From the NCBI GenBank assembly GCA_905182905.1, contig CAJJDH010000013.1, positions 1-64,000 of the forward strand: a DNA stretch of 64,000 bases. Reading direction: 5' to 3'. The notes below the pieces were generated by a model that worked only from the letters and a program-made list of their open reading frames with translations, ran no database searches and was not told the origin of the DNA. Every line of letters begins with the position of its first letter. The first letter of the stretch is position 1. Origin of the DNA: a marine gamma proteobacterium HTCC2089 (lineage in GTDB: Bacteria; Pseudomonadota; Gammaproteobacteria; Pseudomonadales; Azotimanducaceae). This document shows, one piece after another, positions 1-64,000 of the stretch. Both the position numbers and the translations under genes were made by a program.

Positions 1-1353
1 CCGTTTTTCGGGAAAAAATGTTTCGCTGGCTGTGAGATTCAAAACTACATCATCAGCTTCAACGGCGCCGAAATCAGGATTCACCGTTGCAGACAACTCT
101 AACTTTGGCGAAGGCTTCCACGACAAGTCTGCCCCAACGCGAACGTCTGACTCGCCATACACCTGATCGGATGTGGCAGCGACAAAGGGAATCATAGCCA
201 TTTGCGTGCGTGGTTGAACGCCCTGAACTTCAATTTGATTCAGCGCAGAAACAAAGCGCGCGCTGGTCACACCATAGCCAGGCCATTGATATCGCTCGTT
301 AGCATGAGAAATAATTCTACTCGCAGCAAAACCAATATTCCGCGCACCGGCGGTTTGCGGCATGCTCATCATGGACCACGGCAAAAACATTTCGATACTC
401 CAACCATTATCGGTCACCGCAGACTTACCTATCCATGGACCATCCCAGTCTCTTTGGTAACGACGCTCTGGTAGAACTTTGCCGTCAGACTGGCTATCAC
501 CAAGAGCTATAAAGAACCAGTAGCCAATTTTTGCTGTTCCTGAAACATCAAGGGTTACACCGAAGACATCACGGTCAATGAAATCATCACGCCTGGACAT
601 ACGGCGCACCAGAGTGTCTCGCGGCTGTTCCATATCCGCACTGATATACATACCTTTCTCGGTAGCAAACATGCGCATCTTGGTCGCGTAAGTACCCGGT
701 GTGCCCTTATCAGGAATAGACACACGCATATTGTCGAAATACGCAATATCCTGCCAAACCGCCTCATCAATTTTGCCATCTAAGGCGATACCGACTTCTG
801 CATCAACAAAGGTCGCCATATCTAATTTATGTAAATCTATTCCGGCTTCGGACCCATACACTGTCTGTTTTCCTGGGCTGGCATTAAGCAATGGCGGTAC
901 AGCTCTCAAATCATCTACAGCCGCCGCTTGCTGAATACTTTGATCGTCTTGGGCATAGTCAATAATCTGAGCTTGCACTGGGCTGGAGTCGTCCAACTTA
1001 GTTCTAGCTATTTGTCTGGGCACTGGTACGCCATCAGTGTGCCATGCACCCGAGTAGCCGCTATCACGCAGTTGCAGCAACAGCTGCCGGCTAGATGCGC
1101 CCAGTGCAGGGGTGACTACAACTCTGAACATATTCTGACCATTGCTTTGCACCGGCACAGTCGTCGTATCGATCATCAGACCCTGATCACGCAACTTAAG
1201 CGCTGCATTGCGGGACGCTCTAAGTGCGTTGTTTTCGTTGGAAAAACTACCAATGACTACCCCGCTTGTAAGATCCAGTTGAGGTTGATCTGAAAGAGAG
1301 GGTGCGGCGAGAGCTGAGCTACAAATACAGGACTGGGCCAACAAAAGACCCAT
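1..1353 (-). CDS. Partial envelope protein: SPOR + CBM9-like + DUF5916 (3' end outside window)
   Basis: The reading frame is open from about 1392 to the window edge, so only the N-terminal ~451 residues are visible. After a hydrophobic signal-like start, residues ~32-105 match a SPOR domain (VVIGSFSNENNA at the start, MFRVVVTPALG in the middle, LLLQLRDSGYSG at the end). Residues ~186-380 form a CBM9-like beta-sandwich (ALDGKIDEAVW). From ~422 the NPDFGAVEADD and ETFFPEKR signature marks the start of DUF5916, an outer-membrane barrel-like domain. SPOR domains bind peptidoglycan and CBM9-like domains bind sugars; the combined role is unknown. The start is uncertain: ATG at 1353 gives a short signal peptide without a basic residue, while TTG at 1392 adds a K/R-containing n-region. 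Neither has a good ribosome-binding site. It is divergent from the crotonase that follows. Confidence 0.8.
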   Translation of the reverse strand, partial: MGLLLAQSCICSSALAAPSLSDQPQLDLTSGVVIGSFSNENNALRASRNAALKLRDQGLMIDTTTVPVQSNGQNMFRVVVTPALGASSRQLLLQLRDSGYSGAWHTDGVPVPRQIARTKLDDSSPVQAQIIDYAQDDQSIQQAAAVDDLRAVPPLLNASPGKQTVYGSEAGIDLHKLDMATFVDAEVGIALDGKIDEAVWQDIAYFDNMRVSIPDKGTPGTYATKMRMFATEKGMYISADMEQPRDTLVRRMSRRDDFIDRDVFGVTLDVSGTAKIGYWFFIALGDSQSDGKVLPERRYQRDWDGPWIGKSAVTDNGWSIEMFLPWSMMSMPQTAGARNIGFAASRIISHANERYQWPGYGVTSARFVSALNQIEVQGVQPRTQMAMIPFVAATSDQVYGESDVRVGADLSWKPSPKLELSATVNPDFGAVEADDVVLNLTASETFFPEKR

Positions 1354-1483
1354 AAGAATAAAGGCGCGAATAATCTTTCCCCAAAAAAACAATACAAAAA
1401 ATAAGCGCGCGTATATTGAGGCACTTTCATACCAATGAAAAGACACTTAGTATGACAAAACACAGAATAAGGGAGAGAGCCAG

Positions 1484-2317
1484 ATGGCCATATCAGCATC
1501 TACCACGCCACAATTGCTTGTAGAACAGCAAGGTCACATCTTAGTTTTAACCCTGAACAGACCAGACCGCCTCAATGCTATTAGCCGCGACATGCTCGAC
1601 GAACTCTCACGCAAGGTCGTCGAAGCAGACAAGGACCCAGAAATTCGCTGCATCGTGTTAACTGGCAACGGTAGAGGGTTCTGTTCTGGTTTAGACCTTA
1701 TCGACACCAATGATCGACGCGAGGGCGAGCATGCGGGTGGCGAAGGCGACAAAGGCAACAATCGCCCGCAGCGCAAGCTGTTTGATTTACGCGATGCGCC
1801 AATTAACGTTATGTGGCATTGCGACACACCTATCGTCTGCGCAGTTAACGGCGCTGCGGCAGGTTACGGCATGGACATGACACTGTTATGTGACATCCGA
1901 ATAATGTCCGACAAGGGTAAAATGGCTGCAATTACAGCGAGGCGCAATGTAGTGCCAGAAAGTGGTGGTACTTGGCTGTTACCCAAACTTGTCGGCTGGG
2001 CTAAAGCAGCGGAACTTTATTATCGCGGGCGCACGGTTGATGCAGAAGAAAGCCTGTCTTTGGGTCTGGTGAACACCGTGGTACCTCATGACGAACTAAT
2101 GACCACTGCTATGACTTGGGCCCAAGAAATTGCTGACAACGCACCAGTGGCGGTACAAACCACCAAACGCATGATGCGCATGGGACTAGAGGAGTCTTAT
2201 GACACCTCGGTAGACCACTTGATGATGCATTTGCACGGCTTATTTCAAAGCGAAGATTTCGAGGAAGGTCTAAAAGCGTTTTTAGAAAAGCGTAAGCCTG
2301 AGTTCACAGGACGCTAA
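1484..2317 (+). CDS. Enoyl-CoA hydratase/isomerase (crotonase) family protein
   Basis: 277 residues, usual crotonase length. The N-terminal NRPDRLNAIS, the oxyanion-hole segment GNGRGFCSGLDL and the second block NGAAAGYGMDMTLLCD are intact. The hydratase glutamates are not in the classical places: the first position is Asp (GYGMD) and the second is lost. A glutamate lies in VVPESGGTWLLPKLVG, the position that carries the catalytic acid in PaaG-type and dienoyl-CoA isomerases. Double-bond isomerisation therefore seems more likely than simple hydration (inference). ATG 1484 follows the purine-rich GGGAGAGAG stretch. It stands alone between two genes on the other strand and could act in beta-oxidation of an unusual acyl-CoA. 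Confidence 0.88.
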   Translation: MAISASTTPQLLVEQQGHILVLTLNRPDRLNAISRDMLDELSRKVVEADKDPEIRCIVLTGNGRGFCSGLDLIDTNDRREGEHAGGEGDKGNNRPQRKLFDLRDAPINVMWHCDTPIVCAVNGAAAGYGMDMTLLCDIRIMSDKGKMAAITARRNVVPESGGTWLLPKLVGWAKAAELYYRGRTVDAEESLSLGLVNTVVPHDELMTTAMTWAQEIADNAPVAVQTTKRMMRMGLEESYDTSVDHLMMHLHGLFQSEDFEEGLKAFLEKRKPEFTGR

Positions 2318-2416
2318 TATAAGCAAAATTGATGATGCGGCGCTGCAATCTGCCTGCGCCTTTATGCAAGATATCAGCCCCAGTAGTAACTTAAGTATCA
2401 ACCCGAGTTAGAGAGC

Positions 2417-3253
2417 TCACTTCTCCTTCGCCTCTTTGCGAATTATATCCGCACCGCTGGGATCAACAATCATACCGTGCACTATTTGATTATTTGCATG
2501 CCCCAGCTGTTGTAAGCCCATGGCAGACTGTAACGCAGTCCACAATCCCTGCGCATCCTGAGCTTGGTTAACACTCTGTTTGGCAAGCCTCAGCCCCATA
2601 CTGGGTCGCTGAGCTATACGTGCGGCCATTTGCTGGGTGAAACTTGTTAACTCCGGTCGCGGCACCACGTGGTTGACCATGCCGCAAGATTTCGCTTCTG
2701 CCGCCGAAATGCGCCCACCCGTAAACAACAACTCTTTGGCCTTACGCACGCCGAACTCCCATGGGTGTGCAAAGTACTCGACACCGTTCACACCAAAGGC
2801 AACTACAGGATCCGAAAATGTTGCGTCATCTGAGGCAATAATCAGGTCGCACACCCAAACCAACATAAGCCCCCCAGCGATAACCTTACCTTGAACTTCG
2901 GCGATGGTCGGTTTTGGCAAATTGCGCCAGCGCCAACAAAGACCCAGATAAATTTCTTCTTCTATCGCTTGATGACCTTCCGCACCAGGTTGGTCATAGC
3001 CGCCCCAATTGCTGACTTGCGGAAAATCAGTGACCTTGTCCTTATCCGCTAAGTCGTGACCCGAAGAGAAATGCGGCCCATTAGCCGCCAAAACTATAAC
3101 CTTCACATCATCGTCACGAGCGGCCAAATCCAATGCATCATTCAACTCGTAAAGCATTTTCTTGTTTTGCGCATTGCGCATATCTACGCGGTCCAGCGTA
3201 ATCCGCGCAACACTTGCACTTATTTCGTATTGAATTGTCGAAAACTCTGACAT
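2417..3253 (-). CDS. Enoyl-CoA hydratase/isomerase family protein lacking the classical catalytic glutamates
   Basis: 278 residues. I chose ATG 3253 because GGGGAG sits six bases upstream; the longer open frame to 3331 has no such site. The crotonase fold is recognisable from ARITLDRVDMRNAQNKKM, the oxyanion segment ANGPHFSSGHDL and AGGLMLVWVCDLIIASDDAT. At the two positions where enoyl-CoA hydratase has Glu (after the AGG block and in the F-x-x-PE block) this protein has Leu/Met and Val (TFSDPVVAFG). It is unlikely to be a standard hydratase; a CoA hydrolase, isomerase or decarboxylase-like activity is possible. It is convergent with the upstream crotonase at 1484 and divergent from the TrkA-N gene. 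Confidence 0.88.
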   Translation of the reverse strand: MSEFSTIQYEISASVARITLDRVDMRNAQNKKMLYELNDALDLAARDDDVKVIVLAANGPHFSSGHDLADKDKVTDFPQVSNWGGYDQPGAEGHQAIEEEIYLGLCWRWRNLPKPTIAEVQGKVIAGGLMLVWVCDLIIASDDATFSDPVVAFGVNGVEYFAHPWEFGVRKAKELLFTGGRISAAEAKSCGMVNHVVPRPELTSFTQQMAARIAQRPSMGLRLAKQSVNQAQDAQGLWTALQSAMGLQQLGHANNQIVHGMIVDPSGADIIRKEAKEK

Positions 3254-3309
3254 TGTCATCTCCCCAGAATAGAATGACCTGATAGTAGCAATAGGATTAG
3301 TCTGAGCAC

Positions 3310-4551
3310 ATGGCTCTGGAAACATTAACAAACAAAAGTTTAGGCTGGAGGTGGATTGCAGTCGCCTCGCTATTTGTCATTGGTCTGAGCAGTTTCGCCG
3401 CTGGCGTTACTTTAAGTGAAAGACCCTTCGCCGAAGGCGACGGCATTGCCGTACAAATTTACTATATCTTAGGCTTGTTCGTTGTCGGCGGCTTAGATCT
3501 TGGTGTACCCACTGGCGGTCCCATCTGGGCCCGTGGACTATTATGGATTACTTACTTCGGCGCACCTCTTCTAACTGCGTCAGCCGTTATCGAAGCGGTT
3601 ATACGTGTCATCAATCCACAACAGTGGCTGCTACGCAACTTAGAAAATCACATCGTTATTTTTGGCTCAGGAGACCTGACCACCAGTTACCTACGTATGC
3701 TACGCAGACAATCGCCTAATGACCGAGTGATAGTAGTAGACGACTCTTTTAGTTCCATACGTGAGCAAGAATTACAGCAGCGATATGGCGCTGTGACCAT
3801 TGTCGGCGACCTGACTCTAGGCTTTTCATTGAAAAAGCTAAATCTAACTAAAGCCCGACGAGTATTGCTGCTGGGCGACAATGACTATCAGGCGTTCGAG
3901 GCCGCAACTCGCGTATTAGAGGTTGCACCTAATTTGAAATTCCGTGTAATAGTACACTGCCAAAACTTGCGCTTTATGCGCAGTTTGCTGCGCACCTCGC
4001 TTGGGCGTCACTGCATTATCTTCAACACCTACAACCTTGCTGCTCTGGGCTTTGTACGCAACAACTTGGTCGAGCACTTTCGCCGCACCCATAACCGCGA
4101 CAATGTTGTCATCGCAGGGTTTGGGCGCTTCGGTCAATCGGTACTGGAGCAGTTAGAACGAACGGCAGGCCGAGAACTTTCCCGGGTAGCATTAATCGAT
4201 CAAGACGCGGATCGGCGCATTCAGGTGGTTGAGGAGCAGCAGCGATTGGGTAAAGACTATCAACGCTCTATCTTCCGTGGAGACATTTCCCACCCTGAAG
4301 TTTGGCGCAATGTTTCTACCGAAATTGATCTCAGTCTTGGGAATACTGTGGTGATATTGGGCACGGGTAACGAGCGCGACAACCTGCGCACTGCGCTATG
4401 GATCAAACAACAATATCCGAAGGTACTGGTTTATACCCGCTCCAATATTGAGTCAAAGTTTGCGGCGTCAGTGGCTGAGGAGAAAGATCTCCACGCCTTT
4501 AGCATTAACAAGTTAGTCGAAGAAATGATTCCAAATCGCTGGACTCGTTAG
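3310..4551 (+). CDS. TrkA-N/RCK-type membrane protein with two NAD-binding Rossmann domains
   Basis: 413 residues. The N-terminal ~100 residues hold two or three membrane segments (WIAVASLFVIGLSSFAAG and the YYILGLFVVGG and ITYFGAPLLTASAVIEAV stretches). They are followed by a first Rossmann motif IVIFGSGDLTTSYL (~115) and a second one VVIAGFGRFGQSVL (~263). This matches TrkA-N (RCK N-terminal) repeats, which bind NAD(H) or nucleotides and gate K+ or other cation channels. A canonical channel selectivity filter (TVGYG) is not visible, so a regulatory membrane protein is safer than a channel. It is divergent from the 2417-3253 crotonase across 56 bp. Confidence 0.8.
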   Translation: MALETLTNKSLGWRWIAVASLFVIGLSSFAAGVTLSERPFAEGDGIAVQIYYILGLFVVGGLDLGVPTGGPIWARGLLWITYFGAPLLTASAVIEAVIRVINPQQWLLRNLENHIVIFGSGDLTTSYLRMLRRQSPNDRVIVVDDSFSSIREQELQQRYGAVTIVGDLTLGFSLKKLNLTKARRVLLLGDNDYQAFEAATRVLEVAPNLKFRVIVHCQNLRFMRSLLRTSLGRHCIIFNTYNLAALGFVRNNLVEHFRRTHNRDNVVIAGFGRFGQSVLEQLERTAGRELSRVALIDQDADRRIQVVEEQQRLGKDYQRSIFRGDISHPEVWRNVSTEIDLSLGNTVVILGTGNERDNLRTALWIKQQYPKVLVYTRSNIESKFAASVAEEKDLHAFSINKLVEEMIPNRWTR

Positions 4552-4628
4552 CTGCTGCAGGCTGCGGGAAATTGCTGGCCCTGACAGCACAACAAAAGCT
4601 GAGCCTTTACTCAGTTAGCACCGACACT

Positions 4629-5246
4629 TTACAAGGGCAAATAATGGGGCCGAGCCTGGATCTTTGCCATCCAAGCTAAAATAGCCGGATAGCTGGCAAG
4701 ATCAAAGCCGCCATCTGCAGCAACATGGGTATAGGCGTACAGAGAAATATCCGCAATAGTCAGAACTTCACCAGCCAAATATGGTGTTTGACTCAGCTGC
4801 TCCTGCATAACCGCTAACGCCTTGTTACCGCCCTCTTGCTTACTCGCGTACTCGGCCTTTCGCTCTTCAGGCAAACCCAGAAAGAGGTTAATAAAACGCG
4901 CCACAGCAATATACGGCTCGTGACTATACTGCTCAAAAAACTGCCACTGCAAAACGCGCCCCCGAGCTAGTCCAGCAGCGGGTAAAAACTCAGATCCCTC
5001 GGCTAGATAGTTCAAAATGGCATTAGATTCTGACAAATAGGCCCGTTCACCCGTTGTCTCATCAGTTATCTCTAGCAGCGGGATTTTGCCATTAGGGTTT
5101 AGTTGCTTGAATTCGAAACTTTGGGTGAAACCAGACAACACATCCACCGCCTCCCACTGATAGGGCGCCTCCATAAACTCCAACAACATTGCTATTTTGT
5201 AGCAATTGCCAGACAACATATCCCCAAACACGCGATATTTATTCAA
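4629..5246 (-). CDS. Glutathione S-transferase family protein
   Basis: About 205 residues, normal GST length. The thioredoxin-fold N-domain begins NKYRVFGDMLSGNCYKIAML with a Ser near the active-site position; the cis-Pro and glutathione-binding loop is NPNGKIPLLEI, then YLSESNAILNYLAEGS. The C-terminal helical domain has TPYLAGEVLTIADISLYAY. I chose the TTG at 5246 because GAGAGGAG lies just upstream; a longer GTG start at 5300 adds residues foreign to the family and would overlap the end of the peptidase gene by 11 bp. Its role is probably detoxification or isomerisation of electrophiles. It may be co-transcribed with the upstream M2 peptidase. Confidence 0.87.
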   Translation of the reverse strand: MNKYRVFGDMLSGNCYKIAMLLEFMEAPYQWEAVDVLSGFTQSFEFKQLNPNGKIPLLEITDETTGERAYLSESNAILNYLAEGSEFLPAAGLARGRVLQWQFFEQYSHEPYIAVARFINLFLGLPEERKAEYASKQEGGNKALAVMQEQLSQTPYLAGEVLTIADISLYAYTHVAADGGFDLASYPAILAWMAKIQARPHYLPL

Positions 5247-5289
5247 CAGATTAGCTCCTCTCTTACGATGAACAAGCACTTGACGGCAA

Positions 5290-7101
5290 TCACCAACCAC
5301 ACTGCCTGTCTTTATTCTGCTCCTGCAAATAACCCATCAGGGGTTGGAAATAATCGATAATAGGCGAGGCATCCATTTCTCGTTGTCCAGTGAGCGCATA
5401 CATCGCCTCTGGCCAGGGCTGACTTGCCCCCATACTCAGCATCTGCCCAAGTTTTTCACCAGCTGCCTTGCTATCGTAAATGGAGCAGTTATGTAGCGGC
5501 CCCTCGTATCCAGCCGCTTCGCATAGCGCTTTATGGAACTGGAACTGCATAACATGGGACAGGAAGTAACGGGTATACGGCGTATTGCCAGGAATATGAT
5601 ATTTCGCACCCGGATCAAAATCTGCTTCTGTCCGCTCAACAGCTGGCGCTATACCTTGGTAACGAGTACGCAAATTCCACCATCCGGCATTGTAGCTTTC
5701 TGGGCTAATTGCTCCGGAAAACACCTGCCAACGCCACTGATCAATAAGCTTACCGAAAGGCAAAAAGGCAATCTTATCTAACGCTAATTTCATTTGCTCA
5801 TTGATGGTTGCCTGCTGACTTTGAATCACTTCCGGCACTAAGCCTTTTGCTTTGAGATAGGCTGGCGTCATAGACAAAACAATTGTGTCGCCAATGGCTT
5901 CGTGGAAACCATCATGGGCACCGCCCTTAAATAGTGGTCGCTGTTCTTTGTACATTAAGTAATAGTAAATATGGCCTAACTCGTGGTGCAGGGTCGACAA
6001 CTGTTCTTCATTGACCTCCACACACTGTTTAATGCGCGGATCGTTACCGTTGTCTAAATCCCAAGCACTGGCGTGACATACCACATCTCGGTCAGCAGGC
6101 TTGGTCAGCATGGAATTAGTCCAAAAACTATCTGGCAGTTCAGGCAGGCCTAAGGAAGTAAAAAATGCTTCGGCTGTTTGAGTCATCCGCACAGCATCAT
6201 AGTTTTGCTCAACCAACGCTTTATTCACATCTAGCGAAGCCACACCCGGATAGGGCTCTAACAAATCATAAATGTTGCCCCAAGATTGCGACCACATATT
6301 ACCCAAAAGGTGCGCGGGAATAGAACCAGTACTGGGCACTAAGTCTTCGCCATAGGTTTCGCCAAGCTGAGCACGCACATGACAATGAAGCTCTTCGTAC
6401 AGGGGTTCCACTTGATTCCACAGGCGCTCGCTTTCCTGCTCGAACTCTGCCACGCCCATGTCATAGCCACCCTTCCACAAATCACCCAAATCCTTGGCGC
6501 CCACTTCGCGCGCGCCCTCGTTCGCCAACTCTACGAAACGTTCATACATGGGGCGCATAGGTGGGGAAATTGTCCGCCATCCAGCCCAAGCATTTAGCTG
6601 CTCCGCGTAATCTCGAGATTTAGCTAAAACATTCTCTAACTCTGGCAAGGTAGAGCAGACATTAGTTTTAGGATCACAATACTTACCAGCTCCATATATG
6701 CCTTCTAGTTCAGTTGCTAAGGTAGAAAGTTCTGCGCGTTTGGCGGCATCATCAGGAGCGGGCAACGAAGAGCCACGTAATATCAGCTCAATGGCACGTG
6801 CGCTTTCAGCGTCCATCGGCAGATCCTTCAATTGCCTCGCTTGCTCGATGACCTTACTCTGAAACGCCAACTGACGCTCACCGGCTTTGGAGGCCAAAAC
6901 TGCGGTATCAGGAGTAATGTGCGTTGCTCGAACCCAATAGGCAGCGCCAGCTTCTTTAGCCAATTCCAGCGACTGGCTTTCTACGTCTTGTAAAAACTCA
7001 ACGGGGTCAGACAGTGGAGTTAATTCATCAGCAGGGGCTGGTGTTTGCTGACAGGCGGCTAGCCCTATCGTTGCTACTAGCAAAAAGAAAAAAATACGCA
7101 T
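5290..7101 (-). CDS. Peptidase M2 family (ACE-like peptidyl-dipeptidase), lipoprotein
   Basis: 603 residues, the normal length of a single-domain bacterial M2 enzyme. The N-terminus has a lipoprotein signal (hydrophobic stretch ending LAAC, Cys17). The zinc site is HHELGHIYYY around residue 373, with the third ligand in GFHEAIGDTIV about 24 residues later, as in angiotensin-converting enzyme. The family removes dipeptides from peptide C-termini; here it is probably tethered in the cell envelope for peptide feeding. ATG 7101 has an AAGAGGTGA ribosome site. The upstream gap is shared with a divergent LLM gene. Confidence 0.93.
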   Translation of the reverse strand: MRIFFFLLVATIGLAACQQTPAPADELTPLSDPVEFLQDVESQSLELAKEAGAAYWVRATHITPDTAVLASKAGERQLAFQSKVIEQARQLKDLPMDAESARAIELILRGSSLPAPDDAAKRAELSTLATELEGIYGAGKYCDPKTNVCSTLPELENVLAKSRDYAEQLNAWAGWRTISPPMRPMYERFVELANEGAREVGAKDLGDLWKGGYDMGVAEFEQESERLWNQVEPLYEELHCHVRAQLGETYGEDLVPSTGSIPAHLLGNMWSQSWGNIYDLLEPYPGVASLDVNKALVEQNYDAVRMTQTAEAFFTSLGLPELPDSFWTNSMLTKPADRDVVCHASAWDLDNGNDPRIKQCVEVNEEQLSTLHHELGHIYYYLMYKEQRPLFKGGAHDGFHEAIGDTIVLSMTPAYLKAKGLVPEVIQSQQATINEQMKLALDKIAFLPFGKLIDQWRWQVFSGAISPESYNAGWWNLRTRYQGIAPAVERTEADFDPGAKYHIPGNTPYTRYFLSHVMQFQFHKALCEAAGYEGPLHNCSIYDSKAAGEKLGQMLSMGASQPWPEAMYALTGQREMDASPIIDYFQPLMGYLQEQNKDRQCGW

Positions 7102-7457
7102 ATATCACCTCTTTAGAGTGTTAGCCCGGCGGCTAGCTACTATGAATTCATTTAGAGCAAATTTTTCGGGTTCAAAGTACTTTTAGCAAGAACTTTACCG
7201 ACTATTTATTCGCAGCAATCAGTGGGTGCGGGGATCTTGTTTCGCACTAATAAAGGCCCGTCCAGCAGCTATTGATCAAGCTTTTTATCAAAGTTGGCGA
7301 ATAAAAAATGCCGCGACCCATATCAACGGTAGGTTTTTGCTGAAGCACGCACCACCGGCAGCGCCAAATATAATCTAGGCTATTAAGTCTCGTAGGAAAT
7401 GTAATTTGCTCGGAGAATGACTACTATTAGCTCACTAAAAGTCACCGCGTAGCATTC
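7102..7457. other. Divergent intergenic region, 356 bp
   Basis: Between two genes reading away from each other (M2 peptidase leftward, LLM oxidoreductase rightward). It must hold both promoters. I see an AT-rich core around 7280-7305 but no convincing sigma-70 box pair, long dyad or ORF. Confidence 0.5.
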
Positions 7458-8450
7458 ATGACCGTTTTATCCGTATTAGATTTATCCCCAATTGCCGAAG
7501 GTGGCGATGCTCGCCAAGCCCTAAACAATAGTCGCTCCCTGGCACAACACACTGAGGCTGCCGGCTATCACCGTTACTGGGTCGCTGAACATCATAATAT
7601 GCGCGGTATAGCTAGCGCAGCGACTTCTGTTGTCATAAGCCACATTGCCGCCGGCACAACAAAGATCCGCGTGGGTTCTGGCGGCATTATGCTGCCAAAT
7701 CACTCGCCACTGATGGTGGCTGAACAATTTGGCACGCTAGAAGCCCTGCATCCGGGGCGCATAGACCTCGGACTTGGGCGTGCACCAGGTACTGATGGTG
7801 TCACAGCTCACGCATTACGCAGAACACTCAACAGCGACCCAAATCAATTCCCCCAAGATGTCATTGAGCTCAAAGGTTACCTTGGCGATCAAGCCAGCCC
7901 CAGCCAGCGCGTTACAGCAGTACCGGGACAAGGCAGTAATATTCCACTGTACATTCTTGGTTCAAGTTTATTTGGCGCACAACTTGCGGCAATTCTGGGC
8001 CTGCCCTTTGCCTTTGCATCGCATTTCGCACCGGAGGCAATGATGCGGGCTATCGCCTTATACCGAGCAGAATTTGAGCCATCTGAACAACTCAGCAAGC
8101 CCCACGTTATTTTGGGTTTCAATATCTGCGCCGCTGACACTGAAGACGAAGCAATGCTACTGCGCAGCTCTGGGCTGCGGGCGTTTCTGAACTTGCGCCA
8201 AGGCAAGGCTGGGCCACTACCTAAGCCTGAAGAGGATTTTGAGAACAACCTCACCGACATGGAAAAGGGCTTGATGGCTCAGGTAAGTTCCGCCGCAGCC
8301 GTGGGCACTCCTGATCAAGTAAGGGCTCAAACCGCCGAATTCCTGACAAAAACAGGCGCAGACGAACTAATTATTGTTGCGCAAATCCATGACCACGATG
8401 CGCGTTGTAAAAGCTACGAGCTGGCTTATCAAGCATGCGCCGACCTTTAG
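7458..8450 (+). CDS. LLM-class flavin-dependent oxidoreductase (group 1, luciferase-like)
   Basis: 330 residues, standard for the bacterial luciferase-like monooxygenase group 1 (YhbW/YtmO-like). Diagnostic blocks are [18 protein letters not shown] at the N-terminus, [32 protein letters not shown] and [22 protein letters not shown] barrel binding reduced FMN is expected, with O2-dependent oxidation of an unknown substrate. The C-terminal [14 protein letters not shown] and [12 protein letters not shown] are also typical. It is a single gene, followed by a strong bidirectional terminator. Confidence 0.9.
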
Positions 8451-8511
8451 GCCCCCTAAGAAGCATAGGCTAATAGGCTGGCGGATAAAAACCGCAAAAA
8501 GTAACGCAAAA

Positions 8512-8537
8512 AAAAGCCCAGATAATTCTGGGCTTTT
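8512..8537. terminator. Bidirectional rho-independent terminator
   Basis: A perfect 11-bp stem, AAAAGCCCAGA / TCTGGGCTTTT, with the four-base loop TAAT. T-runs follow on both strands. It serves the convergent LLM (ends 8450) and DUF3604 (ends 8581) genes. Confidence 0.9.
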
Positions 8538-8580
8538 GTGTTTCTGATTCGATGCTTAAAAAACCATTCTTATGAATAAC

Positions 8581-10485
8581 CTATTGAGTCAACCAAATAG
8601 GCGAGGACCAAGCGCGGTCTTGAATGGTGGCATGCATATCAGGCCTAGGTGCTACCCCTGCGGCAATAGCATCGTAGGTTGACCAGCGACAAGTTGGATT
8701 CTCAAGCACTCGTACATAGTAAAAAGCCTTTTGAGCAGGATCGTAATTTGGGTCTTGCCACACTGCGGCAAGCTCACTGTCGCCCTTGTTTGGGGTCACT
8801 GTGCAATCAGTGATATCGACTCGAGCACCATTATCACCACAGCGACCAGTCTCTGCATTGACTGCCTGACCGTCAGAGCAGGCAATATCCACTACGACTT
8901 CTTGAGTTTTACCACCTTCAACCCAACCCTTCACGATTTGCAAACGCTGCAATGGCTGGGTGTCTGGATCTTGAGATGCCCAAACGTAAAAGCTCGGACT
9001 GTTCTCACCCTGTACTGCTAAATCAGAACCCATCGGCACGCCATTGGCATAGGCTTGCTCTAGGCTATTTGTCGAGTTAAGCAAAGATTGGTCAAAATCG
9101 AACCCAGCAAAGAAACGCAATTTGATATGCGGACCACTGGTTGAGAATGTTTCCTTTCTGCGCATAGCATCATATATGGCCTCACGAGTATTCGACTCTG
9201 CCCAAACACCGGCCAATCCTGAGGCGCCCCAATATTTCGACGCTGGGTCCAGATACTCAGGGTTTGCAGGCGAAGAGGTTGGAGTTGGCACACTGCCTCT
9301 GCGATAAGGCTCAAAATCTAAAACGCCGGTTTTGCTCCAGTAATTATCTTCTTCAAAAGAGCCCGCAGCGTTATGCGTATCGGATGCGCCAATAACACCA
9401 AATTTGTAAGGGTTGGCGCCAATCTTTGACTCGATCATAAGACCATTCAAATAGGCTTCGCGCACGTAGCTGCCACTGGGCTTAGATGCAATATCCGTCG
9501 CAATGCGCAGAGGCATGATTTCAAAGTCCGCCCATTCATCGTTAGGTGAAAGCAAGGGATGGGTGTCAGAAGTACCTTTCACTTGTGTATTTTCAACCAA
9601 TGGCTCATTACGCATACGCGTTTGTGCGTACTCAACATCAATTGGCTCACCGGCCCAATTATTCATTGGGAACATCCAGCCATTGGAACCATTCGAGTTA
9701 TGGGGGATAGCCAATGCCTCGCGACCTAATGCACGTTGTTCGTCCATCCATGCCCAAAGACCTTCTGGATTTATTGAATCAAATCGACTGTACGGCTGCA
9801 GGGGCACTTCGCTGCCACGGAAAATAACGTTGCGGTGCAGGTTTTCAAATGCAGATCCGGAGCTTGTATATTCGTAGGCAATAAATGTGGTGAAGTTACC
9901 GGGGTCGTTGTGACGCTGGGCCGCCTCTATTATCTCCTGCCATGCCGAACGCGCCACACTACGATCATCTATTGGATCAACCGTGTCCGCAGATTGGCGA
10001 CGCATATGCCCAAGTACAGCAGCAAAACCCGCTTGAGACCCTTCAGGTGTGGTTGCGCCGCGGACTGCATCAGCCATTTCTTCTTCTGAATAGGGACTAT
10101 TGGCGCTGGCCAGTTCCCGCATCATACCTAGGTAAAAGGCATGATCTGAAACCGCCAGAAAATCTAACGGCTTTTTCATCTTCATCTCAAAACCACTGGC
10201 ATGTTCTATGCCTGCGCCTTTAGCAAAAAGATAAGCGTCATTGGGTGTACGGCGAGTGCCAAACAAAAAGGCGTCGAAAGATAGTTCAGTATGAATATGC
10301 GTGTCGCCAAAATAGGCGTTCTTCAGAGGGTTAACGTCAACCTTCTGGTCAGCGGGTGCAGCAACAGAAGCGGCATCACTGAGGCCGACAGCATCTACGT
10401 CCTTAGCAGTTTCCGAGCAACCCGCAAATAATAAGACCAAGGTCAAAGGCACCCATAGGCGAATAGAATTTTTCTTGTTCAACAT
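8581..10485 (-). CDS. DUF3604 domain lipoprotein (PHP-like fold)
   Basis: About 634 residues. A lipoprotein signal runs from the start to LVLLFAGCSE. The DUF3604 hallmark motifs are YFGDTHIHTELSFDA, FLAVSDHAFYLGMM and, further on, FGVIGASDTHNAAG; their Asp/His residues resemble metal ligands of PHP hydrolases. The chemistry of the family is not established, although members are frequent in marine bacteria. I prefer ATG 10485 over the in-frame ATG at 10497 because the GGGGGAG stretch precedes the former. Convergent with the LLM gene. Confidence 0.87.
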   Translation of the reverse strand: MLNKKNSIRLWVPLTLVLLFAGCSETAKDVDAVGLSDAASVAAPADQKVDVNPLKNAYFGDTHIHTELSFDAFLFGTRRTPNDAYLFAKGAGIEHASGFEMKMKKPLDFLAVSDHAFYLGMMRELASANSPYSEEEMADAVRGATTPEGSQAGFAAVLGHMRRQSADTVDPIDDRSVARSAWQEIIEAAQRHNDPGNFTTFIAYEYTSSGSAFENLHRNVIFRGSEVPLQPYSRFDSINPEGLWAWMDEQRALGREALAIPHNSNGSNGWMFPMNNWAGEPIDVEYAQTRMRNEPLVENTQVKGTSDTHPLLSPNDEWADFEIMPLRIATDIASKPSGSYVREAYLNGLMIESKIGANPYKFGVIGASDTHNAAGSFEEDNYWSKTGVLDFEPYRRGSVPTPTSSPANPEYLDPASKYWGASGLAGVWAESNTREAIYDAMRRKETFSTSGPHIKLRFFAGFDFDQSLLNSTNSLEQAYANGVPMGSDLAVQGENSPSFYVWASQDPDTQPLQRLQIVKGWVEGGKTQEVVVDIACSDGQAVNAETGRCGDNGARVDITDCTVTPNKGDSELAAVWQDPNYDPAQKAFYYVRVLENPTCRWSTYDAIAAGVAPRPDMHATIQDRAWSSPIWLTQ

Positions 10486-10565
10486 AATCTCCCCCATTGT
10501 GTTAAAGCGTTTTAAACAACCCGGCCATTAAGAAAAATATAATAGCCGGATCGATTAGCAATGCA

Positions 10566-10583
10566 CCGCGCGTATGAGCGCGG
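10566..10583 (-). terminator. Short GC hairpin just downstream of the MDR gene
   Basis: CCGCGC / GCGCGG with a six-base loop lies immediately after the stop of the leftward MDR gene. No T-run follows directly, so the role in termination is tentative. Confidence 0.35.
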
Positions 10584-10588
10584 CCCAG

Positions 10589-11725
10589 CTAAAGACTAGG
10601 ATTAACCAAGTACTTTTGGCCGGTAGCCTGCAGCGCATAGGTCTTTAAAACATCAAGATCCAGCGCTTGAGCTAGCGAAATTTCTTCTGCATAACTGCTG
10701 GCAAAAGTAGTTCGCACTTCATCCGCCACACGCTGACGTAATTCGCTCGCACGCTCTTTACCGATCTTTTGCAAAAACGGTGTCAACAACCAACCGCCAA
10801 GACCCCATTGCATACCGTAGCTACGGCTCAATGTAGTTTGGCTGCGCTCAAGACCGCCATAAATGTAAACCTGCTTGAACTGAGTTGACCCATAGCGGCT
10901 ATATTCGGTAGCAGTTTCATTGGCTGCACCTTCCATTGCAGTCAAAATATGGTTTGCAAGCTGACCACCACCCGTTGCATCGAAGGCTAGATAAGCGCCA
11001 GTTGCGACAATTGCTGCTTTCAGATCACTAGCAAATGTTGGCAAGCTTGTGTCGCACACATACTTTGCACCGATATCTCTAAGTAGCTGAGCTTGTTCGG
11101 GCTTACGTACAATGTTAATTAGATCAACGCCATCAGCGATGCAGATCTTTTGTAACATCTGACCTAAATTTGAGGCAGCTGCCGTATGAATTAGCGCCTT
11201 GTAACCTTCGCTGCGCATAGTCTCAACCATACCCAGTGCAGTTAGCGGATTAACAAAGCAAGAGGCGCTTTCTTTCGCGGTTACCCCATCGTGCATAGCC
11301 AGGCACTGAGAGACATGCAATGTGCGATATTGGGAATACATAGCCCCACCCAAAACGCCTACAGTTTTACCAAGTAGAGCTTGGGCTTCAGCACTAGCAC
11401 CGGCTGCAACAACCACACCAGACCCTTCATTGCCTACCGGCATAGCCTCGTCAAATCGAGCACTCAAGTGGGGCAATATTCCTGCAGGTACATCGGCTTC
11501 TACTTTCGGATGAGCGCCATCAGCAACAGATCTGGCAGTAGACACATCTGCCATGCCCAGTAACAAACCTAAGTCTGAAGGGTTAATTGGCGAGGCCTGT
11601 ATTTGGACAACCACTTCGCTATCCCCGGGGGCAGCCACTGGGCAATCGGCTAGTGAAAGTTGTAATGTGCCTGTAGAAGTAACACAGGATAAAAGTTGTA
11701 ACCCAGTTTCAGGTAATGTACTCAT
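10589..11725 (-). CDS. Zinc-type alcohol dehydrogenase-like (MDR) oxidoreductase
   Basis: 378 residues. The MDR N-domain is shown by ASPINPSDLGLLLGMADV and PVGNEGSGVVVAAG. The NAD(P)-binding domain is degenerate but recognisable (ALIHTAAASNLGQMLQKIC, AYLAFDATGGGQLANHIL). The cysteine/histidine pattern of the structural zinc is absent, so it resembles quinone-oxidoreductase or enoyl-reductase type MDRs. ATG 11725 follows AAGGGACAACG. Likely NAD(P)H-dependent reduction of an activated double bond or carbonyl; the substrate is unknown. Confidence 0.85.
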   Translation of the reverse strand: MSTLPETGLQLLSCVTSTGTLQLSLADCPVAAPGDSEVVVQIQASPINPSDLGLLLGMADVSTARSVADGAHPKVEADVPAGILPHLSARFDEAMPVGNEGSGVVVAAGASAEAQALLGKTVGVLGGAMYSQYRTLHVSQCLAMHDGVTAKESASCFVNPLTALGMVETMRSEGYKALIHTAAASNLGQMLQKICIADGVDLINIVRKPEQAQLLRDIGAKYVCDTSLPTFASDLKAAIVATGAYLAFDATGGGQLANHILTAMEGAANETATEYSRYGSTQFKQVYIYGGLERSQTTLSRSYGMQWGLGGWLLTPFLQKIGKERASELRQRVADEVRTTFASSYAEEISLAQALDLDVLKTYALQATGQKYLVNPSL

Positions 11726-11828
11726 CGTTGTCCCTTAAATTTTGAAGTCAGATACTATAACCCAGAGTAATCCGAGCAGCGACAGTTAGCCGTACATAAG
11801 TGGCACCATTGACGGACCTGATGGATGC

Positions 11829-11896
11829 CAAAGATAAGACGAAAGATGAGGCAAAAGATGAGGCAAAAAAATAAGATAAAAAGTAAGGCAAAAAGA
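11829..11896. repeat. Lysine-codon-rich imperfect tandem repeat
   Basis: Imperfect units of 9-12 bases built on GATGAGGCAAAA and GATAAGA repeat through this stretch. Read rightward the frame gives KDEA-like units in a tiny ORF (11800-11874) ending at TAA. It lies between the MDR and DUF1566 genes and probably reflects slippage rather than a gene. Confidence 0.55.
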
Positions 11897-12005
11897 GAGG
11901 AGTAAACATAGGCACAGAGTGAAATCGCGGCGCGGAATTTTTTACCAATGGCTAGACTATGGGTTGATTATGATCAAAGTTTTATCAGACAACTTTTCCG
12001 ATGCA

Positions 12006-12827
12006 TCATTGCCAACTACACACCGGACAAAGCGGAACACGAAGAACCGGACCTCTAACAAGCCTGACTAGATTATACGAACCGCGATACATCGTTACGT
12101 CACTACCGCTGGAAAAATGTATCGTCCAAGCGTGATTACCGGTTTCGCTCAGTGATGAAAGCGAAGATGTCCAATAGGTATCGGGCATGCTATTTGGGAA
12201 AAAAACCTGATTTATAGTAGGTTTGGAACGACGCTCTTCGTTGCAGCCAAGGTCGAGATCGGCAACCCCACTTTCACATTCCACCAAGCTTGCAAGCTCA
12301 TAAAGGCTGGGGACCCTCCAATCATCAAAACCGCAGAGTTTTTCCTTATTGCTTTGTTCAATCAAATAGTCCCAATCGTTAAAGAAAAATTCAGGTGGCA
12401 CCTTTTTTTCGCGAGACACTCGAATATTTTCACCAACATATTTACCAAGCCAACCCTGAACGCCGGCCTCACCGCCCCAACGAAACTCAATATCCTTATT
12501 GTGAATAGTTTTGCCGAGGAACTTTTTCTCCCAGAACAAATTTGTTTGAATATCTCGCACACAGCTCCAATCAGTGAAATGATCGGACAGCAGACGACCT
12601 GTTTTAGATATCTTTTGGTAACGCTTTTCTTCAGGAAAACTTTCGTCCGATGACACCTTTTTATCAAGGCGTAACCGTGGACCTGAGGTACTAGAATTCA
12701 CTTTCGCCGCGTCAGCGCCGGCCTGTTCTATAAAGATAGGCGCATAAAGACCAGCCGCAAGCCAAAACAATAATCCCAGAAGTCCTCTTGAGAGAAAGGT
12801 CGATAATATTGTTGTTACATTTTTCAC
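12006..12827 (-). CDS. Secreted DUF1566 (Lcl C-terminal) domain protein
   Basis: About 273 residues from the GTG at 12827, which gives a clean signal peptide (KNVTTILSTFLSRGLLGLL...). The DUF1566 core is visible as CVRDIQTNLFWEKK, GFDDWRVPSLYELASLV, TYWTSSLS and YRGSYNLVRLVRG; DWRVP-L and YWTSS are the family hallmarks. The domain is common in secreted or surface proteins and its function is poorly known. The frame stays open upstream to a TTG at 12989, but that extension (KLKLKVK-like and SISQR repeats) is coded by tandem repeats, so I leave it out. No convincing ribosome site marks either start. Confidence 0.75.
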   Translation of the reverse strand: MKNVTTILSTFLSRGLLGLLFWLAAGLYAPIFIEQAGADAAKVNSSTSGPRLRLDKKVSSDESFPEEKRYQKISKTGRLLSDHFTDWSCVRDIQTNLFWEKKFLGKTIHNKDIEFRWGGEAGVQGWLGKYVGENIRVSREKKVPPEFFFNDWDYLIEQSNKEKLCGFDDWRVPSLYELASLVECESGVADLDLGCNEERRSKPTINQVFFPNSMPDTYWTSSLSSLSETGNHAWTIHFSSGSDVTMYRGSYNLVRLVRGPVLRVPLCPVCSWQ

Positions 12828-12885
12828 TTGTAAGGTGCGGCTAATTTTCTTGTACACTATTTTTCTTGCGCATAGGAATCTCTTT

Positions 12886-12922
12886 CGTTGACTAATAGAC
12901 CGTTGACTAATAGACCGTTGAC
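12886..12922. repeat. 15-bp tandem repeat
   Basis: CGTTGACTAATAGAC occurs twice perfectly (12886-12900, 12901-12915), followed by the partial copy CGTTGAC (12916-12922). The unit keeps the leftward frame open (SISQR per unit), upstream of the DUF1566 start. Confidence 0.9.
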
Positions 12923-12936
12923 ACAATTGTTGGCTC

Positions 12937-12997
12937 TTCACCTTCAACTTCAACTTCATCTTCACCTTCAACGTCAACTTCAACCTCAAACTTCAAG
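12937..12997. repeat. Hexameric (CTTCAA)n imperfect microsatellite
   Basis: About ten imperfect copies of CTTCAA/CTTCAC/GTCAAC in the region upstream of the DUF1566 gene. In the leftward frame it would code alternating Leu/Val-Lys residues. Confidence 0.8.
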
Positions 12998-13097
12998 TAA
13001 AAACTGGTACCAAACAGTCATTGAAAACGCGACTGAACAGAAACGCTCCTTTGCTCACCGAGAATTAGATCCTTTTGAGGATATCTACTCACACCCA

Positions 13098-13121
13098 ATT
13101 CGTCGTCATTCTTTGACGAAT
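13098..13121. promoter_or_regulatory. 7-bp perfect dyad upstream of the FBP gene
   Basis: ATTCGTC - ten bases - GACGAAT, about 72 bp before the ATG of the zinc-finger gene. It could be an operator or a transcript hairpin. The rest of 12998-13193 shows nothing else I recognise. Confidence 0.35.
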
Positions 13122-13193
13122 GTGCCTTTTTAGCCGCTCGGTGGTAAAATCTCTAGTGACTGCCGCTAGAACTAAAGCTACTTCGATCAATCA

Positions 13194-13688
13194 ATGCAAC
13201 CTATAGAACGCACAGAAATTCGCTCTCTCTTCCCAGACTTATCGAGTTCTGAACTAGGCATACCCGACCTAACCCCTGTAGATTGGGGAGTACTCGACTA
13301 TTTTGGTTGGATTCACCCTGCAGGGCATAAAGGTTTTGTTGTCTTACCCGGTCCCGAAAGGTTGTTTTCTCTGAGTCTAAGACGCAGCATCAATCACTCC
13401 GCAAAACCAAGAACCCGAATGTGCTCTTGGTGCCACCATGTCTACCGCAGCAAAGGTACGGCGTTGTTCAGCGCCACCGTTAGAGGATCAGATGACAGGC
13501 GTTTCATAGGCAACCACATTTGTGCCAACCTCGATTGCAGCCTTAGGATCAGAAACCTACCTTCTGATCCGCCAACCTATCTGCCTGAAACTTTAGATAT
13601 CGAAAAAAAGATCAGTCGCCTGGAAAATTCTGTGTTGAGTTTTATGCACCGCGCCAATGTGCTTGGCAATTTGATCGACAATACATAG
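13194..13688 (+). CDS. FBP (EF-G-binding / FusB-like) treble-clef zinc-finger protein
   Basis: 164 residues. The C-terminal half carries RMCSWCHHVYRSKGTALFSA followed by GNHICANLDCSLRIRN. This is the four-cysteine treble-clef of the FBP C-terminal family, found in elongation-factor-G-binding proteins that rescue ribosomes from fusidic acid. The N-terminal part is less conserved. A role in protecting or recycling EF-G is inferred from family membership only. It is preceded by a dyad and tandem repeats and followed by the acyl-CoA dehydrogenase on the same strand. Confidence 0.78.
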   Translation: MQPIERTEIRSLFPDLSSSELGIPDLTPVDWGVLDYFGWIHPAGHKGFVVLPGPERLFSLSLRRSINHSAKPRTRMCSWCHHVYRSKGTALFSATVRGSDDRRFIGNHICANLDCSLRIRNLPSDPPTYLPETLDIEKKISRLENSVLSFMHRANVLGNLIDNT

Positions 13689-13797
13689 ACATTTATCCAG
13701 CTCGCGGCCTCTTGAGTTAGGAAAACAGCGCCAAGCATTGGCAATTGCCCAGGTTCACAGCATAATCTGCTCTGAATAAAAATATGAGAATTACGGC

Positions 13798-14979
13798 ATG
13801 GATCTGAATGTATTCCGCGAAGAAACTCGAGATTGGCTTGAGGCCAACTGCCCACAAGACATGCGCCTAGGCGCAGTACATTTTGAAGATGCGTATGAGG
13901 TTTATAGAACCGATGCAGCTATTGAGTGGCGTGATCGTGCAGCGGCTAGAGGCTGGACTGCTCCAGCTTGGCCTACACAATACGGCGGTGGCGGTTTAGC
14001 GAAAGAACAGCATCAGGTATTAGCCCAAGAAATGGCGCGGATTAAGGCACTTCCACCTGCTACTGGTATGGGGTTGGCTATGATCGGGCCGACAATTCTC
14101 GAGATGGGTACCGAGGAACAAAGACAAAGACATATTCCAAAAATCATCACAGGCGAAGCCCAGTGGTGCCAAGGTTATTCTGAACCGGGCGCAGGTTCTG
14201 ACCTTGCAGGTCTGCAAACTAAAGCGGTACTTGATGGCGATGAGTTCATTATCAATGGGCAGAAGATTTGGACCAGCGGTGCCCAATACGCCAATTGGAT
14301 GTTCGCGCTAGTACGTACAGATCCAAGCGCACCCAAGCACGAGGGCATCAGCTTTGTGGTGCTATCAATGGATCAGCCCGGCGTTACGGTGAAACCAATT
14401 AAACTTATTTCAGGCTCATCGCCTTTCTGCGAAACCTTTTTCGACAATGCCGTAGCCAAACGTGAAGACCTTATCGGCGAAATGAACAAAGGCTGGAATG
14501 TAGGCAAGCGCCTACTTCAGTATGAGCGCAATGCAACAACACGCACAAAGCCAAAATCCGTTGGCAAGCCAAAACTCAATCCTTATGCAGCTGTAGCAAA
14601 AGCATATGCCGGTGAAGACAGCCAAGGCCGCATTGCGGATGAGACCGCTAGAGCGGATGTACTTGACCAAGTGATGCAAGAAAAGGCGTTATCGCTAACC
14701 ACCCAAAGAGTGGTTGAAGAGAGTAAATCTTCAGGAGCACCAGGCGCAGCTACATCAATCTTCAAATTAGTCGGCTCTTCATTGAGCCGCTCTGGATCTG
14801 AGCTGAAGTCCCGTCTACGCGGAACAGCTGGTTTAGTTTGGGACAGCGGCGACTTCTCCGAGGATGAACTTGAATCAACTCGCAGCTGGTTGCGCGACCG
14901 CGCGGTAACCATTTACGGTGGCACTAACGAAGTTCAGCAAAATATTATTGCTAAGCGAGTACTTGGCCTACCTGACTAG
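13798..14979 (+). CDS. Acyl-CoA dehydrogenase family protein
   Basis: 393 residues. The N-terminal helical domain begins LNVFREETRDWLEANCP; the middle domain has WCQGYSEPGAGSDLAGLQTK and GQKIWTSGAQYANWMFALV, the FAD- and acyl-binding strands. The C-terminal domain ends RAVTIYGGTNEVQQNIIA, the usual flavin-contact motif. The residue matching MCAD Glu376 is Gly, as in many ACADs whose base lies elsewhere (an ER pair is in LLQYERN). The likely reaction is alpha,beta-dehydrogenation of an acyl-CoA in beta-oxidation. It is an isolated gene; the weak start context is the only reading-frame doubt. Confidence 0.92.
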   Translation: MDLNVFREETRDWLEANCPQDMRLGAVHFEDAYEVYRTDAAIEWRDRAAARGWTAPAWPTQYGGGGLAKEQHQVLAQEMARIKALPPATGMGLAMIGPTILEMGTEEQRQRHIPKIITGEAQWCQGYSEPGAGSDLAGLQTKAVLDGDEFIINGQKIWTSGAQYANWMFALVRTDPSAPKHEGISFVVLSMDQPGVTVKPIKLISGSSPFCETFFDNAVAKREDLIGEMNKGWNVGKRLLQYERNATTRTKPKSVGKPKLNPYAAVAKAYAGEDSQGRIADETARADVLDQVMQEKALSLTTQRVVEESKSSGAPGAATSIFKLVGSSLSRSGSELKSRLRGTAGLVWDSGDFSEDELESTRSWLRDRAVTIYGGTNEVQQNIIAKRVLGLPD

Positions 14980-15008
14980 GTCAGTTCAAGATAATCTGCA
15001 TGCACATG

Positions 15009-15041
15009 ACTTGGCTCGGTCTACCTAAAAGGCTGCCAAGT
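15009..15041. terminator. Hairpin downstream of the acyl-CoA dehydrogenase
   Basis: A perfect 8-bp stem GACTTGGC / GCCAAGTC. No long T-run follows, so termination strength is uncertain. Confidence 0.4.
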
Positions 15042-15190
15042 CGATGTATTTCCTCTCCAACAGTCTAAGCATTAGCGGCCAGCACTACCTTGTATAAGGA
15101 AAAGGCTACCGTTGAGAATTTCGTAAAGTCGAAACCGTCAATTACTTGCCTATTATTGCACTTATTCAATTGTTCTATTAGGCAAATACG

Positions 15191-16318
15191 ATGCGTTCTA
15201 TTCAAATATTTTTTATTATTATGTTATCCGTGCTGTCCCTTTCAAGCTTCGCGGACAGTCCGGCTGGCGTTACCGTGTACCCACAAATTGGTGTAACCAC
15301 TTTTTCTGACTCCAGCGAAATAGATGTAGATCCAAATTATGGAATCGGTGTGGGTTATCAATTTGCCAACCCTTGGGCATTGGAACTAACCTACTTAAAG
15401 AGTGATTCTACAATATCTGATGCCACTCAAAGTGACGTTGAGGTTTATCAGGTACACCTCAACGCGCTGTATCACTTTTACGAATCAGAAAAGATCAGAC
15501 CATTTATATCCCTTGGTTTTGGTGAGGCTGACTACAGTATTTCCAATACGGATAGAAATACGGAAAAACAGTACAACGCTGGGCTAGGTATCAAATGGTC
15601 AGGTTGGACGAACACGGATTTCCGAGCCGGCGTCAACGTCTACAACGGCCGTGAAAACAATGATGTGCGATCAACACTCAACCTTGGCATTCATCACGTC
15701 ATTCATGGCGGTTCGAAAAAGTCTAAACAAGTTGCATCTCTCGTTACTCCTAGCACTGATGGTGATCGAGACGGTATATCAGATGCTCGAGATCAATGCC
15801 CGAATAGCCCTATTGGACAAGTGGTGAATAAGGTAGGTTGTTTTGCCGATCAGGACAAAGATGGCATAGCCGACGCAAATGACAGGTGCCCAAATACCAC
15901 CAACACCGCTAACGTCATTGATAGCAGGGGTTGTTATGTAGCAGTGCGTAAACCCGTTGAACTCAACATATTATTTAATTTTGATTTCGACTCCGCCGCC
16001 ATCAAACCTGAGCACAATAATGAAGTGAAAAAGATTGTCTCATTTGCTAGAAAGCACTCGGACGCGTCTGTTGAGCTATCAGGTCATACAGACAGCGTTG
16101 GCGCATCGGCATATAACGAAGCACTATCCAAAGCCCGAGTGTCAGCGGTAGCTAAGCTAGTAGAGATGAATACACGCATTGCGAAGAACAAAATCTCAAC
16201 CGAAGGCTTTGGCGAACGACGACACAAGATGGGCAACGAAACCTTTGCAGAACGTCGTGCAAATAGAAGAGTGGAAGGTACGGTTAAAGCCATAGAGGAA
16301 ACACAAAAGAAGAAATAG
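15191..16318 (+). CDS. OmpA-family outer membrane protein with TSP3 repeats
   Basis: 375 residues. A signal peptide ends near SLSSFADSP. The OmpA-like transmembrane barrel spans ~22-175, with alternating aromatic strands such as YGIGVGYQFANPWALELTYL. Two thrombospondin-type-3 calcium-binding repeats follow (DGDRDGISDARDQCPNSP and DQDKDGIADANDRCPNTT). The C-terminal OmpA domain binds peptidoglycan (NFDFDSAAIKPEHNNEV, ELSGHTDSVGASAYNEAL). It is the structural OmpA/OprF type linking outer membrane and cell wall. A long leader precedes it and a strong terminator follows. Confidence 0.93.
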   Translation: MRSIQIFFIIMLSVLSLSSFADSPAGVTVYPQIGVTTFSDSSEIDVDPNYGIGVGYQFANPWALELTYLKSDSTISDATQSDVEVYQVHLNALYHFYESEKIRPFISLGFGEADYSISNTDRNTEKQYNAGLGIKWSGWTNTDFRAGVNVYNGRENNDVRSTLNLGIHHVIHGGSKKSKQVASLVTPSTDGDRDGISDARDQCPNSPIGQVVNKVGCFADQDKDGIADANDRCPNTTNTANVIDSRGCYVAVRKPVELNILFNFDFDSAAIKPEHNNEVKKIVSFARKHSDASVELSGHTDSVGASAYNEALSKARVSAVAKLVEMNTRIAKNKISTEGFGERRHKMGNETFAERRANRRVEGTVKAIEETQKKK

Positions 16319-16380
16319 AGGGCCACCTCATTTCCTGTAGTCCTGCTCTTACGAAGAGATAATAAGGCACTAATAAAACT

Positions 16381-16426
16381 GGCCGGCGTTGTTCAGCAGA
16401 TTTTGCTGACAACGTTGGCCTTTTTT
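16381..16426 (+). terminator. Rho-independent terminator after the OmpA-family gene
   Basis: A long GC-rich stem (GGCC..GTTGT..CAGCA with TGCTG..ACAAC..GGCC, two wobble/mismatch positions) followed by TTTTTT. Confidence 0.9.
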
Positions 16427-16442
16427 GCTCTAAAAATATGAT

Positions 16443-17873
16443 TTAACAAGCGTAAACGACCTTCCCAGAAATCACGGTATAAGCTACCTCGGTTGTTCCC
16501 AAGCGCTGCCTTACATCACCCCAAGGGCTCTTGAGTAAACATAAATCCGCGCGCTCACCCACCGCTACATCGCGCCCTACCCCGCCAGGATCATTGGCGT
16601 GGGACAAATATCCGGCCAAAGCCTGTTCAGGCGTGACACAGTCTGCTGCACCTATAACATCGCCTGCTATTGTTTGGCGGCTGACCGCACAGTGCATAAC
16701 CTGCCAAGGATTAAGAGGACCATAAGGTGCATCGCTACTCAGCCCAACTTTAATGCCAGCATCGAGCAATGTGCGATAACGGTACAAGTGAGCGAGTTCG
16801 TGAGCAGTTAAATTTTGTTGATACTGGTCACCACGATGCAGCAAAAAACCTGGCTGGGTAACCACGCTGAGATTTAGCTTTTGCAGCATTGGCAGCACGT
16901 CATCAAAGATCATCGAGCCATGTTCGATCCGATCCGCGAAGTCCTTTTGCGCGTCAATATCTTCGCAGGCATCCAGCGCAGCTATGGCAAACAATGTCTC
17001 CACATGACTCACACAATGAAATGCAATACCTCTGCCTTTTTCTCGAGCAGCTCTTATACGCACTTCTAAATCAGCCAAAGACGGCAAATTGTCCTCATCT
17101 AAGAGGATCTTCAAATGACCGAAGCCAGAACCACTACTAGGACTAAGGCTGTCGTCACCCATCAAATGAGCGTTTTGTAGAATTTCGCCACGCGCGCACA
17201 TCAACTCAAACTGGGTCACCGTGGCTTGGCTATTAGTTGCCGAAGTATCCGTGAATCCGGTAATACCGTAGCTGGCCATTTGCCGGGACAACACTGAAAC
17301 GTCAATTGGGTCCTGCTGACCCAACTGTTCACGCAGCCATGCATCTAAACGAAACAGACGTCCCGTTGGCTGCCCTTGTCCATCTAACTCAACGCCGGGT
17401 AAATTTTTCTGCGCAGTCAAATCTAACGCAGCCATTGCTAGACTATTAAGTATCCACACCTTACCGCTGCGATGCTGAATTCGCGCAGGTCGATCACTAA
17501 CAAGTTTATCCAACTGCAGGCCATCTAGATTCCCAGCAATACTTTCGTGATAGTTGACCCCACGTAGCCACCCGTCCGCCGGTAGTTCATTAAACAACCG
17601 CCGCAGAGATCGAGTGTCATGATTTGTGCTCACAGATTTTCCAGAGGGAGATAAAACCTCCCTTGATCCACAGTCCACAGAGCGTTGCAACGCTGCGGTA
17701 GCAAAGAAGTGCATATGATGGTCATGCAGCCCTGGAATCAATGAACCCCCATGCGCTTGAATAACTCTCTCATCAGCAACAGGTCGCAGATCATCAGCAA
17801 TTGCGCTGATAAAGCCATCATGACAACGAATATCTCTTTGCACACCAGCTACAAGCGCGGCCTTAATTAGCAT
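16443..17873 (-). CDS. Amidohydrolase (YtcJ-like, metal-dependent)
   Basis: 476 residues. The metal motif is in LIPGLHDHHMHFFAT near residue 50. FHCVSHVETLFAIAAL and DRIEHGSMI provide further His ligands, and VGLSSDAPYGPLNPW the conserved catalytic Asp. This is the amidohydrolase-3/YtcJ layout. Substrates of the family are mostly amides or cyclic compounds and are not predictable here. Its start overlaps the stop of the CoA-transferase gene by 7 bp, so the two are translated as one operon and may act on the same compound. Confidence 0.88.
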   Translation of the reverse strand: MLIKAALVAGVQRDIRCHDGFISAIADDLRPVADERVIQAHGGSLIPGLHDHHMHFFATAALQRSVDCGSREVLSPSGKSVSTNHDTRSLRRLFNELPADGWLRGVNYHESIAGNLDGLQLDKLVSDRPARIQHRSGKVWILNSLAMAALDLTAQKNLPGVELDGQGQPTGRLFRLDAWLREQLGQQDPIDVSVLSRQMASYGITGFTDTSATNSQATVTQFELMCARGEILQNAHLMGDDSLSPSSGSGFGHLKILLDEDNLPSLADLEVRIRAAREKGRGIAFHCVSHVETLFAIAALDACEDIDAQKDFADRIEHGSMIFDDVLPMLQKLNLSVVTQPGFLLHRGDQYQQNLTAHELAHLYRYRTLLDAGIKVGLSSDAPYGPLNPWQVMHCAVSRQTIAGDVIGAADCVTPEQALAGYLSHANDPGGVGRDVAVGERADLCLLKSPWGDVRQRLGTTEVAYTVISGKVVYAC

Positions 17874-19072
17874 CTTAATGTAGGCCTATACATTTCAGTT
17901 GCCACCACACCACCTAAGCGAATTTTTTCTAAACAGTGGCGCGCCACACCAAAAAGCGACAAATCTAATAGGCCGCTTTGTTCCTGTTTAGCTAGAGTAG
18001 CTACAGCTAACGCGGCATATATCCCTGTGAGCGGGTCGGCTACGGCATCTGCGACAAATTCAGGGCAACCGCGTTCGTCAACACTCAACAATCCTCCGGC
18101 AATGGCAACATCATCGCCAAACCCAACCCAATCACCAAACGGCGCACTGCGCCCATAGGCTGTGAGAGACAACCATAGCTGCCTGCCATTTGGGGCAAGC
18201 GTATCCCTATCTAGGCCCAATGCCTGCAATGCCCTAGGCCTTGAACCTTCTATAACCACATCAGCCTGGCAGAGCAAAGTAGCCAACCGTTGCAGATCGC
18301 TCTTCAGAGTAAAATCTAAACTTAGATGGGTATGCCCTTCATGCAATACCTCAAACAATTTAGGGCTGCCTATGCGTGCTCCATCAGGCCGTTGAAGACT
18401 TGCGACACTAGTGACCTGCATGCCGCATTGATGCAGAAGGTGCGCGCAAAGTGGTCCGGCCCATAGCGCAGAAAGGTCTACCACCTTCATCGAAGACATC
18501 GGTTTGCGATCACTCAATGATTGGGCAGGCACCAAACTGGGCGTAAAGGTAAACCAACCCAGATCCTTTGTAGGCCCGAGAGCTCTTTTATCAGAGTCTT
18601 CTTTTGCAGAACCTTCTCCTAGAAAGAAAGGCACTAGCGCAACGGGCAAACCCATTAACCTTCCGCGCTGCAGCAAATCCACCCCATCGCGCTGGGACAA
18701 CGCCTTCTCAATGAATACCCAACTTGAGAAATCTCCTTCTTGCTCAAGCCATGGGTTTACTAATGCCCAGTCCTCGTCTCTGGCTAAATTAAGTGCCAGC
18801 CAGCCATTACGGGTCGGCATAAGGCGGCAACTACCATTAGCTGAAATCTGACCACTAGGACCCAGGCCCAACTCTCCTGCGCGTTCCCAAAGCAAATCTC
18901 TACCCTGAACGTTGGGTAAAAGATCCTTACGCCAATGACGCAGGCTTTCCAAGGCTTGATCAGCACAAGCGTTGATACCCGAGGCGGGTATACTACTGCC
19001 TATGTCTAATACATTTTCCCAATCAGCATCACTCAAAATTTTCTCGCCTGCAGAACTGTTTGCGTTACTCAC
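17867..19072 (-). CDS. Class III CoA-transferase (CaiB/BaiF-like)
   Basis: About 401 residues from the GTG at 19072. The N-terminal third carries the ISANGSCRLMPTRNGWLAL block seen in a subgroup of these transferases. The core starts MKVVDLSALWAGPLCAHLL and continues with ADVVIEGSRPRALQALGLD; the presumed catalytic Asp is in AVADPLTGIYAAL. The family moves CoA between carboxylic acids. The 5' end overlaps the divergent crotonase if that gene starts at 19002, so the true start of one gene is probably shorter. Cotranscribed with the amidohydrolase. Confidence 0.85.
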   Translation of the reverse strand: MSNANSSAGEKILSDADWENVLDIGSSIPASGINACADQALESLRHWRKDLLPNVQGRDLLWERAGELGLGPSGQISANGSCRLMPTRNGWLALNLARDEDWALVNPWLEQEGDFSSWVFIEKALSQRDGVDLLQRGRLMGLPVALVPFFLGEGSAKEDSDKRALGPTKDLGWFTFTPSLVPAQSLSDRKPMSSMKVVDLSALWAGPLCAHLLHQCGMQVTSVASLQRPDGARIGSPKLFEVLHEGHTHLSLDFTLKSDLQRLATLLCQADVVIEGSRPRALQALGLDRDTLAPNGRQLWLSLTAYGRSAPFGDWVGFGDDVAIAGGLLSVDERGCPEFVADAVADPLTGIYAALAVATLAKQEQSGLLDLSLFGVARHCLEKIRLGGVVATEMYRPTLRC

Positions 19073-20084
19073 GCCGCCTATGGTGGCGGAAGATCAGAGC
19101 GTTGTCAGCGGTCAGAATTATCTTTTGCTAGATCTAGACAGTTCCAGCCCAGAAATGGTGCCCAGCACAAAGCCCAATTGCCCAGTAATCGGCCTGAGCC
19201 AAATACCCTCCGCCACAAAATCTGCAAAAAACTCTACAGATGTTGCCCTCACTAAATGGGTGGATCTAGTAATACACCTACCCACAGAACAATTGCTACT
19301 AAACCAGATTATTCAAACAATTACCGACCAGCCTTTAGCAGCGGCAACTTTTATCACAGTGCTCAGAGCTTCCGAGAATATTTCTATCGGTGAGGGTCTA
19401 ATGCTGGAATCCCTCGCCTACAGTACGCTACAAAATAGCCATGGATTTAGAGCGTGGCTGCAAGACCAAGTATCTAATACCGTAAATCATCCGCCCAACG
19501 CGAATAACGCCGCACAAACCCCGGTAGTTTTAGTCGAACGGCAAAATGCGGCTAATACCGATAGTGTAGATACGCTAACCCTCACCCTTAACCGGCCTGA
19601 AAAGCACAATGCATTTTCATCCGCCATGCGCGATGAGTTAGCCACAGCCCTACAGTTAGCGGCGGCTGATAACTCAGTGGAACAAATATTGATCAAGGGC
19701 AATGGCTCTTCATTTTGTGCAGGCGGCGATTTAACCGAATTCGGACAAGCTAAGGACGCAGCGTTAGCCCACCTAACTCGCCTCACCCGCAGCCCTGCCA
19801 GTTTAATAGCCAGCCTCACGGAGAAAACTTGTGTACAAGTGCATGGCGCATGTATTGGCGCAGGCATTGAACTACCAGCATTTGCGGGCCTGATAAGTGC
19901 TAGGCCGGACAGTATTTTTGCACTACCAGAAGTTGGCTTTGGACTAATCCCGGGCGCGGGTGGCACGGTGAGCATTCCTCGCCGCATTGGTAGGCAAAAT
20001 ACTGCCAAGCTAGGTTTGAGCAGAGAATCAATCCATGCCGAACAAGCCCTAGAATGGGGCTTGATCGACACGATTCTGAGTTAA
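19002..20084 (+). CDS. Crotonase with a ~170-residue N-terminal extension
   Basis: About 360 residues versus ~260 for a normal enoyl-CoA hydratase. The C-terminal domain is a complete hydratase: LTLTLNRPEKHNAFSS, GNGSSFCAGGDLTEFG, and both catalytic glutamates (ACIGAGIELPA and FALPEVGFGLIPGAGG). The N-terminal ~170 residues resemble a degenerate crotonase/ClpP half-fold, ending in GEGLMLESLAYSTLQ, and lack catalytic residues. ATG 19002 is chosen; ATG 19080 is an alternative that removes the overlap with the divergent CoA-transferase. Likely role: hydration of an enoyl-CoA made by the neighbouring transferase or ligase. Confidence 0.85.
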   Translation: MSNTFSQSASLKIFSPAELFALLTPPMVAEDQSVVSGQNYLLLDLDSSSPEMVPSTKPNCPVIGLSQIPSATKSAKNSTDVALTKWVDLVIHLPTEQLLLNQIIQTITDQPLAAATFITVLRASENISIGEGLMLESLAYSTLQNSHGFRAWLQDQVSNTVNHPPNANNAAQTPVVLVERQNAANTDSVDTLTLTLNRPEKHNAFSSAMRDELATALQLAAADNSVEQILIKGNGSSFCAGGDLTEFGQAKDAALAHLTRLTRSPASLIASLTEKTCVQVHGACIGAGIELPAFAGLISARPDSIFALPEVGFGLIPGAGGTVSIPRRIGRQNTAKLGLSRESIHAEQALEWGLIDTILS

Positions 20085-20106
20085 GAATAGTCTCTGGGCA
20101 TTCGCT

Positions 20107-20150
20107 CTTAGACTTAGACCTAGACTTAGACTTAAACTTAGACCTAGGCT
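20107..20150. repeat. Hexameric CTTAGA tandem repeat
   Basis: Six to seven near-perfect copies of CTTAGA/CCTAGA/CTTAAA between the stop codons of two convergent genes, running into a GGCTTTAGGCATTA partial duplication at the ligase 3' end. Confidence 0.85.
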
Positions 20151-20157
20151 TTAGGCA

Positions 20158-21669
20158 TTAGGCTTTAGACAGGTCTGCCTTAACCACCCGGCGCAACAAC
20201 TTACCTGTTTCGTTGTAGGGTAATTCTTTCCATATTTCGATCACCTGTGGCACGCGAGAACTACGTAATTGCTCTTGGATCATTGCTTTCAATGCATCTA
20301 AGTCAACTGAAGAGCCGGCTTTAGCCACCACTACTGCGGCCACTGCCTCGCCCCACTGCTCGTCTGGAATACCCACTACCGCGGCATCTGCCACACTTGG
20401 GTGAGTGAGCATTACATCCTCTATTTCACCCGGCGAAAGATTTTCACCACCACGAACAATCACATCATCGGCGCGGCCTTCAAGAAACAGATAACCTTCA
20501 TCATCCATACTGCCGGCATCACGGGTAGGGAACCAACCTTGCGCATCTGTCACAGCGCCTCGACCCTCGTACTCACCGGAGACCTGTTCACCACGTACGT
20601 AAATCTCGCCACGTTCACCAGGCCCCAGCAATTTACCCTCATCGTCGCGAATCTCTATTTCTACGCCTGGCAAACCACGACCAACGGACACAAGCCTGCG
20701 CTGCACCTTTGGATCAGAGCTAGAGGCGGTTTCTCTATGTTCGTCCGGCCCCAATACGCAAATTGTAGAACTGGTTTCCGTCAGTCCATAAGCATTAGAA
20801 AAATCAGTGTTAGGAAAAAACTGCATTGCTTTTTGAATAACACTCAACGGCATCTTGCCACCACCATATGCAAGGCTATTAAGGTGGGGCATATTCGCCG
20901 TTTCTTCACCCTCGGCCTCTAGTAGCTCAACAATTCTGGCGAGCATAGTAGGCACAACAAACGCTGTGGTGACTTTATGTTCTCGTGCCAATTGCACCCA
21001 AGCCTCTGCAGTAAAGTTTGGCAGTTGGATAACATGGCGTCCTGAGTAGACAGAACTCATAACTGCAGCAATGCCAGCGATATGATAAGGCGGCACGCAC
21101 ACCAGCGAGGCATCTTCTTCCGGTGCACTGGCAAACTCTACAGAACTAAGGATGTAGCTAACCAAGTGCTTATGCCGCAAAACAGCGGCCTTGGGCTCTC
21201 CGGTTGTACCACTGGTGAACAGTAGTACAGCAATTTCATCCGGGTCCATTGACCATTCGCCGTCAACCACTTGGCTATGCTGGCTAGGATCTAAGAAATC
21301 CGCTGAGGCAACAGCGTTTACCTGATCCACACCGCCTAGGCTCACTACGCGATCTTCTTGGGTGACCAAGTAAGCGGGGGTAACCCGTTTCAGCAATGCC
21401 TCGATCTCAGTGTCGGTTAACCGATAATTTAAAGGCACAAATGGCACTCCCGCCCACGCGCTGGTAAACAAACTCAAGGGGGTCGCCAAGTTACTCACAT
21501 CGAGTTTAACCAGACGGCTAGCACCGCTGGCACGCACGCTGGCGGCTCTGTGACGGGCCGCTTCAAACAACTCAGAATACGTAAAACTCTCGCCACTACT
21601 GCCATCAGTGAAAGCAGTGCGTTCAGGAAAGGCCGCATTGGCCATTTCCAGCAACATCATTACATTCAT
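20158..21669 (-). CDS. AMP-dependent acyl-CoA synthetase/ligase
   Basis: 503 residues, class I adenylate-forming enzyme. The P-loop-like motif is LLFTSGTTGEPKAAVLRHK; then NAYGLTETSS, the DEGYLFLEGRADDVIVRGGE hinge and the catalytic-lysine region YNETGKLLRRVV at the C-terminus. It activates a carboxylic acid with ATP to its CoA thioester; substrate not predictable. The gene begins 8 bp after the stop of a small conserved protein gene, forming a two-gene operon. Confidence 0.92.
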   Translation of the reverse strand: MNVMMLLEMANAAFPERTAFTDGSSGESFTYSELFEAARHRAASVRASGASRLVKLDVSNLATPLSLFTSAWAGVPFVPLNYRLTDTEIEALLKRVTPAYLVTQEDRVVSLGGVDQVNAVASADFLDPSQHSQVVDGEWSMDPDEIAVLLFTSGTTGEPKAAVLRHKHLVSYILSSVEFASAPEEDASLVCVPPYHIAGIAAVMSSVYSGRHVIQLPNFTAEAWVQLAREHKVTTAFVVPTMLARIVELLEAEGEETANMPHLNSLAYGGGKMPLSVIQKAMQFFPNTDFSNAYGLTETSSTICVLGPDEHRETASSSDPKVQRRLVSVGRGLPGVEIEIRDDEGKLLGPGERGEIYVRGEQVSGEYEGRGAVTDAQGWFPTRDAGSMDDEGYLFLEGRADDVIVRGGENLSPGEIEDVMLTHPSVADAAVVGIPDEQWGEAVAAVVVAKAGSSVDLDALKAMIQEQLRSSRVPQVIEIWKELPYNETGKLLRRVVKADLSKA

Positions 21670-21677
21670 AGCCCAGC

Positions 21678-21989
21678 CTAGTCTGTCTTAGGAAGTTTCT
21701 TGGTATCCTTTTGCAGCAGCAATTGCCCTGCCACCGCCAAACCACCGTCGCCATTCTTCACACACAGCACTTCAAGGGTTTCTTCTTCGTTGATATAGCG
21801 CTTACCTATGGCAAGGCCTACTGCGTGATCAGGATGGATTTCACCAGCAGCAGGTGCATCACTTGCGCTGTCCAACATAGCCACGCCGCCGCAGGTAAGG
21901 TCTATGTCGCCTGCGGGTGCAGAGACCACCATAATTTCGCCAGCGCAAACCGCGCTCTTCAAGCGACCACCTGTTTTCAACTCAGCCAT
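21678..21989 (-). CDS. Small uncharacterised protein paired with acyl-CoA ligase
   Basis: 103 residues from ATG 21989, chosen because the GAGGGGAGAG site lies just upstream; the longer frame to 22049 has none. No named domain is recognised. Three cysteines lie in well-formed contexts (SAVCAGEIMVV, IDLTCGGVAML, EVLCVKNGDGG), plus a central HPDHAVGLAIGKRYI segment. The protein is mostly beta-like and lacks a signal peptide. From memory of gene neighbourhoods, similar small proteins occur beside fatty-acyl-CoA ligases in other bacteria; I cannot verify this here. It could be a ligase partner or carrier-like accessory. Confidence 0.75.
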   Translation of the reverse strand: MAELKTGGRLKSAVCAGEIMVVSAPAGDIDLTCGGVAMLDSASDAPAAGEIHPDHAVGLAIGKRYINEEETLEVLCVKNGDGGLAVAGQLLLQKDTKKLPKTD

Positions 21990-22063
21990 TTCTCTCCCCT
22001 CAAAATAAAAAAATCTGTAACCAAAAAGTACTGTTTGGATTTGACCCAATTCTAGGCACCTTC

Positions 22064-22075
22064 GTCAATATTGAC
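22064..22075. promoter_or_regulatory. 12-bp perfect palindrome in a divergent promoter region
   Basis: GTCAATATTGAC lies between the small-protein/ligase operon (leftward, start 21989) and the LLM gene (rightward, start 22245). The central placement fits an operator controlling both units. Confidence 0.5.
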
Positions 22076-22244
22076 AAAACCGCCGCAGCAATAGAAGTTG
22101 TCACCACATGAACAAGTTTCGATGAAAACTAGCAGCCTAAACCCGCTACTAGAACAATGAAGATAAACCGCCAGCAAAGCAAAAGACAATTTGCTTTGGG
22201 CGAACTATCGAAGCTTTATACGAGCTAACCCAAGGAGAAAATTT

Positions 22245-23303
22245 ATGCGTATTTCAATTTCAATAGGCTCCGCTTATTACAATGGCGAAGAATGGGATAG
22301 CTTAGTCGACTACACCATGGCCGCAGACCGTATGGGTGTGAATGAAGCCTGGTCCGCCGAAGCATGGGGCATGGACGCAATTGTGCCACTGGCTTTTCTA
22401 GCAGCTAAAACTGAGAATATCCGCCTAGGCACGGGGATTTTACAAATTAGCGCCCGCGTACCATCCATGATCGCAATGACCGCACAAAGCCTAGACACCG
22501 TATCTAAAGGGCGATTTAACCTCGGCCTAGGCGTTAGTGGCCCTCAAGTAGTGGAAGGACTGCACGGTGCAGCTTTTGCCAAACCACTGTCGCGTATGCG
22601 CGAGTGTATGGCAATTTTGCGCATGGCCCTTAAAGGCGACAAGCTGCAGTACGAGGGCGAGCACTACCACCTGCCACGACCTGGCGGCGAAGGTAAACCT
22701 ATTCGCTTGTCTCAGCCGCCAAGACCAGATCTACCCATTTATTTAGCCACCCTTGGACCTAAGTCACTACAAATGACCGGAGAGATTGCCGATGGCTGGT
22801 TGGGTACATGTTTCTTACCGGAACAAGGCCATGTATTTTTGGACGACCTAAAAGCTGGCGCCAAGACCGCTGGCAGAGACTTTAAAGAAATAGATATTCA
22901 GACCGGTGGCTTCTTTGAAATGAGCGACGACGTTGAACGACTAATCGCCGAGCGCAAACCTGCTATGGCCTTCACCTTGGGTGGCATGGGTTCAGCAAAA
23001 ACGAATTTCTACAATGACGCCTATTGCCGCGCCGGTTATGAGGATGACGCCAAGGCAGTACAGCAGCTATGGATCGACGGCAAACGTGACCAAGCTGTGG
23101 CAAGAGTACCGGACGAAATGGTCCTACTGACCAACCTGATCGGCACCGAAGATATGATTCGCGCCCGTCTTCGTGCCTTTCGCGATGCAGGTGTTGATAC
23201 CTTCCGCTTAGGAACTGGTGGCGTAAGCTGGAAAGAGCGTACTGCTGCGCTGGAGGAAGCCGTAGATCTGATTCAAAGCGAAACCAATTCTTGGCAAGCC
23301 TAG
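22245..23303 (+). CDS. LLM-class flavin/F420-type oxidoreductase
   Basis: About 352 residues from ATG 22245, which follows AAGGAG; the longer frame upstream has no such site. The TIM-barrel luciferase-like signature is seen in MRISISIGSAYYNGEEW, RMGVNEAWSAEAWGMDA, IRLGTGILQISARVPSMIA and GRFNLGLGVSGPQVVEG. The sequence resembles the F420-dependent branch, but F420 use is not shown; FMN is equally possible. Clearly different from the group 1 protein at 7458. Likely oxygen- or hydride-dependent oxidation or reduction of an organic substrate. Confidence 0.88.
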   Translation: MRISISIGSAYYNGEEWDSLVDYTMAADRMGVNEAWSAEAWGMDAIVPLAFLAAKTENIRLGTGILQISARVPSMIAMTAQSLDTVSKGRFNLGLGVSGPQVVEGLHGAAFAKPLSRMRECMAILRMALKGDKLQYEGEHYHLPRPGGEGKPIRLSQPPRPDLPIYLATLGPKSLQMTGEIADGWLGTCFLPEQGHVFLDDLKAGAKTAGRDFKEIDIQTGGFFEMSDDVERLIAERKPAMAFTLGGMGSAKTNFYNDAYCRAGYEDDAKAVQQLWIDGKRDQAVARVPDEMVLLTNLIGTEDMIRARLRAFRDAGVDTFRLGTGGVSWKERTAALEEAVDLIQSETNSWQA

Positions 23304-23350
23304 TTCAGTACAAAAGACGGTAGAAAAACAGCTTTAGAGTTAGCTTTCAC

Positions 23351-23369
23351 GGCAGTCTTATTGACTGCC
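23351..23369 (+). terminator. Hairpin after the second LLM gene
   Basis: Perfect 7-bp stem GGCAGTC / GACTGCC with five-base loop, followed by only TTTGG, so a weak terminator at best. Confidence 0.45.
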
Positions 23370-23416
23370 TTTGGTAAATACAACACATCAGAAAAAAACA
23401 AAGTGGGGAGAGTAAT

Positions 23417-24034
23417 ATGCGATTAGGGGCAATTTTTTATAATGACTTTGAGTTACTAGATGCCTACGGACCACTAGAAATGTTCGGTGCATTGGGTAAC
23501 GCCATTGAAATTGTCACTATTGCCGAGCATGCCGGGCCAGTCAGCTCCTCAGCCGGGCCTAAAACAATAGCCGATTACGCTTTCAACAATGCCCCAGAGT
23601 TAGACCTAATATTGTTACCCGGAGGTATCGGCACTATTCCAGAACTTAATAATGAGGCCATGCTGGACTTTCTCAAAAGCCGGGGACCAAGAAGCCAAAT
23701 CACCATGAGTGTTTGCACCGGCTCAGCACTTTTAGCCAAGGCTGGTCTATTAGATGGCTTAGCCGCCACATCAAACAAAATGTTCTTTGACTTGGCGCGT
23801 AGCCAAAATGACCAAGTGCAGTGGCAAGAATCAGCTCGCTGGGTTGACGCGGGGCGTTATGTCACCTCCTCCGGCGTCTCAGCTGGCACAGACATGGCTC
23901 TGGCTGTAATACAACGCTTATTCGGAGCAGAGGCTGCCCAGAATGTTGTGAACTACTCAGAGTACCAGTGGCATCAAGAGGCTGATATCGACCCCTTTGA
24001 GTCACTACTCAATCAAGGGCAACTGCCTGGATAA
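23417..24034 (+). CDS. DJ-1/PfpI family protein
   Basis: 205 residues. The class-I glutamine-amidotransferase-like fold is visible: YNDFELLDAYGPLEMFG at the start, LILLPGGIGTIPELN, the nucleophile elbow VCTGSALLAKAGLLDG with Cys, and TSSGVSAGTDMALAV. Proteins like this act as isocyanide hydratase, glyoxalase or protein/nucleotide deglycase, or form the sensor part of AraC-type regulators; no helix-turn-helix is present here, so it is an enzyme-like DJ-1 protein. ATG 23417 has a GTGGGGAGAG site. Confidence 0.9.
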   Translation: MRLGAIFYNDFELLDAYGPLEMFGALGNAIEIVTIAEHAGPVSSSAGPKTIADYAFNNAPELDLILLPGGIGTIPELNNEAMLDFLKSRGPRSQITMSVCTGSALLAKAGLLDGLAATSNKMFFDLARSQNDQVQWQESARWVDAGRYVTSSGVSAGTDMALAVIQRLFGAEAAQNVVNYSEYQWHQEADIDPFESLLNQGQLPG

Positions 24035-24176
24035 GCAACCCCAAAGCCTCTTTAGGTTGCCTTTAGGTAAACAACCAAGCAAATTCTGCAATTAGTTCTG
24101 CGTATTAAGGTCTTTCTCTCGGACCATAAGCCGCCGCTAAACTGAACAACAATTAGGCAGAACTATTAGGTGGTAT

Positions 24177-25949
24177 TTATTCCCCACCTGCACTTGCCGC
24201 AATTTGCTCCGCTTCGACCTCATCAAGAGTACGATAACGTATTGCACCAAAGAGCATTTCGTCCCATGACTGCTGCCCCCACGGCACTACGCGAGTAGCA
24301 TCTGGATTGGCTGGGTTGCGTGCTGAATTGTCCCACCAAGTTCTGTGCACAATCTCCGTCCCCGCAGGCAGCACTTTGGGCTGATCCAAAGAATACGTGG
24401 TCTGCCAGTTAAAGTCGTAACGCGGCACTGATAACAACTTTTCTTCAGTACCATCCGCATAGCGGGCCACAAACTCAGAGGCTTTGCCACGAAAATGAGC
24501 ATGAGGTAAAAGGCTATAAACCAGAATATCTTTGTCTAAAGTACGCCGTGCAAGCTCCATATGATTTGCATCCCCAGCAGGAATGCGTATGCGAGGATTC
24601 AGCAAGACCATGCTTTCCAACTCATACTCAGGCTTTTCGTTATGCAGATAAATGCCCATATAGGAAGTATCCGATGTAGCTAGGCCAGACGTGGTGTAGT
24701 GCATTTGAAATTCAATAGTCGCGTCAGCGGGCAAAAACACACCAGCATTATCTGGATAAGGTGAGCCTTCGGCACCGGGTACATACCCGCCTAAGCCACC
24801 GCCCGTACCGCGCTTAAGTCGACCCGCGCGACGACCTTCAGTCTCCAACTCACCAAAGCTGGTAATTACATGGTGCAATACCGCCCGATCACCAGGAATA
24901 ATTTCAGTGGCTTTAACCCAAACATCTCTGTCTAAAGGGTTCTCAACCATCTTGTATTTGTAGTCTACAACACCGCTGGCAGGGATATTTTCAGTAGGTA
25001 TTTCGACAATAACATCGGGTTCACCCATAGCCCATTTAGGCCAACTGCGACGTTGCTCCGCCAACAAATCTGCACCTTCGCCACGGGGTGCGCCAGCCTC
25101 TATCCAATGCACTAAGGTCCTGATCTCTGCATTTGACAACGAGCGGTTGTTGCTGAATTCACCAAAGTGCGGGTCAGCGTGCCACGGCGGCATACGCTGA
25201 GTGCGCACAACTTCGCGAATCATCAATGAGAAACCGCGCACAACATTATAGTCATTCATAGCAAATGGACCGATACCCCCGGCTCTGTGACAGGTCACAC
25301 AGTTTTCCGCAAGCATTGGCGCAATGGTGTCTGCATAAGAAATATTTGCGTGGGCTGCGCGATTAGCAATCTCGGGATAATCAACGGCACAATTTTGTTC
25401 AACAGTGGTTGTATCTGATGTCATCACAGGTGACTGGCCCGCAACCAAACTGGCAACCGCTTGACCTGCACTCTGAGCGCTACCGCGATAGGCCACCTGC
25501 CAATTATTGGGGTTTATAACTAAAGTATCGCCAGCGTTCATAGCGCCAAGAGACTCACCAATAATTTGGGTAGAGTCCATTAACACTGGTGCCGCAATAC
25601 TAGTTGCAGAAATAGAGCTTTGAATGGCTGCACGATCATCACGCAGATCTGAATTGATTAGCATAAATTCTACGCCTTGGTCGGCGTAACTGGCTTGCAT
25701 AGAAGCCAGCGCCTCCACACTTTGCTGCATAGATTGGCAGCTACTATTATGCGCCATCAACACCAAGGCTTTGGTATCAGCAAAATAGTAAAGCTCGTGG
25801 GAGCTACCCGCTGCATCTAACAAACGAAAGTTATCTACCCGCTCGCCTGAAGCAAGAGCAAATGAAGACGTTGCAAAGAGCATTGTCGAACACAAAGACA
25901 GCAACGCGGTGAAAAACCGCGTTATAAAAGAAACAGATAGTAAGCGCAT
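24177..25949 (-). CDS. Redoxin + cytochrome c + copper type II monooxygenase-like fusion, secreted
   Basis: About 590 residues from ATG 25949 (preceded by GGAGGGG), with a signal peptide ending ATSSFALASG. Domain order: thioredoxin/redoxin-like (~40-170), a single c-type haem site CVTCH (~217-221) with a likely Met ligand in RMPPWHADP, then a domain with the copper-ligand pattern of peptidylglycine/dopamine-type monooxygenases: VLHHVITSF (~359), QMHYTT (~417), PHAHFRGK (~483/485) and WDEMLFG (~565). The set HH, H, H-x-H, M matches both CuH and CuM sites. It probably acts in the periplasm. Substrate unknown; adjacent to a PhyH gene. Confidence 0.85.
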   Translation of the reverse strand: MRLLSVSFITRFFTALLSLCSTMLFATSSFALASGERVDNFRLLDAAGSSHELYYFADTKALVLMAHNSSCQSMQQSVEALASMQASYADQGVEFMLINSDLRDDRAAIQSSISATSIAAPVLMDSTQIIGESLGAMNAGDTLVINPNNWQVAYRGSAQSAGQAVASLVAGQSPVMTSDTTTVEQNCAVDYPEIANRAAHANISYADTIAPMLAENCVTCHRAGGIGPFAMNDYNVVRGFSLMIREVVRTQRMPPWHADPHFGEFSNNRSLSNAEIRTLVHWIEAGAPRGEGADLLAEQRRSWPKWAMGEPDVIVEIPTENIPASGVVDYKYKMVENPLDRDVWVKATEIIPGDRAVLHHVITSFGELETEGRRAGRLKRGTGGGLGGYVPGAEGSPYPDNAGVFLPADATIEFQMHYTTSGLATSDTSYMGIYLHNEKPEYELESMVLLNPRIRIPAGDANHMELARRTLDKDILVYSLLPHAHFRGKASEFVARYADGTEEKLLSVPRYDFNWQTTYSLDQPKVLPAGTEIVHRTWWDNSARNPANPDATRVVPWGQQSWDEMLFGAIRYRTLDEVEAEQIAASAGGE

Positions 25950-26027
25950 ACTAGACCCCTCCACAGAATCACAATACAAACCAAAGCATAACTATAAATA
26001 CAGGTCATGCCACTAAATTTTGTCTAG

Positions 26028-27185
26028 CTAAATGCCTAGATCCTCATTGTTATAATCTTTGATATCTAGCTTTGCTTGAGCATCCCAACGATAGCCTAAG
26101 TAGCTTAGTGGTTGATATACATAAGGCGTTTCATCAGGAAAGCGCTGGCTGCGGGCATCAATACCATAGCTGATCACTCGTGCACGATGATCAACCCGCT
26201 CAGCGGTATATTGTTCCGGATCGTTATGTACACCACCACCAAATACATCCACCACACTGGCCCTTCGGTGAAACCCCATATTGATAGTTACGCGCATATC
26301 ATCGCTGGTATTGGCAAACGAGCCGTGAATAGCTTGGCGGTTACATATCGCCACATCTCCAGGCGCACAAATAACAGGCACGGCATCAGGCAACCGGTCG
26401 GATCCTACCTTGTCGACCATGGCCTTTATGTCTACTTTCCCTAGCACATGAGAACCCGGAACAACCCACAAACCATTGGCAGCATTACAGCCATAAAGCT
26501 GGGCCATAAAGTTAAAACCATGGGTGTGCGCATCTAAATCAGGGCTTTGCCAGTGGGTAAATGCATCTTGGTGCCAAGCTACAGAACCGCCCAAACGCGG
26601 GTGCTTAACCCAAACGGCTTCATTAAAAGGCACAAAGTCATCGCCGTTAATCCCAGCGGCAACGCGCAACAAGTCTGGATGACCATAAGCACGCAAACAG
26701 GCTTCAGAAAATTGCAGTGAGCCTAGGACCAATTGCAAAACGTGTTTTGGCGCACCATCAGGTGCTTCGGGTTCAATCATTTTTGCTGGATGACGACCAT
26801 TTGAATGCGCTGTCCCCCCCAATGGATCACTTAACGGCCTTACCCAAGACAGCGAACGCGACTGACAGTCGTGGCCCAATGCAGGCCGACCTTGAGCATC
26901 AACATCAGCGTCTTTAGTTACAGGACTACGTTCCCACATGTCTTGAACATCGGCCTCAAGATCTGCTAGTTCTGCCTCACCCATGACGCCGGTTAAAATA
27001 TAAAACCCATACTTTGTATAAGCCTGCAAAATATCAGGATGTAATTCACCGCTCTGGGTAAAGCGCACGGGACCACGATTATCCATAGCCAAAGCACGCT
27101 CGGTGCCCTCTTGCTGATAGGCCTGCATAGCCTCATCGTGCTCGCCATAGTTGGTAGCGGGTGCATTGTAAATCTGAAAAGCCAC
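26028..27185 (-). CDS. Phytanoyl-CoA dioxygenase (PhyH) family protein
   Basis: 385 residues; the start is a GTG at 27185. The Fe(II)/2-oxoglutarate site is seen as GGSVAWHQDAFTHW (H-x-D) and, downstream, CNRQAIHGSFANTS (distal His) with a following Arg. The family hydroxylates acyl-CoA or small lipophilic substrates. It is transcribed in the same direction as, and 78 bp upstream of, the copper-monooxygenase fusion, so the two may be co-expressed. A length of 385 is at the upper end for the family. Confidence 0.88.
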   Translation of the reverse strand: MAFQIYNAPATNYGEHDEAMQAYQQEGTERALAMDNRGPVRFTQSGELHPDILQAYTKYGFYILTGVMGEAELADLEADVQDMWERSPVTKDADVDAQGRPALGHDCQSRSLSWVRPLSDPLGGTAHSNGRHPAKMIEPEAPDGAPKHVLQLVLGSLQFSEACLRAYGHPDLLRVAAGINGDDFVPFNEAVWVKHPRLGGSVAWHQDAFTHWQSPDLDAHTHGFNFMAQLYGCNAANGLWVVPGSHVLGKVDIKAMVDKVGSDRLPDAVPVICAPGDVAICNRQAIHGSFANTSDDMRVTINMGFHRRASVVDVFGGGVHNDPEQYTAERVDHRARVISYGIDARSQRFPDETPYVYQPLSYLGYRWDAQAKLDIKDYNNEDLGI

Positions 27186-27426
27186 AGCCTAGTCCTTGCT
27201 TGAAATATAATGACTTAGGATCACCAGATTAGCGGTTCAATGCAAGAGCAGACGCTTGGAAGAATCAAAGAGATAAATCAGGTTGTGTGAACGGCCAAAG
27301 CTATAGCGTGGAAATATAGCGCATATAGCAGAAACTACGTGGCACCCAAAATTGCACTAATTCGCGGAAGAAGCGCGTGCAATGCCAAGTAGTTGGTAAA
27401 TTCGCGCACGCTAACGAGAGTTACAA

Positions 27427-27466
27427 CCTTAAAATTAAGGGTAAGACGAAGGCGTCTTTTTCTTTC
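27427..27466 (+). terminator. Orphan double hairpin with T-tract
   Basis: CCTTAA-AA-TTAAGG is followed by AAGACG-AAGG-CGTCTT and then TTTCTTTC. No rightward gene precedes it, since both flanking genes read leftward. It could end an unannotated small RNA or be chance. Confidence 0.3.
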
Positions 27467-27539
27467 AAGAGGAAACTGCCAGAGCAAATGGCCTGGCAGC
27501 ACGTAAACGTTTAGTGGCCCGCAGCAATTTGTTATTGTG

Positions 27540-27719
27540 TTAGGCCAGAACTTCCAAGCCCTTTTCCGCCACTAGGTTAAGCTACTTGAGTGACGGTCCA
27601 CTAGGCCTTTTAGCGCCTTGCTCCCACTTCTGAATTGTGAATTTACTAGTATTCAGGTAAGCCGCGCACGCTCGGGAGCATTTAGCTCGGTATAAGACAT
27701 CAAGGAGGATAAAATCAAC
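27540..27719 (-). pseudogene. Dead HigA/NadS-type Xre antitoxin remnant
   Basis: The leftward frame gives AAYLNTSKFTIQKWEQGAKR, then PSGPSLK, an in-frame TAG, then LNLVAEKGLEVLA and a stop. This is the C-terminal helix-turn-helix half of a NadS/HigA-like antitoxin in which a Leu codon (TTG) appears to have become TAG. The first helices upstream are decayed and no start codon remains. Such genes normally follow a RelE/HigB toxin; none is recognisable upstream. Confidence 0.7.
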
Positions 27720-28171
27720 CTCGCAGAGGATTGGGTTGTATAGATCCTGGCACCAGGGCATGTGCAGGATTAATGCCCATACTCAGTAATACAGTATTGC
27801 ACTGCTGTGGGGAGGAGATTAACCGGCGGCCTGGGCCTAGATCATATGAGCGCTTAGATGAGTTGTTGGTCTCTGAAGTTAACATGGGGGTACAAAGAAC
27901 GGCATGCTAAAAGACATATATATGCCAACGTAAATAAGAACTAGAACTAGAAATAAAATCGAAAATAAAGGGTTAAGAGGCAGGGCATCCACGATGCTAC
28001 GCGGACAAAAAATTTTGGCGCGACAAAGGCAGAATGACTGAACGTCACCCTTGGGGACACGTGGGATGGGGCAATAGAATTCTAACAACACAAATCTGTT
28101 TTTAGCCGTTTTCCTAAAAACTGGCAATCTATGAGTACATCGATTCGATGGAGTAGTAAAAACAATCCCGG
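27720..28171. other. Gene-poor stretch
   Basis: A 56-codon open stretch without a start (leftward, ~27718-27888) and an 82-codon ORF with a TTG start (27879-28127) are present. Neither matches a known family or has a ribosome site. This may be decayed DNA belonging to the antitoxin remnant. Confidence 0.4.
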
Positions 28172-28651
28172 TTATGTCGATACACCCATAGAGGCCAAAA
28201 ACTCTTCGCCCGTTTGCTTAGGCTGGTCACCCTGAAAATCGTAGCTACTGGGTTTTTCATCGATATAGATTTCGCCAACAATTTTTAGCAAGTCTGGGTT
28301 ATCAAACGATCCGTGATTCAATATGTAGCCATTACTGCCTTGAAGACGGAAAAACAAACTGCTGCCACATTTGCGGCAAAATCCACGTTCTCCCCAATCC
28401 GAAGACTGGTAGACACTGAGATAGGCAGCGCCCTCAAAAACCACATCGCTAGCATTTGCTGCTATAGCAGGCCCGCCGGTCCAACGACGACAATTACTGC
28501 AATGACAAGCGTGCATACCCGAGTCTACTTGCTTTGCGGTGAATGAAATTGCACCGCATAGGCAGCGACCTGTTTGATTAACCAATACATCTGCCTCATG
28601 GCCAACCTCATGCTCTACGCCTGTAGCTGGCTCTTTACTTTCCTCAGACAT
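28172..28651 (-). CDS. GFA/CENP-V family zinc protein
   Basis: 159 residues. The zinc-binding cysteines of the glutathione-dependent formaldehyde-activating (GFA) fold are complete: GRCLCGAISF, HACHCSNCRRWTGG and GFCRKCGSSLFFRL. The fold binds structural and catalytic zinc and is thought to act on S-hydroxymethyl-glutathione or similar adducts; most members are uncharacterised. About 25 residues of polar sequence precede the domain. It is an isolated gene in a region of decayed DNA. Confidence 0.9.
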   Translation of the reverse strand: MSEESKEPATGVEHEVGHEADVLVNQTGRCLCGAISFTAKQVDSGMHACHCSNCRRWTGGPAIAANASDVVFEGAAYLSVYQSSDWGERGFCRKCGSSLFFRLQGSNGYILNHGSFDNPDLLKIVGEIYIDEKPSSYDFQGDQPKQTGEEFLASMGVST

Positions 28652-28960
28652 TCTCGCTTCTCCCTTTTTCCAGTCAGAGTATCCAATTAGGATGATTGCC
28701 CTTGCGCGCTAATGGCGGTAATGCGTAGGCAATCAATAAACTGTCTGTACAAGAGCTTTATAGGGCAGAGTGCAAATTTCTGATATGCGGGGTATGAACA
28801 AAGATATGTGGTTGTCTTCTAGCTTTTTCAATCGACCGCCGGCCCCAAACTTTCTAGATTCCAGTCGTTGGCTGCTAGCACCATTTGTTTGAGGTAAGCT
28901 CTACAAAACTTACCCGCAGGCTGAAACTTGCCAGCCCGCATTGGTTATGCAAACCAGTAA
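28652..28960. other. Divergent intergenic DNA between GFA and SDR genes
   Basis: Together with the adjacent dyad this makes 365 bp without a gene. I see no ORF or repeat of note in this part; it should hold the GFA promoter. Confidence 0.4.
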
Positions 28961-28988
28961 TCTAGGTCATTAAAAACGCTGACCTAGA
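28961..28988. promoter_or_regulatory. Operator-like dyad upstream of the SDR gene
   Basis: TCTAGGTCA - ten bases - TGACCTAGA, a perfect 9-bp inverted repeat ending 28 bp before the ATG at 29017. The size and placement fit a repressor operator; no regulator gene is adjacent. Confidence 0.55.
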
Positions 28989-29016
28989 CCCAACCAGCAT
29001 CTAAATAGGAAACATT

Positions 29017-29817
29017 ATGGCGGATCGATTAGAAGGCAAAGTTGCTCTTATTACCGGAGGCACCAGTGGCATTGGCGCAGAAACCGCAAAGCTTTTTGTG
29101 GCTGAAGGCGCAAAAGTGGTTATCAGCGGTCGTTCGAAGGAAAAGGGTCAGGCACTGGCAGACACTATTGGTAATGGCACTTTGTATATTGAAGCCGATG
29201 TGACGCAGGAGGACGATATCCGCAAAAGTGTCGAATTCACGGTAGCTAAGTTTGGCAAACTGGATATTTTGTTCAATAACGCCGGTGGCCCAGTAGGTGC
29301 GCCCATCGATGAGATTGGCCAAGAGCATATCGACTACGGCGTTCGACTATTGCTCTCCAGCGTTATTCTGGGCACCCGTTATGCCATTGAACCCATGAAG
29401 GCCAATGGCGGCGGCTGCATTATTAACAATTCAAGTATTGCCGCACTGCGCCACCGCCAAGGTGACCCTCTTTATTCTTCGCTAAAAGCTGGCGTTACTC
29501 ATTTCACCAAAATGTCGGGTATTGAACTAGGTAGTCACGGCATCAGAGTGAACTCAATTTCGCCTGGCGCTATTGCCACACCCATTTTCTGGGGCGGATC
29601 AGGCCGAGCCAATACCCTGTCTGATGAAGACAATGCGCGTAAAATGGCAAAACTTGAAAAAAGCTTGGCCGCATCTGTGCCGCTAGAGAAAACTGGTTTT
29701 GCATTAGATATTGCTGAAGCTGCCCTATACCTAGCCAGTGACGCTGGACGCTTTGTCACTTGCCACGACCTCGTCGTAGACGGTGGCCGCACTTCCATGT
29801 TCTTTGAACCTAGCTAG
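29017..29817 (+). CDS. Short-chain dehydrogenase/reductase (SDR)
   Basis: 266 residues, classical SDR. The cofactor motif ALITGGTSGIGAETAK, the NNAG strand (ILFNNAGGPVGAP), catalytic Ser in INNSSIAALR, and Tyr/Lys in YSSLKAG are all intact, as is the C-terminal VTCHDLVVDGGR. It oxidises or reduces a hydroxyl/keto group with NAD(P)(H). TAGGA precedes the ATG. The clean dyad upstream suggests substrate-dependent repression. Confidence 0.93.
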   Translation: MADRLEGKVALITGGTSGIGAETAKLFVAEGAKVVISGRSKEKGQALADTIGNGTLYIEADVTQEDDIRKSVEFTVAKFGKLDILFNNAGGPVGAPIDEIGQEHIDYGVRLLLSSVILGTRYAIEPMKANGGGCIINNSSIAALRHRQGDPLYSSLKAGVTHFTKMSGIELGSHGIRVNSISPGAIATPIFWGGSGRANTLSDEDNARKMAKLEKSLAASVPLEKTGFALDIAEAALYLASDAGRFVTCHDLVVDGGRTSMFFEPS

Positions 29818-29834
29818 CCATATTCAATCGGATT

Positions 29835-29877
29835 GCCGATGTCCTGAATGCAGTACTGCATAAAAAAGGGCATCGGC
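29835..29877. terminator. Long inverted repeat after the SDR gene
   Basis: GCCGATGTCC pairs with GGGCATCGGC (one wobble), enclosing the palindrome TGCAGTACTGCA. Probably a terminator for the SDR and the convergent gene; no strong T-run. Confidence 0.5.
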
Positions 29878-29912
29878 TAATTGGATAAAGACCGAGCTAT
29901 CTGCTCACTCGT

Positions 29913-30404
29913 CTATTCAGGCATTCGACTGGTCAAACTAAACGACCACCAATGATCGGCTCTAGTTGTCCCCAGACCTCTACCCACTTTTTGCCCTCGA
30001 CTGCGCCAAGCAATGTCTAACTCCTGCGCATCCAAAACTCGATTGATAGCAACCGGATAAACTCGACCGCTAATGCCGATATAGCCATTGGGATTGCGCA
30101 ATGCCGTGGAGGACCAAAATTTCCCCTCGCAACGCGAACAACTGACATAAAGTTTGCCGCTGTCAGACATACAGTTAAGGTTTATTGACCAAGGAATAAT
30201 GGCGTTTACCTGGACTTGGCAGAGAGGGTCGTCATTGGCAAAAGACCAATCAGTAACAGGTTTGCTGACAAGCTCACCTTGTATTGGACCACCCGGCAAG
30301 CGGTCACAGGGGCAGCTAAACCAAAATACTAGTCCGCCAACCAAAAGGCTTAGCACAGCAAGTGGCGCTACAACACGAGTGAGTACTTTTTTGATTCCAT
30401 TCAT
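29913..30404 (-). CDS. Uncharacterised membrane-anchored protein
   Basis: 163 residues. One N-terminal membrane helix (VVAPLAVLSLLVGGLVFWF) is followed by a soluble domain that I do not recognise with certainty. It contains four cysteines in CMSDSGKLYVSCSRCEGKFW and the CPCD pair after the helix, and is rich in Trp. The pattern PNGYIGISGRVYPVAINRVL suggests a small beta-barrel, perhaps of the split-barrel type, but that is weak. ATG 30404 follows a GGAG. The soluble part probably faces the periplasm. Confidence 0.7.
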   Translation of the reverse strand: MNGIKKVLTRVVAPLAVLSLLVGGLVFWFSCPCDRLPGGPIQGELVSKPVTDWSFANDDPLCQVQVNAIIPWSINLNCMSDSGKLYVSCSRCEGKFWSSTALRNPNGYIGISGRVYPVAINRVLDAQELDIAWRSRGQKVGRGLGTTRADHWWSFSLTSRMPE

Positions 30405-30451
30405 AGCCGCTCCGCTAAACTTTGAATAAAGACTTCTAACAGCTGCAAACT

Positions 30452-30479
30452 AAAAACGACCAAACAAATGGTCGTTTTT
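30452..30479. terminator. Rho-independent terminator
   Basis: AAAAACGACCA / TGGTCGTTTTT, a perfect 11-bp stem with a six-base loop and T-tracts on both strands. On the leftward strand it lies after the amidohydrolase transcript and upstream of the membrane-protein gene. Confidence 0.85.
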
Positions 30480-30526
30480 TAGCCATTTTCTTTAGATCGG
30501 ATCTAAAGAGGTGGATCAATCGGAAC

Positions 30527-30571
30527 TGATCTAAAACTTAGCTTTATCCTTTAACCCTAATCTACGCGTGC
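30527..30571. repeat. Direct repeat copy A (45 bp)
   Basis: 44 of 45 bases match copy B at 30609-30653. Contains a duplicate of the last codons and downstream sequence of the amidohydrolase gene. Confidence 0.95.
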
Positions 30572-30587
30572 CTCTTTTTTAAAGAGG
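30571..30587. terminator. Hairpin between the two direct repeat copies
   Basis: CCTCTTT / AAAGAGG perfect 7-bp stem with a TTT loop, extended by outer GC pairs. Confidence 0.5.
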
Positions 30588-30608
30588 GGCCCGATACTCT
30601 GGCCCGGA

Positions 30609-30653
30609 TGATCTAAAACTTAGCTCTATCCTTTAACCCTAATCTACGCGTGC
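30609..30653. repeat. Direct repeat copy B (45 bp), overlapping a gene 3' end
   Basis: This copy includes the stop codon and the last residues of the amidohydrolase gene. Copy A lies 82 bp away and does not code. Confidence 0.95.
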
Positions 30654-31817
30654 ACTGGGCCAGAGACGCAGGAAATTCTCCGAGTAAAATGCATCGCGGA
30701 TGGCGGGTTCTGAATCTTCCAAAAATCGCTCAAAACGACCGATTGGATCTTTGGTGCCTTCCAAATGCGGATAGTCGCTGGAAAACAGATATAGATCTGG
30801 GTGCGAGTCTTGCATTAAGTAAGCTACGTCTTCATGAGAAAACGGCGTAAAGGCCATTTGCTCTATGAGCTGCTGTGAAGGTGCACGTTCAAACCGCACT
30901 GATTTGTCAGAGCGACCATAAATGCGTGTTACCCAATCCAAGCGACGGCACATCTCTGGCACCCAGCCAGCGCCCAATTCCACCGCGGCACCGCGAAGTC
31001 CGGGGTGACGGTCAAATACGCCATCTAACAACATCACGCTGAGGAACATTTCAGGTGTCTGATGCAGTACAGCAGCGTCTTTTGTACGTACGTTTTCTCC
31101 GCCACCGAGCCAATCTTTAACCGGTGCGCGGCCATTGTTGCCCCAATCTTTAGATACCTGCAAAGGTGCGCCACCTACGTGCAATACAAAAGGTACATTT
31201 GCTTCGGCTAATCTTGCCCAAAAACCTTCTAAATCTACGTGACCTGGCGAATGACCAATCGGCGCACGGTGAGGTATCCAGATAGATTGCAAACCTTCTT
31301 TAATCGCCCACTCCACTTCTTGAATAGCCAGCTCAGGATTGTCCAAAGGCACAATACCCACGCCCATTAAGCGATCATCGGCTGAGCAAAAATCTAACAT
31401 GTGTCTGTTATGCGCACGGGTGGCACCGTAGCGCAGCTTGGGGTCTTTCTTAGAGCTAGGGTGAAATGGAAATGCGACAGAATGCGTTGCAAACACCAAC
31501 TGCTTCTTGAAACCAAGCAAGTCTAATGCCGCTGAGCGATCAGGGCCGTTAAATGCACCAAGCGCCTGAATTTCTTTAGAGTTCTCAATCAGTGCATCGC
31601 CCATGGCAAGCTGAGCCGCCACGTGTTCGGCCGAGTGCTTACCACCCTGATCCATGATCACTGCCACTTCGTCCTCGGTTACTACCGACGCGCTATAGCT
31701 TACTGAGGGAATTTCGTCACGAATTTCAGGGTCAGCGTAGGCTTTCAGAAAGTCCGGCAGTTCCATAATGTGACTGTCCGCGTCGTAATAAGCACGTTGT
31801 TGCGGTGCATAGGCCAT
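30639..31817 (-). CDS. Amidohydrolase-2 family (ACMSD-like TIM barrel)
   Basis: 392 residues. The metal motif is near the N-terminus as YYDADSHIMELPDFL (D-x-H variant); FVLHVGGAP provides the central His and LYLFSSDYPHLEGTKDPIG the catalytic Asp/His region. These are the landmarks of PF04909-type hydrolases/decarboxylases such as ACMSD. The position of GGAG upstream favours ATG 31817 over the in-frame ATG at 31823. Substrate probably an aromatic or cyclic carboxylate. Divergent from the 2-keto-4-pentenoate hydratase-like gene, with a dyad in between. Confidence 0.9.
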   Translation of the reverse strand: MAYAPQQRAYYDADSHIMELPDFLKAYADPEIRDEIPSVSYSASVVTEDEVAVIMDQGGKHSAEHVAAQLAMGDALIENSKEIQALGAFNGPDRSAALDLLGFKKQLVFATHSVAFPFHPSSKKDPKLRYGATRAHNRHMLDFCSADDRLMGVGIVPLDNPELAIQEVEWAIKEGLQSIWIPHRAPIGHSPGHVDLEGFWARLAEANVPFVLHVGGAPLQVSKDWGNNGRAPVKDWLGGGENVRTKDAAVLHQTPEMFLSVMLLDGVFDRHPGLRGAAVELGAGWVPEMCRRLDWVTRIYGRSDKSVRFERAPSQQLIEQMAFTPFSHEDVAYLMQDSHPDLYLFSSDYPHLEGTKDPIGRFERFLEDSEPAIRDAFYSENFLRLWPSARVD

Positions 31818-32128
31818 ATTCATTCTCCAGTTAACAACTTTTGCCGCTGAGCCTTATTACCCATGCGAAATCTATAAGGTCCAAACTTACCGGTAATGGG
31901 CCGTAAATGGCAACCTATGAATCTTGAACATAGGTGAGTACCTACTTAGAAGAGTTGAATGCTCTTAGTTTGTATTATCGTGAATATAGAGCCCGGGGCA
32001 TCACACACCACCAAATTACATTATCAAGCCCCGTTCACCTAACCGTTCAACCACACCCCATCAATCAGCCGTGCTAACAACCTAATCAATGGTGTATTTC
32101 TCTTCTAGCGCCAAAATGCGCTAACCTT
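31818..32128. other. Divergent intergenic region, 311 bp
   Basis: Between the amidohydrolase and the hydratase-like gene. Apart from the dyad at 31913-31935 no ORF or repeat stands out. Confidence 0.4.
31913..31935. promoter_or_regulatory. Operator-like dyad
   Basis: ACCTATG - nine bases - CATAGGT, perfect 7-bp arms, 96 bp upstream of the amidohydrolase start. Confidence 0.4.
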
Positions 32129-32938
32129 ATGCCACACGATTTAGAGCAACTTAGAGTCACCATGCAGAATATTCTCGACACCCTTTGGGCCTTACACCAA
32201 AACCCGGACTTGGACCCAACACCCTTACGTGAAGCTAGTGAACTCAGCGCCGACGAGGGGCAACTTGTGCAGCTGCAGCTATTGGAGCGCTGGCTAGAGC
32301 AGGGGGAAGAATTAGCTGGCTGGAAAATTGGCATGACTTCTGGAGAATCGCGCAATGCATTAGGCGATGGAATTCGTCCATCTGGTTTTGTTTTACGCAG
32401 TCGCACGCTTCACAGTGGCGCGAGTATTCCGCGCAAAGACTTATATAAAGGTGGCGTTGAGAATGAGCTATGTTTTGTAATGGCAGATTATTTGGGTGAA
32501 GGGGCCACCCCTGCGCTGGCTAAGGGCGCTATCGCCGGTGTAACTGCGGCTTTTGAAATCAATCAAAAACGCCTACCGCCGGGCTGCTCGGCAGGCCTTC
32601 GGGTAGCCGACAACTTATCAAACTGGGGCATTGTTGTGGGCGCCACAGTTCCTCTAGCCAATACCACTGCAGATTTAGCTGAACTTGAAGTTGCGCTCTA
32701 TGGTGATACCGGGAAAGGCGAGCAATTGGTGGAAAGCGTGCCTAGCCAAGGACATATCGACGATCACTTTGAATCGTTGAGCATTTTAGCCAATCGCTTA
32801 CACCGCTTTGGCCATACACTGGCTCCGAATCAATACATTATTACCGGTGCTTATGGCAAAACGCCTTTTGCACCTGGGAATTTCCGCGGTGATTTCAGCG
32901 TTGGCATTGGCGGCGTTAGGGTCGAAATTACTGCTTAG
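32129..32938 (+). CDS. 2-keto-4-pentenoate hydratase-like (FAH/MhpD superfamily)
   Basis: 269 residues. Recognised by LAGWKIGMTSGESRNALG, IRPSGFVLRSRTLH, GGVENELCFVMADYLG (the metal-binding Glu-x-Glu region), VTAAFEINQKR and DNLSNWGIVVGATVPL. The family (MhpD, TesE, DmpH, fumarylacetoacetate hydrolase fold) hydrates 2-oxopent-4-enoates or decarboxylates related oxo-acids at the end of meta-cleavage pathways. Next to an ACMSD-like amidohydrolase this hints at aromatic or steroid ring catabolism. The start could also be the Met at 32162. Confidence 0.87.
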   Translation: MPHDLEQLRVTMQNILDTLWALHQNPDLDPTPLREASELSADEGQLVQLQLLERWLEQGEELAGWKIGMTSGESRNALGDGIRPSGFVLRSRTLHSGASIPRKDLYKGGVENELCFVMADYLGEGATPALAKGAIAGVTAAFEINQKRLPPGCSAGLRVADNLSNWGIVVGATVPLANTTADLAELEVALYGDTGKGEQLVESVPSQGHIDDHFESLSILANRLHRFGHTLAPNQYIITGAYGKTPFAPGNFRGDFSVGIGGVRVEITA

Positions 32939-33167
32939 CGGACCTAGGTTCGAGGGCGGACAATCTTGGTCGCAGTCAAATGCTGTCTTCCAAAACAGAA
33001 ATAATGTTCGAGTTAGTCAATTATCAACTTGAAAAGCCGGTTGAAAAGACCAATATTGAGATTGCAGATGTATACTCTAAAACGATGAAAATCTACCAAG
33101 ATCAATAAACACCAATAAAAATCAATAGCAAAAAACTGCCAACAAAAACCTAAAAGGGAGAGGCATC

Positions 33168-33767
33168 ATGGCCGAAGAAAGCAATACACGCACTAGACCG
33201 GAACCTAGCATGTTCTCAATGATGTCCCGAGACATTGGTATCGCCCTTATCGCTCTTTCGGTTTGGGCTGCAGCTGATACTTGGTACCTACTTTCTGGCC
33301 TTTGGTTTGCGCAACTTTTGAGCATTGGTGATGCCATTTTTGTCGGCTATGTGCTTGGGGCCTTATTCCACGAATGGGGTCACTACTCTGGCGCAAAATT
33401 ATCCGGCGCCCAAGCACCAAGGGTAAAGCCCAAAGGGATTTCCTTGTTCCGTTTTAACTTTGATATGTCAGTGAACGACCAGCGTCAATTTCACTGGATG
33501 AGTTTTGGCGGCTGGGTGATGCATTGGGCGCTACTGCTGCTATTAGTCATTGCTATTCCTTTTGACAGCCTTGGGCGCATTGCCTTAGTCAGCTCAGTAT
33601 TTGGCTTCATCGTTTACGCCACATTTATCGAAACTGGTATTTTGCGCCAGACTTTAAGCGGCGCTGACCCGAAAGAGACTTTAAATCAGCTAACCGCAAA
33701 AACATTTCAGCAGGCAACCATCGCGGGCACCGTGGGTGGGTTATTTGCTTTGGCTGCATTAAGCTAA
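33168..33767 (+). CDS. Integral membrane protein with HEWGH (HEXXH) motif
   Basis: 199 residues with about four membrane segments. The segment GYVLGALFHEWGHYSGAKL (HEWGH at 68-72) is a HEXXH zinc-metalloprotease motif at the end of a membrane helix, as in site-2 (M50) proteases. The usual second M50 motif (N-x-x-P-x-x-x-x-D-G) is not visible, so catalysis is uncertain. ATG 33168 follows GGGAGAGG. The next gene on the same strand is an NrtS-like protein 66 bp downstream. Confidence 0.75.
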   Translation: MAEESNTRTRPEPSMFSMMSRDIGIALIALSVWAAADTWYLLSGLWFAQLLSIGDAIFVGYVLGALFHEWGHYSGAKLSGAQAPRVKPKGISLFRFNFDMSVNDQRQFHWMSFGGWVMHWALLLLLVIAIPFDSLGRIALVSSVFGFIVYATFIETGILRQTLSGADPKETLNQLTAKTFQQATIAGTVGGLFALAALS

Positions 33768-33833
33768 AACGACAGCTAGATAAGATGGCTCAATAGAATA
33801 ACTAGAAAAATAAGTAGCTAGAACTGCCATCAA

Positions 33834-34085
33834 ATGACCTTTAAAACCTTAGTCTTTGCACCGGGCGTACAAGCTAGAGCTCTGCGTACCAGCTTACTCG
33901 TTGGGTCGATTCTTGCCGGTATCAATCACGGCGAATATATTTTGGCTGGCACTTTAGATAGCGGTGCAATAGTGAAAATTTTACTCACCTACACTGTACC
34001 CTATTGCGTAGCACTGTATGCCAGTGTCAGTGCCATAAAAGCCATGTCCGCAGCATCTACTGCCACAAACAAATCAGATAAGTAA
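33834..34085 (+). CDS. nrtS: NrtS-like small membrane protein (nitrate/nitrite transporter NrtS family)
   Basis: 83 residues with two membrane segments: LRTSLLVGSILAGINHGEYI and VKILLTYTVPYCVALYASVS. The INxGE/D-ILAG loop and LLTYTVPYCV are the conserved parts of the NrtS family, which has been linked with nitrate/nitrite transport. No other nitrate-assimilation gene is nearby, so the transport role here is unsupported by context. It probably shares a transcript with the HEWGH protein. Confidence 0.75.
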   Translation: MTFKTLVFAPGVQARALRTSLLVGSILAGINHGEYILAGTLDSGAIVKILLTYTVPYCVALYASVSAIKAMSAASTATNKSDK

Positions 34086-34093
34086 TGAAATAG

Positions 34094-34948
34094 CTATGAC
34101 TGCAGGCCCAACTCAGTGGCGGGGTCGCCGGTCACCCGCACATGGCGCATAACTCGAGGCTGGTTATAGTCGTAGGGTCGCGCTCGGTGCAGCACACAGC
34201 GGTTGTCCCACATCACCACATCTCCTGGCGTCCAACTATGCGTAAGCACCCTTGGTGACTGGCAGGCGTCTTCCACTAGTTGTGTCAAAAGCGCCTCTGA
34301 GTCCGCTTCGCTTAATCCGGGAATGCCGTAGGCATGACGACCAATATATAAACTGGGTACATTTGTGGCGGGATGTATTTTCACCAAAGGGCGTAATGGC
34401 GGAGGTTGATCGCCCAAGCCGTAACTGGATCCTGTGCCTGCTTGATGACCAATTTTAGCTTGGGAGTGATACAAAGAGTGATAAGCCGCAAGACCGTCGA
34501 TACGTTGGCGCAGCTCCCCAGATAGAGCTTGGTAAGCTGCGCGCATATCCGCCCACTGCGTTTCGCCACCGGCGTCCGGCAAAACTTCAGCCGCCAAAAT
34601 TGAAGCTCTTGCAGAAACGGGCATATACGAACTGTCGGTATGCCAGCCTTCATTGCCGCGCAGGATTTGATAGTAGCCGCTGTCTGGACCAAGCAGCCCA
34701 CCGTCGGGTTTTTGATTGCTAATCGCCACCGCTTTGCGATCTGCAGCCAAAATTTCGATAGGGCCAATGCGCTGACCCAGCGCCACATGTTGCGCTTCGT
34801 TTATGTGTTGTTGTGGGAATATTAGCACAGCATACTTATGCCAAGCTGCTTCCACAGCGAGCCAGCTTTGATCATCTAGTGCATTAAGATCTACACCGGT
34901 AATCACAGCACCTAAACTAGAATCACTTGGTTCTATATGAATACTCAT
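34094..34948 (-). CDS. TauD/TfdA family Fe(II)/2-oxoglutarate dioxygenase
   Basis: 284 residues. The iron site is WHTDSSYMPVSARASILAA (H-x-D) and DNRCVLHRARPYD (distal His), with RVMRHVRVTG for 2-oxoglutarate binding. The substrate is not predictable: the family ranges from taurine to 2,4-D and carnitine precursors. Upstream, the leader contains a 9-bp tandem repeat. The gene ends close to the convergent nrtS-like gene. Confidence 0.9.
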   Translation of the reverse strand: MSIHIEPSDSSLGAVITGVDLNALDDQSWLAVEAAWHKYAVLIFPQQHINEAQHVALGQRIGPIEILAADRKAVAISNQKPDGGLLGPDSGYYQILRGNEGWHTDSSYMPVSARASILAAEVLPDAGGETQWADMRAAYQALSGELRQRIDGLAAYHSLYHSQAKIGHQAGTGSSYGLGDQPPPLRPLVKIHPATNVPSLYIGRHAYGIPGLSEADSEALLTQLVEDACQSPRVLTHSWTPGDVVMWDNRCVLHRARPYDYNQPRVMRHVRVTGDPATELGLQS

Positions 34949-35021
34949 GGTCCCTTTCCGCCTCCACTTTATACAAGTTACCGCGTTGTTATAGGTGCTT
35001 TAGCCCGCTTTCGCATAAAGC

Positions 35022-35066
35022 GCATTAAGCGCATTAAGCGCATTAAGCGCATTAAGCGCATTAAGC
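35022..35066. repeat. 9-bp tandem repeat, five perfect units
   Basis: GCATTAAGC repeated five times without error, preceded by a sixth near-copy (GCATAAAGC, 35013-35021). It sits between the TauD start and the aldo/keto-reductase stop, so in the TauD leader. Confidence 0.97.
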
Positions 35067-35127
35067 ATAATCTGCGCGAACGTTGCACGCACAGCAATCT
35101 CCTGAAGCCTGCGCAAGCATTCGCTAT

Positions 35128-36156
35128 TTAAGAGCTACCGATAGACAGCAAATTATCCACTGGCTGATACAAAGCTTCCAAATAAGCCATATCCTCTGCC
35201 TCAATAACCACTTCTGCAGCAGCGACCAGATCTGTTAGTTGGGCAACCTTAGACACTCCAACTATTGGCGCGGTTACTTCTGGTTTATTCATCAGCCACG
35301 CAACTGCAATCTGAGCTGGTGTTTTTTCATATTTGGCTGCTATTTCAATAACACGTTCTGCCACGGGAAAGACGTGGTCGCCGTGATATAGACTTTCGGT
35401 TCTCTTTACATCTTGGCCTTGAGACCGGTTAGTACTGCCGCCCCCAAAACCGCCTTGATAAGTGCCGGCTAGAATGCCACGCGCCAGTGGTGACCATGGC
35501 GTTAACGCTACGCCAGTTTTTGCGCAATAGGGATTCATCTCGCGCTCTTCTTCGCGATACACCAAGTTGTAGTGATTTTGCATTGAAACGAATTTTGTCC
35601 AGTTATTCATCTGAGCGGTTAGCTGCAGTTCTGCGAACTGCCAAGCAAACATAGACGAGCCACCTAGGTACATAACCTTGCCGGCTTTAACCAGGTCATG
35701 TAATGCCTCAAGGGTCTCTTCAATAGGTGCCTGGGCTTGACCTGGAATACCATGTGGATGACGGTGAATCACCAAGTGATCAATGTAGTCTAGACCCAGC
35801 CGCTTCAGACTTCCCTCAACCCCTTCAATAATGTGTTTGCGCGATAAGCCACCTTGATTAGCACCGCGCCCCATGGGCATGGAAACTTTTGTCGCTAAGA
35901 CATATTCATCTCTGGGCAGTAGCTCTCTAAGCAATGCACCCACCACTTCCTCAGAGGCACCAAGACCATAAATATCGGCACAATCAAAATAGTTGAGTCC
36001 GTGTTCGATGGCCGCCTGAAAGATTGGGCGTGCTTCATCGGTAGTTAAGGTCCAATCCCCTTGGTGGCCTCGACCAGGAATACCAAAGTTCATAGTCCCC
36101 AAACAAAGTTGGGAAACACGTAAGCCGCTATTACCCAATTGCACTGATTTCAACAT
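35128..36156 (-). CDS. Aldo/keto reductase
   Basis: 342 residues. The (beta/alpha)8 AKR signature is clear: SQLCLGTMNFG, GLNYFDCADIYGLGASEE with catalytic Asp/Tyr, VLATKVSMPMG with Lys, LDYIDHLVIHRHP with His, and IAVAWLMNKPEVTAPIVGVS near the C-terminus. It reduces carbonyls with NADPH. ATG 36156 has a GAGGGGA site. It is divergent from the FAD monooxygenase gene, with a clean dyad in the shared gap. Confidence 0.93.
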   Translation of the reverse strand: MLKSVQLGNSGLRVSQLCLGTMNFGIPGRGHQGDWTLTTDEARPIFQAAIEHGLNYFDCADIYGLGASEEVVGALLRELLPRDEYVLATKVSMPMGRGANQGGLSRKHIIEGVEGSLKRLGLDYIDHLVIHRHPHGIPGQAQAPIEETLEALHDLVKAGKVMYLGGSSMFAWQFAELQLTAQMNNWTKFVSMQNHYNLVYREEEREMNPYCAKTGVALTPWSPLARGILAGTYQGGFGGGSTNRSQGQDVKRTESLYHGDHVFPVAERVIEIAAKYEKTPAQIAVAWLMNKPEVTAPIVGVSKVAQLTDLVAAAEVVIEAEDMAYLEALYQPVDNLLSIGSS

Positions 36157-36289
36157 TAAGATCCCCTCTGCATAATTCTTTTTGCTACGAAAATATATTA
36201 AACCATAAAGCGGCAGAAAGAAGGCTGCGCAGATAATAACCCTACCTGCACTGATATTTTTTCTTTAAAAACAGTCCCTATAATTACGA

Positions 36290-36315
36290 ATTTAGTGCTA
36301 ATTTATGCACTAAAT
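36290..36315. promoter_or_regulatory. Operator-like dyad upstream of the FAD monooxygenase
   Basis: ATTTAGTGC - eight bases - GCACTAAAT, a perfect 9-bp inverted repeat ending 28 bp before the ATG at 36344. The spacing fits a dimeric repressor. Confidence 0.55.
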
Positions 36316-36343
36316 CATTTGCTTTGCTTATATAAGTTCAATT

Positions 36344-37930
36344 ATGAATCAATCGATTGCTGTAGTCGGCGCTGGAATATGCGGCATGTTTACTGGACTT
36401 GCCCTATCACGAAGAGGCTTTTCTGTGACCTTGTTCGAACGTGACGGTCCACCACCAGAGGGTGATGCTGAACAAGCGTTCTTCAACTGGCAGCGCCGCG
36501 GCGCAGCGCAGTTTAGGCACCCCCATGCTTTTTTGGGTCTTATGTGCAATCTGCTGGAGAAAAACTATCCCGACCTGCTGCAAGAACTCTTAACCGCCGG
36601 CGCGCGCAAGGTGGGTTTTGAAGATATGGTGCCGGGGCATCTGCTTAGTCAGTACCAACCTGAACCCAACGATGATCAATTATGGGTTTTGATGTGCAGG
36701 CGAGCCACCATAGAAACCGTCCTACGCCGCTACGTAGAGCGCGAAGCTACCTTAACCATCGCCAATACAACCTATGTCACTGATGTATTAGTCGAAGAAA
36801 AAGATGCCCAACCAGCCAATACGCTTACTACCATTGGTTTAGAACTCACGGACCGGCAGGACGCAAACAAAAAGTCCCAGCATCTTGCCGACATCATTAT
36901 TGATGCAACTGGACGAGCCGGTAAGTTTAATAGCTGGCTTGGTGCTAAAGGTGCCAAAGTTACAGAAGAACGCGATGATGCTGAAATTGTCTATTACACG
37001 AGACACTATCGGCTTAAACCTGGGGTTGAAGAACCCAAGCGTGACAGCGATAACCCTTCTGCAGGTGACTTAGGTTATCTTAAGTACGGCGTTTTTCCTG
37101 GTGACAATGGTCACTTTGCGCTAATTATCTGCATCCATAATGACGAACTAGAGCTTCGCCAAGCGGTTAAAGAGCCTGGGCTCTTCGACGCCATTTGTAA
37201 CAGCATACCCGGGATCAAACCTTGGATCAGCAAGGACAATGCAGACGCGACAACTGACCCATTTGGCATAGGTCAAATCCACGCGGTTTGGCGTGACTAT
37301 GTGCATAACGATGGGCCCAAGCTGTTGAACTTTTTCGCCGTTGGAGATGCCGCTTCACGCACCAACCCTTTGTATGGAAGAGGGTGCAGCACCGGTACAT
37401 TACACGCGCATATTTTGGCCGATGTGCTGGCGGCAAACGAAGATCCGTGGCAGCGTGCGCTGGCATTTAAGCAACGTACTGAAGCTGAGATTAGGCCTAT
37501 CTTTGACGCTAGCCTAACTGAAGACAAGCGCGGTATCAGACGCGCCAATGCCACTAGAAAAGGTGAGGCCTTAGACAAGGCGAAGTCGCTGAAAAAGTGG
37601 TTTACCTTAGCCTTCGGCGATGCGCTTGTTGCTGCGGCACGTTATCAATTACACGTGCATAGAGGCATTATGCGCACGGTCAACTTGGTAGAAAAACCCG
37701 GTGAATTTCTTAAAGACCCAAAAATTCGCAATACCATTTTTCGCTACATGCTCAGAGGTAGAAAGCGTAATGCTAAAGCGCGTATTCAGGCGGGGTTAGA
37801 GCGGCAAGAAATGCTCAGCATGATCTCTCATCTGACACGACAAAATGCCAAAGCGCCACTGCCTGCTGGGGAAACTATGAACCGAACTAACAATGCGATA
37901 GACGAGCAACCTCTGTCTCTGAACGCCTGA
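36344..37930 (+). CDS. FAD-dependent oxidoreductase/monooxygenase
   Basis: 528 residues. The N-terminal Rossmann fold has AVVGAGICGMFTGLALSRRG, then a Glu at the second strand end; the DG-type motif is not standard, but DIIIDATGRAGKFNSWLG and NFFAVGDAASRTNPLYGRG (flavin second motif, GD) are present. This is the aromatic-hydroxylase/squalene-epoxidase-like group. The C-terminal ~130 residues are helical, basic and of unknown role. Substrate unknown; the upstream dyad suggests inducible expression. Confidence 0.85.
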   Translation: MNQSIAVVGAGICGMFTGLALSRRGFSVTLFERDGPPPEGDAEQAFFNWQRRGAAQFRHPHAFLGLMCNLLEKNYPDLLQELLTAGARKVGFEDMVPGHLLSQYQPEPNDDQLWVLMCRRATIETVLRRYVEREATLTIANTTYVTDVLVEEKDAQPANTLTTIGLELTDRQDANKKSQHLADIIIDATGRAGKFNSWLGAKGAKVTEERDDAEIVYYTRHYRLKPGVEEPKRDSDNPSAGDLGYLKYGVFPGDNGHFALIICIHNDELELRQAVKEPGLFDAICNSIPGIKPWISKDNADATTDPFGIGQIHAVWRDYVHNDGPKLLNFFAVGDAASRTNPLYGRGCSTGTLHAHILADVLAANEDPWQRALAFKQRTEAEIRPIFDASLTEDKRGIRRANATRKGEALDKAKSLKKWFTLAFGDALVAAARYQLHVHRGIMRTVNLVEKPGEFLKDPKIRNTIFRYMLRGRKRNAKARIQAGLERQEMLSMISHLTRQNAKAPLPAGETMNRTNNAIDEQPLSLNA

Positions 37931-37995
37931 ACGCCTGCAGAAATTCCAGCAGGCTAACAGCGTTAACCAGAGCCAAGCGACCTCAAAGCCGAGGT

Positions 37996-38946
37996 CTAAG
38001 AACTTAACACTTTACCCAACGCCTGTGCGTCCTCAGCGTACTTGGCGTAGGAATCTTTCAGCGTAGCTGAATTCAAAATTACCTCGGCAACCAGTGTTTT
38101 GGTTTCAGCATCAAGCACACGCGTCATGATCCAATTAGACTCGGTTCTGCGGCTCTCGCTCAACGCTATGATTTCACGTTCAAGCACATAGTCATGATCA
38201 ACAAACAAAGGCCCGTTGATCATCTTGATTTCCTGGCTAGCAAACAGCCCTACCGCAGGCCCTTTTGTGCGAAAGCCAGATTGACCACTGGTATATTGAG
38301 TCAAAACACTAATCATTTCTAAAGGCATAACCGCCTTGCCCCAAGGATTGTCTGCACTGTAATAGGCATGTTGCTCAGTAATCTTCGCGAGCTTCTGCGC
38401 AAGGCTAAATGGGTACATGTCACCCATATGCTGGTCCATTGCCATTCTTGCCTGCTCTGGGTTACCGGCCCCAAGTTGGCCTACTTCGACATCGCTCAAA
38501 ATCACTAATTGTTCTGAAGGGCGCAGCCGACTGCGGCGCAAGTCTAACTCGGTTTCGCCATAATCAGGGCCGAGCGAGGCTGTTCCCGTTAACACTGGCG
38601 TACCGTCACGTTTCTCCGCGGAAATTCTCGCCACCTGATTTACATCAGACACCTGCTCAACCATTACCCGGACCTCTTCGCCCTCAACAACCATAGTTTG
38701 GTAGTGTGCGCTCACACATCCGCGCTCGAACCAAGCATCGCCAAATACTTCATGTAGTAACGGCACAAACTGGCTGAAATGGGTTGGCCCCTCAATAGGT
38801 GCACCGGCAAAACCTAGGTCAGCGGCCATTTTGTCGTCATGAATAGATAAATGACCGTCATACTCCTGATGACCAAGCATTTGCCTTGGGTGCCTAAACT
38901 CACCAACTAGCATTCCGGCGTGGTCGTCTTGGTGTGCGTCGCTCAT
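37996..38946 (-). CDS. MaoC-like (hotdog fold) protein
   Basis: 316 residues, about double the length of a single MaoC domain. The N-terminal half shows GHQEYDGHLSIHDDKMAADLGFAG and APIEGPTHFSQFVPLLHEVF, reminiscent of the acyl-CoA-binding loop of MaoC-like hydratases. The canonical D-x-x-x-x-H catalytic pair is not obvious, so function as a hydratase is uncertain. A second hotdog half follows (YVLEREIIALSESRRTESN). It ends convergently with the FAD monooxygenase gene; AGGAGAG precedes its ATG. Confidence 0.7.
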   Translation of the reverse strand: MSDAHQDDHAGMLVGEFRHPRQMLGHQEYDGHLSIHDDKMAADLGFAGAPIEGPTHFSQFVPLLHEVFGDAWFERGCVSAHYQTMVVEGEEVRVMVEQVSDVNQVARISAEKRDGTPVLTGTASLGPDYGETELDLRRSRLRPSEQLVILSDVEVGQLGAGNPEQARMAMDQHMGDMYPFSLAQKLAKITEQHAYYSADNPWGKAVMPLEMISVLTQYTSGQSGFRTKGPAVGLFASQEIKMINGPLFVDHDYVLEREIIALSESRRTESNWIMTRVLDAETKTLVAEVILNSATLKDSYAKYAEDAQALGKVLSS

Positions 38947-39086
38947 ACAGCTCTCCTGAGGGTAAAATTTGCAAACTATAGTAAACCGAAAAACACAGCC
39001 GAGTCTGCGACCAATTAGTTTATCCTTAGCATTGTCCTAAGCTTGAACACAACTCAGGCGGTTTTTACATTTATGGAGAGAGCACA

Positions 39087-39881
39087 TTGAAAAATTTATT
39101 TTCTGTTGAAGGCAAAGTTGCCATTGTTACTGGCGGCTCACGAGGTATAGGCGAGATGATCGCTGCAGGCTATTTAGCCAATGGCGCAAAGGTCTACATC
39201 AGCTCGCGCAAGGCTGCAGTGTGCGATGCCACAGCAGCCCGCCTGAGCGACACCTACGGCGCAGAATGTATTTCGTTGCCAGCAGATATGTCTAATCTAG
39301 CAGGCATAGAGGCCTTCACCGCTGCGTTCAACGAACGCGAAGAGCATTTGGACATTCTAGTTAACAACGCTGGGGTTGCGTGGGGTGCACCACTAGATGA
39401 CTTCCCAGAAGTTGGCTGGGACAAGGTAATGGATACTAATGTTAAAGGTGTATTTTTTCTCACCCAAAAACTCTTACCATTACTTGAGAAAAATGCCCAT
39501 ACCGACACACCTTCTCATGTGGTCAATATCGGTTCTGTTGACGGCATTAAGACACCGATTTTCGAGAACTTTTCTTACGGGCCATCGAAAGCCGCGGTAC
39601 ACCACTTAACAAGGGTTTTAGCCGCGCATCTGATCAAGCGCAATATTATAGTCAACGGCATTGCTCCGGGACCTTTCCCTACTTCTATGCTCAGTGCGGG
39701 CGTTGGCGGCGGCGGTGATGCGGAAAATACAGATTGGACGGCTATAAGCGACAGCAACCCAAGGGGGCGCGTGGGTACCGCCGAGGACATTGCGGGCTTA
39801 GCCATATTCTTGAGCTCACGAGCATGTGGTTTCACAGTCGGCGACGTTATCACCTGTGATGGCGGCTCTGTGGTTTCTTAA
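39087..39881 (+). CDS. Short-chain dehydrogenase/reductase (SDR)
   Basis: 264 residues. The start is TTG at 39087, preceded by GGAGAG, giving a good N-terminus (KNLFSVEGKVAIVTGGSRGI). The NNAG strand (ILVNNAGVAWGAP), Ser in VVNIGSVDG, and the YGPSKAA catalytic Tyr/Lys are intact. It is unlike the SDR at 29017 in sequence. Likely 3-hydroxyacyl or sterol/alcohol dehydrogenation; substrate unknown. It is followed by a strong terminator. Confidence 0.92.
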   Translation: MKNLFSVEGKVAIVTGGSRGIGEMIAAGYLANGAKVYISSRKAAVCDATAARLSDTYGAECISLPADMSNLAGIEAFTAAFNEREEHLDILVNNAGVAWGAPLDDFPEVGWDKVMDTNVKGVFFLTQKLLPLLEKNAHTDTPSHVVNIGSVDGIKTPIFENFSYGPSKAAVHHLTRVLAAHLIKRNIIVNGIAPGPFPTSMLSAGVGGGGDAENTDWTAISDSNPRGRVGTAEDIAGLAIFLSSRACGFTVGDVITCDGGSVVS

Positions 39882-39928
39882 AGCAAAAAGTTGGATCGCA
39901 ACCTAGATGAAAATCTAGCTAGAAACGA

Positions 39929-39964
39929 GCAACCTTGGTGAAATTATAAATGCACCAAGGTTGC
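39929..39964. terminator. Bidirectional hairpin terminator
   Basis: A perfect 12-bp stem GCAACCTTGGTG / CACCAAGGTTGC with a 12-base AT-rich loop, between the convergent SDR and acyl-CoA-dehydrogenase-like genes. No clear T-run. Confidence 0.7.
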
Positions 39965-39974
39965 CCTGTTAATC

Positions 39975-40853
39975 CTAGGTCATTTCACGCTTTTGAATGC
40001 CCGGCGAATACATGGCAATTAAGCGACTGTCTTTGGCCCAACTAACATCGCAAGCATCAGGGCTAATCTGTCTAAGCAAATTTTGCACACCAACATCTAC
40101 CGCCTTTAATTCATCAAGGCCGACTTGGTCGGTAGGTAAATCTTCCAGTAACGCACCTAGTCGCTGCACAAGCAGAGCGCAGTCCTCTTGCGCCACCTGG
40201 CTTGCATAAAACTGGCCTGCGTAGGTGCAAAACGCACAGTAAATATAGAGCGTCTCGCGAATACCGAAACGCACCACTTCGCTGTCATCTAACTCTGAGC
40301 CAACCAACACATCTTGCATGTGGGCAATACCTTGACTCATTTCGGCTAAAAAACTACCCGACTTAGGCGACGTATGTTTACTAGAAACTGCTAACCCCAA
40401 TGTAGAACGAGGGATATTGAAATAGCCCGCGTGAGCGCCAGAACCCGCCTTAATCACCACGTGCTCCACGCTATCACTACATGCCACCCAAGTTTTATAG
40501 CCGGATACTATTTCACCTTGAGCTGTCATCTGACGCGTCACACCGGGAAGCGGCGGTTGGCCCTTGCGATCTTCTGAGACTGCAAAGGCACCCCAACCAG
40601 AGAATTTTTCGTTAACAAAGGTATGCCGGATGGCACTTTGGTAACCACCAACAAAGACCCAAGCCATACGATCTGCAAGCAAACCACCTGCCACCGCCAT
40701 CGCCAAAAAATCTCCTTGAGTTTGTACGGCAACGTGTTTTCGCCACAACTCAAGGTATTCGGCTTCCGTAGCGCAAATACTCGCTGGCGATGGAATGGAC
40801 AAAACTTCTGCAAAGTCGACGATATCGCCCCAAGCATTAACAACTAAACTCAT
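39975..40853 (-). CDS. Divergent, short acyl-CoA dehydrogenase-like protein
   Basis: 292 residues against ~380 for the family. Similarity is in the middle: ALADRMAWVF-like helix, SGWGAFAVSEDRKGQPPLPG, and the beta strands GEIVSGYKTWVACSDSVEHV, which look like the acyl/FAD-binding sheet of acyl-CoA dehydrogenases. The C-terminal GGT-type flavin motif is not found, nor a clear catalytic Glu. It may have lost dehydrogenase activity or belong to an unusual branch. It follows the MDR gene on the same strand after a 71-bp gap. Confidence 0.6.
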   Translation of the reverse strand: MSLVVNAWGDIVDFAEVLSIPSPASICATEAEYLELWRKHVAVQTQGDFLAMAVAGGLLADRMAWVFVGGYQSAIRHTFVNEKFSGWGAFAVSEDRKGQPPLPGVTRQMTAQGEIVSGYKTWVACSDSVEHVVIKAGSGAHAGYFNIPRSTLGLAVSSKHTSPKSGSFLAEMSQGIAHMQDVLVGSELDDSEVVRFGIRETLYIYCAFCTYAGQFYASQVAQEDCALLVQRLGALLEDLPTDQVGLDELKAVDVGVQNLLRQISPDACDVSWAKDSRLIAMYSPGIQKREMT

Positions 40854-40924
40854 TCGGAAAAATTTCCTTTTATTTGCAAACGATAAATCACATCTGGCAC
40901 ATCGACAGAGCGGAAAATATCAAG

Positions 40925-41866
40925 CTAAAACTCAATCACCATACGACCACGCGTACCACCCTGCTCCAACCGTGTGTGAGCGATGCTGGCGTTTTCTGGC
41001 GTCACCGTGTCTGCTAACCGCAGGGTCAGAACTCCCGCCTCAACCTGCTGCCTGAGCAAATCAAGTTTTTCGTACTCGCCGTCGTACCCCGTCACCCAAG
41101 TGGCGGTGAACTGAATATCTCTTTGGGCCTCACCCTTAAACCCGCGAATGGCGGTGAAACTGCCACCATCTTTCACCGCATCGACAGCAAGTTCATTGAG
41201 CAATGCACCATCTGCAAGACCATCCACACCTTGCGGAAAGTGTTGGCGTATCTTTTCCGCGTAGCCATCGCCACGACTTACAATAATGTCCGCGCCAAGA
41301 GACTGCAGCAGAGCTTTGTCTGACTCTGCGCAATCTGCGATCACCTGCAAACCGTCTGCTTTGGCAAGCTGTATAACGTAACCACCATAGGCTCCGGGGC
41401 CACCGGTTACGGCAATCACCTGGCCTGGTTTTAGATCCAAAAAATCTAACGACATTCTTGCGGTGAGCGCATTCATCGGCAGCGTGCATGCTTGTGCATG
41501 AGTAGTACCTGCAGGCGCAGGAACAACCGCCATCTGGTCCAAGACAATCTGCTCGCGATATGCTCCGTGAGTGGCATCGGGTACCACCATTGCCATAACT
41601 CGATCGCCAACTTTCACCCCAGTAGTTACACCTTCTCCCACTTGGTCGACAATGCCTGCGGCATCCATGCCCGGCACATAGGGGGGCGGATCTTTTTTCT
41701 GCAACGCTGCACGCATGCCGTTCCTGCCCACTACATCCGTAGGATTCACTGCTGCGGCATAATTACGTATGCGCACCTGTCCTGGACCGGCCTGCACTTC
41801 AGGCACATCTACCACCTGTAAAACCTCAGGCCCACCGTGTTCCATTAAACCTACTGCGCGCATCAT
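40925..41866 (-). CDS. NADPH:quinone-oxidoreductase-like MDR
   Basis: 313 residues. Recognised by MEHGGPEVLQVVDVPEVQAG, NYAAAVNPTDVVGRNGMR, VPGMDAAGIVDQVGEGV and the nucleotide-binding GQVIAVTGGPGAYGGYVIQL. Zinc ligands are absent, fitting the quinone reductase / enoyl-reductase side of the MDR family. It starts at tandem ATGs (41866 and 41863) after GGAGAAA. It probably belongs with the upstream esterase and ligase genes, all leftward, although a 198-bp gap separates it from the esterase. Confidence 0.88.
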   Translation of the reverse strand: MMRAVGLMEHGGPEVLQVVDVPEVQAGPGQVRIRNYAAAVNPTDVVGRNGMRAALQKKDPPPYVPGMDAAGIVDQVGEGVTTGVKVGDRVMAMVVPDATHGAYREQIVLDQMAVVPAPAGTTHAQACTLPMNALTARMSLDFLDLKPGQVIAVTGGPGAYGGYVIQLAKADGLQVIADCAESDKALLQSLGADIIVSRGDGYAEKIRQHFPQGVDGLADGALLNELAVDAVKDGGSFTAIRGFKGEAQRDIQFTATWVTGYDGEYEKLDLLRQQVEAGVLTLRLADTVTPENASIAHTRLEQGGTRGRMVIEF

Positions 41867-42064
41867 TTTCTCCGAATGCTAAATATTCAAATCATTATTG
41901 CAGTGTTTATGGAGGCCAAACAAGACTGGACAAGCTGATACCATCACAAATGCAACGGACTGAGGGGTGCAGAAACTGGGCGTTATACATGGTCATTCTC
42001 TGCGCGCTCGCTCATTGTGCAAAGGACCGCAGTACGAAAAACAACAACAAATTACAGGTGGAAT

Positions 42065-43042
42065 TTATAGACCAGAGTTTTCATCTTTGACAATCCAATG
42101 TGAGAAGAACTGCCAAATTTCTTCACTGGCATCTATGTCTTTATTTTTGCCGAAACCAAATCCATAAAGGGCTAAGTATTGGGTAGGTTTCCACCACGCA
42201 TCTGATTTTGCACCGGGCCAGTCGTGGCCACCATTGTCCACACGATAAAACCAAACTTCTGTTTTGCCTTCGCTACTAGAATAGCGCCGCAGCTGAACCT
42301 TACTGTTAACGACAACTATTGGTCTATGGGAATCATTGAGGTCAACAATTGAGGTTTCGCTGAGGCCATGTCTAGCAACCCAAAAGTCTTTGGTCGCTTC
42401 CTGACTAATATAGGCTCCCCAACCACCGCTGTTTTGCATATCTCCCGCGTACAGAGTTACCGGATCTGCTGTACCACTGATCGCCAGAATAGGCAGCATT
42501 CGATCTGGCGCACACTGATCGACCATGGCCTTCATCATTGAACCAGCTACAGGTGCAACCGCACGAAAAACTTCGCTTGAACGACAGGCAAGCAGGTAGC
42601 TCATTTCACCGCCATTAGACATGCCTGTGGCAAAAACTTTGTTTAACCCCACCGAATACTCTAGGACTATTTCGGCCACTATAGCTTCTACAAACGCCAC
42701 GTCATCTACCGTGCGGCCTTGGTGGAAGTCATAGCCAACATTAAAAAACGCATTGCCCTCGTCATCTATCGTGCCCTGTGGGTAAGCGACGATGAAACCG
42801 TGATCTTCAGCGAGATCGTTCATTCCCGAATACTGCATGATTGATTCGCTGTCTCCAGAATAACCATGCATAACAATAACTAAAGCTGGAGATTCCGCCA
42901 GATTAGCGGGCACAAAGAGGCGATAGTTTCTAGCAACCTCATCGCCATCAATACCTTGTGTTAGCAGCCTGTGCTCAATCAAACTTTGGCTGAACGCAAA
43001 ATTAGCAGCAAACAGCATACTCAGCAGAATGAGCTTGGGCAT
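42065..43042 (-). CDS. Secreted PHB-depolymerase/feruloyl-esterase-like alpha/beta hydrolase
   Basis: 325 residues with a signal peptide (PKLILLSMLFAANFAFS). The LpqC/PHB depolymerase family features are ALVIVMHGYSGDSESIMQY (oxyanion), FIVAYPQGT, and the nucleophile elbow FATGMSNGGEMSYLL (G-x-S-N-G). The His is likely in DNGGHDWPGAKSD. Secreted esterase for polyester, feruloyl or lipid ester substrates. Its ATG lies 4 bp after the ligase stop, so the two form an operon: an ester hydrolysed outside and its acid activated inside (inference). Confidence 0.88.
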   Translation of the reverse strand: MPKLILLSMLFAANFAFSQSLIEHRLLTQGIDGDEVARNYRLFVPANLAESPALVIVMHGYSGDSESIMQYSGMNDLAEDHGFIVAYPQGTIDDEGNAFFNVGYDFHQGRTVDDVAFVEAIVAEIVLEYSVGLNKVFATGMSNGGEMSYLLACRSSEVFRAVAPVAGSMMKAMVDQCAPDRMLPILAISGTADPVTLYAGDMQNSGGWGAYISQEATKDFWVARHGLSETSIVDLNDSHRPIVVVNSKVQLRRYSSSEGKTEVWFYRVDNGGHDWPGAKSDAWWKPTQYLALYGFGFGKNKDIDASEEIWQFFSHWIVKDENSGL

Positions 43043-43046
43043 CGAA

Positions 43047-44564
43047 TTAGTTCACGCTTCTATCAGTACCAGCCCAGAATGGCGCACGCAATTCGCGCTT
43101 TAATACTTTACCTGGCCCGGACTTGGGCAGCGGCTCTAACTGTATGTCGATGCCCTTGGGGACCTTGTACCCACCGATGTGCTCGCGACAAAAGGCAATA
43201 AGCGCTTCGGCCGTAACATCTGTTGCTTCCGCCCTTGGCACTACTACTGCATACACCGCTTCACCCCATTTATCGTCCGGCACGCCAAATACAGCCGCTT
43301 CGAGAACACCAGGGTACTTATACAAAATATCCTCAACCTCAGTGGAATAGACATTTTCTCCGCCGCTAACGATCATATCTTTGGAGCGATCAACCAAAAA
43401 CAGATAACCGGCCTCATCTAAATAACCCAAATCGCCTGTCCAATAACCACCGTCTTTAATTACCGCAGCAGTTTGCTCAGCCTTGTTCCAATAGCCCTTC
43501 ATAATATTGGCTCCGGACACCACCACCTCTCCGACCTCGCCAACCCCAAGTACTTGGCCCTGCGGTGCACAGATCGTTATTGAGCAACCAACAACCGAAC
43601 GACCACATGAGCGTGACTTAGGGTCGTCAATAAGCTGTTCTTCATTACCCAGTAGAGTTGCCAGCGGGGATGTTTCTGTCGCCCCATACACCTCAACCAT
43701 TTGAGCAGCGGCAAATGCTTGGCTCGTCCGCTTAATAACCTCGGTCGCTATCGGGGATCCGCCGTGGGCCAAAATTCTCAAACTTGAAACGTCCTTAGGG
43801 TTCACATGCTGCTCTTCCGCAATGGCTGCAAGCATGGAGGGAACGCCTAAGGTAATGTTGATTTTGTGTTTTTCGATCAACTGCAAAACCATCTTTGGGT
43901 CGAATGTACCAAGTGCAACTTGGCAAGATCCCTGCCAGATAGCAGCCAAAATGCCATTGGATCCAGCGGCGTGAAACATTGGCGCCATAACTAAAGATCG
44001 ATCGCTTGGGCTTTGCGCAACCGCTGCCAACCAATTGAAAGCGTTAGCGATTAAGTTCCGGTGAGTCAACATGACCCCCTTACTGGCGCCGGTTGTGCCG
44101 CCGGTATAAAACAAACCCGCTAAATCGTCTTCATCAACATCTTCCCCCAAAGGCGCTTGAGGCGCGTTGGCAAGAGCCTTTTCATAATCTCCGTTCAACG
44201 CAATGACGTGATCAACAATGCCTCTTAATGGTCCAATATCCTCGCGGTCGGTGAGCAGTATTTTGGCACCAGAGTCTTCCAGAGCATACATTAGCTCGGG
44301 CAGGGCATGGCGTGTGTTGAGAGGCACAATAACCATACCGCCGGCGGGTATGCCAACATAGGCTTCAAAATATTGGTGACTGTTATTGGAAAGAATGGCG
44401 ACACGGTCGCCTTTTGCCGAACCTAACTGCTTCAGCGCACCGACAAGCCTCGTGCAACGTTCCCATAACTGTGAATAAGTAAAGGCTTTCTCACCATCAA
44501 TCACCGCAATTTCATTGGCTCTTATCTGTAATGCTCTTTTTAGTGGGTCTACTAGCGTATGCAT
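43047..44564 (-). CDS. Long-chain/aryl acyl-CoA synthetase (AMP-dependent)
   Basis: 505 residues. Motifs: LFYTGGTTGASKGVMLTHRN (P-loop), VYGATETSPL, GYWTGDLGYLDEAGYLFLVD and RSKDMIVSGGENVYSTEVED, with the C-terminal catalytic lysine in SGPGKVLKRELR. It activates a carboxylic acid to its CoA ester. It is distinct from the ligase at 20158 and lacks the small-protein partner. First gene of an operon with the secreted esterase. Confidence 0.93.
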   Translation of the reverse strand: MHTLVDPLKRALQIRANEIAVIDGEKAFTYSQLWERCTRLVGALKQLGSAKGDRVAILSNNSHQYFEAYVGIPAGGMVIVPLNTRHALPELMYALEDSGAKILLTDREDIGPLRGIVDHVIALNGDYEKALANAPQAPLGEDVDEDDLAGLFYTGGTTGASKGVMLTHRNLIANAFNWLAAVAQSPSDRSLVMAPMFHAAGSNGILAAIWQGSCQVALGTFDPKMVLQLIEKHKINITLGVPSMLAAIAEEQHVNPKDVSSLRILAHGGSPIATEVIKRTSQAFAAAQMVEVYGATETSPLATLLGNEEQLIDDPKSRSCGRSVVGCSITICAPQGQVLGVGEVGEVVVSGANIMKGYWNKAEQTAAVIKDGGYWTGDLGYLDEAGYLFLVDRSKDMIVSGGENVYSTEVEDILYKYPGVLEAAVFGVPDDKWGEAVYAVVVPRAEATDVTAEALIAFCREHIGGYKVPKGIDIQLEPLPKSGPGKVLKRELRAPFWAGTDRSVN

Positions 44565-44857
44565 GGTTCGCTACCTTTTTGCTGACGTATGACGTTGGGC
44601 CGAAATTCTATTTCCTAGCCTTTTTTAAGTATAGATTATTCTTCACCATCTGCTGGAAAAAAGTGCCGGAGAAAAAGTACCGAGGAGAGCCCTTTACCAA
44701 TATCTAACAGATAATCTGCCAAAATGAAGATAGCCCAGAATCTTCAGACAACGGAATAAGCCATGCCGGAAAGAGGCCCACAAAGTACTAATCGCGCATT
44801 TTACCTAACGCGATGCAGTGGGTTAGTGCAGCGCTGGCACCTCACCAATTTAGGCAG

Positions 44858-45643
44858 CTACTCCGGCACCCCGCCCTTTATCTGTAGACGATGAATAACT
44901 CGTGGTTCATCAGCGTGATCGTGCACAGCGTAGTGCAGCAAGCAGCGGTTGTCCCACATAACTAAATCTCCCGGGCGCCATTGATGCCGGGCCTGAAACT
45001 CAGCGCGTACACTATGCTGGTAGAGATACTCCAGCAACGACCTACTCTCCTCTCGAGACCAATTTGCAAACCTCTGAGTAAATGCTCTGCACACATAAAG
45101 CCCCCGCTGACCATTTTCGTCATGGGTACGCACTACTGGATGTTCAGCCTTAGATGCATCTGCAGGGTCCGCGCCATAAAGTCGCGCCAAGTCTTCCGCA
45201 GAATGTAGGGCGACGAGCTCATCCACTACATCGCGCAATCCTTGAGAAAGCTCTTGATAGGCTAAAATTTGATTGGAAAACGCGGTTTCACCACCTAATG
45301 CTGGCGCTTCAAGGGCGTAGAGCATGGTGAGTTTGGGGGGTTTAGGATCGTAAGTCATATCCGAATGCCAATGCTGATTCACATCACGCTTTTTGCCGCT
45401 ATTACGCAGTTCAATAATATTTGGATAGCCGTCGATGCCGCCATAGGGAAAGGGCACCAAGTCACCCCAGTGCTGGGCAAAGGCCATATGGTCTGCCGGC
45501 GTTAAATCCTGATTTGGAAAAACCAGAACGTGGTGTTTATTAAATAGATCATTCAGCGTTGGCCATAGCCTTTCGTCAACACTGCGCACGTCAAGATCTT
45601 CAACAATGGCGCCTAAAGGCGCAGACATCGGTACTACTTGCAT
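44858..45643 (-). CDS. TauD/TfdA family dioxygenase (second copy type)
   Basis: 261 residues from ATG 45643, preceded by GGGAG; the open frame extends to 45739 without a site. The iron ligands are in HWHSDMTYDPKPPKLTMLYA and DNRCLLHYAVHDHADEPRVI; RVIHRLQIKG carries the 2-oxoglutarate Arg. It differs clearly from the family member at 34094. Upstream is a pair of AACAGTTCTGT repeats that may be regulatory. Confidence 0.9.
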   Translation of the reverse strand: MQVVPMSAPLGAIVEDLDVRSVDERLWPTLNDLFNKHHVLVFPNQDLTPADHMAFAQHWGDLVPFPYGGIDGYPNIIELRNSGKKRDVNQHWHSDMTYDPKPPKLTMLYALEAPALGGETAFSNQILAYQELSQGLRDVVDELVALHSAEDLARLYGADPADASKAEHPVVRTHDENGQRGLYVCRAFTQRFANWSREESRSLLEYLYQHSVRAEFQARHQWRPGDLVMWDNRCLLHYAVHDHADEPRVIHRLQIKGGVPE

Positions 45644-45758
45644 ATTTTTCTCCCTACTCGAGCCCATCTTAATCTGGATCCTAGTTTGTATGCCACTGGT
45701 TACAGGGCAACTAACTTGGCACAAGTTGCATGCCCGCACTTAGGCCAACTAATGTTCA

Positions 45759-45787
45759 AGAACAGTTCTGTCGGATAACAGTTCTGT
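45759..45787. promoter_or_regulatory. Paired AACAGTTCTGT direct repeats
   Basis: Two copies (45761-45771 and 45777-45787) with a 16-bp period; the first also forms the palindrome AGAAC-A-GTTCT. They lie upstream of the TauD gene start and are candidate activator or repressor sites. Confidence 0.45.
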
Positions 45788-45846
45788 TTGGGGAGAGATG
45801 CTTTGTCAACAGATGTGCGTTAAAAACTGATGAACTGTAACGCCTA

Positions 45847-47067
45847 CTAACCGTTTACGTCCGTGGGGCCTGCGTGTTCAAGCACCCCCTGTCCATATAA
45901 GTAATCTCGCGTCAGCGGTAGAGCCTGATTGATTTTAGCCAGCTGCCACTGGTGCACCACCAGCCCGCCCATCTCAAACCCTGTTTGGCACAAAATCAGG
46001 TAGAACTCCCACATACGGCAAAACTCTTCACCTTTGCTCACAACAAAATTACTGCGTTGTGCGGTGAATCTTTTAAGCCAGTGAGCCAGAGTCAGTGCAT
46101 AGTGATTACGCAACACCTCTACATCGGTGGCGGGCAAATCTGCGGACTCAACAGCTTTTGCAACGTCAGCTAAGCCAGGAATATAGCCGCCAGGAAATAC
46201 ATGACGACGAATCCAAGGGTTGACCATTCCTGGCTTATGAATGGAGCCAACGGTGTGGATTAAGGCAACGCCATCGGAAGATAAAAAATCTCGTACACAG
46301 GAAAAGAACCTGGGTAAATTTTTGCGCCCTACGTGTTCCAACATCCCTATGGAGACAACTCGGTCGTAGGTCGATTGATGCTTACGATAATCTTGCAAAA
46401 TAAAGTGCACCTTGCCCTGTAAACCTCGCACTTTGGCCGTTTGCTCGGCTACACGCAACTGCTCAACAGACAAGGTTAGCCCAGTCACCTCCACGTCGTA
46501 ATGGCGGGCTAAATACATGGCCATACTGCCCCAACCACAGCCAATATCTAAAACTCGCTGGCCCGGCTGCAGATTAAGTTTAGCCGCTATATGTGCTGAC
46601 TTTGCAAGCTGGGCCTCTTCTAGCGACTTATCCGAGCGTGTGAAGTAGGCGCAGGAATAGTGCATTTCTTGGTCTAAACAGACCCGAAACAAATCTTCAT
46701 CCAGATCATAATGGTGAGCGATATTTCTTCGGCTTGCATTCAAGGAATTCCAAGTGCTAAGCATAATTGGCAAAATTTGCAGCCACCGCAGAGATTTTCG
46801 CGGCTTTAAACGAGCATCAAAATTCATTCGCAGCAGTGTCATCAGCTCATGTAGTGTGTGGCCTGGCGGCACATCCCACATACCTTGGATATACGCCTCA
46901 CCAATATTCAAAGCTGGATTCCGCATAATATAAGACAGCGTATTAGCGCGATTAAAGCGAATTTGGCTTTGCGGCATGCCGCTGCCAAAAACGTGAATCT
47001 CACCTTGATGATCAAGCACAGAGAGCTCGCCAACGCGGATGAATTTATTTAGCACTTGAAGGTTCAT
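45847..47067 (-). CDS. cfa: Cyclopropane-fatty-acyl-phospholipid synthase
   Basis: 406 residues, usual length. The N-terminal lipid-binding part is followed by MHYSCAYFTRSDKSLEEAQ, the SAM-binding RVLDIGCGWGSMAMYLA, VTGLTLSVEQLRVA, and VSIGMLEHVGRKNLPRFF. It methylenates unsaturated acyl chains of membrane phospholipids with SAM. I chose ATG 47067 over the GTG at 47073. It is a single gene, possibly stress- or stationary-phase-controlled as in the family, although no promoter is evident. Confidence 0.93.
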   Translation of the reverse strand: MNLQVLNKFIRVGELSVLDHQGEIHVFGSGMPQSQIRFNRANTLSYIMRNPALNIGEAYIQGMWDVPPGHTLHELMTLLRMNFDARLKPRKSLRWLQILPIMLSTWNSLNASRRNIAHHYDLDEDLFRVCLDQEMHYSCAYFTRSDKSLEEAQLAKSAHIAAKLNLQPGQRVLDIGCGWGSMAMYLARHYDVEVTGLTLSVEQLRVAEQTAKVRGLQGKVHFILQDYRKHQSTYDRVVSIGMLEHVGRKNLPRFFSCVRDFLSSDGVALIHTVGSIHKPGMVNPWIRRHVFPGGYIPGLADVAKAVESADLPATDVEVLRNHYALTLAHWLKRFTAQRSNFVVSKGEEFCRMWEFYLILCQTGFEMGGLVVHQWQLAKINQALPLTRDYLYGQGVLEHAGPTDVNG

Positions 47068-47274
47068 AGTCACGTTTACTGTTGGTTAATGGCCTTGTGT
47101 TTTAGTTATCTGCTCAATTTAGTAGCCAACTTAAACGCCTGAAACTGAGTTAACGGCGGATAAATTTAGCGTAAGATTTGGGGTTGCAGGCACCTGCTGC
47201 AAACTTCGCATGGTCTAATGCGCAACAAAAACCCTTAGACACCTGACGGAGCAAAAATTACGATAGGAGGGCCT

Positions 47275-48144
47275 ATGCCCCTAGATAAGAAGATGATTGG
47301 CTGCCAAACCCAAGGTATAGAGCATTGGGTAGATGAACGTTGGTTAATGGGTTACGCCGCCTGTCTTGGTGACCTGAACCCAGCTTATATGGATACACAG
47401 GCAGGTAATGTTATAGCTCACCCCGTATTTCCCGTTTGCCTAGAGTGGCCTCCAATTCTCGATACGCGCAAGCTTTCCGCAGCTGACACTCTGACCGATG
47501 AGGAGTCTCAACGAGGGGTCCACGCAGCACATGATTTACATGTTTTTCGCCCAATTGTCGCGGGAGAGAAATTGACCACCCAAGCAACCATGACTGGCAT
47601 TGCGGCGATCAAACCCGGGGCCGCATATACCATGCGCCTAGACACCTTTGATGCTGAGCAAAAGCTGGTCTGTACGACCTACCAATTGAGTATTTATCGA
47701 GGCGTAGAAGTTATCGATGGAGCCGCAGGCAACGCTGCGCAAACCGCTATTGCACCCGCTCTGCCACCTGCCCTGCCTATCAGTTCAACGCACAACCACC
47801 ACATTGATATACCCGCAAATTTGGCCCACACCTATACAGAGTGCGCACATATCTGGAACCCCATTCATACGGATCGGGCCGTAGCGCTGGCTGCTGGATT
47901 ACCAGATATCATATTGCATGGTACTGCCACGCTAGCGTTGGCAGTAACTCGTATCGTTAATGAAAGACTAGGCGGTGATTCAACACGTGTACGGCGTATC
48001 GGCGGCAGGTTTGCGGCAATGGTATTGATGCCATCTACGGTAATTTTACAGCTTAGCGACAGTGTAGAAGGCCACTTGAGCTTCCAAGTGCTTAACGCAG
48101 AGGGCGAGACTGCCATCAGCAAAGGTTTTATTTGTTTCGACTAA
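47275..48144 (+). CDS. MaoC-like double-hotdog dehydratase
   Basis: 289 residues with two hotdog halves. The first half has HVFRPIVAGEKLTTQATMTG; the second has the catalytic loop CAHIWNPIHTDRAVALAAGLP followed by DIILHGTATLALAVTRIV, the hydratase-2 motif (N-P-I-H-x-D and H-G). It would catalyse (R)-specific hydration of enoyl-CoA, or dehydration. TAGGAGGG precedes the ATG. Complements the crotonases with an alternative stereochemistry. Confidence 0.88.
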   Translation: MPLDKKMIGCQTQGIEHWVDERWLMGYAACLGDLNPAYMDTQAGNVIAHPVFPVCLEWPPILDTRKLSAADTLTDEESQRGVHAAHDLHVFRPIVAGEKLTTQATMTGIAAIKPGAAYTMRLDTFDAEQKLVCTTYQLSIYRGVEVIDGAAGNAAQTAIAPALPPALPISSTHNHHIDIPANLAHTYTECAHIWNPIHTDRAVALAAGLPDIILHGTATLALAVTRIVNERLGGDSTRVRRIGGRFAAMVLMPSTVILQLSDSVEGHLSFQVLNAEGETAISKGFICFD

Positions 48145-48218
48145 ATAAAAATGCAAACGTTAGGCAATAATTGAAAAATAGTCATCGCCTAGCCTCTTAG
48201 ACAATTTGAGGGTTGAAA

Positions 48219-49421
48219 GTGAAAAAAATAATAATACTAGTGACAATGTCCCTCGCCGCATTTGCATGTGGAGGCGGAGGCGGAGGCTCTTCGACAGCAC
48301 AGTTACAAACAAATCCCATCGCGACCACGGCTAGCAACACGGCAACTACTCCTACCAACAATACGCCAACGGCGACACAAAGTTGGGACCTACGGCGGGT
48401 TAACCCAAGTGCTGCGAACACTAGCCAAGCTAATGTAAACGCAGTACTAGATCACATCTTTACCGACCAAGCTGTGCAATCAGTTTTAGTCAGCAAAAAT
48501 GGTTTAACGATTGGCGAGCGCTATGCCACCGGTTACGACAAAGACAGCTACGGTACAAGTTGGTCAGTGGCCAAAAGCTTTTATAGCGCTGCTATTGGGG
48601 TAGCAATAGATGAGGGCTTGATTGGCTCAGTGGATGACAAAGTCAGCGATACAATCACCGAGTGGCAAAATACAGATAAAGCAGACATCACCCTGAAACA
48701 AGTGCTGCAAATGCGCGGGGGTTATTCTAATCGAGACAATATATTCAACACCTCGGATCAAACCGCACACGCAATTAGCTTTCCCTTAGCAAGCACACCA
48801 GGAACACAATTCAGCTATTCCAACGCTAATAGCCAACTATTTGAACCCATTCTCGCCCGTGCAACCGGGTTAACTGCCCATCAATATCTGGCAAACAAAG
48901 TTCTTGCGCCAATTGGAATTAACATAAACAACGTAGGTTTTTGGTTAGACTCTACCGGCACCAACCCCATAACTTATTGCTGCCTAGATATGCGACCAGA
49001 TGACTTTGCTCGCTTTGGTTTGCTTTTCGCCAGAGGGGGCGCTTGGGACGGCGAGCAAATTATCTCACCAAACTATGTAAGCCAAAGTATGACCGCAAAT
49101 GGTGCATACGGTTATCAATGGTGGGTACTTAACTCCGCTTACTGGAATGGACGTCAAGTCCCCATTGATATTACTGCCGCGCTGGGCTTAAACGGTCAGA
49201 AAATCTATATCTGGCCAGAACAAGATATCGTTATTGTGGTGTTAACCAAGTATTCCCACTCGGCCAACCAAGGCTACGTACTGGATACACAAGGTAGCGT
49301 AACCAACTTCCCAAACACCTGTACTGCCCGCAACACATGCCCCGGCGCACAAGGCACTGAGGTACCAAGTTTCGATCAGTATGCACTGATCAGCCTGATT
49401 CAAGCATTGGGCAGCAATTAG
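48219..49421 (+). CDS. Secreted beta-lactamase-like serine hydrolase
   Basis: About 400 residues from GTG 48219 (GAGGG upstream). A lipoprotein signal ends FACGGGGGGSS. The class C beta-lactamase fold is visible: SWSVAKSFYSAAIG (S-x-x-K nucleophile), QFSYSNANSQLFEPIL (Y-x-N), and the third motif region near IYIWPEQDIVIVVL. The family includes esterases, carboxypeptidases and lactamases, so lactamase activity should not be assumed. It is followed 36 bp later by the amidase. Confidence 0.88.
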   Translation: MKKIIILVTMSLAAFACGGGGGGSSTAQLQTNPIATTASNTATTPTNNTPTATQSWDLRRVNPSAANTSQANVNAVLDHIFTDQAVQSVLVSKNGLTIGERYATGYDKDSYGTSWSVAKSFYSAAIGVAIDEGLIGSVDDKVSDTITEWQNTDKADITLKQVLQMRGGYSNRDNIFNTSDQTAHAISFPLASTPGTQFSYSNANSQLFEPILARATGLTAHQYLANKVLAPIGININNVGFWLDSTGTNPITYCCLDMRPDDFARFGLLFARGGAWDGEQIISPNYVSQSMTANGAYGYQWWVLNSAYWNGRQVPIDITAALGLNGQKIYIWPEQDIVIVVLTKYSHSANQGYVLDTQGSVTNFPNTCTARNTCPGAQGTEVPSFDQYALISLIQALGSN

Positions 49422-49457
49422 TTAAAAACGCAGAAACCGCCTGCGGGGTAACAAGTT

Positions 49458-50879
49458 ATGATCAGCAAAAACGAATACAGTGCACTAGACGGGTTAGGTT
49501 TAGCCCAACTTATTGCGCGAGGTGAAGTAACCGCCACCGAGATTTTGGCTACGGCACAAAGCTTGCTAGCAGATAAAAACCCATCCCTCAATGCCATGGT
49601 ATTAACTATGGACGAACATGCATTGCAGGCAATTGATGCAGGTTTACCTCAGGGTTTATTCACGGGTGTGCCCTTCGCACTAAAAGACCTTGGCATGCAA
49701 TACAAGGGCGTTGTCACCAGCAACGGCTCGCAGCTGTTTCGGGACAATGTCGCGGTTGAAGATTCAACGTTAGTGAGCCGTTACAAGGACGCTGGTTTAG
49801 TCATATTCGGCAAATCCAATACGCCTGAATTTGGCTTGGCAACGACTACGGAACCTGCGCTCTTTGGGCCGACTCATAACCCATGGAAGCACGGTTACTC
49901 CAGTGGCGGTTCTAGTGGTGGCGCTTCGGCCTTGGTAGCCGCAGGAATTATACCCATGGCTCATGCCTCCGATGGCGGCGGCTCAATTCGCATCCCGGCC
50001 AGTTGCTGCGGCTTGGTTGGCTTAAAACCTTCCAGAGGCAGAGTACCCTTGGGCCCTATCCAACTAGAAGGCTGGGGAGGACTATCTACAACCCACGCCA
50101 TTACAAAATCTGTACGCGATAGCGCCGCACTCCTAGATATCAGCGCAGGTCCAGAATTAGGAAGCCCGTACCATACCGCCACCGCCATCGAGCCGTTTCA
50201 AAGTTGGGTAAACAAACCCGTTAGCAAACAAACCATCGGTTTGTGCTTAAACACTTTTAACGGCGCAGCAGTTGACCCAGAGGTGACTCAAGCAACACAG
50301 GCTAACGCTCACAAGCTGGAAGATCTTGGGCACCGGGTTGAGCTAATTACAGTTGATCTGAACCCAGACAATGTTCGAGAAGCACACGGTATGATTGCCA
50401 TCAGCCATTTAGGTGCCATGCTCAACGCCAAGGCAGCGGAAATTGGTAGACCACTTACTGAGCATGATATTGAATTGGGCAGCTGGCAAAACTACCAGTA
50501 CGCTAAGGAGATTACAGCAACAAACTACGCGGCGGCTGTGGCGATGATTCATCAACACGGGCGCGCCATAGATCTATTGCTGGAAAAATTCGATTACCTA
50601 ATGACGCCAACCATGGCATGCCTACCATTAGCCCACGGGAGGATAAATATGCTGGCAGAAGACCCTAGCACGTACGCCCCCCTGCTCTTCCAAACTCTAG
50701 GCTTTACGGCTTTATTTAACGACACCGGTCATCCGGCAATCAGTGTACCTATGGGATTGGCAGAAAATGGTTTACCGATAGGTACTCAGCTGATAGCTGG
50801 CACAGGTGAGGAAGGAAAATTATTGCAACTCGCAGGGCAAATAGAGGCGACCGGCCTATTTACGAGGTTGCAATTTTGA
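49458..50879 (+). CDS. Amidase signature (AS) family enzyme
   Basis: 473 residues. The AS catalytic triad is present: Lys in VPFALKDLGM, cis-Ser in SSGGSSGGASALVAAG and Ser nucleophile in HASDGGGSIRIPASCCG. GLKPSRGRVP follows as in amidases, and NDTGHPAISVPMGL is a typical C-terminal block. It hydrolyses amides to acid and ammonia. It is downstream of the serine hydrolase on the same strand, 36 bp apart, and may be co-transcribed with it. Confidence 0.92.
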   Translation: MISKNEYSALDGLGLAQLIARGEVTATEILATAQSLLADKNPSLNAMVLTMDEHALQAIDAGLPQGLFTGVPFALKDLGMQYKGVVTSNGSQLFRDNVAVEDSTLVSRYKDAGLVIFGKSNTPEFGLATTTEPALFGPTHNPWKHGYSSGGSSGGASALVAAGIIPMAHASDGGGSIRIPASCCGLVGLKPSRGRVPLGPIQLEGWGGLSTTHAITKSVRDSAALLDISAGPELGSPYHTATAIEPFQSWVNKPVSKQTIGLCLNTFNGAAVDPEVTQATQANAHKLEDLGHRVELITVDLNPDNVREAHGMIAISHLGAMLNAKAAEIGRPLTEHDIELGSWQNYQYAKEITATNYAAAVAMIHQHGRAIDLLLEKFDYLMTPTMACLPLAHGRINMLAEDPSTYAPLLFQTLGFTALFNDTGHPAISVPMGLAENGLPIGTQLIAGTGEEGKLLQLAGQIEATGLFTRLQF

Positions 50880-50951
50880 TTGGGTTCAAGCCTATATGCT
50901 AAAGGTCCGATGCCCGAGCATATTGCTCAGGCAAAGAACGAGTCGTTGTAG

Positions 50952-50991
50952 CCGTTTAAGTGACCTTGTTTAAGTAACCTTGTCTAAGTCC
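50952..50991. repeat. Three imperfect ~14-bp tandem copies at the MFS gene 3' end
   Basis: CCGTTTAAGTGA, CCTTGTTTAAGTAA and CCTTGTCTAAGTCC follow each other. The last two cover the end of the leftward MFS coding sequence, so the repeat reaches into the final codons. Confidence 0.75.
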
Positions 50992-52277
50992 GTAACCGGG
51001 GTCTCTTTAAGTAAGACAAGCGAGAGGTAAGTTAACGCACAGGCCAATGCAATATAGCCAGATACCCAAACCGTACTGCCGAAAGCAACCAGTAGCGTGG
51101 TTGCGATAATAGGCGCAAACCCACCGCCCACAATGGCGCCCAACTGATAACCCAACGAAGCACCCGAATATCTTACTTCAGTACTGAACAACTCAGTGAG
51201 CAGCGCAGCTTGTGGCCCGTACATCATAGCGATGGCAATTTGGCCGCCAGCTAAGGCGAGAATAATCAGCGGTAGAGAACCGGTGTCGATAAGCGGAAAC
51301 ATGACAAAGGCCCATAACCCAGTGACAATGGCACCCATTTTGTAAATGCCCCGGCGTCCATGACGATCCGACCAAGAAGCAAAGAAAAAGAGTGCTGGCA
51401 CTTGGGCCATCGTGCTCACCAAAACTGCGAACAACATATCTGATCGACTCAAAGCCAAACCTTCCGGGTCCGTACCATAAGAAATAACAAAGACTATAAG
51501 AATATAGAAAGTCACTTGAACTCCCAGGAAAGCACCCGCAGCCAGAGTAATTTCCTTTGGGTAACTCTTTATTGCTTGGATAACAGGCGAACGTGGTTTG
51601 GCTTCTCTTGGTTCAGAAGTTTCGATCAACTCCTTAAAGGCTGGTGTATCTTCAAGGGTTAACTGCACATACATACTCAGGCCGATCAAAATGATGCTGG
51701 CCAAAAATGGAATTCTCCAACCCCAATCTAGCAGTGCTTCGGTGGATACCGACGCAGTGACAATTAGAAACGCTACGTTCGCCAAGATTACGCCTAACGG
51801 CGCTCCCGCTTGCGCGAAGGCACCATAAAACCCACGTTTCTCTGCCGGGGCACTCTCAGTGACTAAAAGCATTGCGCCGCCCCATTGCCCGCCGACGGCA
51901 AGACCTTGAACAAAGCGCAGCAAAATAAGCAAAAGTGGCGCGAACGGCCCAATTGTTTCGTAACCGGGCAATAGACCAATAAGCGTTGTAGCCACTCCCA
52001 TCATCACCAAAGCCGTGACTAAGGCGGCCTTGCGCCCCATTCGATCACCGAAGTGACCAAACAACATGCCACCCACTGGGCGCGCGATAAAACCTACAGC
52101 AAAAGTACCAAAGGAAGCTATAAGCCCAACATATGCAGGTATGTCAGGTGGGAAGAACAGAGTAGGAAAGATCAAAACCGCAGCAGTGCCGTAGATAAAG
52201 AAGTCATACCATTCAATACTGGTTCCACCCAGTGAAGTAAGCGCAACTTTGCGCATAGATTTTTCGGAAGCTACCAT
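50970..52277 (-). CDS. MFS transporter, metabolite:H+ symporter (MHS) type
   Basis: 435 residues, 12 membrane helices expected. The N-terminal TSLGGTSIEWYDFFIYGTAA and the signature loop ARPVGGMLFGHFGDRMGRK identify the metabolite:proton symporter family (ProP/ShiA/KgtP like). It would import an organic acid, osmolyte or aromatic acid with protons. ATG 52277 follows GAGGGG. It is convergent with the amidase and divergent from modA. Confidence 0.92.
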   Translation of the reverse strand: MVASEKSMRKVALTSLGGTSIEWYDFFIYGTAAVLIFPTLFFPPDIPAYVGLIASFGTFAVGFIARPVGGMLFGHFGDRMGRKAALVTALVMMGVATTLIGLLPGYETIGPFAPLLLILLRFVQGLAVGGQWGGAMLLVTESAPAEKRGFYGAFAQAGAPLGVILANVAFLIVTASVSTEALLDWGWRIPFLASIILIGLSMYVQLTLEDTPAFKELIETSEPREAKPRSPVIQAIKSYPKEITLAAGAFLGVQVTFYILIVFVISYGTDPEGLALSRSDMLFAVLVSTMAQVPALFFFASWSDRHGRRGIYKMGAIVTGLWAFVMFPLIDTGSLPLIILALAGGQIAIAMMYGPQAALLTELFSTEVRYSGASLGYQLGAIVGGGFAPIIATTLLVAFGSTVWVSGYIALACALTYLSLVLLKETPVTDLDKVT

Positions 52278-52592
52278 TAGTACCCCTCGTACTCGCTGAA
52301 ATATATAGTTTTGTTGACAGTTTTTAAGGTGCGCGCGCGCAAATAATATTGTCGCACGTCACCGCGCTTACCCAACTGTTACCTTAAACACAGCCCTCAA
52401 AACTATCTCTTAAACCTTGTTAACGGCGCAGAAAATTAACATCATGGCTGCCTCTTACAGCCAAGTGCTACGCAATGCCTACCCCAATGAAGATCGACAT
52501 CATAACCTATACAGCTACAGGCGCTACCTTGAATAAGGTTCCAACGCCGACACTGCCCGACATGCGCCTGCCGCGGTAGGCCGGCAAACGCA
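52278..52592. other. Divergent intergenic region, 315 bp
   Basis: Between MFS and modA. Contains a GCGCGCGC run near 52330-52345 and a 30-codon ORF (52444-52536) without a ribosome site. No recognisable molybdate-responsive element is visible. Confidence 0.45.
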
Positions 52593-53456
52593 ATGCACTC
52601 TATTTTGTCAAAACGATTACAAATCTATGCGCTGACCACGTTATTGAGTTTCCTTGCAGCGCAAAGCCCAGCACAAGCCCAGAATAAGAGCCAAACTCAC
52701 GACAGCAGTGCTATCGTGGGTGTCGCCGTAGCAACAAATTTTGTCACCACGCTGAAATCTCTAAAAGTAGATTTTGAGTCCTTCAACACCAGCAAACTCA
52801 GAATAAGCGCAGGCTCTACAGGCAAACTGTATGCGCAAATTCGTCGCGGCGCGCCTTATGATATTTTCCTCGCCGCAGACCAACAGCGACCTAAGCTATT
52901 AGAACAATCTGGTTTAACTGTGGCTAAAAGTCGCTTCACCTACGCAGGTGGTGGGCTGGTGCTTTGGTCGCCCAACAGGGCGCAGTCATCTAGCACTGGC
53001 AACCATGAGAGCCAAGCAACGACGCAGAGTATTGAACACTGGCTTAGCAGTGCGCCCAGTATTGCTTTAGCCAACCCACGCCTTGCACCCTACGGCTTTG
53101 CAGCTCAAGAAGTGTTAGACAATTTGAAAATAACGCTGGGGGTGTCCCAGCGAAGAGTGACTGCTGAAAACATTGGGCAAACATTTGCATTAGTAGCCAC
53201 GGGCAATGCCACGCTAGGTTTTGTCGCAGCAGCGCAAATGCTTGAGCAAGAACAGCCTGCCAATACCTATCTGAACATACCCAAGTCAATGCACTCGCCG
53301 ATTCGGCAAGATGCCGTACAGTTAAAGTTGGGCGCCGACAACCAAGCAGCCACAGATTTTATGCACTACTTGGCGAGTGCTAGAGCACAAAAGATTATTT
53401 CCAGTTCGGGTTTTGCGACTGACCTGAATACCAATGAGGCGAATCTAAGACCTTAA
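52593..53456 (+). CDS. modA: Molybdate ABC transporter periplasmic binding protein (ModA-like), orphan
   Basis: 287 residues with a signal peptide (TTLLSFLAAQSPAQAQ). The ModA ligand-binding blocks are VAVATNFVTTLKSL, LRISAGSTGKLYAQI, GAPYDIFLAADQQRPKLL, NPRLAPYGFAAQEVL and VATGNATLGFVAAAQ. No modB or modC follows; the next gene is on the other strand. It may serve a transporter elsewhere or bind another oxyanion (e.g. tungstate). It is the only ABC-transporter component in the window. Confidence 0.85.
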   Translation: MHSILSKRLQIYALTTLLSFLAAQSPAQAQNKSQTHDSSAIVGVAVATNFVTTLKSLKVDFESFNTSKLRISAGSTGKLYAQIRRGAPYDIFLAADQQRPKLLEQSGLTVAKSRFTYAGGGLVLWSPNRAQSSSTGNHESQATTQSIEHWLSSAPSIALANPRLAPYGFAAQEVLDNLKITLGVSQRRVTAENIGQTFALVATGNATLGFVAAAQMLEQEQPANTYLNIPKSMHSPIRQDAVQLKLGADNQAATDFMHYLASARAQKIISSSGFATDLNTNEANLRP

Positions 53457-53499
53457 GAGCAAACTCTCGCAGTCTTAAATCGCTCAAAGTAGTTACCGT

Positions 53500-54327
53500 T
53501 TAGCGGCCTACAAACACTGGATCACGCTTCTCAACGAATGCCTTGGTGGCATTTTTATGATCTTCTGTTTGACCACAATGTACGTGGTGAGTGGCTTCCA
53601 AATCTAAACAGTCGTTTACATCACCGGAGGACAATGCACGAGCAAAGTTTTCTTTCATATAGCGATAAGCTACTGAAGGGCCACTGGCTAGACGTAGGGC
53701 AATTTCATTGGCCTTAGCAGTTAGCTCGTCCGCCTCACAAACCCAATTGGTTAAGCCTAAATCTAGTGCTTGTTCTGCATTCACACGATCCGATAAAAAG
53801 TAAAGTTCCCTAGCCTTGGCTGTGCCAACAAGCTGGGACATAAAAAAGGTGCCGCCGTAATCGCCGGAGAAACCTACCTTAGCGAACGCGGTAGTCATCA
53901 TTGCGCTGCTAGCCATAATGCGCATATCGCAGGCAAGCGCTAAGGATAGACCCGCACCAGCTGCAGCTCCGGGCAGCGCAGCAATAGTTGGCTTGGGCAT
54001 GGAATATAGCCGCCCTGCAGTACCGCGCTGATTAAGCCGCTGCCTGTGAATTGCCGCGTCTATGGTATTGTCACCAACGGTGCCGTCACCGCTTGCAGCC
54101 ATGCCCTTCACATCGCCACCTGCACAAAAGCCTTTACCTGCTCCGGTCAAAACGATGACCTTCACAGCACTATTGAGTTCGGCATGTTCTAGCTGCTGCG
54201 CTAGCGCACCAGTCATTGCATCTGACATTGCGTTGCGTGCTTCTGGACGATTCATCGTCAGTGTCAGAACACCATCCGTTAAGTCAGCTAAAAGATCATC
54301 TGTACCTGTCTCTACTTTATTCGACAT
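53500..54327 (-). CDS. Crotonase family, PaaG-like isomerase type
   Basis: 275 residues. LTMNRPEARNAMSDAM, GAGKGFCAGGDVKGM and GAAAGAGLSLALACDMRIM are intact. The position of the first hydratase glutamate is Ser and the second is Ala, whereas an Asp in GFSGDYGGTFFMSQLVG lies where PaaG-type isomerases carry the catalytic acid. An isomerase is more likely than a hydratase (inference). AGGAGAGGG precedes the ATG. Confidence 0.88.
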   Translation of the reverse strand: MSNKVETGTDDLLADLTDGVLTLTMNRPEARNAMSDAMTGALAQQLEHAELNSAVKVIVLTGAGKGFCAGGDVKGMAASGDGTVGDNTIDAAIHRQRLNQRGTAGRLYSMPKPTIAALPGAAAGAGLSLALACDMRIMASSAMMTTAFAKVGFSGDYGGTFFMSQLVGTAKARELYFLSDRVNAEQALDLGLTNWVCEADELTAKANEIALRLASGPSVAYRYMKENFARALSSGDVNDCLDLEATHHVHCGQTEDHKNATKAFVEKRDPVFVGR

Positions 54328-54689
54328 TTCCCTCTCCTAAGATTGATTGGCTTTGGATAATTCATGCTTCGCATAATTACCCTACCTATTTGCCAGGCTT
54401 AATTTGCCGGTAATTTGACCTACCTAACCTAGCGCTCATAATTTTGCTTTGCAGTCTTCCACCGAAACTTTCGCATTGTCTAGTCTGCCATGACAACTCA
54501 TCAATGAAACTATTGTACAGACCGCAACTTACCTGAGACGTAACTTAGGCTATATCATGGCCTAACTCCGCTATTGGGCAATTAGCAGCAGTTATGCTAC
54601 AAGCTGTGTTGAAAACTTATTGGTCGCCTATAGCGTCAACCGAACGCTCTAAACTCGAGCGCAAACTGAGAAAAAAAGAGTAATCGCCA
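54328..54689. other. Divergent intergenic region, 362 bp
   Basis: Between the crotonase and the DUF2306 gene. AT-rich with scattered short dyads; I find no ORF, repeat array or RNA-like element. Confidence 0.4.
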
Positions 54690-55076
54690 ATGGCCAATCT
54701 GACCATAATTTATGCCCACCTCGCCACCATAGTGCCTGCAGCGCTAATTGGCGGCTACCTTCTACTGAGGCAAAAAGGCACGCCCGCACACAGGTTGCTA
54801 GGCAAGATTTACATGGTGCTGATGATGATCACTGCGTTTATCACATTGTTTATATCCTCAGAGGTAGGCCCAACGCTTTTTAGTCACTTTGGTCTTATTC
54901 ACTTGTTGAGCCTACTCGTCATCTACAGCGTGCCGAAAGCCTATTTCGCAGCCCGCAAACACGACATTAAGAATCATAAATTCACCATGTTGTCGTTGTA
55001 CTTCGGCGCGGTGCTTATTGCAGGCGCATTCACATTGACCCCAGGAAGACTGCTGCATACTTGGTTTTTACTCTAA
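54690..55076 (+). CDS. DUF2306-like four-helix membrane protein
   Basis: 128 residues with four predicted membrane segments (IVPAALIGGYLLL, IYMVLMMITAFITLFI, LIHLLSLLVIYSVPKAY, YFGAVLIAGAFTL). The DUF2306 pattern is visible in GTPAHRLLGKIYMVLMM and DIKNHKFTMLSLYFGA, with conserved His residues (AHRLLG, NHKFTM) that could bind metal or haem. Function of the family is unknown. It is a single gene preceding the dienoyl-CoA isomerase. Confidence 0.82.
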   Translation: MANLTIIYAHLATIVPAALIGGYLLLRQKGTPAHRLLGKIYMVLMMITAFITLFISSEVGPTLFSHFGLIHLLSLLVIYSVPKAYFAARKHDIKNHKFTMLSLYFGAVLIAGAFTLTPGRLLHTWFLL

Positions 55077-55189
55077 GTTGGGCGCCTCAGTGCGCCAATC
55101 ATATAATGTGCATCCCTTTTGCCTGCGTCATCGCTATAATCAGCAAAAAAATAGTAACTTATTTCTAAGAACATCTTTTGGAGAGACAT

Positions 55190-56044
55190 ATGACTTACGA
55201 GTGCTTTGACCTGACAATTGAAAATAATGTCGCCCATATTCAGCTCAATAGACCTGAAAAGCGCAACAGTATGATCCCTTCATTTTGGCAGGAACTACCC
55301 CAAGTCATTGAAGAAATAGATGCTCAGGCCAAGGCCAGAGTCATAGTGATCTCCTCCACTGGCCCGGTATTTTCCGCAGGTATGGACCTAAATGCCTTTG
55401 CACCACACAAAGCTAGCGATCCAGAAGAATCGCGTCGCAACAAAATCCGCCACGGTGCGGCCTTTTACGACACAGCCCGCAAAACTCAAGCGGCATTCAA
55501 TGCATTAGAAGCTTGCAGAATGCCCATACTTGTCGCCATACAAGGTGGCTGTGTTGGCGGCGGCGTTGATATGGCAACAGCCTGCGATATGCGTTACGCA
55601 ACGGCGGACGCGTTCTTCACTATTTTTGAAACCGTCATTGGCATGACTGCGGATGTCGGCACCTTTCCTCGCTTAGTGCAGCAGATCCCCGAAGGCTTGG
55701 TCCGCGAACTTGCATACACAGGACGCCGCATGGGTGCTGCTGAGGCCAAGTCAGCTGGACTTGTTAACCAAGTATTCGACACACAAGAGGAAATGTTGGC
55801 AGGCGTGTTTGCCATTGCCCATGACATTGCGGCAAAAGCACCACTAGCTGTTTATGGCTGCAAACGCATGATTAACTACTCCAAAGATCACACCACAGCC
55901 GATACGCTTGACTACATTGCCATTTGGAATGCTTCAATGCTGCAATCACAGGAAATGCAGGAAGCGATGCAATCTAACATGGAGAAGCGTCCGGGCGACT
56001 TTGTTGAATTGCCAAAGCGTGCGCCAAACTTCAGCTTTCGCTAA
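55190..56044 (+). CDS. Delta(3,5)-Delta(2,4)-dienoyl-CoA isomerase-like crotonase
   Basis: 284 residues from ATG 55190, preceded by GGAGAG. All three acids of the mammalian ECH1 active site are matched: Asp127 in GGGVDMATACDMR, Glu147 in FFTIFETVIG and Asp155 in MTADVGTFPRLVQQIP. The oxyanion segment is STGPVFSAGMDLNAF. This points to isomerisation of 3,5-dienoyl-CoA to 2,4-dienoyl-CoA, an auxiliary beta-oxidation step for polyunsaturated or odd-positioned double bonds. The five crotonases in this window differ in these residues. Confidence 0.87.
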   Translation: MTYECFDLTIENNVAHIQLNRPEKRNSMIPSFWQELPQVIEEIDAQAKARVIVISSTGPVFSAGMDLNAFAPHKASDPEESRRNKIRHGAAFYDTARKTQAAFNALEACRMPILVAIQGGCVGGGVDMATACDMRYATADAFFTIFETVIGMTADVGTFPRLVQQIPEGLVRELAYTGRRMGAAEAKSAGLVNQVFDTQEEMLAGVFAIAHDIAAKAPLAVYGCKRMINYSKDHTTADTLDYIAIWNASMLQSQEMQEAMQSNMEKRPGDFVELPKRAPNFSFR

Positions 56045-56183
56045 ACACAGTAGAACCGCGTAACTGTGAATTCGTGCAAAGACTGAAAAATGACCCTGTC
56101 TTGGCTCATAAGGGCGCGACTAAAATGCGCTCCAGAGCAACATTGATACGAAGAAAAGAAACCATCGAGCTGGGAGAGTAAAG

Positions 56184-56957
56184 ATGACTATTCAACTACG
56201 ACAAATTTGCCTAGTGGCAGAAAACTTAGCACCGGTAATAGATGACCTGACAACTATCCTTGGGATCAATAGTTGTTATGTCGACCCAGGTGTTGGCGTG
56301 TTTGGTTTAGAAAACAACTTAATGGCTGTGGGACGCAACTTTCTCGAAGTGGTTGCCCCAACCCAGCCCAATACTGCCGGCGGACGTTACTTAGAGCGGC
56401 GTGGCGGCGATGGCGGTTATATGGTCATCACTCAGATAGATACTTTTGCAAACCAACAGTTGTTGCGACAACGGGCCTTAGATAATGGCGTGCGCATTGC
56501 CCACGAGTCCCAACGCGAGGGTTGGAACCTCTGCCAATTACACCCCGCAGATATGCGTGCTGCGTTCCTAGAATTAGAATACGACTCCAAAGAAGACTTT
56601 AACGGGCACTGGAATCCCGTGGGCGGTGACGGCTGGGAAGACAAAGTAAAACAAGATATTACTGAGGACTTCTTAGGTGTGGAGTTACAGGGCGACGACC
56701 CACTTGCGCTGGCGGCTCATTGGGCCTCAGTAACCGACTGTCCTATCGGCGAACAAGCCGGTCATCCAAGCATAGACTTCAACAACGTTAATCTACGCTT
56801 TGTGCCTATCGAGGATGGTCGCGGCCCAGGGCTTGGCGGCTTAGACCTTAAGGTGAAAGACCGCGAGGCAATACTCAAGCAAGCCCATATCCGCAACTGT
56901 TACGTTAGCGATGAGCGTGTTGATATTTGCGGCACGAGATTTTATTTAAAAGATTGA
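56184..56957 (+). CDS. VOC-superfamily (glyoxalase-like) protein
   Basis: 257 residues. The beta-alpha-beta-beta-beta unit is seen in IQLRQICLVAENLAPVIDDL, FGLENNLMAVGRNFLEVVAP and GGYMVITQIDTF. A second half covers PLALAAHWASVTDCPIG. The metal ligands of dioxygenase/glyoxalase members are not obvious except His and Glu in AFLELEYDSKED. It could be a lyase, dioxygenase or binding protein. It is close to the nitroreductase on the same strand. Confidence 0.78.
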   Translation: MTIQLRQICLVAENLAPVIDDLTTILGINSCYVDPGVGVFGLENNLMAVGRNFLEVVAPTQPNTAGGRYLERRGGDGGYMVITQIDTFANQQLLRQRALDNGVRIAHESQREGWNLCQLHPADMRAAFLELEYDSKEDFNGHWNPVGGDGWEDKVKQDITEDFLGVELQGDDPLALAAHWASVTDCPIGEQAGHPSIDFNNVNLRFVPIEDGRGPGLGGLDLKVKDREAILKQAHIRNCYVSDERVDICGTRFYLKD

Positions 56958-57018
56958 GCGAGCAGCTCACTAGCAGACAAAAACTTTCTTCAACTCACTC
57001 ATTATATGTAGGTAAAAA

Positions 57019-57693
57019 ATGTCAGAAATGTCCTTTGAAACAGCTGTTATGTCGCGTCGCTCAGTGCGCGGATTTCAGGACAAAGAAGTACCCCAAGATG
57101 TACTCAATAAAGTATTCGATATAGCTCGTTGGGCACCTTCAGGAACCAACATTCAACCTTGGCAAACCTATGTTGCTTCAGGTGCTGTTCGCGACAATTT
57201 GCGCGAGCAAATGATGGCTGCGGTTAGAGCAGGTGAAAAGCCCAACAATGATCATAAAGAACCTAGAAAACCCATTGGTCCGGTGTGGAAAGATCGCCGA
57301 CGAGAATGTGCGGCAGTGCTTTATCGCGCCATGGACATTTCTTGGGACGACAAAGAAGCTCGCGGTGCGGCGTCATTCAGAAACTTCGAGCTATTTGATG
57401 CACCCCATGTAGCGTTCTTGTGCATGGATGAAGCCTTTGGCTTAGGTAGTGCTTGGGATGTAGGCATGTACGCGCAAACATTAATGTTAGCCATGACCGC
57501 CAACGGTTTAGCTTCCTGCGCCCAAGGCACTATGGGGCATCACCCAGAATTGGTACGTGAGGCTTTCGGTCTTGGTTCTGAGGTGAAGGTATTGTTCGGC
57601 CTCAGCTTTGGCTATGAAGATACTTCTATGAAAGTGAATTCAGCGCACACCGAACGCGCTGCACTAGAAGATACCGTTACTTTTAAACGCTAA
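57019..57693 (+). CDS. Nitroreductase family FMN protein
   Basis: 224 residues. The FMN-binding signature SRRSVRGFQDKEVP opens the protein, followed by ARWAPSGTNIQPWQ (phosphate/FMN), ALGSAWDVG-like and NGLASCAQGTMGHHPE, and LFGLSFGYED at the end. It reduces nitro groups, enones or flavins with NAD(P)H. It starts 61 bp downstream of the VOC gene and may share a transcript. Confidence 0.93.
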   Translation: MSEMSFETAVMSRRSVRGFQDKEVPQDVLNKVFDIARWAPSGTNIQPWQTYVASGAVRDNLREQMMAAVRAGEKPNNDHKEPRKPIGPVWKDRRRECAAVLYRAMDISWDDKEARGAASFRNFELFDAPHVAFLCMDEAFGLGSAWDVGMYAQTLMLAMTANGLASCAQGTMGHHPELVREAFGLGSEVKVLFGLSFGYEDTSMKVNSAHTERAALEDTVTFKR

Positions 57694-57727
57694 GTTTTTT
57701 CTAGGCAGCAAGATAAGTGTTGCCACT

Positions 57728-57762
57728 AGCATATTGGCTAAAAAATAATTAGCCAATGTGCT
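57728..57762. terminator. Bidirectional hairpin between convergent genes
   Basis: AGCATATTGGCT / AGCCAATGTGCT, 12-bp arms with one wobble and an 11-base A/T loop, between nitroreductase and CoA-transferase ends. Confidence 0.65.
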
Positions 57763-57792
57763 GCAGGTGACCCATAGTACCCCTAGCTGGGC

Positions 57793-58989
57793 TCACGAAC
57801 CTACTACGACCTTGCTCTGCACAAGCGACTGAATTTGTTCTTGTGCGTAACCTAGCTCGCTAAGAATGGCATTACAGTGTTCACTCAACTGAGGGGCAGG
57901 CACATCGTCTTCGGCGGCTAAATCACTGTGTACAAGAAACGGCGATTTCAGTGATTGGTATTCACCGCGCACATCGTCTTTATGAGCTTGCAGCCAGTTC
58001 GACGCTTGTAGCTGAGGATCCTGTGCTAAATCCCCAAGGTTATTTATAGGCGAGCAAGGAATATCCAACTCTGCCAAACGCGCCAACCATTCTTCAGAGG
58101 AACGACTAGGCGCTATATCTGCCAGCAACTTATACAGCTCATCTATGTGCTGAGAGCGCTGTACGGAATCCGTCACCCACGCTGCCTCGGCCAAGTCTTC
58201 ACGGCCCACTAATGTAAAGAAACGCTGCCAGTGTTTGCTGTTGTAAGGCATGATCGCGATATAGCCGTTTTGGGTTTTATACGGTTTTCTATGCTTGGAC
58301 ATCAACCGGTCATAGCCCAGCTCGCCCTCGACCGGCTGCAGTGTATGCCCGGCTAAATGCTCAGCCATGACAAAAGCGGCCATGCTTTCCAACATAGGCA
58401 CTTCTATATTGCAGCCCTCACCAGTGCGCTGTTGCTGAACCACGCCAGACACAACAGCCAATGCTAAGTGCAGGCCAACGACTTTGTCACAGGCAATAGT
58501 ACGAACGAATTGTGGGGCACCATCTGCGTCAGCATTTAGTGCTGCCAGCCCAGATCTTGCTTGAATAATATCGTCGTAAGCGGGCGACTGAGCATCCGGC
58601 CCCACGCTGGCAAAACCAGGTGCTGCACAATATACGAGCTTGGGGTTGATCATCTTCAAGGTGGCAAAGTCAGCGCCTAGGTCTTGAGCAGATTTGCCGC
58701 GCATGTTGTGCACCAGAACATCCGCCTGAGCCACTAGCTTATGCAGAATTTCTCGGCCTTGGGGCTGCTTGAGGTCCACAGCCAGCGATCGCTTGTTGCG
58801 ATTGAAGTTTAAAAACCCAGCCCCTAGATCCTCGGTACGCCCAGGTCTCACAGCACGAAAAACGTCACCGCCTTGAGCTTCCACTTTGATTACATCGGCA
58901 CCAAAATCGCCCAAAAATTGCGTGGCATATGGTCCAAGTACAATAGTTGACAGGTCTACTACACGTAGACCTTTTAGCAAGCTGTGCAT
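57793..58989 (-). CDS. Class III CoA-transferase (CaiB/BaiF family)
   Basis: 398 residues. The fold is shown by RVVDLSTIVLGPYATQFLG, NFNRNKRSLAVDLKQPQGR and YCAAPGFASVGPDAQSPAYDD. The catalytic Asp is Asp168 in RTIACDKVVGLHLALAVV, matching Asp169 of formyl-CoA transferase. It moves CoA between carboxylic acids without ATP. It is the last gene of an apparent three-gene operon behind two MFS transporters, which may import the acid it activates. Confidence 0.92.
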   Translation of the reverse strand: MHSLLKGLRVVDLSTIVLGPYATQFLGDFGADVIKVEAQGGDVFRAVRPGRTEDLGAGFLNFNRNKRSLAVDLKQPQGREILHKLVAQADVLVHNMRGKSAQDLGADFATLKMINPKLVYCAAPGFASVGPDAQSPAYDDIIQARSGLAALNADADGAPQFVRTIACDKVVGLHLALAVVSGVVQQQRTGEGCNIEVPMLESMAAFVMAEHLAGHTLQPVEGELGYDRLMSKHRKPYKTQNGYIAIMPYNSKHWQRFFTLVGREDLAEAAWVTDSVQRSQHIDELYKLLADIAPSRSSEEWLARLAELDIPCSPINNLGDLAQDPQLQASNWLQAHKDDVRGEYQSLKSPFLVHSDLAAEDDVPAPQLSEHCNAILSELGYAQEQIQSLVQSKVVVGS

Positions 58990-59018
58990 ATTTTATCCGT
59001 CTGATCGAAAACCGAGAA

Positions 59019-60611
59019 TTAGGTCGCTTCTTTTACTTCTTCGCCTAGGGCTCTGGCACGGTCTAAACGACTCGCTTCATCCTTGGGCAAATGCTTCCAC
59101 GCCAAGGTCAAAAATATAAAAGTAAGAATGAATATCAACATTGTACAGGCGATAGCAGTGCGCAGCGATTCAGCGCCATCCATTCCAGTTGCCGCAAAGG
59201 TATCTGACAACTGCCCCATCATATATGGCCCTAGCGCCAAACCTAACATGGTATTAATCAAAATATAGTAAGCGCCTGCTACCGCGCGCATACGCGGTAA
59301 CACCAGGTCCGCGGCGGTGGTAGGGGGAATCCCAGGCCAACATGCACTGAACAGATGGTGCGCAAAATTAAGGAAAAACGCCATATAGAGACTTTCGGTA
59401 TATACCATCCAAAGCACCAATGGCGCTGTACCAAACACAGCAATGTAGCCAATAATCAATCTACCAGCCGGATGCCATTGACGAAACTTGTCGCCTAAAA
59501 TGCCGCCCATTGTGACCCCAATAAGACCACCCAAAGCATTACCTAAGCCAATATACATACCCACTTCAGTTGCAGACACATCGTGCATACGAATAAGCAA
59601 TGGTGCCGTCCAATAACCTATGCCATAAGTGACAAAGGAAATTGTTGGGAAGGCCAACATGGTATAAATCATAGCCTTAGATTCAAAGATCATATGATAG
59701 GTAACTGGGTCACGTGCTTTAAGTGACTGCACCCAAGAAAACACAACGTAAATTCCAATACCCAAGGCCAACCATTGAGGTATATTGTTAGTAAGCACCA
59801 TCAAAGCCAAGGCTACAACTGTGATCGCTATGGCTGCAAACAAATTGGCCTTGAGTGACGCGCCCTCGCGCTTCAATGCGATCAGATTAAATATCGGCAC
59901 CATGGCCATGAGCTCGATCATTAATACACTAAACGGCGCCGGATGTTTTTCCGTAACTAACCCCTCAGATATGCCTCTGGTAGGCTCACGCAGAGTACGC
60001 ACCCAAATGGCCATAAGAATACCCGGAATACCTACGGCCAAAAATGCTGCGTGCCAACCTTTCAAACCTAACGGTGCAGCTAACGGATCTGGGTAACTGG
60101 TATTCCAAGTCTCCATAATAAAGCCGCCCAAAAACAAGCCGATACCACCGCCGATATAAACACCGGAAGAGTAAATGGCTAATACCGTGGCGCGTAATTT
60201 TGGCGAGTAGTAATCAGAAAGCATGGAGTAGGCCGCCGGACTCGCACTGGCCTCTCCAATCCCCACACCAATACGAAAAATTGCGAGGACCGGATAAGAT
60301 CTGGCAAAGCCAGACAGCGCCGTCATCGCACTCCAAAATAGTAAGCCGATAGAGATCAGGCTGCGACGCACCCACACATCGGCAAAGCGTGCCAACGGAA
60401 TGCCAAAGACTGCATAAAATACGGCGAACACCGTGCCATAAAGAAATCCCATATCAGCATCTGATACGCCAAGGTCCGCCTGAATCTCTTGGGAGAGAAT
60501 AGATAAAATGTTGCGGTCTATAAAATTGAATACGTAAACGATCAATAACACGAACAATACGTAGTGCGCGTATGCACCACCCAACTTTGGCTTATTACTA
60601 TTTTCGCTCAT
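59019..60611 (-). CDS. MFS transporter (spinster-like group)
   Basis: 530 residues; about 12 membrane helices plus a longer central loop (~230-280). YVLFVLLIVYVFNFIDRNIL and LYGTVFAVFYAVFGIPLARF match the spinster/MFS organic-acid-exporter subgroup; ISIGLLFWSAMTALSGFAR follows. Likely import or export of a lipid or organic acid. ATG 60611 has a GAGGGG site. The gap to the CoA-transferase is 29 bp. Confidence 0.9.
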   Translation of the reverse strand: MSENSNKPKLGGAYAHYVLFVLLIVYVFNFIDRNILSILSQEIQADLGVSDADMGFLYGTVFAVFYAVFGIPLARFADVWVRRSLISIGLLFWSAMTALSGFARSYPVLAIFRIGVGIGEASASPAAYSMLSDYYSPKLRATVLAIYSSGVYIGGGIGLFLGGFIMETWNTSYPDPLAAPLGLKGWHAAFLAVGIPGILMAIWVRTLREPTRGISEGLVTEKHPAPFSVLMIELMAMVPIFNLIALKREGASLKANLFAAIAITVVALALMVLTNNIPQWLALGIGIYVVFSWVQSLKARDPVTYHMIFESKAMIYTMLAFPTISFVTYGIGYWTAPLLIRMHDVSATEVGMYIGLGNALGGLIGVTMGGILGDKFRQWHPAGRLIIGYIAVFGTAPLVLWMVYTESLYMAFFLNFAHHLFSACWPGIPPTTAADLVLPRMRAVAGAYYILINTMLGLALGPYMMGQLSDTFAATGMDGAESLRTAIACTMLIFILTFIFLTLAWKHLPKDEASRLDRARALGEEVKEAT

Positions 60612-60657
60612 TTGCCCCTCTCAATTTGCAAACTTATCTATCCAAACACGCTCTAAT

Positions 60658-61941
60658 TTAGTCAAACTGTTTTTCACCGCTAGCAAACAACAGATAGAAA
60701 ACCATGCCAAATAACGTCACACCTGCTGTGACTTGAAACACCAAGGCCCAGGACCCCGTGTACTGTAAGATTAGCCCAGTGATCGAAACCCCAACTATAC
60801 CGGGAATAGTACCAGCGGTATTGGTTATGCCCATCAGCGTACCTGCATGGCGGGGACCGATGTCCATATGGTTTACACTGTGACCACCAATACCTGCAGA
60901 ACCAAAAAACTTACCCAGACACAGCAGTGCCATGGCGGTCCATACATCATCTACCTGAGCAATGAGTAGTAAGCAGGCGGCCAAGCCACCAAAGGCAATG
61001 GTCTGCATCAGCTTACGGACATAGGTAACATCCATACCACTTCGGATCATTCGGTCTGCAATATTGCCCGCGAGGTTGAGACTAAAAAAGTGTGTGATGT
61101 GCGGCAACATAGCGACTATACCAACGGCTGCAAAAGGCACTCCTAAACCGTCGTTTACATACTTAGGAAGCCAAGAAAGAATCACGTACAACGTCCAATT
61201 ATTGCAAAAGTGCGCAACAATAATGGCCCAAAGTGCTTTGTTCCTAAGGAAACTGTTCAGTGGTGGCGCGTCTTCAACGGTACCCGAAGCGGGTGCGTTA
61301 GCGGAAATGTAGTCTAGTTCTGATTGCGAGATACGCGGATGCGCTGCAGGATTTGTGGTGACCAAAATTTGCCAGGCCACAAACCAAATCACTCCGACTA
61401 GGCCGAACAAGTAAAATGCCCATTGCCAACTTAATACTGAAACGATAATGGGCGTCACAATGAGCGCAAACACGGTACCCAAAGGAATACCACTAGCATT
61501 AAATGCCACGGCCTTAGCTTTCTCATCCGCAGGGAACCAACGGGTAATAAGGCTGTAAACTGAGGGAAAAGTTACTGCTTCACCAAGCCCCATACCTATG
61601 CGTGCAAGATATAGAGCGAACAACCCCCCAAGAGCTGCCCAAGGGGTAATGATGGTAAACAGTGACCAGATCAGTACACCCAAACCAAGCACCACTTTAC
61701 CACCGAACTTGTCGGCTAGGCGCCCACCGCCGATTTGCATACACAGGTAGCCCAAGTAAAAGGACGACAAGATATAGCCTTGGGTTTCAACATCCCAACC
61801 AAACTCTTGGGCCATCGGAATAATTGCAACGGAAATATTGACGCGATCTATGTAACAAACAAAGGTCGCAAAAAAGCACATGGTGATAACGGAGTAGCGG
61901 CTTTTCCAAAAGCCTTCTTTGTCCTGCGCAACGTCTGCCAC
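60658..61941 (-). CDS. MFS transporter (anion:cation symporter type)
   Basis: About 427 residues from GTG 61941 (GGGGAGGGAG upstream); a TTG at 61962 would add 7 residues. TMCFFATFVCYIDRVNISVA and SSFYLGYLCMQIGGGRLADK identify the ACS/SLC17-like anion symporter family; GIGGHSVNHMDIGPRHAGTL is also typical. It probably imports an organic anion. First gene of the MFS-MFS-CoA-transferase operon. Confidence 0.9.
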   Translation of the reverse strand: MADVAQDKEGFWKSRYSVITMCFFATFVCYIDRVNISVAIIPMAQEFGWDVETQGYILSSFYLGYLCMQIGGGRLADKFGGKVVLGLGVLIWSLFTIITPWAALGGLFALYLARIGMGLGEAVTFPSVYSLITRWFPADEKAKAVAFNASGIPLGTVFALIVTPIIVSVLSWQWAFYLFGLVGVIWFVAWQILVTTNPAAHPRISQSELDYISANAPASGTVEDAPPLNSFLRNKALWAIIVAHFCNNWTLYVILSWLPKYVNDGLGVPFAAVGIVAMLPHITHFFSLNLAGNIADRMIRSGMDVTYVRKLMQTIAFGGLAACLLLIAQVDDVWTAMALLCLGKFFGSAGIGGHSVNHMDIGPRHAGTLMGITNTAGTIPGIVGVSITGLILQYTGSWALVFQVTAGVTLFGMVFYLLFASGEKQFD

Positions 61942-62029
61942 AACTCCCTCCCCAGGGTACAAACCAACTTCTAAAACCCGTACCCCTAAAAACCGGTGCC
62001 TTGCGGTCTGCGGTAGAGCATTGGCCGGC

Positions 62030-62073
62030 GTTTATCTTTCGTTTATCTTTCGTTTATCTTGCGTTTATCTGAC
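62030..62073. repeat. 11-bp tandem repeat, four units
   Basis: GTTTATCTTTC twice perfectly, then GTTTATCTTGC and GTTTATCTGAC. Lies upstream of the MFS operon, between it and the convergent MDR gene. Confidence 0.93.
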
Positions 62074-62159
62074 ACTCACCTGCTATTTACGAACGAAAAG
62101 CTAATTTAATTCTGTTTGCTTGTACTCAAGTTACCCCATCGCCAAATAAAACGCATTGT

Positions 62160-63206
62160 TTAACGGGTCGGATCGTCGCCAACCGCCAGCAGTGTTTTAC
62201 CAAAGTTATCCCCTGTCAGCATGTCATAAAAAGCTCGGGGCGCGCAGTCCAGCCCTTGGCGTAAGTCTTCTTTGTATTTCACCTCGCCACTGCGCACATA
62301 CTCAGCCATTTCCTGTAAAAACACATCTTGGTATTGGTCAACAAAGTTGCCCACAAACAAATCGTGAACTGTTACCTGCTGACGCTGAAAAGTGGGCTCA
62401 CCAACTGCCTGCCAAACCGCTCGAGGGTCTTTGCCATCAGTATTGCCGTATTGCGACACCACACCACACAGGGTAATTCGAGCATTTTTGTTGAGCAGTG
62501 GTAGCACAGCATCAAAGACTTTGCCGCCAACATTCTCAAAGTAGACATCACAACCATCAGGACAAGCCGTTTTGAGCTGTTCTGAAAAATCAGGATCTAA
62601 GTGGGAAACCACACTATCTACACCCAGAGCCTGCAAATAATCCACCTTGTGCTGTGCACCAGCAATGCCCACTACCCGACACCCGGCTAGCCGAGCCAAC
62701 TGTACGGCGACTTGCCCCACACCACCCGAGGCCGCAGATACCACCACGGTTTCTCCAGCCTGAGGCTGGCATTGCACCATTAAACCGGAATAGGCAGTGA
62801 GTCCCAACATACCAAGTACACCTATCGCCGTAGAGATAGGCGCGGTTGCAGGATCTAGCTTGCGCGGGTGCATGTAACCGAAAATCCCAACGCCCTCGCC
62901 ACTCAGACCATATTGCTGCCAACCATTGGTGTTAAAAAGGTAATCGCCTTCTGCATAACCTGAAATGCGACTTTTAACCACTCGCGACACTGTTCTACCA
63001 TGACAAACCTCGCCAGGTAGCTCCACACCAGAACGCCGACGCCCCCACTGATAAGGATCTAATGACAAATACAGTGTTTGCGTAAGCATTTGGTTGTCTT
63101 CCGGCTCAGGTAGTTCATTTGTAACCCAAAGAAAATCCTCGGTGCTGGGCAAACCACCCTTAGGTGTGGCGGCTAATCGCCACTGGGCATTGAGTTGTTC
63201 TGTCAT
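62160..63206 (-). CDS. NADP-dependent MDR enone reductase (prostaglandin-reductase/CurA-like)
   Basis: 348 residues from ATG 63206, preceded by AAAGGA; the longer frame to 63287 is poly-basic and unlikely. Landmarks: LPEPEDNQMLTQTLYLSLDP, GVELPGEVCHGRTVSRVV, and the nucleotide fold ETVVVSAASGGVGQVAVQLA then RVVGIAGAQHKVDYL. YFENVGGKVFDAVLPLL is diagnostic of this group. It reduces alpha,beta-unsaturated ketones or aldehydes with NADPH. It is next to and divergent from the BVMO. Confidence 0.92.
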   Translation of the reverse strand: MTEQLNAQWRLAATPKGGLPSTEDFLWVTNELPEPEDNQMLTQTLYLSLDPYQWGRRRSGVELPGEVCHGRTVSRVVKSRISGYAEGDYLFNTNGWQQYGLSGEGVGIFGYMHPRKLDPATAPISTAIGVLGMLGLTAYSGLMVQCQPQAGETVVVSAASGGVGQVAVQLARLAGCRVVGIAGAQHKVDYLQALGVDSVVSHLDPDFSEQLKTACPDGCDVYFENVGGKVFDAVLPLLNKNARITLCGVVSQYGNTDGKDPRAVWQAVGEPTFQRQQVTVHDLFVGNFVDQYQDVFLQEMAEYVRSGEVKYKEDLRQGLDCAPRAFYDMLTGDNFGKTLLAVGDDPTR

Positions 63207-63499
63207 TTTTATTCCTTTTAATCTGCCTTTTTTTTGGCCTTTTAAAACCGTTTTTCGGTCTTTCAATTTGCTCGTTTTATATTCCAAATGAGGGTGCCGT
63301 TCTTTTCGGGGTCACCGCGAACGCTGTTTTGCTCACACTCGGTCTAAGCATCATTACCGAGTAAAAGTTGTCAACGATAGTGTCGAGTACAAACCCTTCG
63401 GTAGCTGAACGTAAAGTGGCCTGCAAATAGTCGGCTTTTAATTCTAATAAAACCTTTGTATAACAAGTACACGACAAGGGGAAGTTACGAAGGATATCC

Positions 63500-64000
63500 A
63501 TGCAAGCAGCAAATATGGCCGAATTGCTCGGCGACTTAGATTTTGATCCAACCGCACTAAAAGAAAAATATCTCAGCGAAAGAGACAAGCGCATTCGCGA
63601 CGACGGTAATCAACAATACGTGGAAGTAACCGCTGAGTTTTCTCGTTACATTGACGACCCCTATGTGGATCCGGGGTTCACTCGCGACCCACTCTTTGAC
63701 GAGGTAGAAGTTGCAATTATCGGCGGTGGCTTTGGCGGCTTGTTAATGGCTGCAAGAATGAAAGAAGCCGGCTTCGATGATATTCGCATGATCGAGAAAG
63801 CTGGAGATTTTGGCGGCACCTGGTATTGGAATCGCTACCCGGGCGCAATGTGTGATGTAGAGTCCTACTGCTACCTTCCTCTGTTAGAGGAACTCAACTA
63901 CATGCCTAAGAACAAATATTCTTTTGCACCGGAAATACTCGAGCACAGTAAAAATATAGCTCGCCATTACAACCTCTATGACAACGCCTGCCTGCAAACC
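63500..64000 (+). CDS. Baeyer-Villiger monooxygenase, N-terminal part (cut by window edge)
   Basis: 167 residues visible from ATG 63500, preceded by AAGGAT; the frame is open to the edge. The FAD-binding VEVAIIGGGFGGLLMAARMK lies around residue 72, followed by the BVMO-typical DFGGTWYWNRYPGAMCDVES around residue 105. The FxGxxxHxxxWP fingerprint would lie beyond the window. It inserts oxygen next to a ketone, giving esters or lactones, a common step in terpenoid, steroid and cyclic-ketone breakdown. About 70 residues precede the Rossmann fold, as in the longer BVMOs. Confidence 0.9.
   Translation, partial: MQAANMAELLGDLDFDPTALKEKYLSERDKRIRDDGNQQYVEVTAEFSRYIDDPYVDPGFTRDPLFDEVEVAIIGGGFGGLLMAARMKEAGFDDIRMIEKAGDFGGTWYWNRYPGAMCDVESYCYLPLLEELNYMPKNKYSFAPEILEHSKNIARHYNLYDNACLQT

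Follow-up and report, generated by a model that had tools for sequence, protein, structure and literature searches.

A thioredoxin-like, cytochrome c and PHM-like dicopper fusion protein in a marine gammaproteobacterium and its bacterial relatives

By what route electrons arrive at the coppers of PHM and DBH, two per enzyme and about 11 Å apart, and how they are shared between them is a long-standing question; for CuH, one of the two sites, the usual electron source is chemical ascorbate. Animal relatives of this dicopper core make amidated hormones and noradrenaline. The locus described here raises the question in a bacterial setting: does one exported polypeptide carry both such a core and its own supply of electrons? 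The window (the whole 64,000-nucleotide stretch analyzed, positions 1 to 64,000 of contig CAJJDH010000013.1 in assembly GCA_905182905.1 of marine gamma proteobacterium HTCC2089) contains a gene that a preliminary description, made from the sequence alone, took to encode a secreted fusion of a thioredoxin-like domain, a haem domain and a peptidylglycine-type copper monooxygenase, which could feed electrons to copper internally instead of using ascorbate.

The dicopper core of the fusion protein

The features of the locus, with the evidence for each, are:

24177..25949, minus strand: whole gene, thioredoxin-like / cytochrome c / PHM-like fusion of 590 aa (ORF, domain scans, model)
25851..25949, minus strand: signal peptide, Sec type, residues 1-33 (read by eye; helix 2-28 in the model; hydrophobic N-termini in relatives)
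25380..25850, minus strand: thioredoxin/peroxiredoxin-like domain, residues 34-190 (PF00578, profile, fold)
25737..25739, minus strand: Cys71, at the active-site position of the thioredoxin fold, no CXXC (kept or lost jointly with Cys187)
25389..25391, minus strand: Cys187, partner of Cys71 (aligned with the GC(S/N/T)IKW cysteine of 2ywi/3u5r/2cvb)
25038..25358, minus strand: cytochrome c domain, residues 198-304 (CXXCH and distal Met in 119/119 homologues; Pfam, profile, fold)
25287..25301, minus strand: haem attachment motif CVTCH, residues 217-221 (sequence; invariant)
25191..25193, minus strand: Met253, probable sixth haem ligand, in RMPPW (invariant, 119/119)
24222..25025, minus strand: PHM/DBH-like dicopper core, residues 309-576 (fold search)
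24870..24875, minus strand: CuH ligands His359 and His360, PHM H107 and H108 (invariant, 119/119)
24699..24701, minus strand: CuH ligand His417, PHM H172 (invariant, 119/119)
24495..24503, minus strand: CuM ligands His483-x-His485, PHM H242 and H244 (invariant, 119/119)
24402..24404, minus strand: Gln516, equivalent of PHM Q272 (118/119, the remainder a gap; mapped via the alignment of relative L114 to rat PHM)
24255..24257, minus strand: CuM ligand Met565, PHM M314, in the motif DEM (118/119, the exception being a contig that ends before the Met)
26028..27185, minus strand: PhyH-family dioxygenase, 78 bases upstream of the fusion gene (PF05721, E 6.3e-15)

The fusion gene is a genuine open reading frame, running from an ATG at 25949 to a stop at 24177, with a ribosome-binding-like GGAGGGG about 12 bases 5' of the ATG. 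By eye, the signal peptide ends at ...SSFALA-SGE. Pfam recognized the N-terminal domain above cut-off (AhpC-TSA, PF00578, E 1.9e-8), while Cytochrome_CBB3 (E 0.006) and Cu2_monoox_C (PF03712, E 0.04) scored below it; Pfam alone is therefore insufficient to prove the earlier claim for the haem and copper domains. The predicted structure and the family alignment are more informative. An AlphaFold model built on 38 homologues, from which haem and copper were omitted, has a mean pLDDT of 87.7 and a pTM of 0.83. Its residues 309-576 match PHM 55-327 with a VIA Z of 19-20 (rmsd about 3 Å over ~250 residues, 15-16% identity) and DBH with a VIA Z of 20.3, and a Foldseek comparison of the copper-core model with solved PHM/DBH structures reached E-values down to 2.6e-14. 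The homologue alignment comprises 119 non-identical sequences, with identity down to about 37%, plus two-domain outliers. Predicted fold and family evidence together settle the nature of the copper core despite its weak Pfam score.

In PHM, CuH is held by H107, H108 and H172 and CuM by H242, H244 and M314 (PMC6123673); the DBH ligands are H262, H263 and H333 for CuH and H412, H414 and M487 for CuM (PMC4846438). The spacing of H359/H360/H417 and of H483/H485/M565 parallels that in both enzymes, and the invariance of these ligands, judged on the aligned sequences, is far beyond chance. Searching the PDB directly with a profile of the window family's copper core gave no match. The same profile does retrieve L114 (E 4.5e-24), a two-domain cytochrome-PHM protein without the thioredoxin domain, which clears both Pfam copper-monooxygenase cut-offs and matches rat PHM (E 3e-7) with the six copper ligands and Q272 aligned. 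L114 thus bridges the window family to rat PHM, and the window protein is a PHM homologue and not a look-alike. The preliminary description is upheld as regards export, the three domains and the full set of copper ligands (HH, H, H-x-H, M).

Substrate-binding positions are less conserved. The PHM residues that hold the C-terminal carboxylate of the peptide, which we take to be R240, N316 and Y318, correspond in the fusion protein to L481 (L/M/T/V among the 119 homologues), F567 (F/I/Y) and A569 (A/Y/Q/S), making peptidyl-glycine unlikely as the substrate. This divergence is also what might be expected of a non-oxygenase, a protein with the PHM scaffold put to use in copper binding or electron transfer, but we consider such a protein very improbable given that both complete copper sites are invariant and that Gln516 is so nearly so. 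The PHM counterpart of this glutamine, Q272, is a member of the water network needed for peptide-substrate binding (PMC6123673). Q415, equivalent to PHM Q170, is retained in 92 of the 119 homologues.

With PHM (rat, 1PHM/1OPM) the fusion protein shares the double jelly-roll dicopper core, equivalents of all six ligands, the invariant Q272 equivalent and export. It differs in its added N-terminal cytochrome c and thioredoxin-like domains, in its low identity (about 16%) and in having no PAL lyase domain, which is absent from the fusion protein and from the neighboring genes scanned. DBH (human, 4ZEL) likewise has an extra domain N-terminal to its dicopper core, there a DOMON, of a type that has been described as binding haem or sugar (PMC4846438). 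The added domain of the fusion protein, in contrast, is by its sequence a cytochrome with covalent c-haem, and the DBH dimerisation domain is absent.

The cytochrome and thioredoxin-like domains

The haem site noted in the preliminary description stands at the sequence level: C217, C220 and H221 of the CVTCH motif, together with Met253, are kept in 119/119 homologues, bar one ambiguous base. Pfam cytochrome matches were found in 34 of 38 family members. The closest match of the domain, by sequence and by fold alike, is the c-haem domain of hydrazine synthase alpha (5C2V; profile E 2.2e-4, fold Z 5.0), a weak similarity to a different enzyme. When the domain was modelled alone, all ten VIA rows with Z ≥2 came from cytochrome c proteins or complexes, with Z no higher than 5.0, and a Foldseek search of the PDB returned nothing below E 1. 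The genome also encodes the c-haem maturation protein CcmE (E 4.8e-34).

The thioredoxin-like domain is closest to the stand-alone proteins SMc02350 (3U5R), 2YWI and 2CVB, including the positions of Cys71 and Cys187. Its profile matches 2ywi and 3u5r (E 6e-16 and 8e-16, respectively), and residues 33-197 of the model have a fold Z of about 19 to 3u5r, 2ywo, 2ywi and 2cvb, with ResA within about 17-19. Unlike the fusion family, those proteins have no haem or copper domains, and the family has lost the cysteine pair in nearly half of its members. The fusion protein has no CXXC active site: N-S-S-C71-Q-S-M provides a single cysteine, and C187 lies far from it. Both cysteines are present in 62 homologues and neither in about 50, and a full-length protein never has one alone. 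Parsimony on the tree places about five changes in the history of the pair, and the cysteine-free relatives include one large clade of 47 (support 0.76). Sampled members of this clade carry a C-x-C inside the copper core (residues 439/441 of the L039 ORF, with equivalents in L043, L048, L054, L058, L064 and L072), which the window protein does not have.

Joint loss of the pair where haem and copper ligands are kept indicates that the two cysteines act as a unit yet are dispensable. A thioredoxin domain acting as obligatory reductant is rejected on this ground, about 50 relatives having kept the fold with both cysteines gone, and the redoxin is unlikely to be a needed part of the electron path. 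From the family alignment, we infer that the thioredoxin fold is accessory and that electrons enter via the haem. The same domain invites another reading, in which the copper core uses H2O2 as a peroxygenase and any peroxide from uncoupled turnover is dealt with by the haem together with the peroxiredoxin-like domain. H2O2 can stand in for O2 and external electrons in PHM (PMC6123673); moreover, the nearest relatives of the domain are peroxiredoxin-like/TlpA-like proteins, and the window protein retains C71/C187. The relatives without the pair nevertheless keep everything else, and the invariant Met haem ligand favors electron transfer over peroxidase chemistry, so that we regard peroxide handling as quite unlikely. 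An internal supply of electrons through the haem is instead the best explanation of the joint conservation of haem and copper ligands in every relative, including those without the thioredoxin domain.

Family distribution and gene neighborhood

The fusion protein is not singular but one of a widespread bacterial family. When about 85,000 species genomes were scanned, 131 relatives were confirmed, for the most part from Gammaproteobacteria; two of the best 79 of these 131 belong to Chthoniobacter-type Verrucomicrobiota, and the three-domain architecture recurs in both groups. Within the window's own genus, all 36 sampled genomes have 1-5 copies; in the order's other families, matches were at most to the thioredoxin domain. 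Broad samples are sparsely populated (class, 6/369 genomes; phylum, 3/299; Verrucomicrobiota, 10/195). The window's genome has matches in four places, one a contig-end fragment and one cut off. The 4.3 Mb genome of isolate 005FR1, source of L024, encodes seven different three-domain haem-copper proteins (L119, L122, L125, L127-L130), which suggests substrate diversification. Elsewhere, divergent copies of the fusion gene occur as pairs, adjacent or close together on one strand (L040:6001-9700, L079:3749-7632, L083:1457-6963).

A search of about 490 genomes of the two phyla with PF03712, a model independent of the family profile, found 11 places, and the proteins at all 11 have the cytochrome domain; a copper core without it was never found in these searches. 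Haem and copper core do occur without the thioredoxin domain (L108, L114, L137, L138, L139). Some relatives have further modules: EF-hands before the copper core in L124, and Ig-like domains (L131) or TPR repeats (L137) after it. L116 has a weak EF-hand match at its end. Such free mixing of domains (EF-hand, Ig-like, TPR) would be compatible with a sensory, structural or docking role for the haem and the thioredoxin fold, with small molecules reducing copper as in animal PHM; the tethered cytochrome of the Ralstonia CuNiR, for example, also controls substrate access (PMC13324648). We nonetheless judge this arrangement unlikely, since the cytochrome domain accompanies every copper core found and its four haem ligands never vary.

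The preliminary description had also pointed to the PhyH dioxygenase beside the fusion gene. That gene does adjoin it on the same strand, within an island of CoA ligase, CoA transferase, enoyl-CoA hydratase, luciferase-like monooxygenase, SDR and amidohydrolase genes, but it is not a conserved partner: only three of nine syntenic orthologues have PhyH (L005, L010, L031), and the other six have an MFS-like transporter gene in its place (L006-L009, L011, L012). We thus reject PhyH as functional partner, and the association is incidental or at most lineage-specific. The transporter-like gene (L006:4442-5872 and its equivalents in the other five; MFS, GPH type by eye) lies directly 5' of the fusion gene and may encode a substrate carrier.

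In another gammaproteobacterial clade, the gene before the fusion gene is inositol-monophosphatase-like, and downstream, on the opposite strand, there is a gene for an RND-like exporter, an arrangement conserved in about 20 genomes (L038-L062, L071, L072, L082, around 4900-5800 and 7800-10200). As candidate partners, the inositol-phosphatase-like, RND-like exporter, UbiA-like and FAD oxidase genes were set aside, being kept only inside one other clade, and the neighborhoods yielded no conserved neighbor pointing to the donor or the substrate. Three window ORFs (29913-30404, 32129-32938 and 33168-33767) have no Pfam match; syntenic relatives of the first occur within the genus.

Proposed electron path and wider meaning

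On balance, we favor the view, with somewhat better than even confidence, that the fusion protein is a periplasmic two-copper hydroxylase that belongs to the PHM/DBH superfamily, is fed by haem and carries a module of its own for electron entry. The haem would take single electrons from the respiratory chain, by way of a donor that is either quinol-linked or a periplasmic cytochrome c, and pass them to CuH, from which they would move to CuM, where O2 would be activated. The enzyme would then hydroxylate an aliphatic or benzylic C-H bond in a small substrate that is either exported or imported. The thioredoxin-like domain may serve in docking or as an accessory, and would be redox-active in some members only. 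In this family, haem probably takes the place of vitamin C as the source of electrons. The substrate is probably not peptidyl-glycine and probably differs between paralogues.

Several known systems provide parallels for parts of this path. CuH is the electron-transfer site of DBH (PMC4846438). The c-type cytochrome domain CjX183 reduces the copper of a bacterial LPMO, with less H2O2 than when ascorbate is used (PMC8981238), and copper in the three-domain Ralstonia CuNiR receives its electrons from a tethered cytochrome c (PMC13324648). In these cases (Cellvibrio Cbp2D X183 with LPMO; the Ralstonia pickettii CuNiR) a c-type cytochrome domain supplies a copper enzyme, as proposed here, but the copper folds are unrelated to that of the fusion protein, and the cytochrome is on a separate protein (LPMO) or C-terminal (CuNiR). 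No description of a bacterial PHM fused to a cytochrome was found in the full-text literature searched, which comes largely from outside subscription journals. Fold, ligands and cytochrome are of known kinds, whereas their combination with PHM is apparently undescribed, even though genes for it are plentiful in public genomes.

More tentatively, and with considerable doubt, the bacterial PHM/DBH members might constitute a class of periplasmic dicopper hydroxylases that are driven by haem and linked to respiration, and in which cytochrome c, not ascorbate, was the original electron source. The ascorbate dependence of animals and algae would then be derived, having followed loss of the cytochrome domain. 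If an optically readable haem does lie beside CuH, electron entry would become directly measurable and the protein would offer a scaffold for a self-sufficient C-H hydroxylase. The proposal would further suggest what chemistry is likely for these proteins, of which the literature searched gives no description, and it would bear on the origin of the enzymes with which animals make hormones and neurotransmitters.
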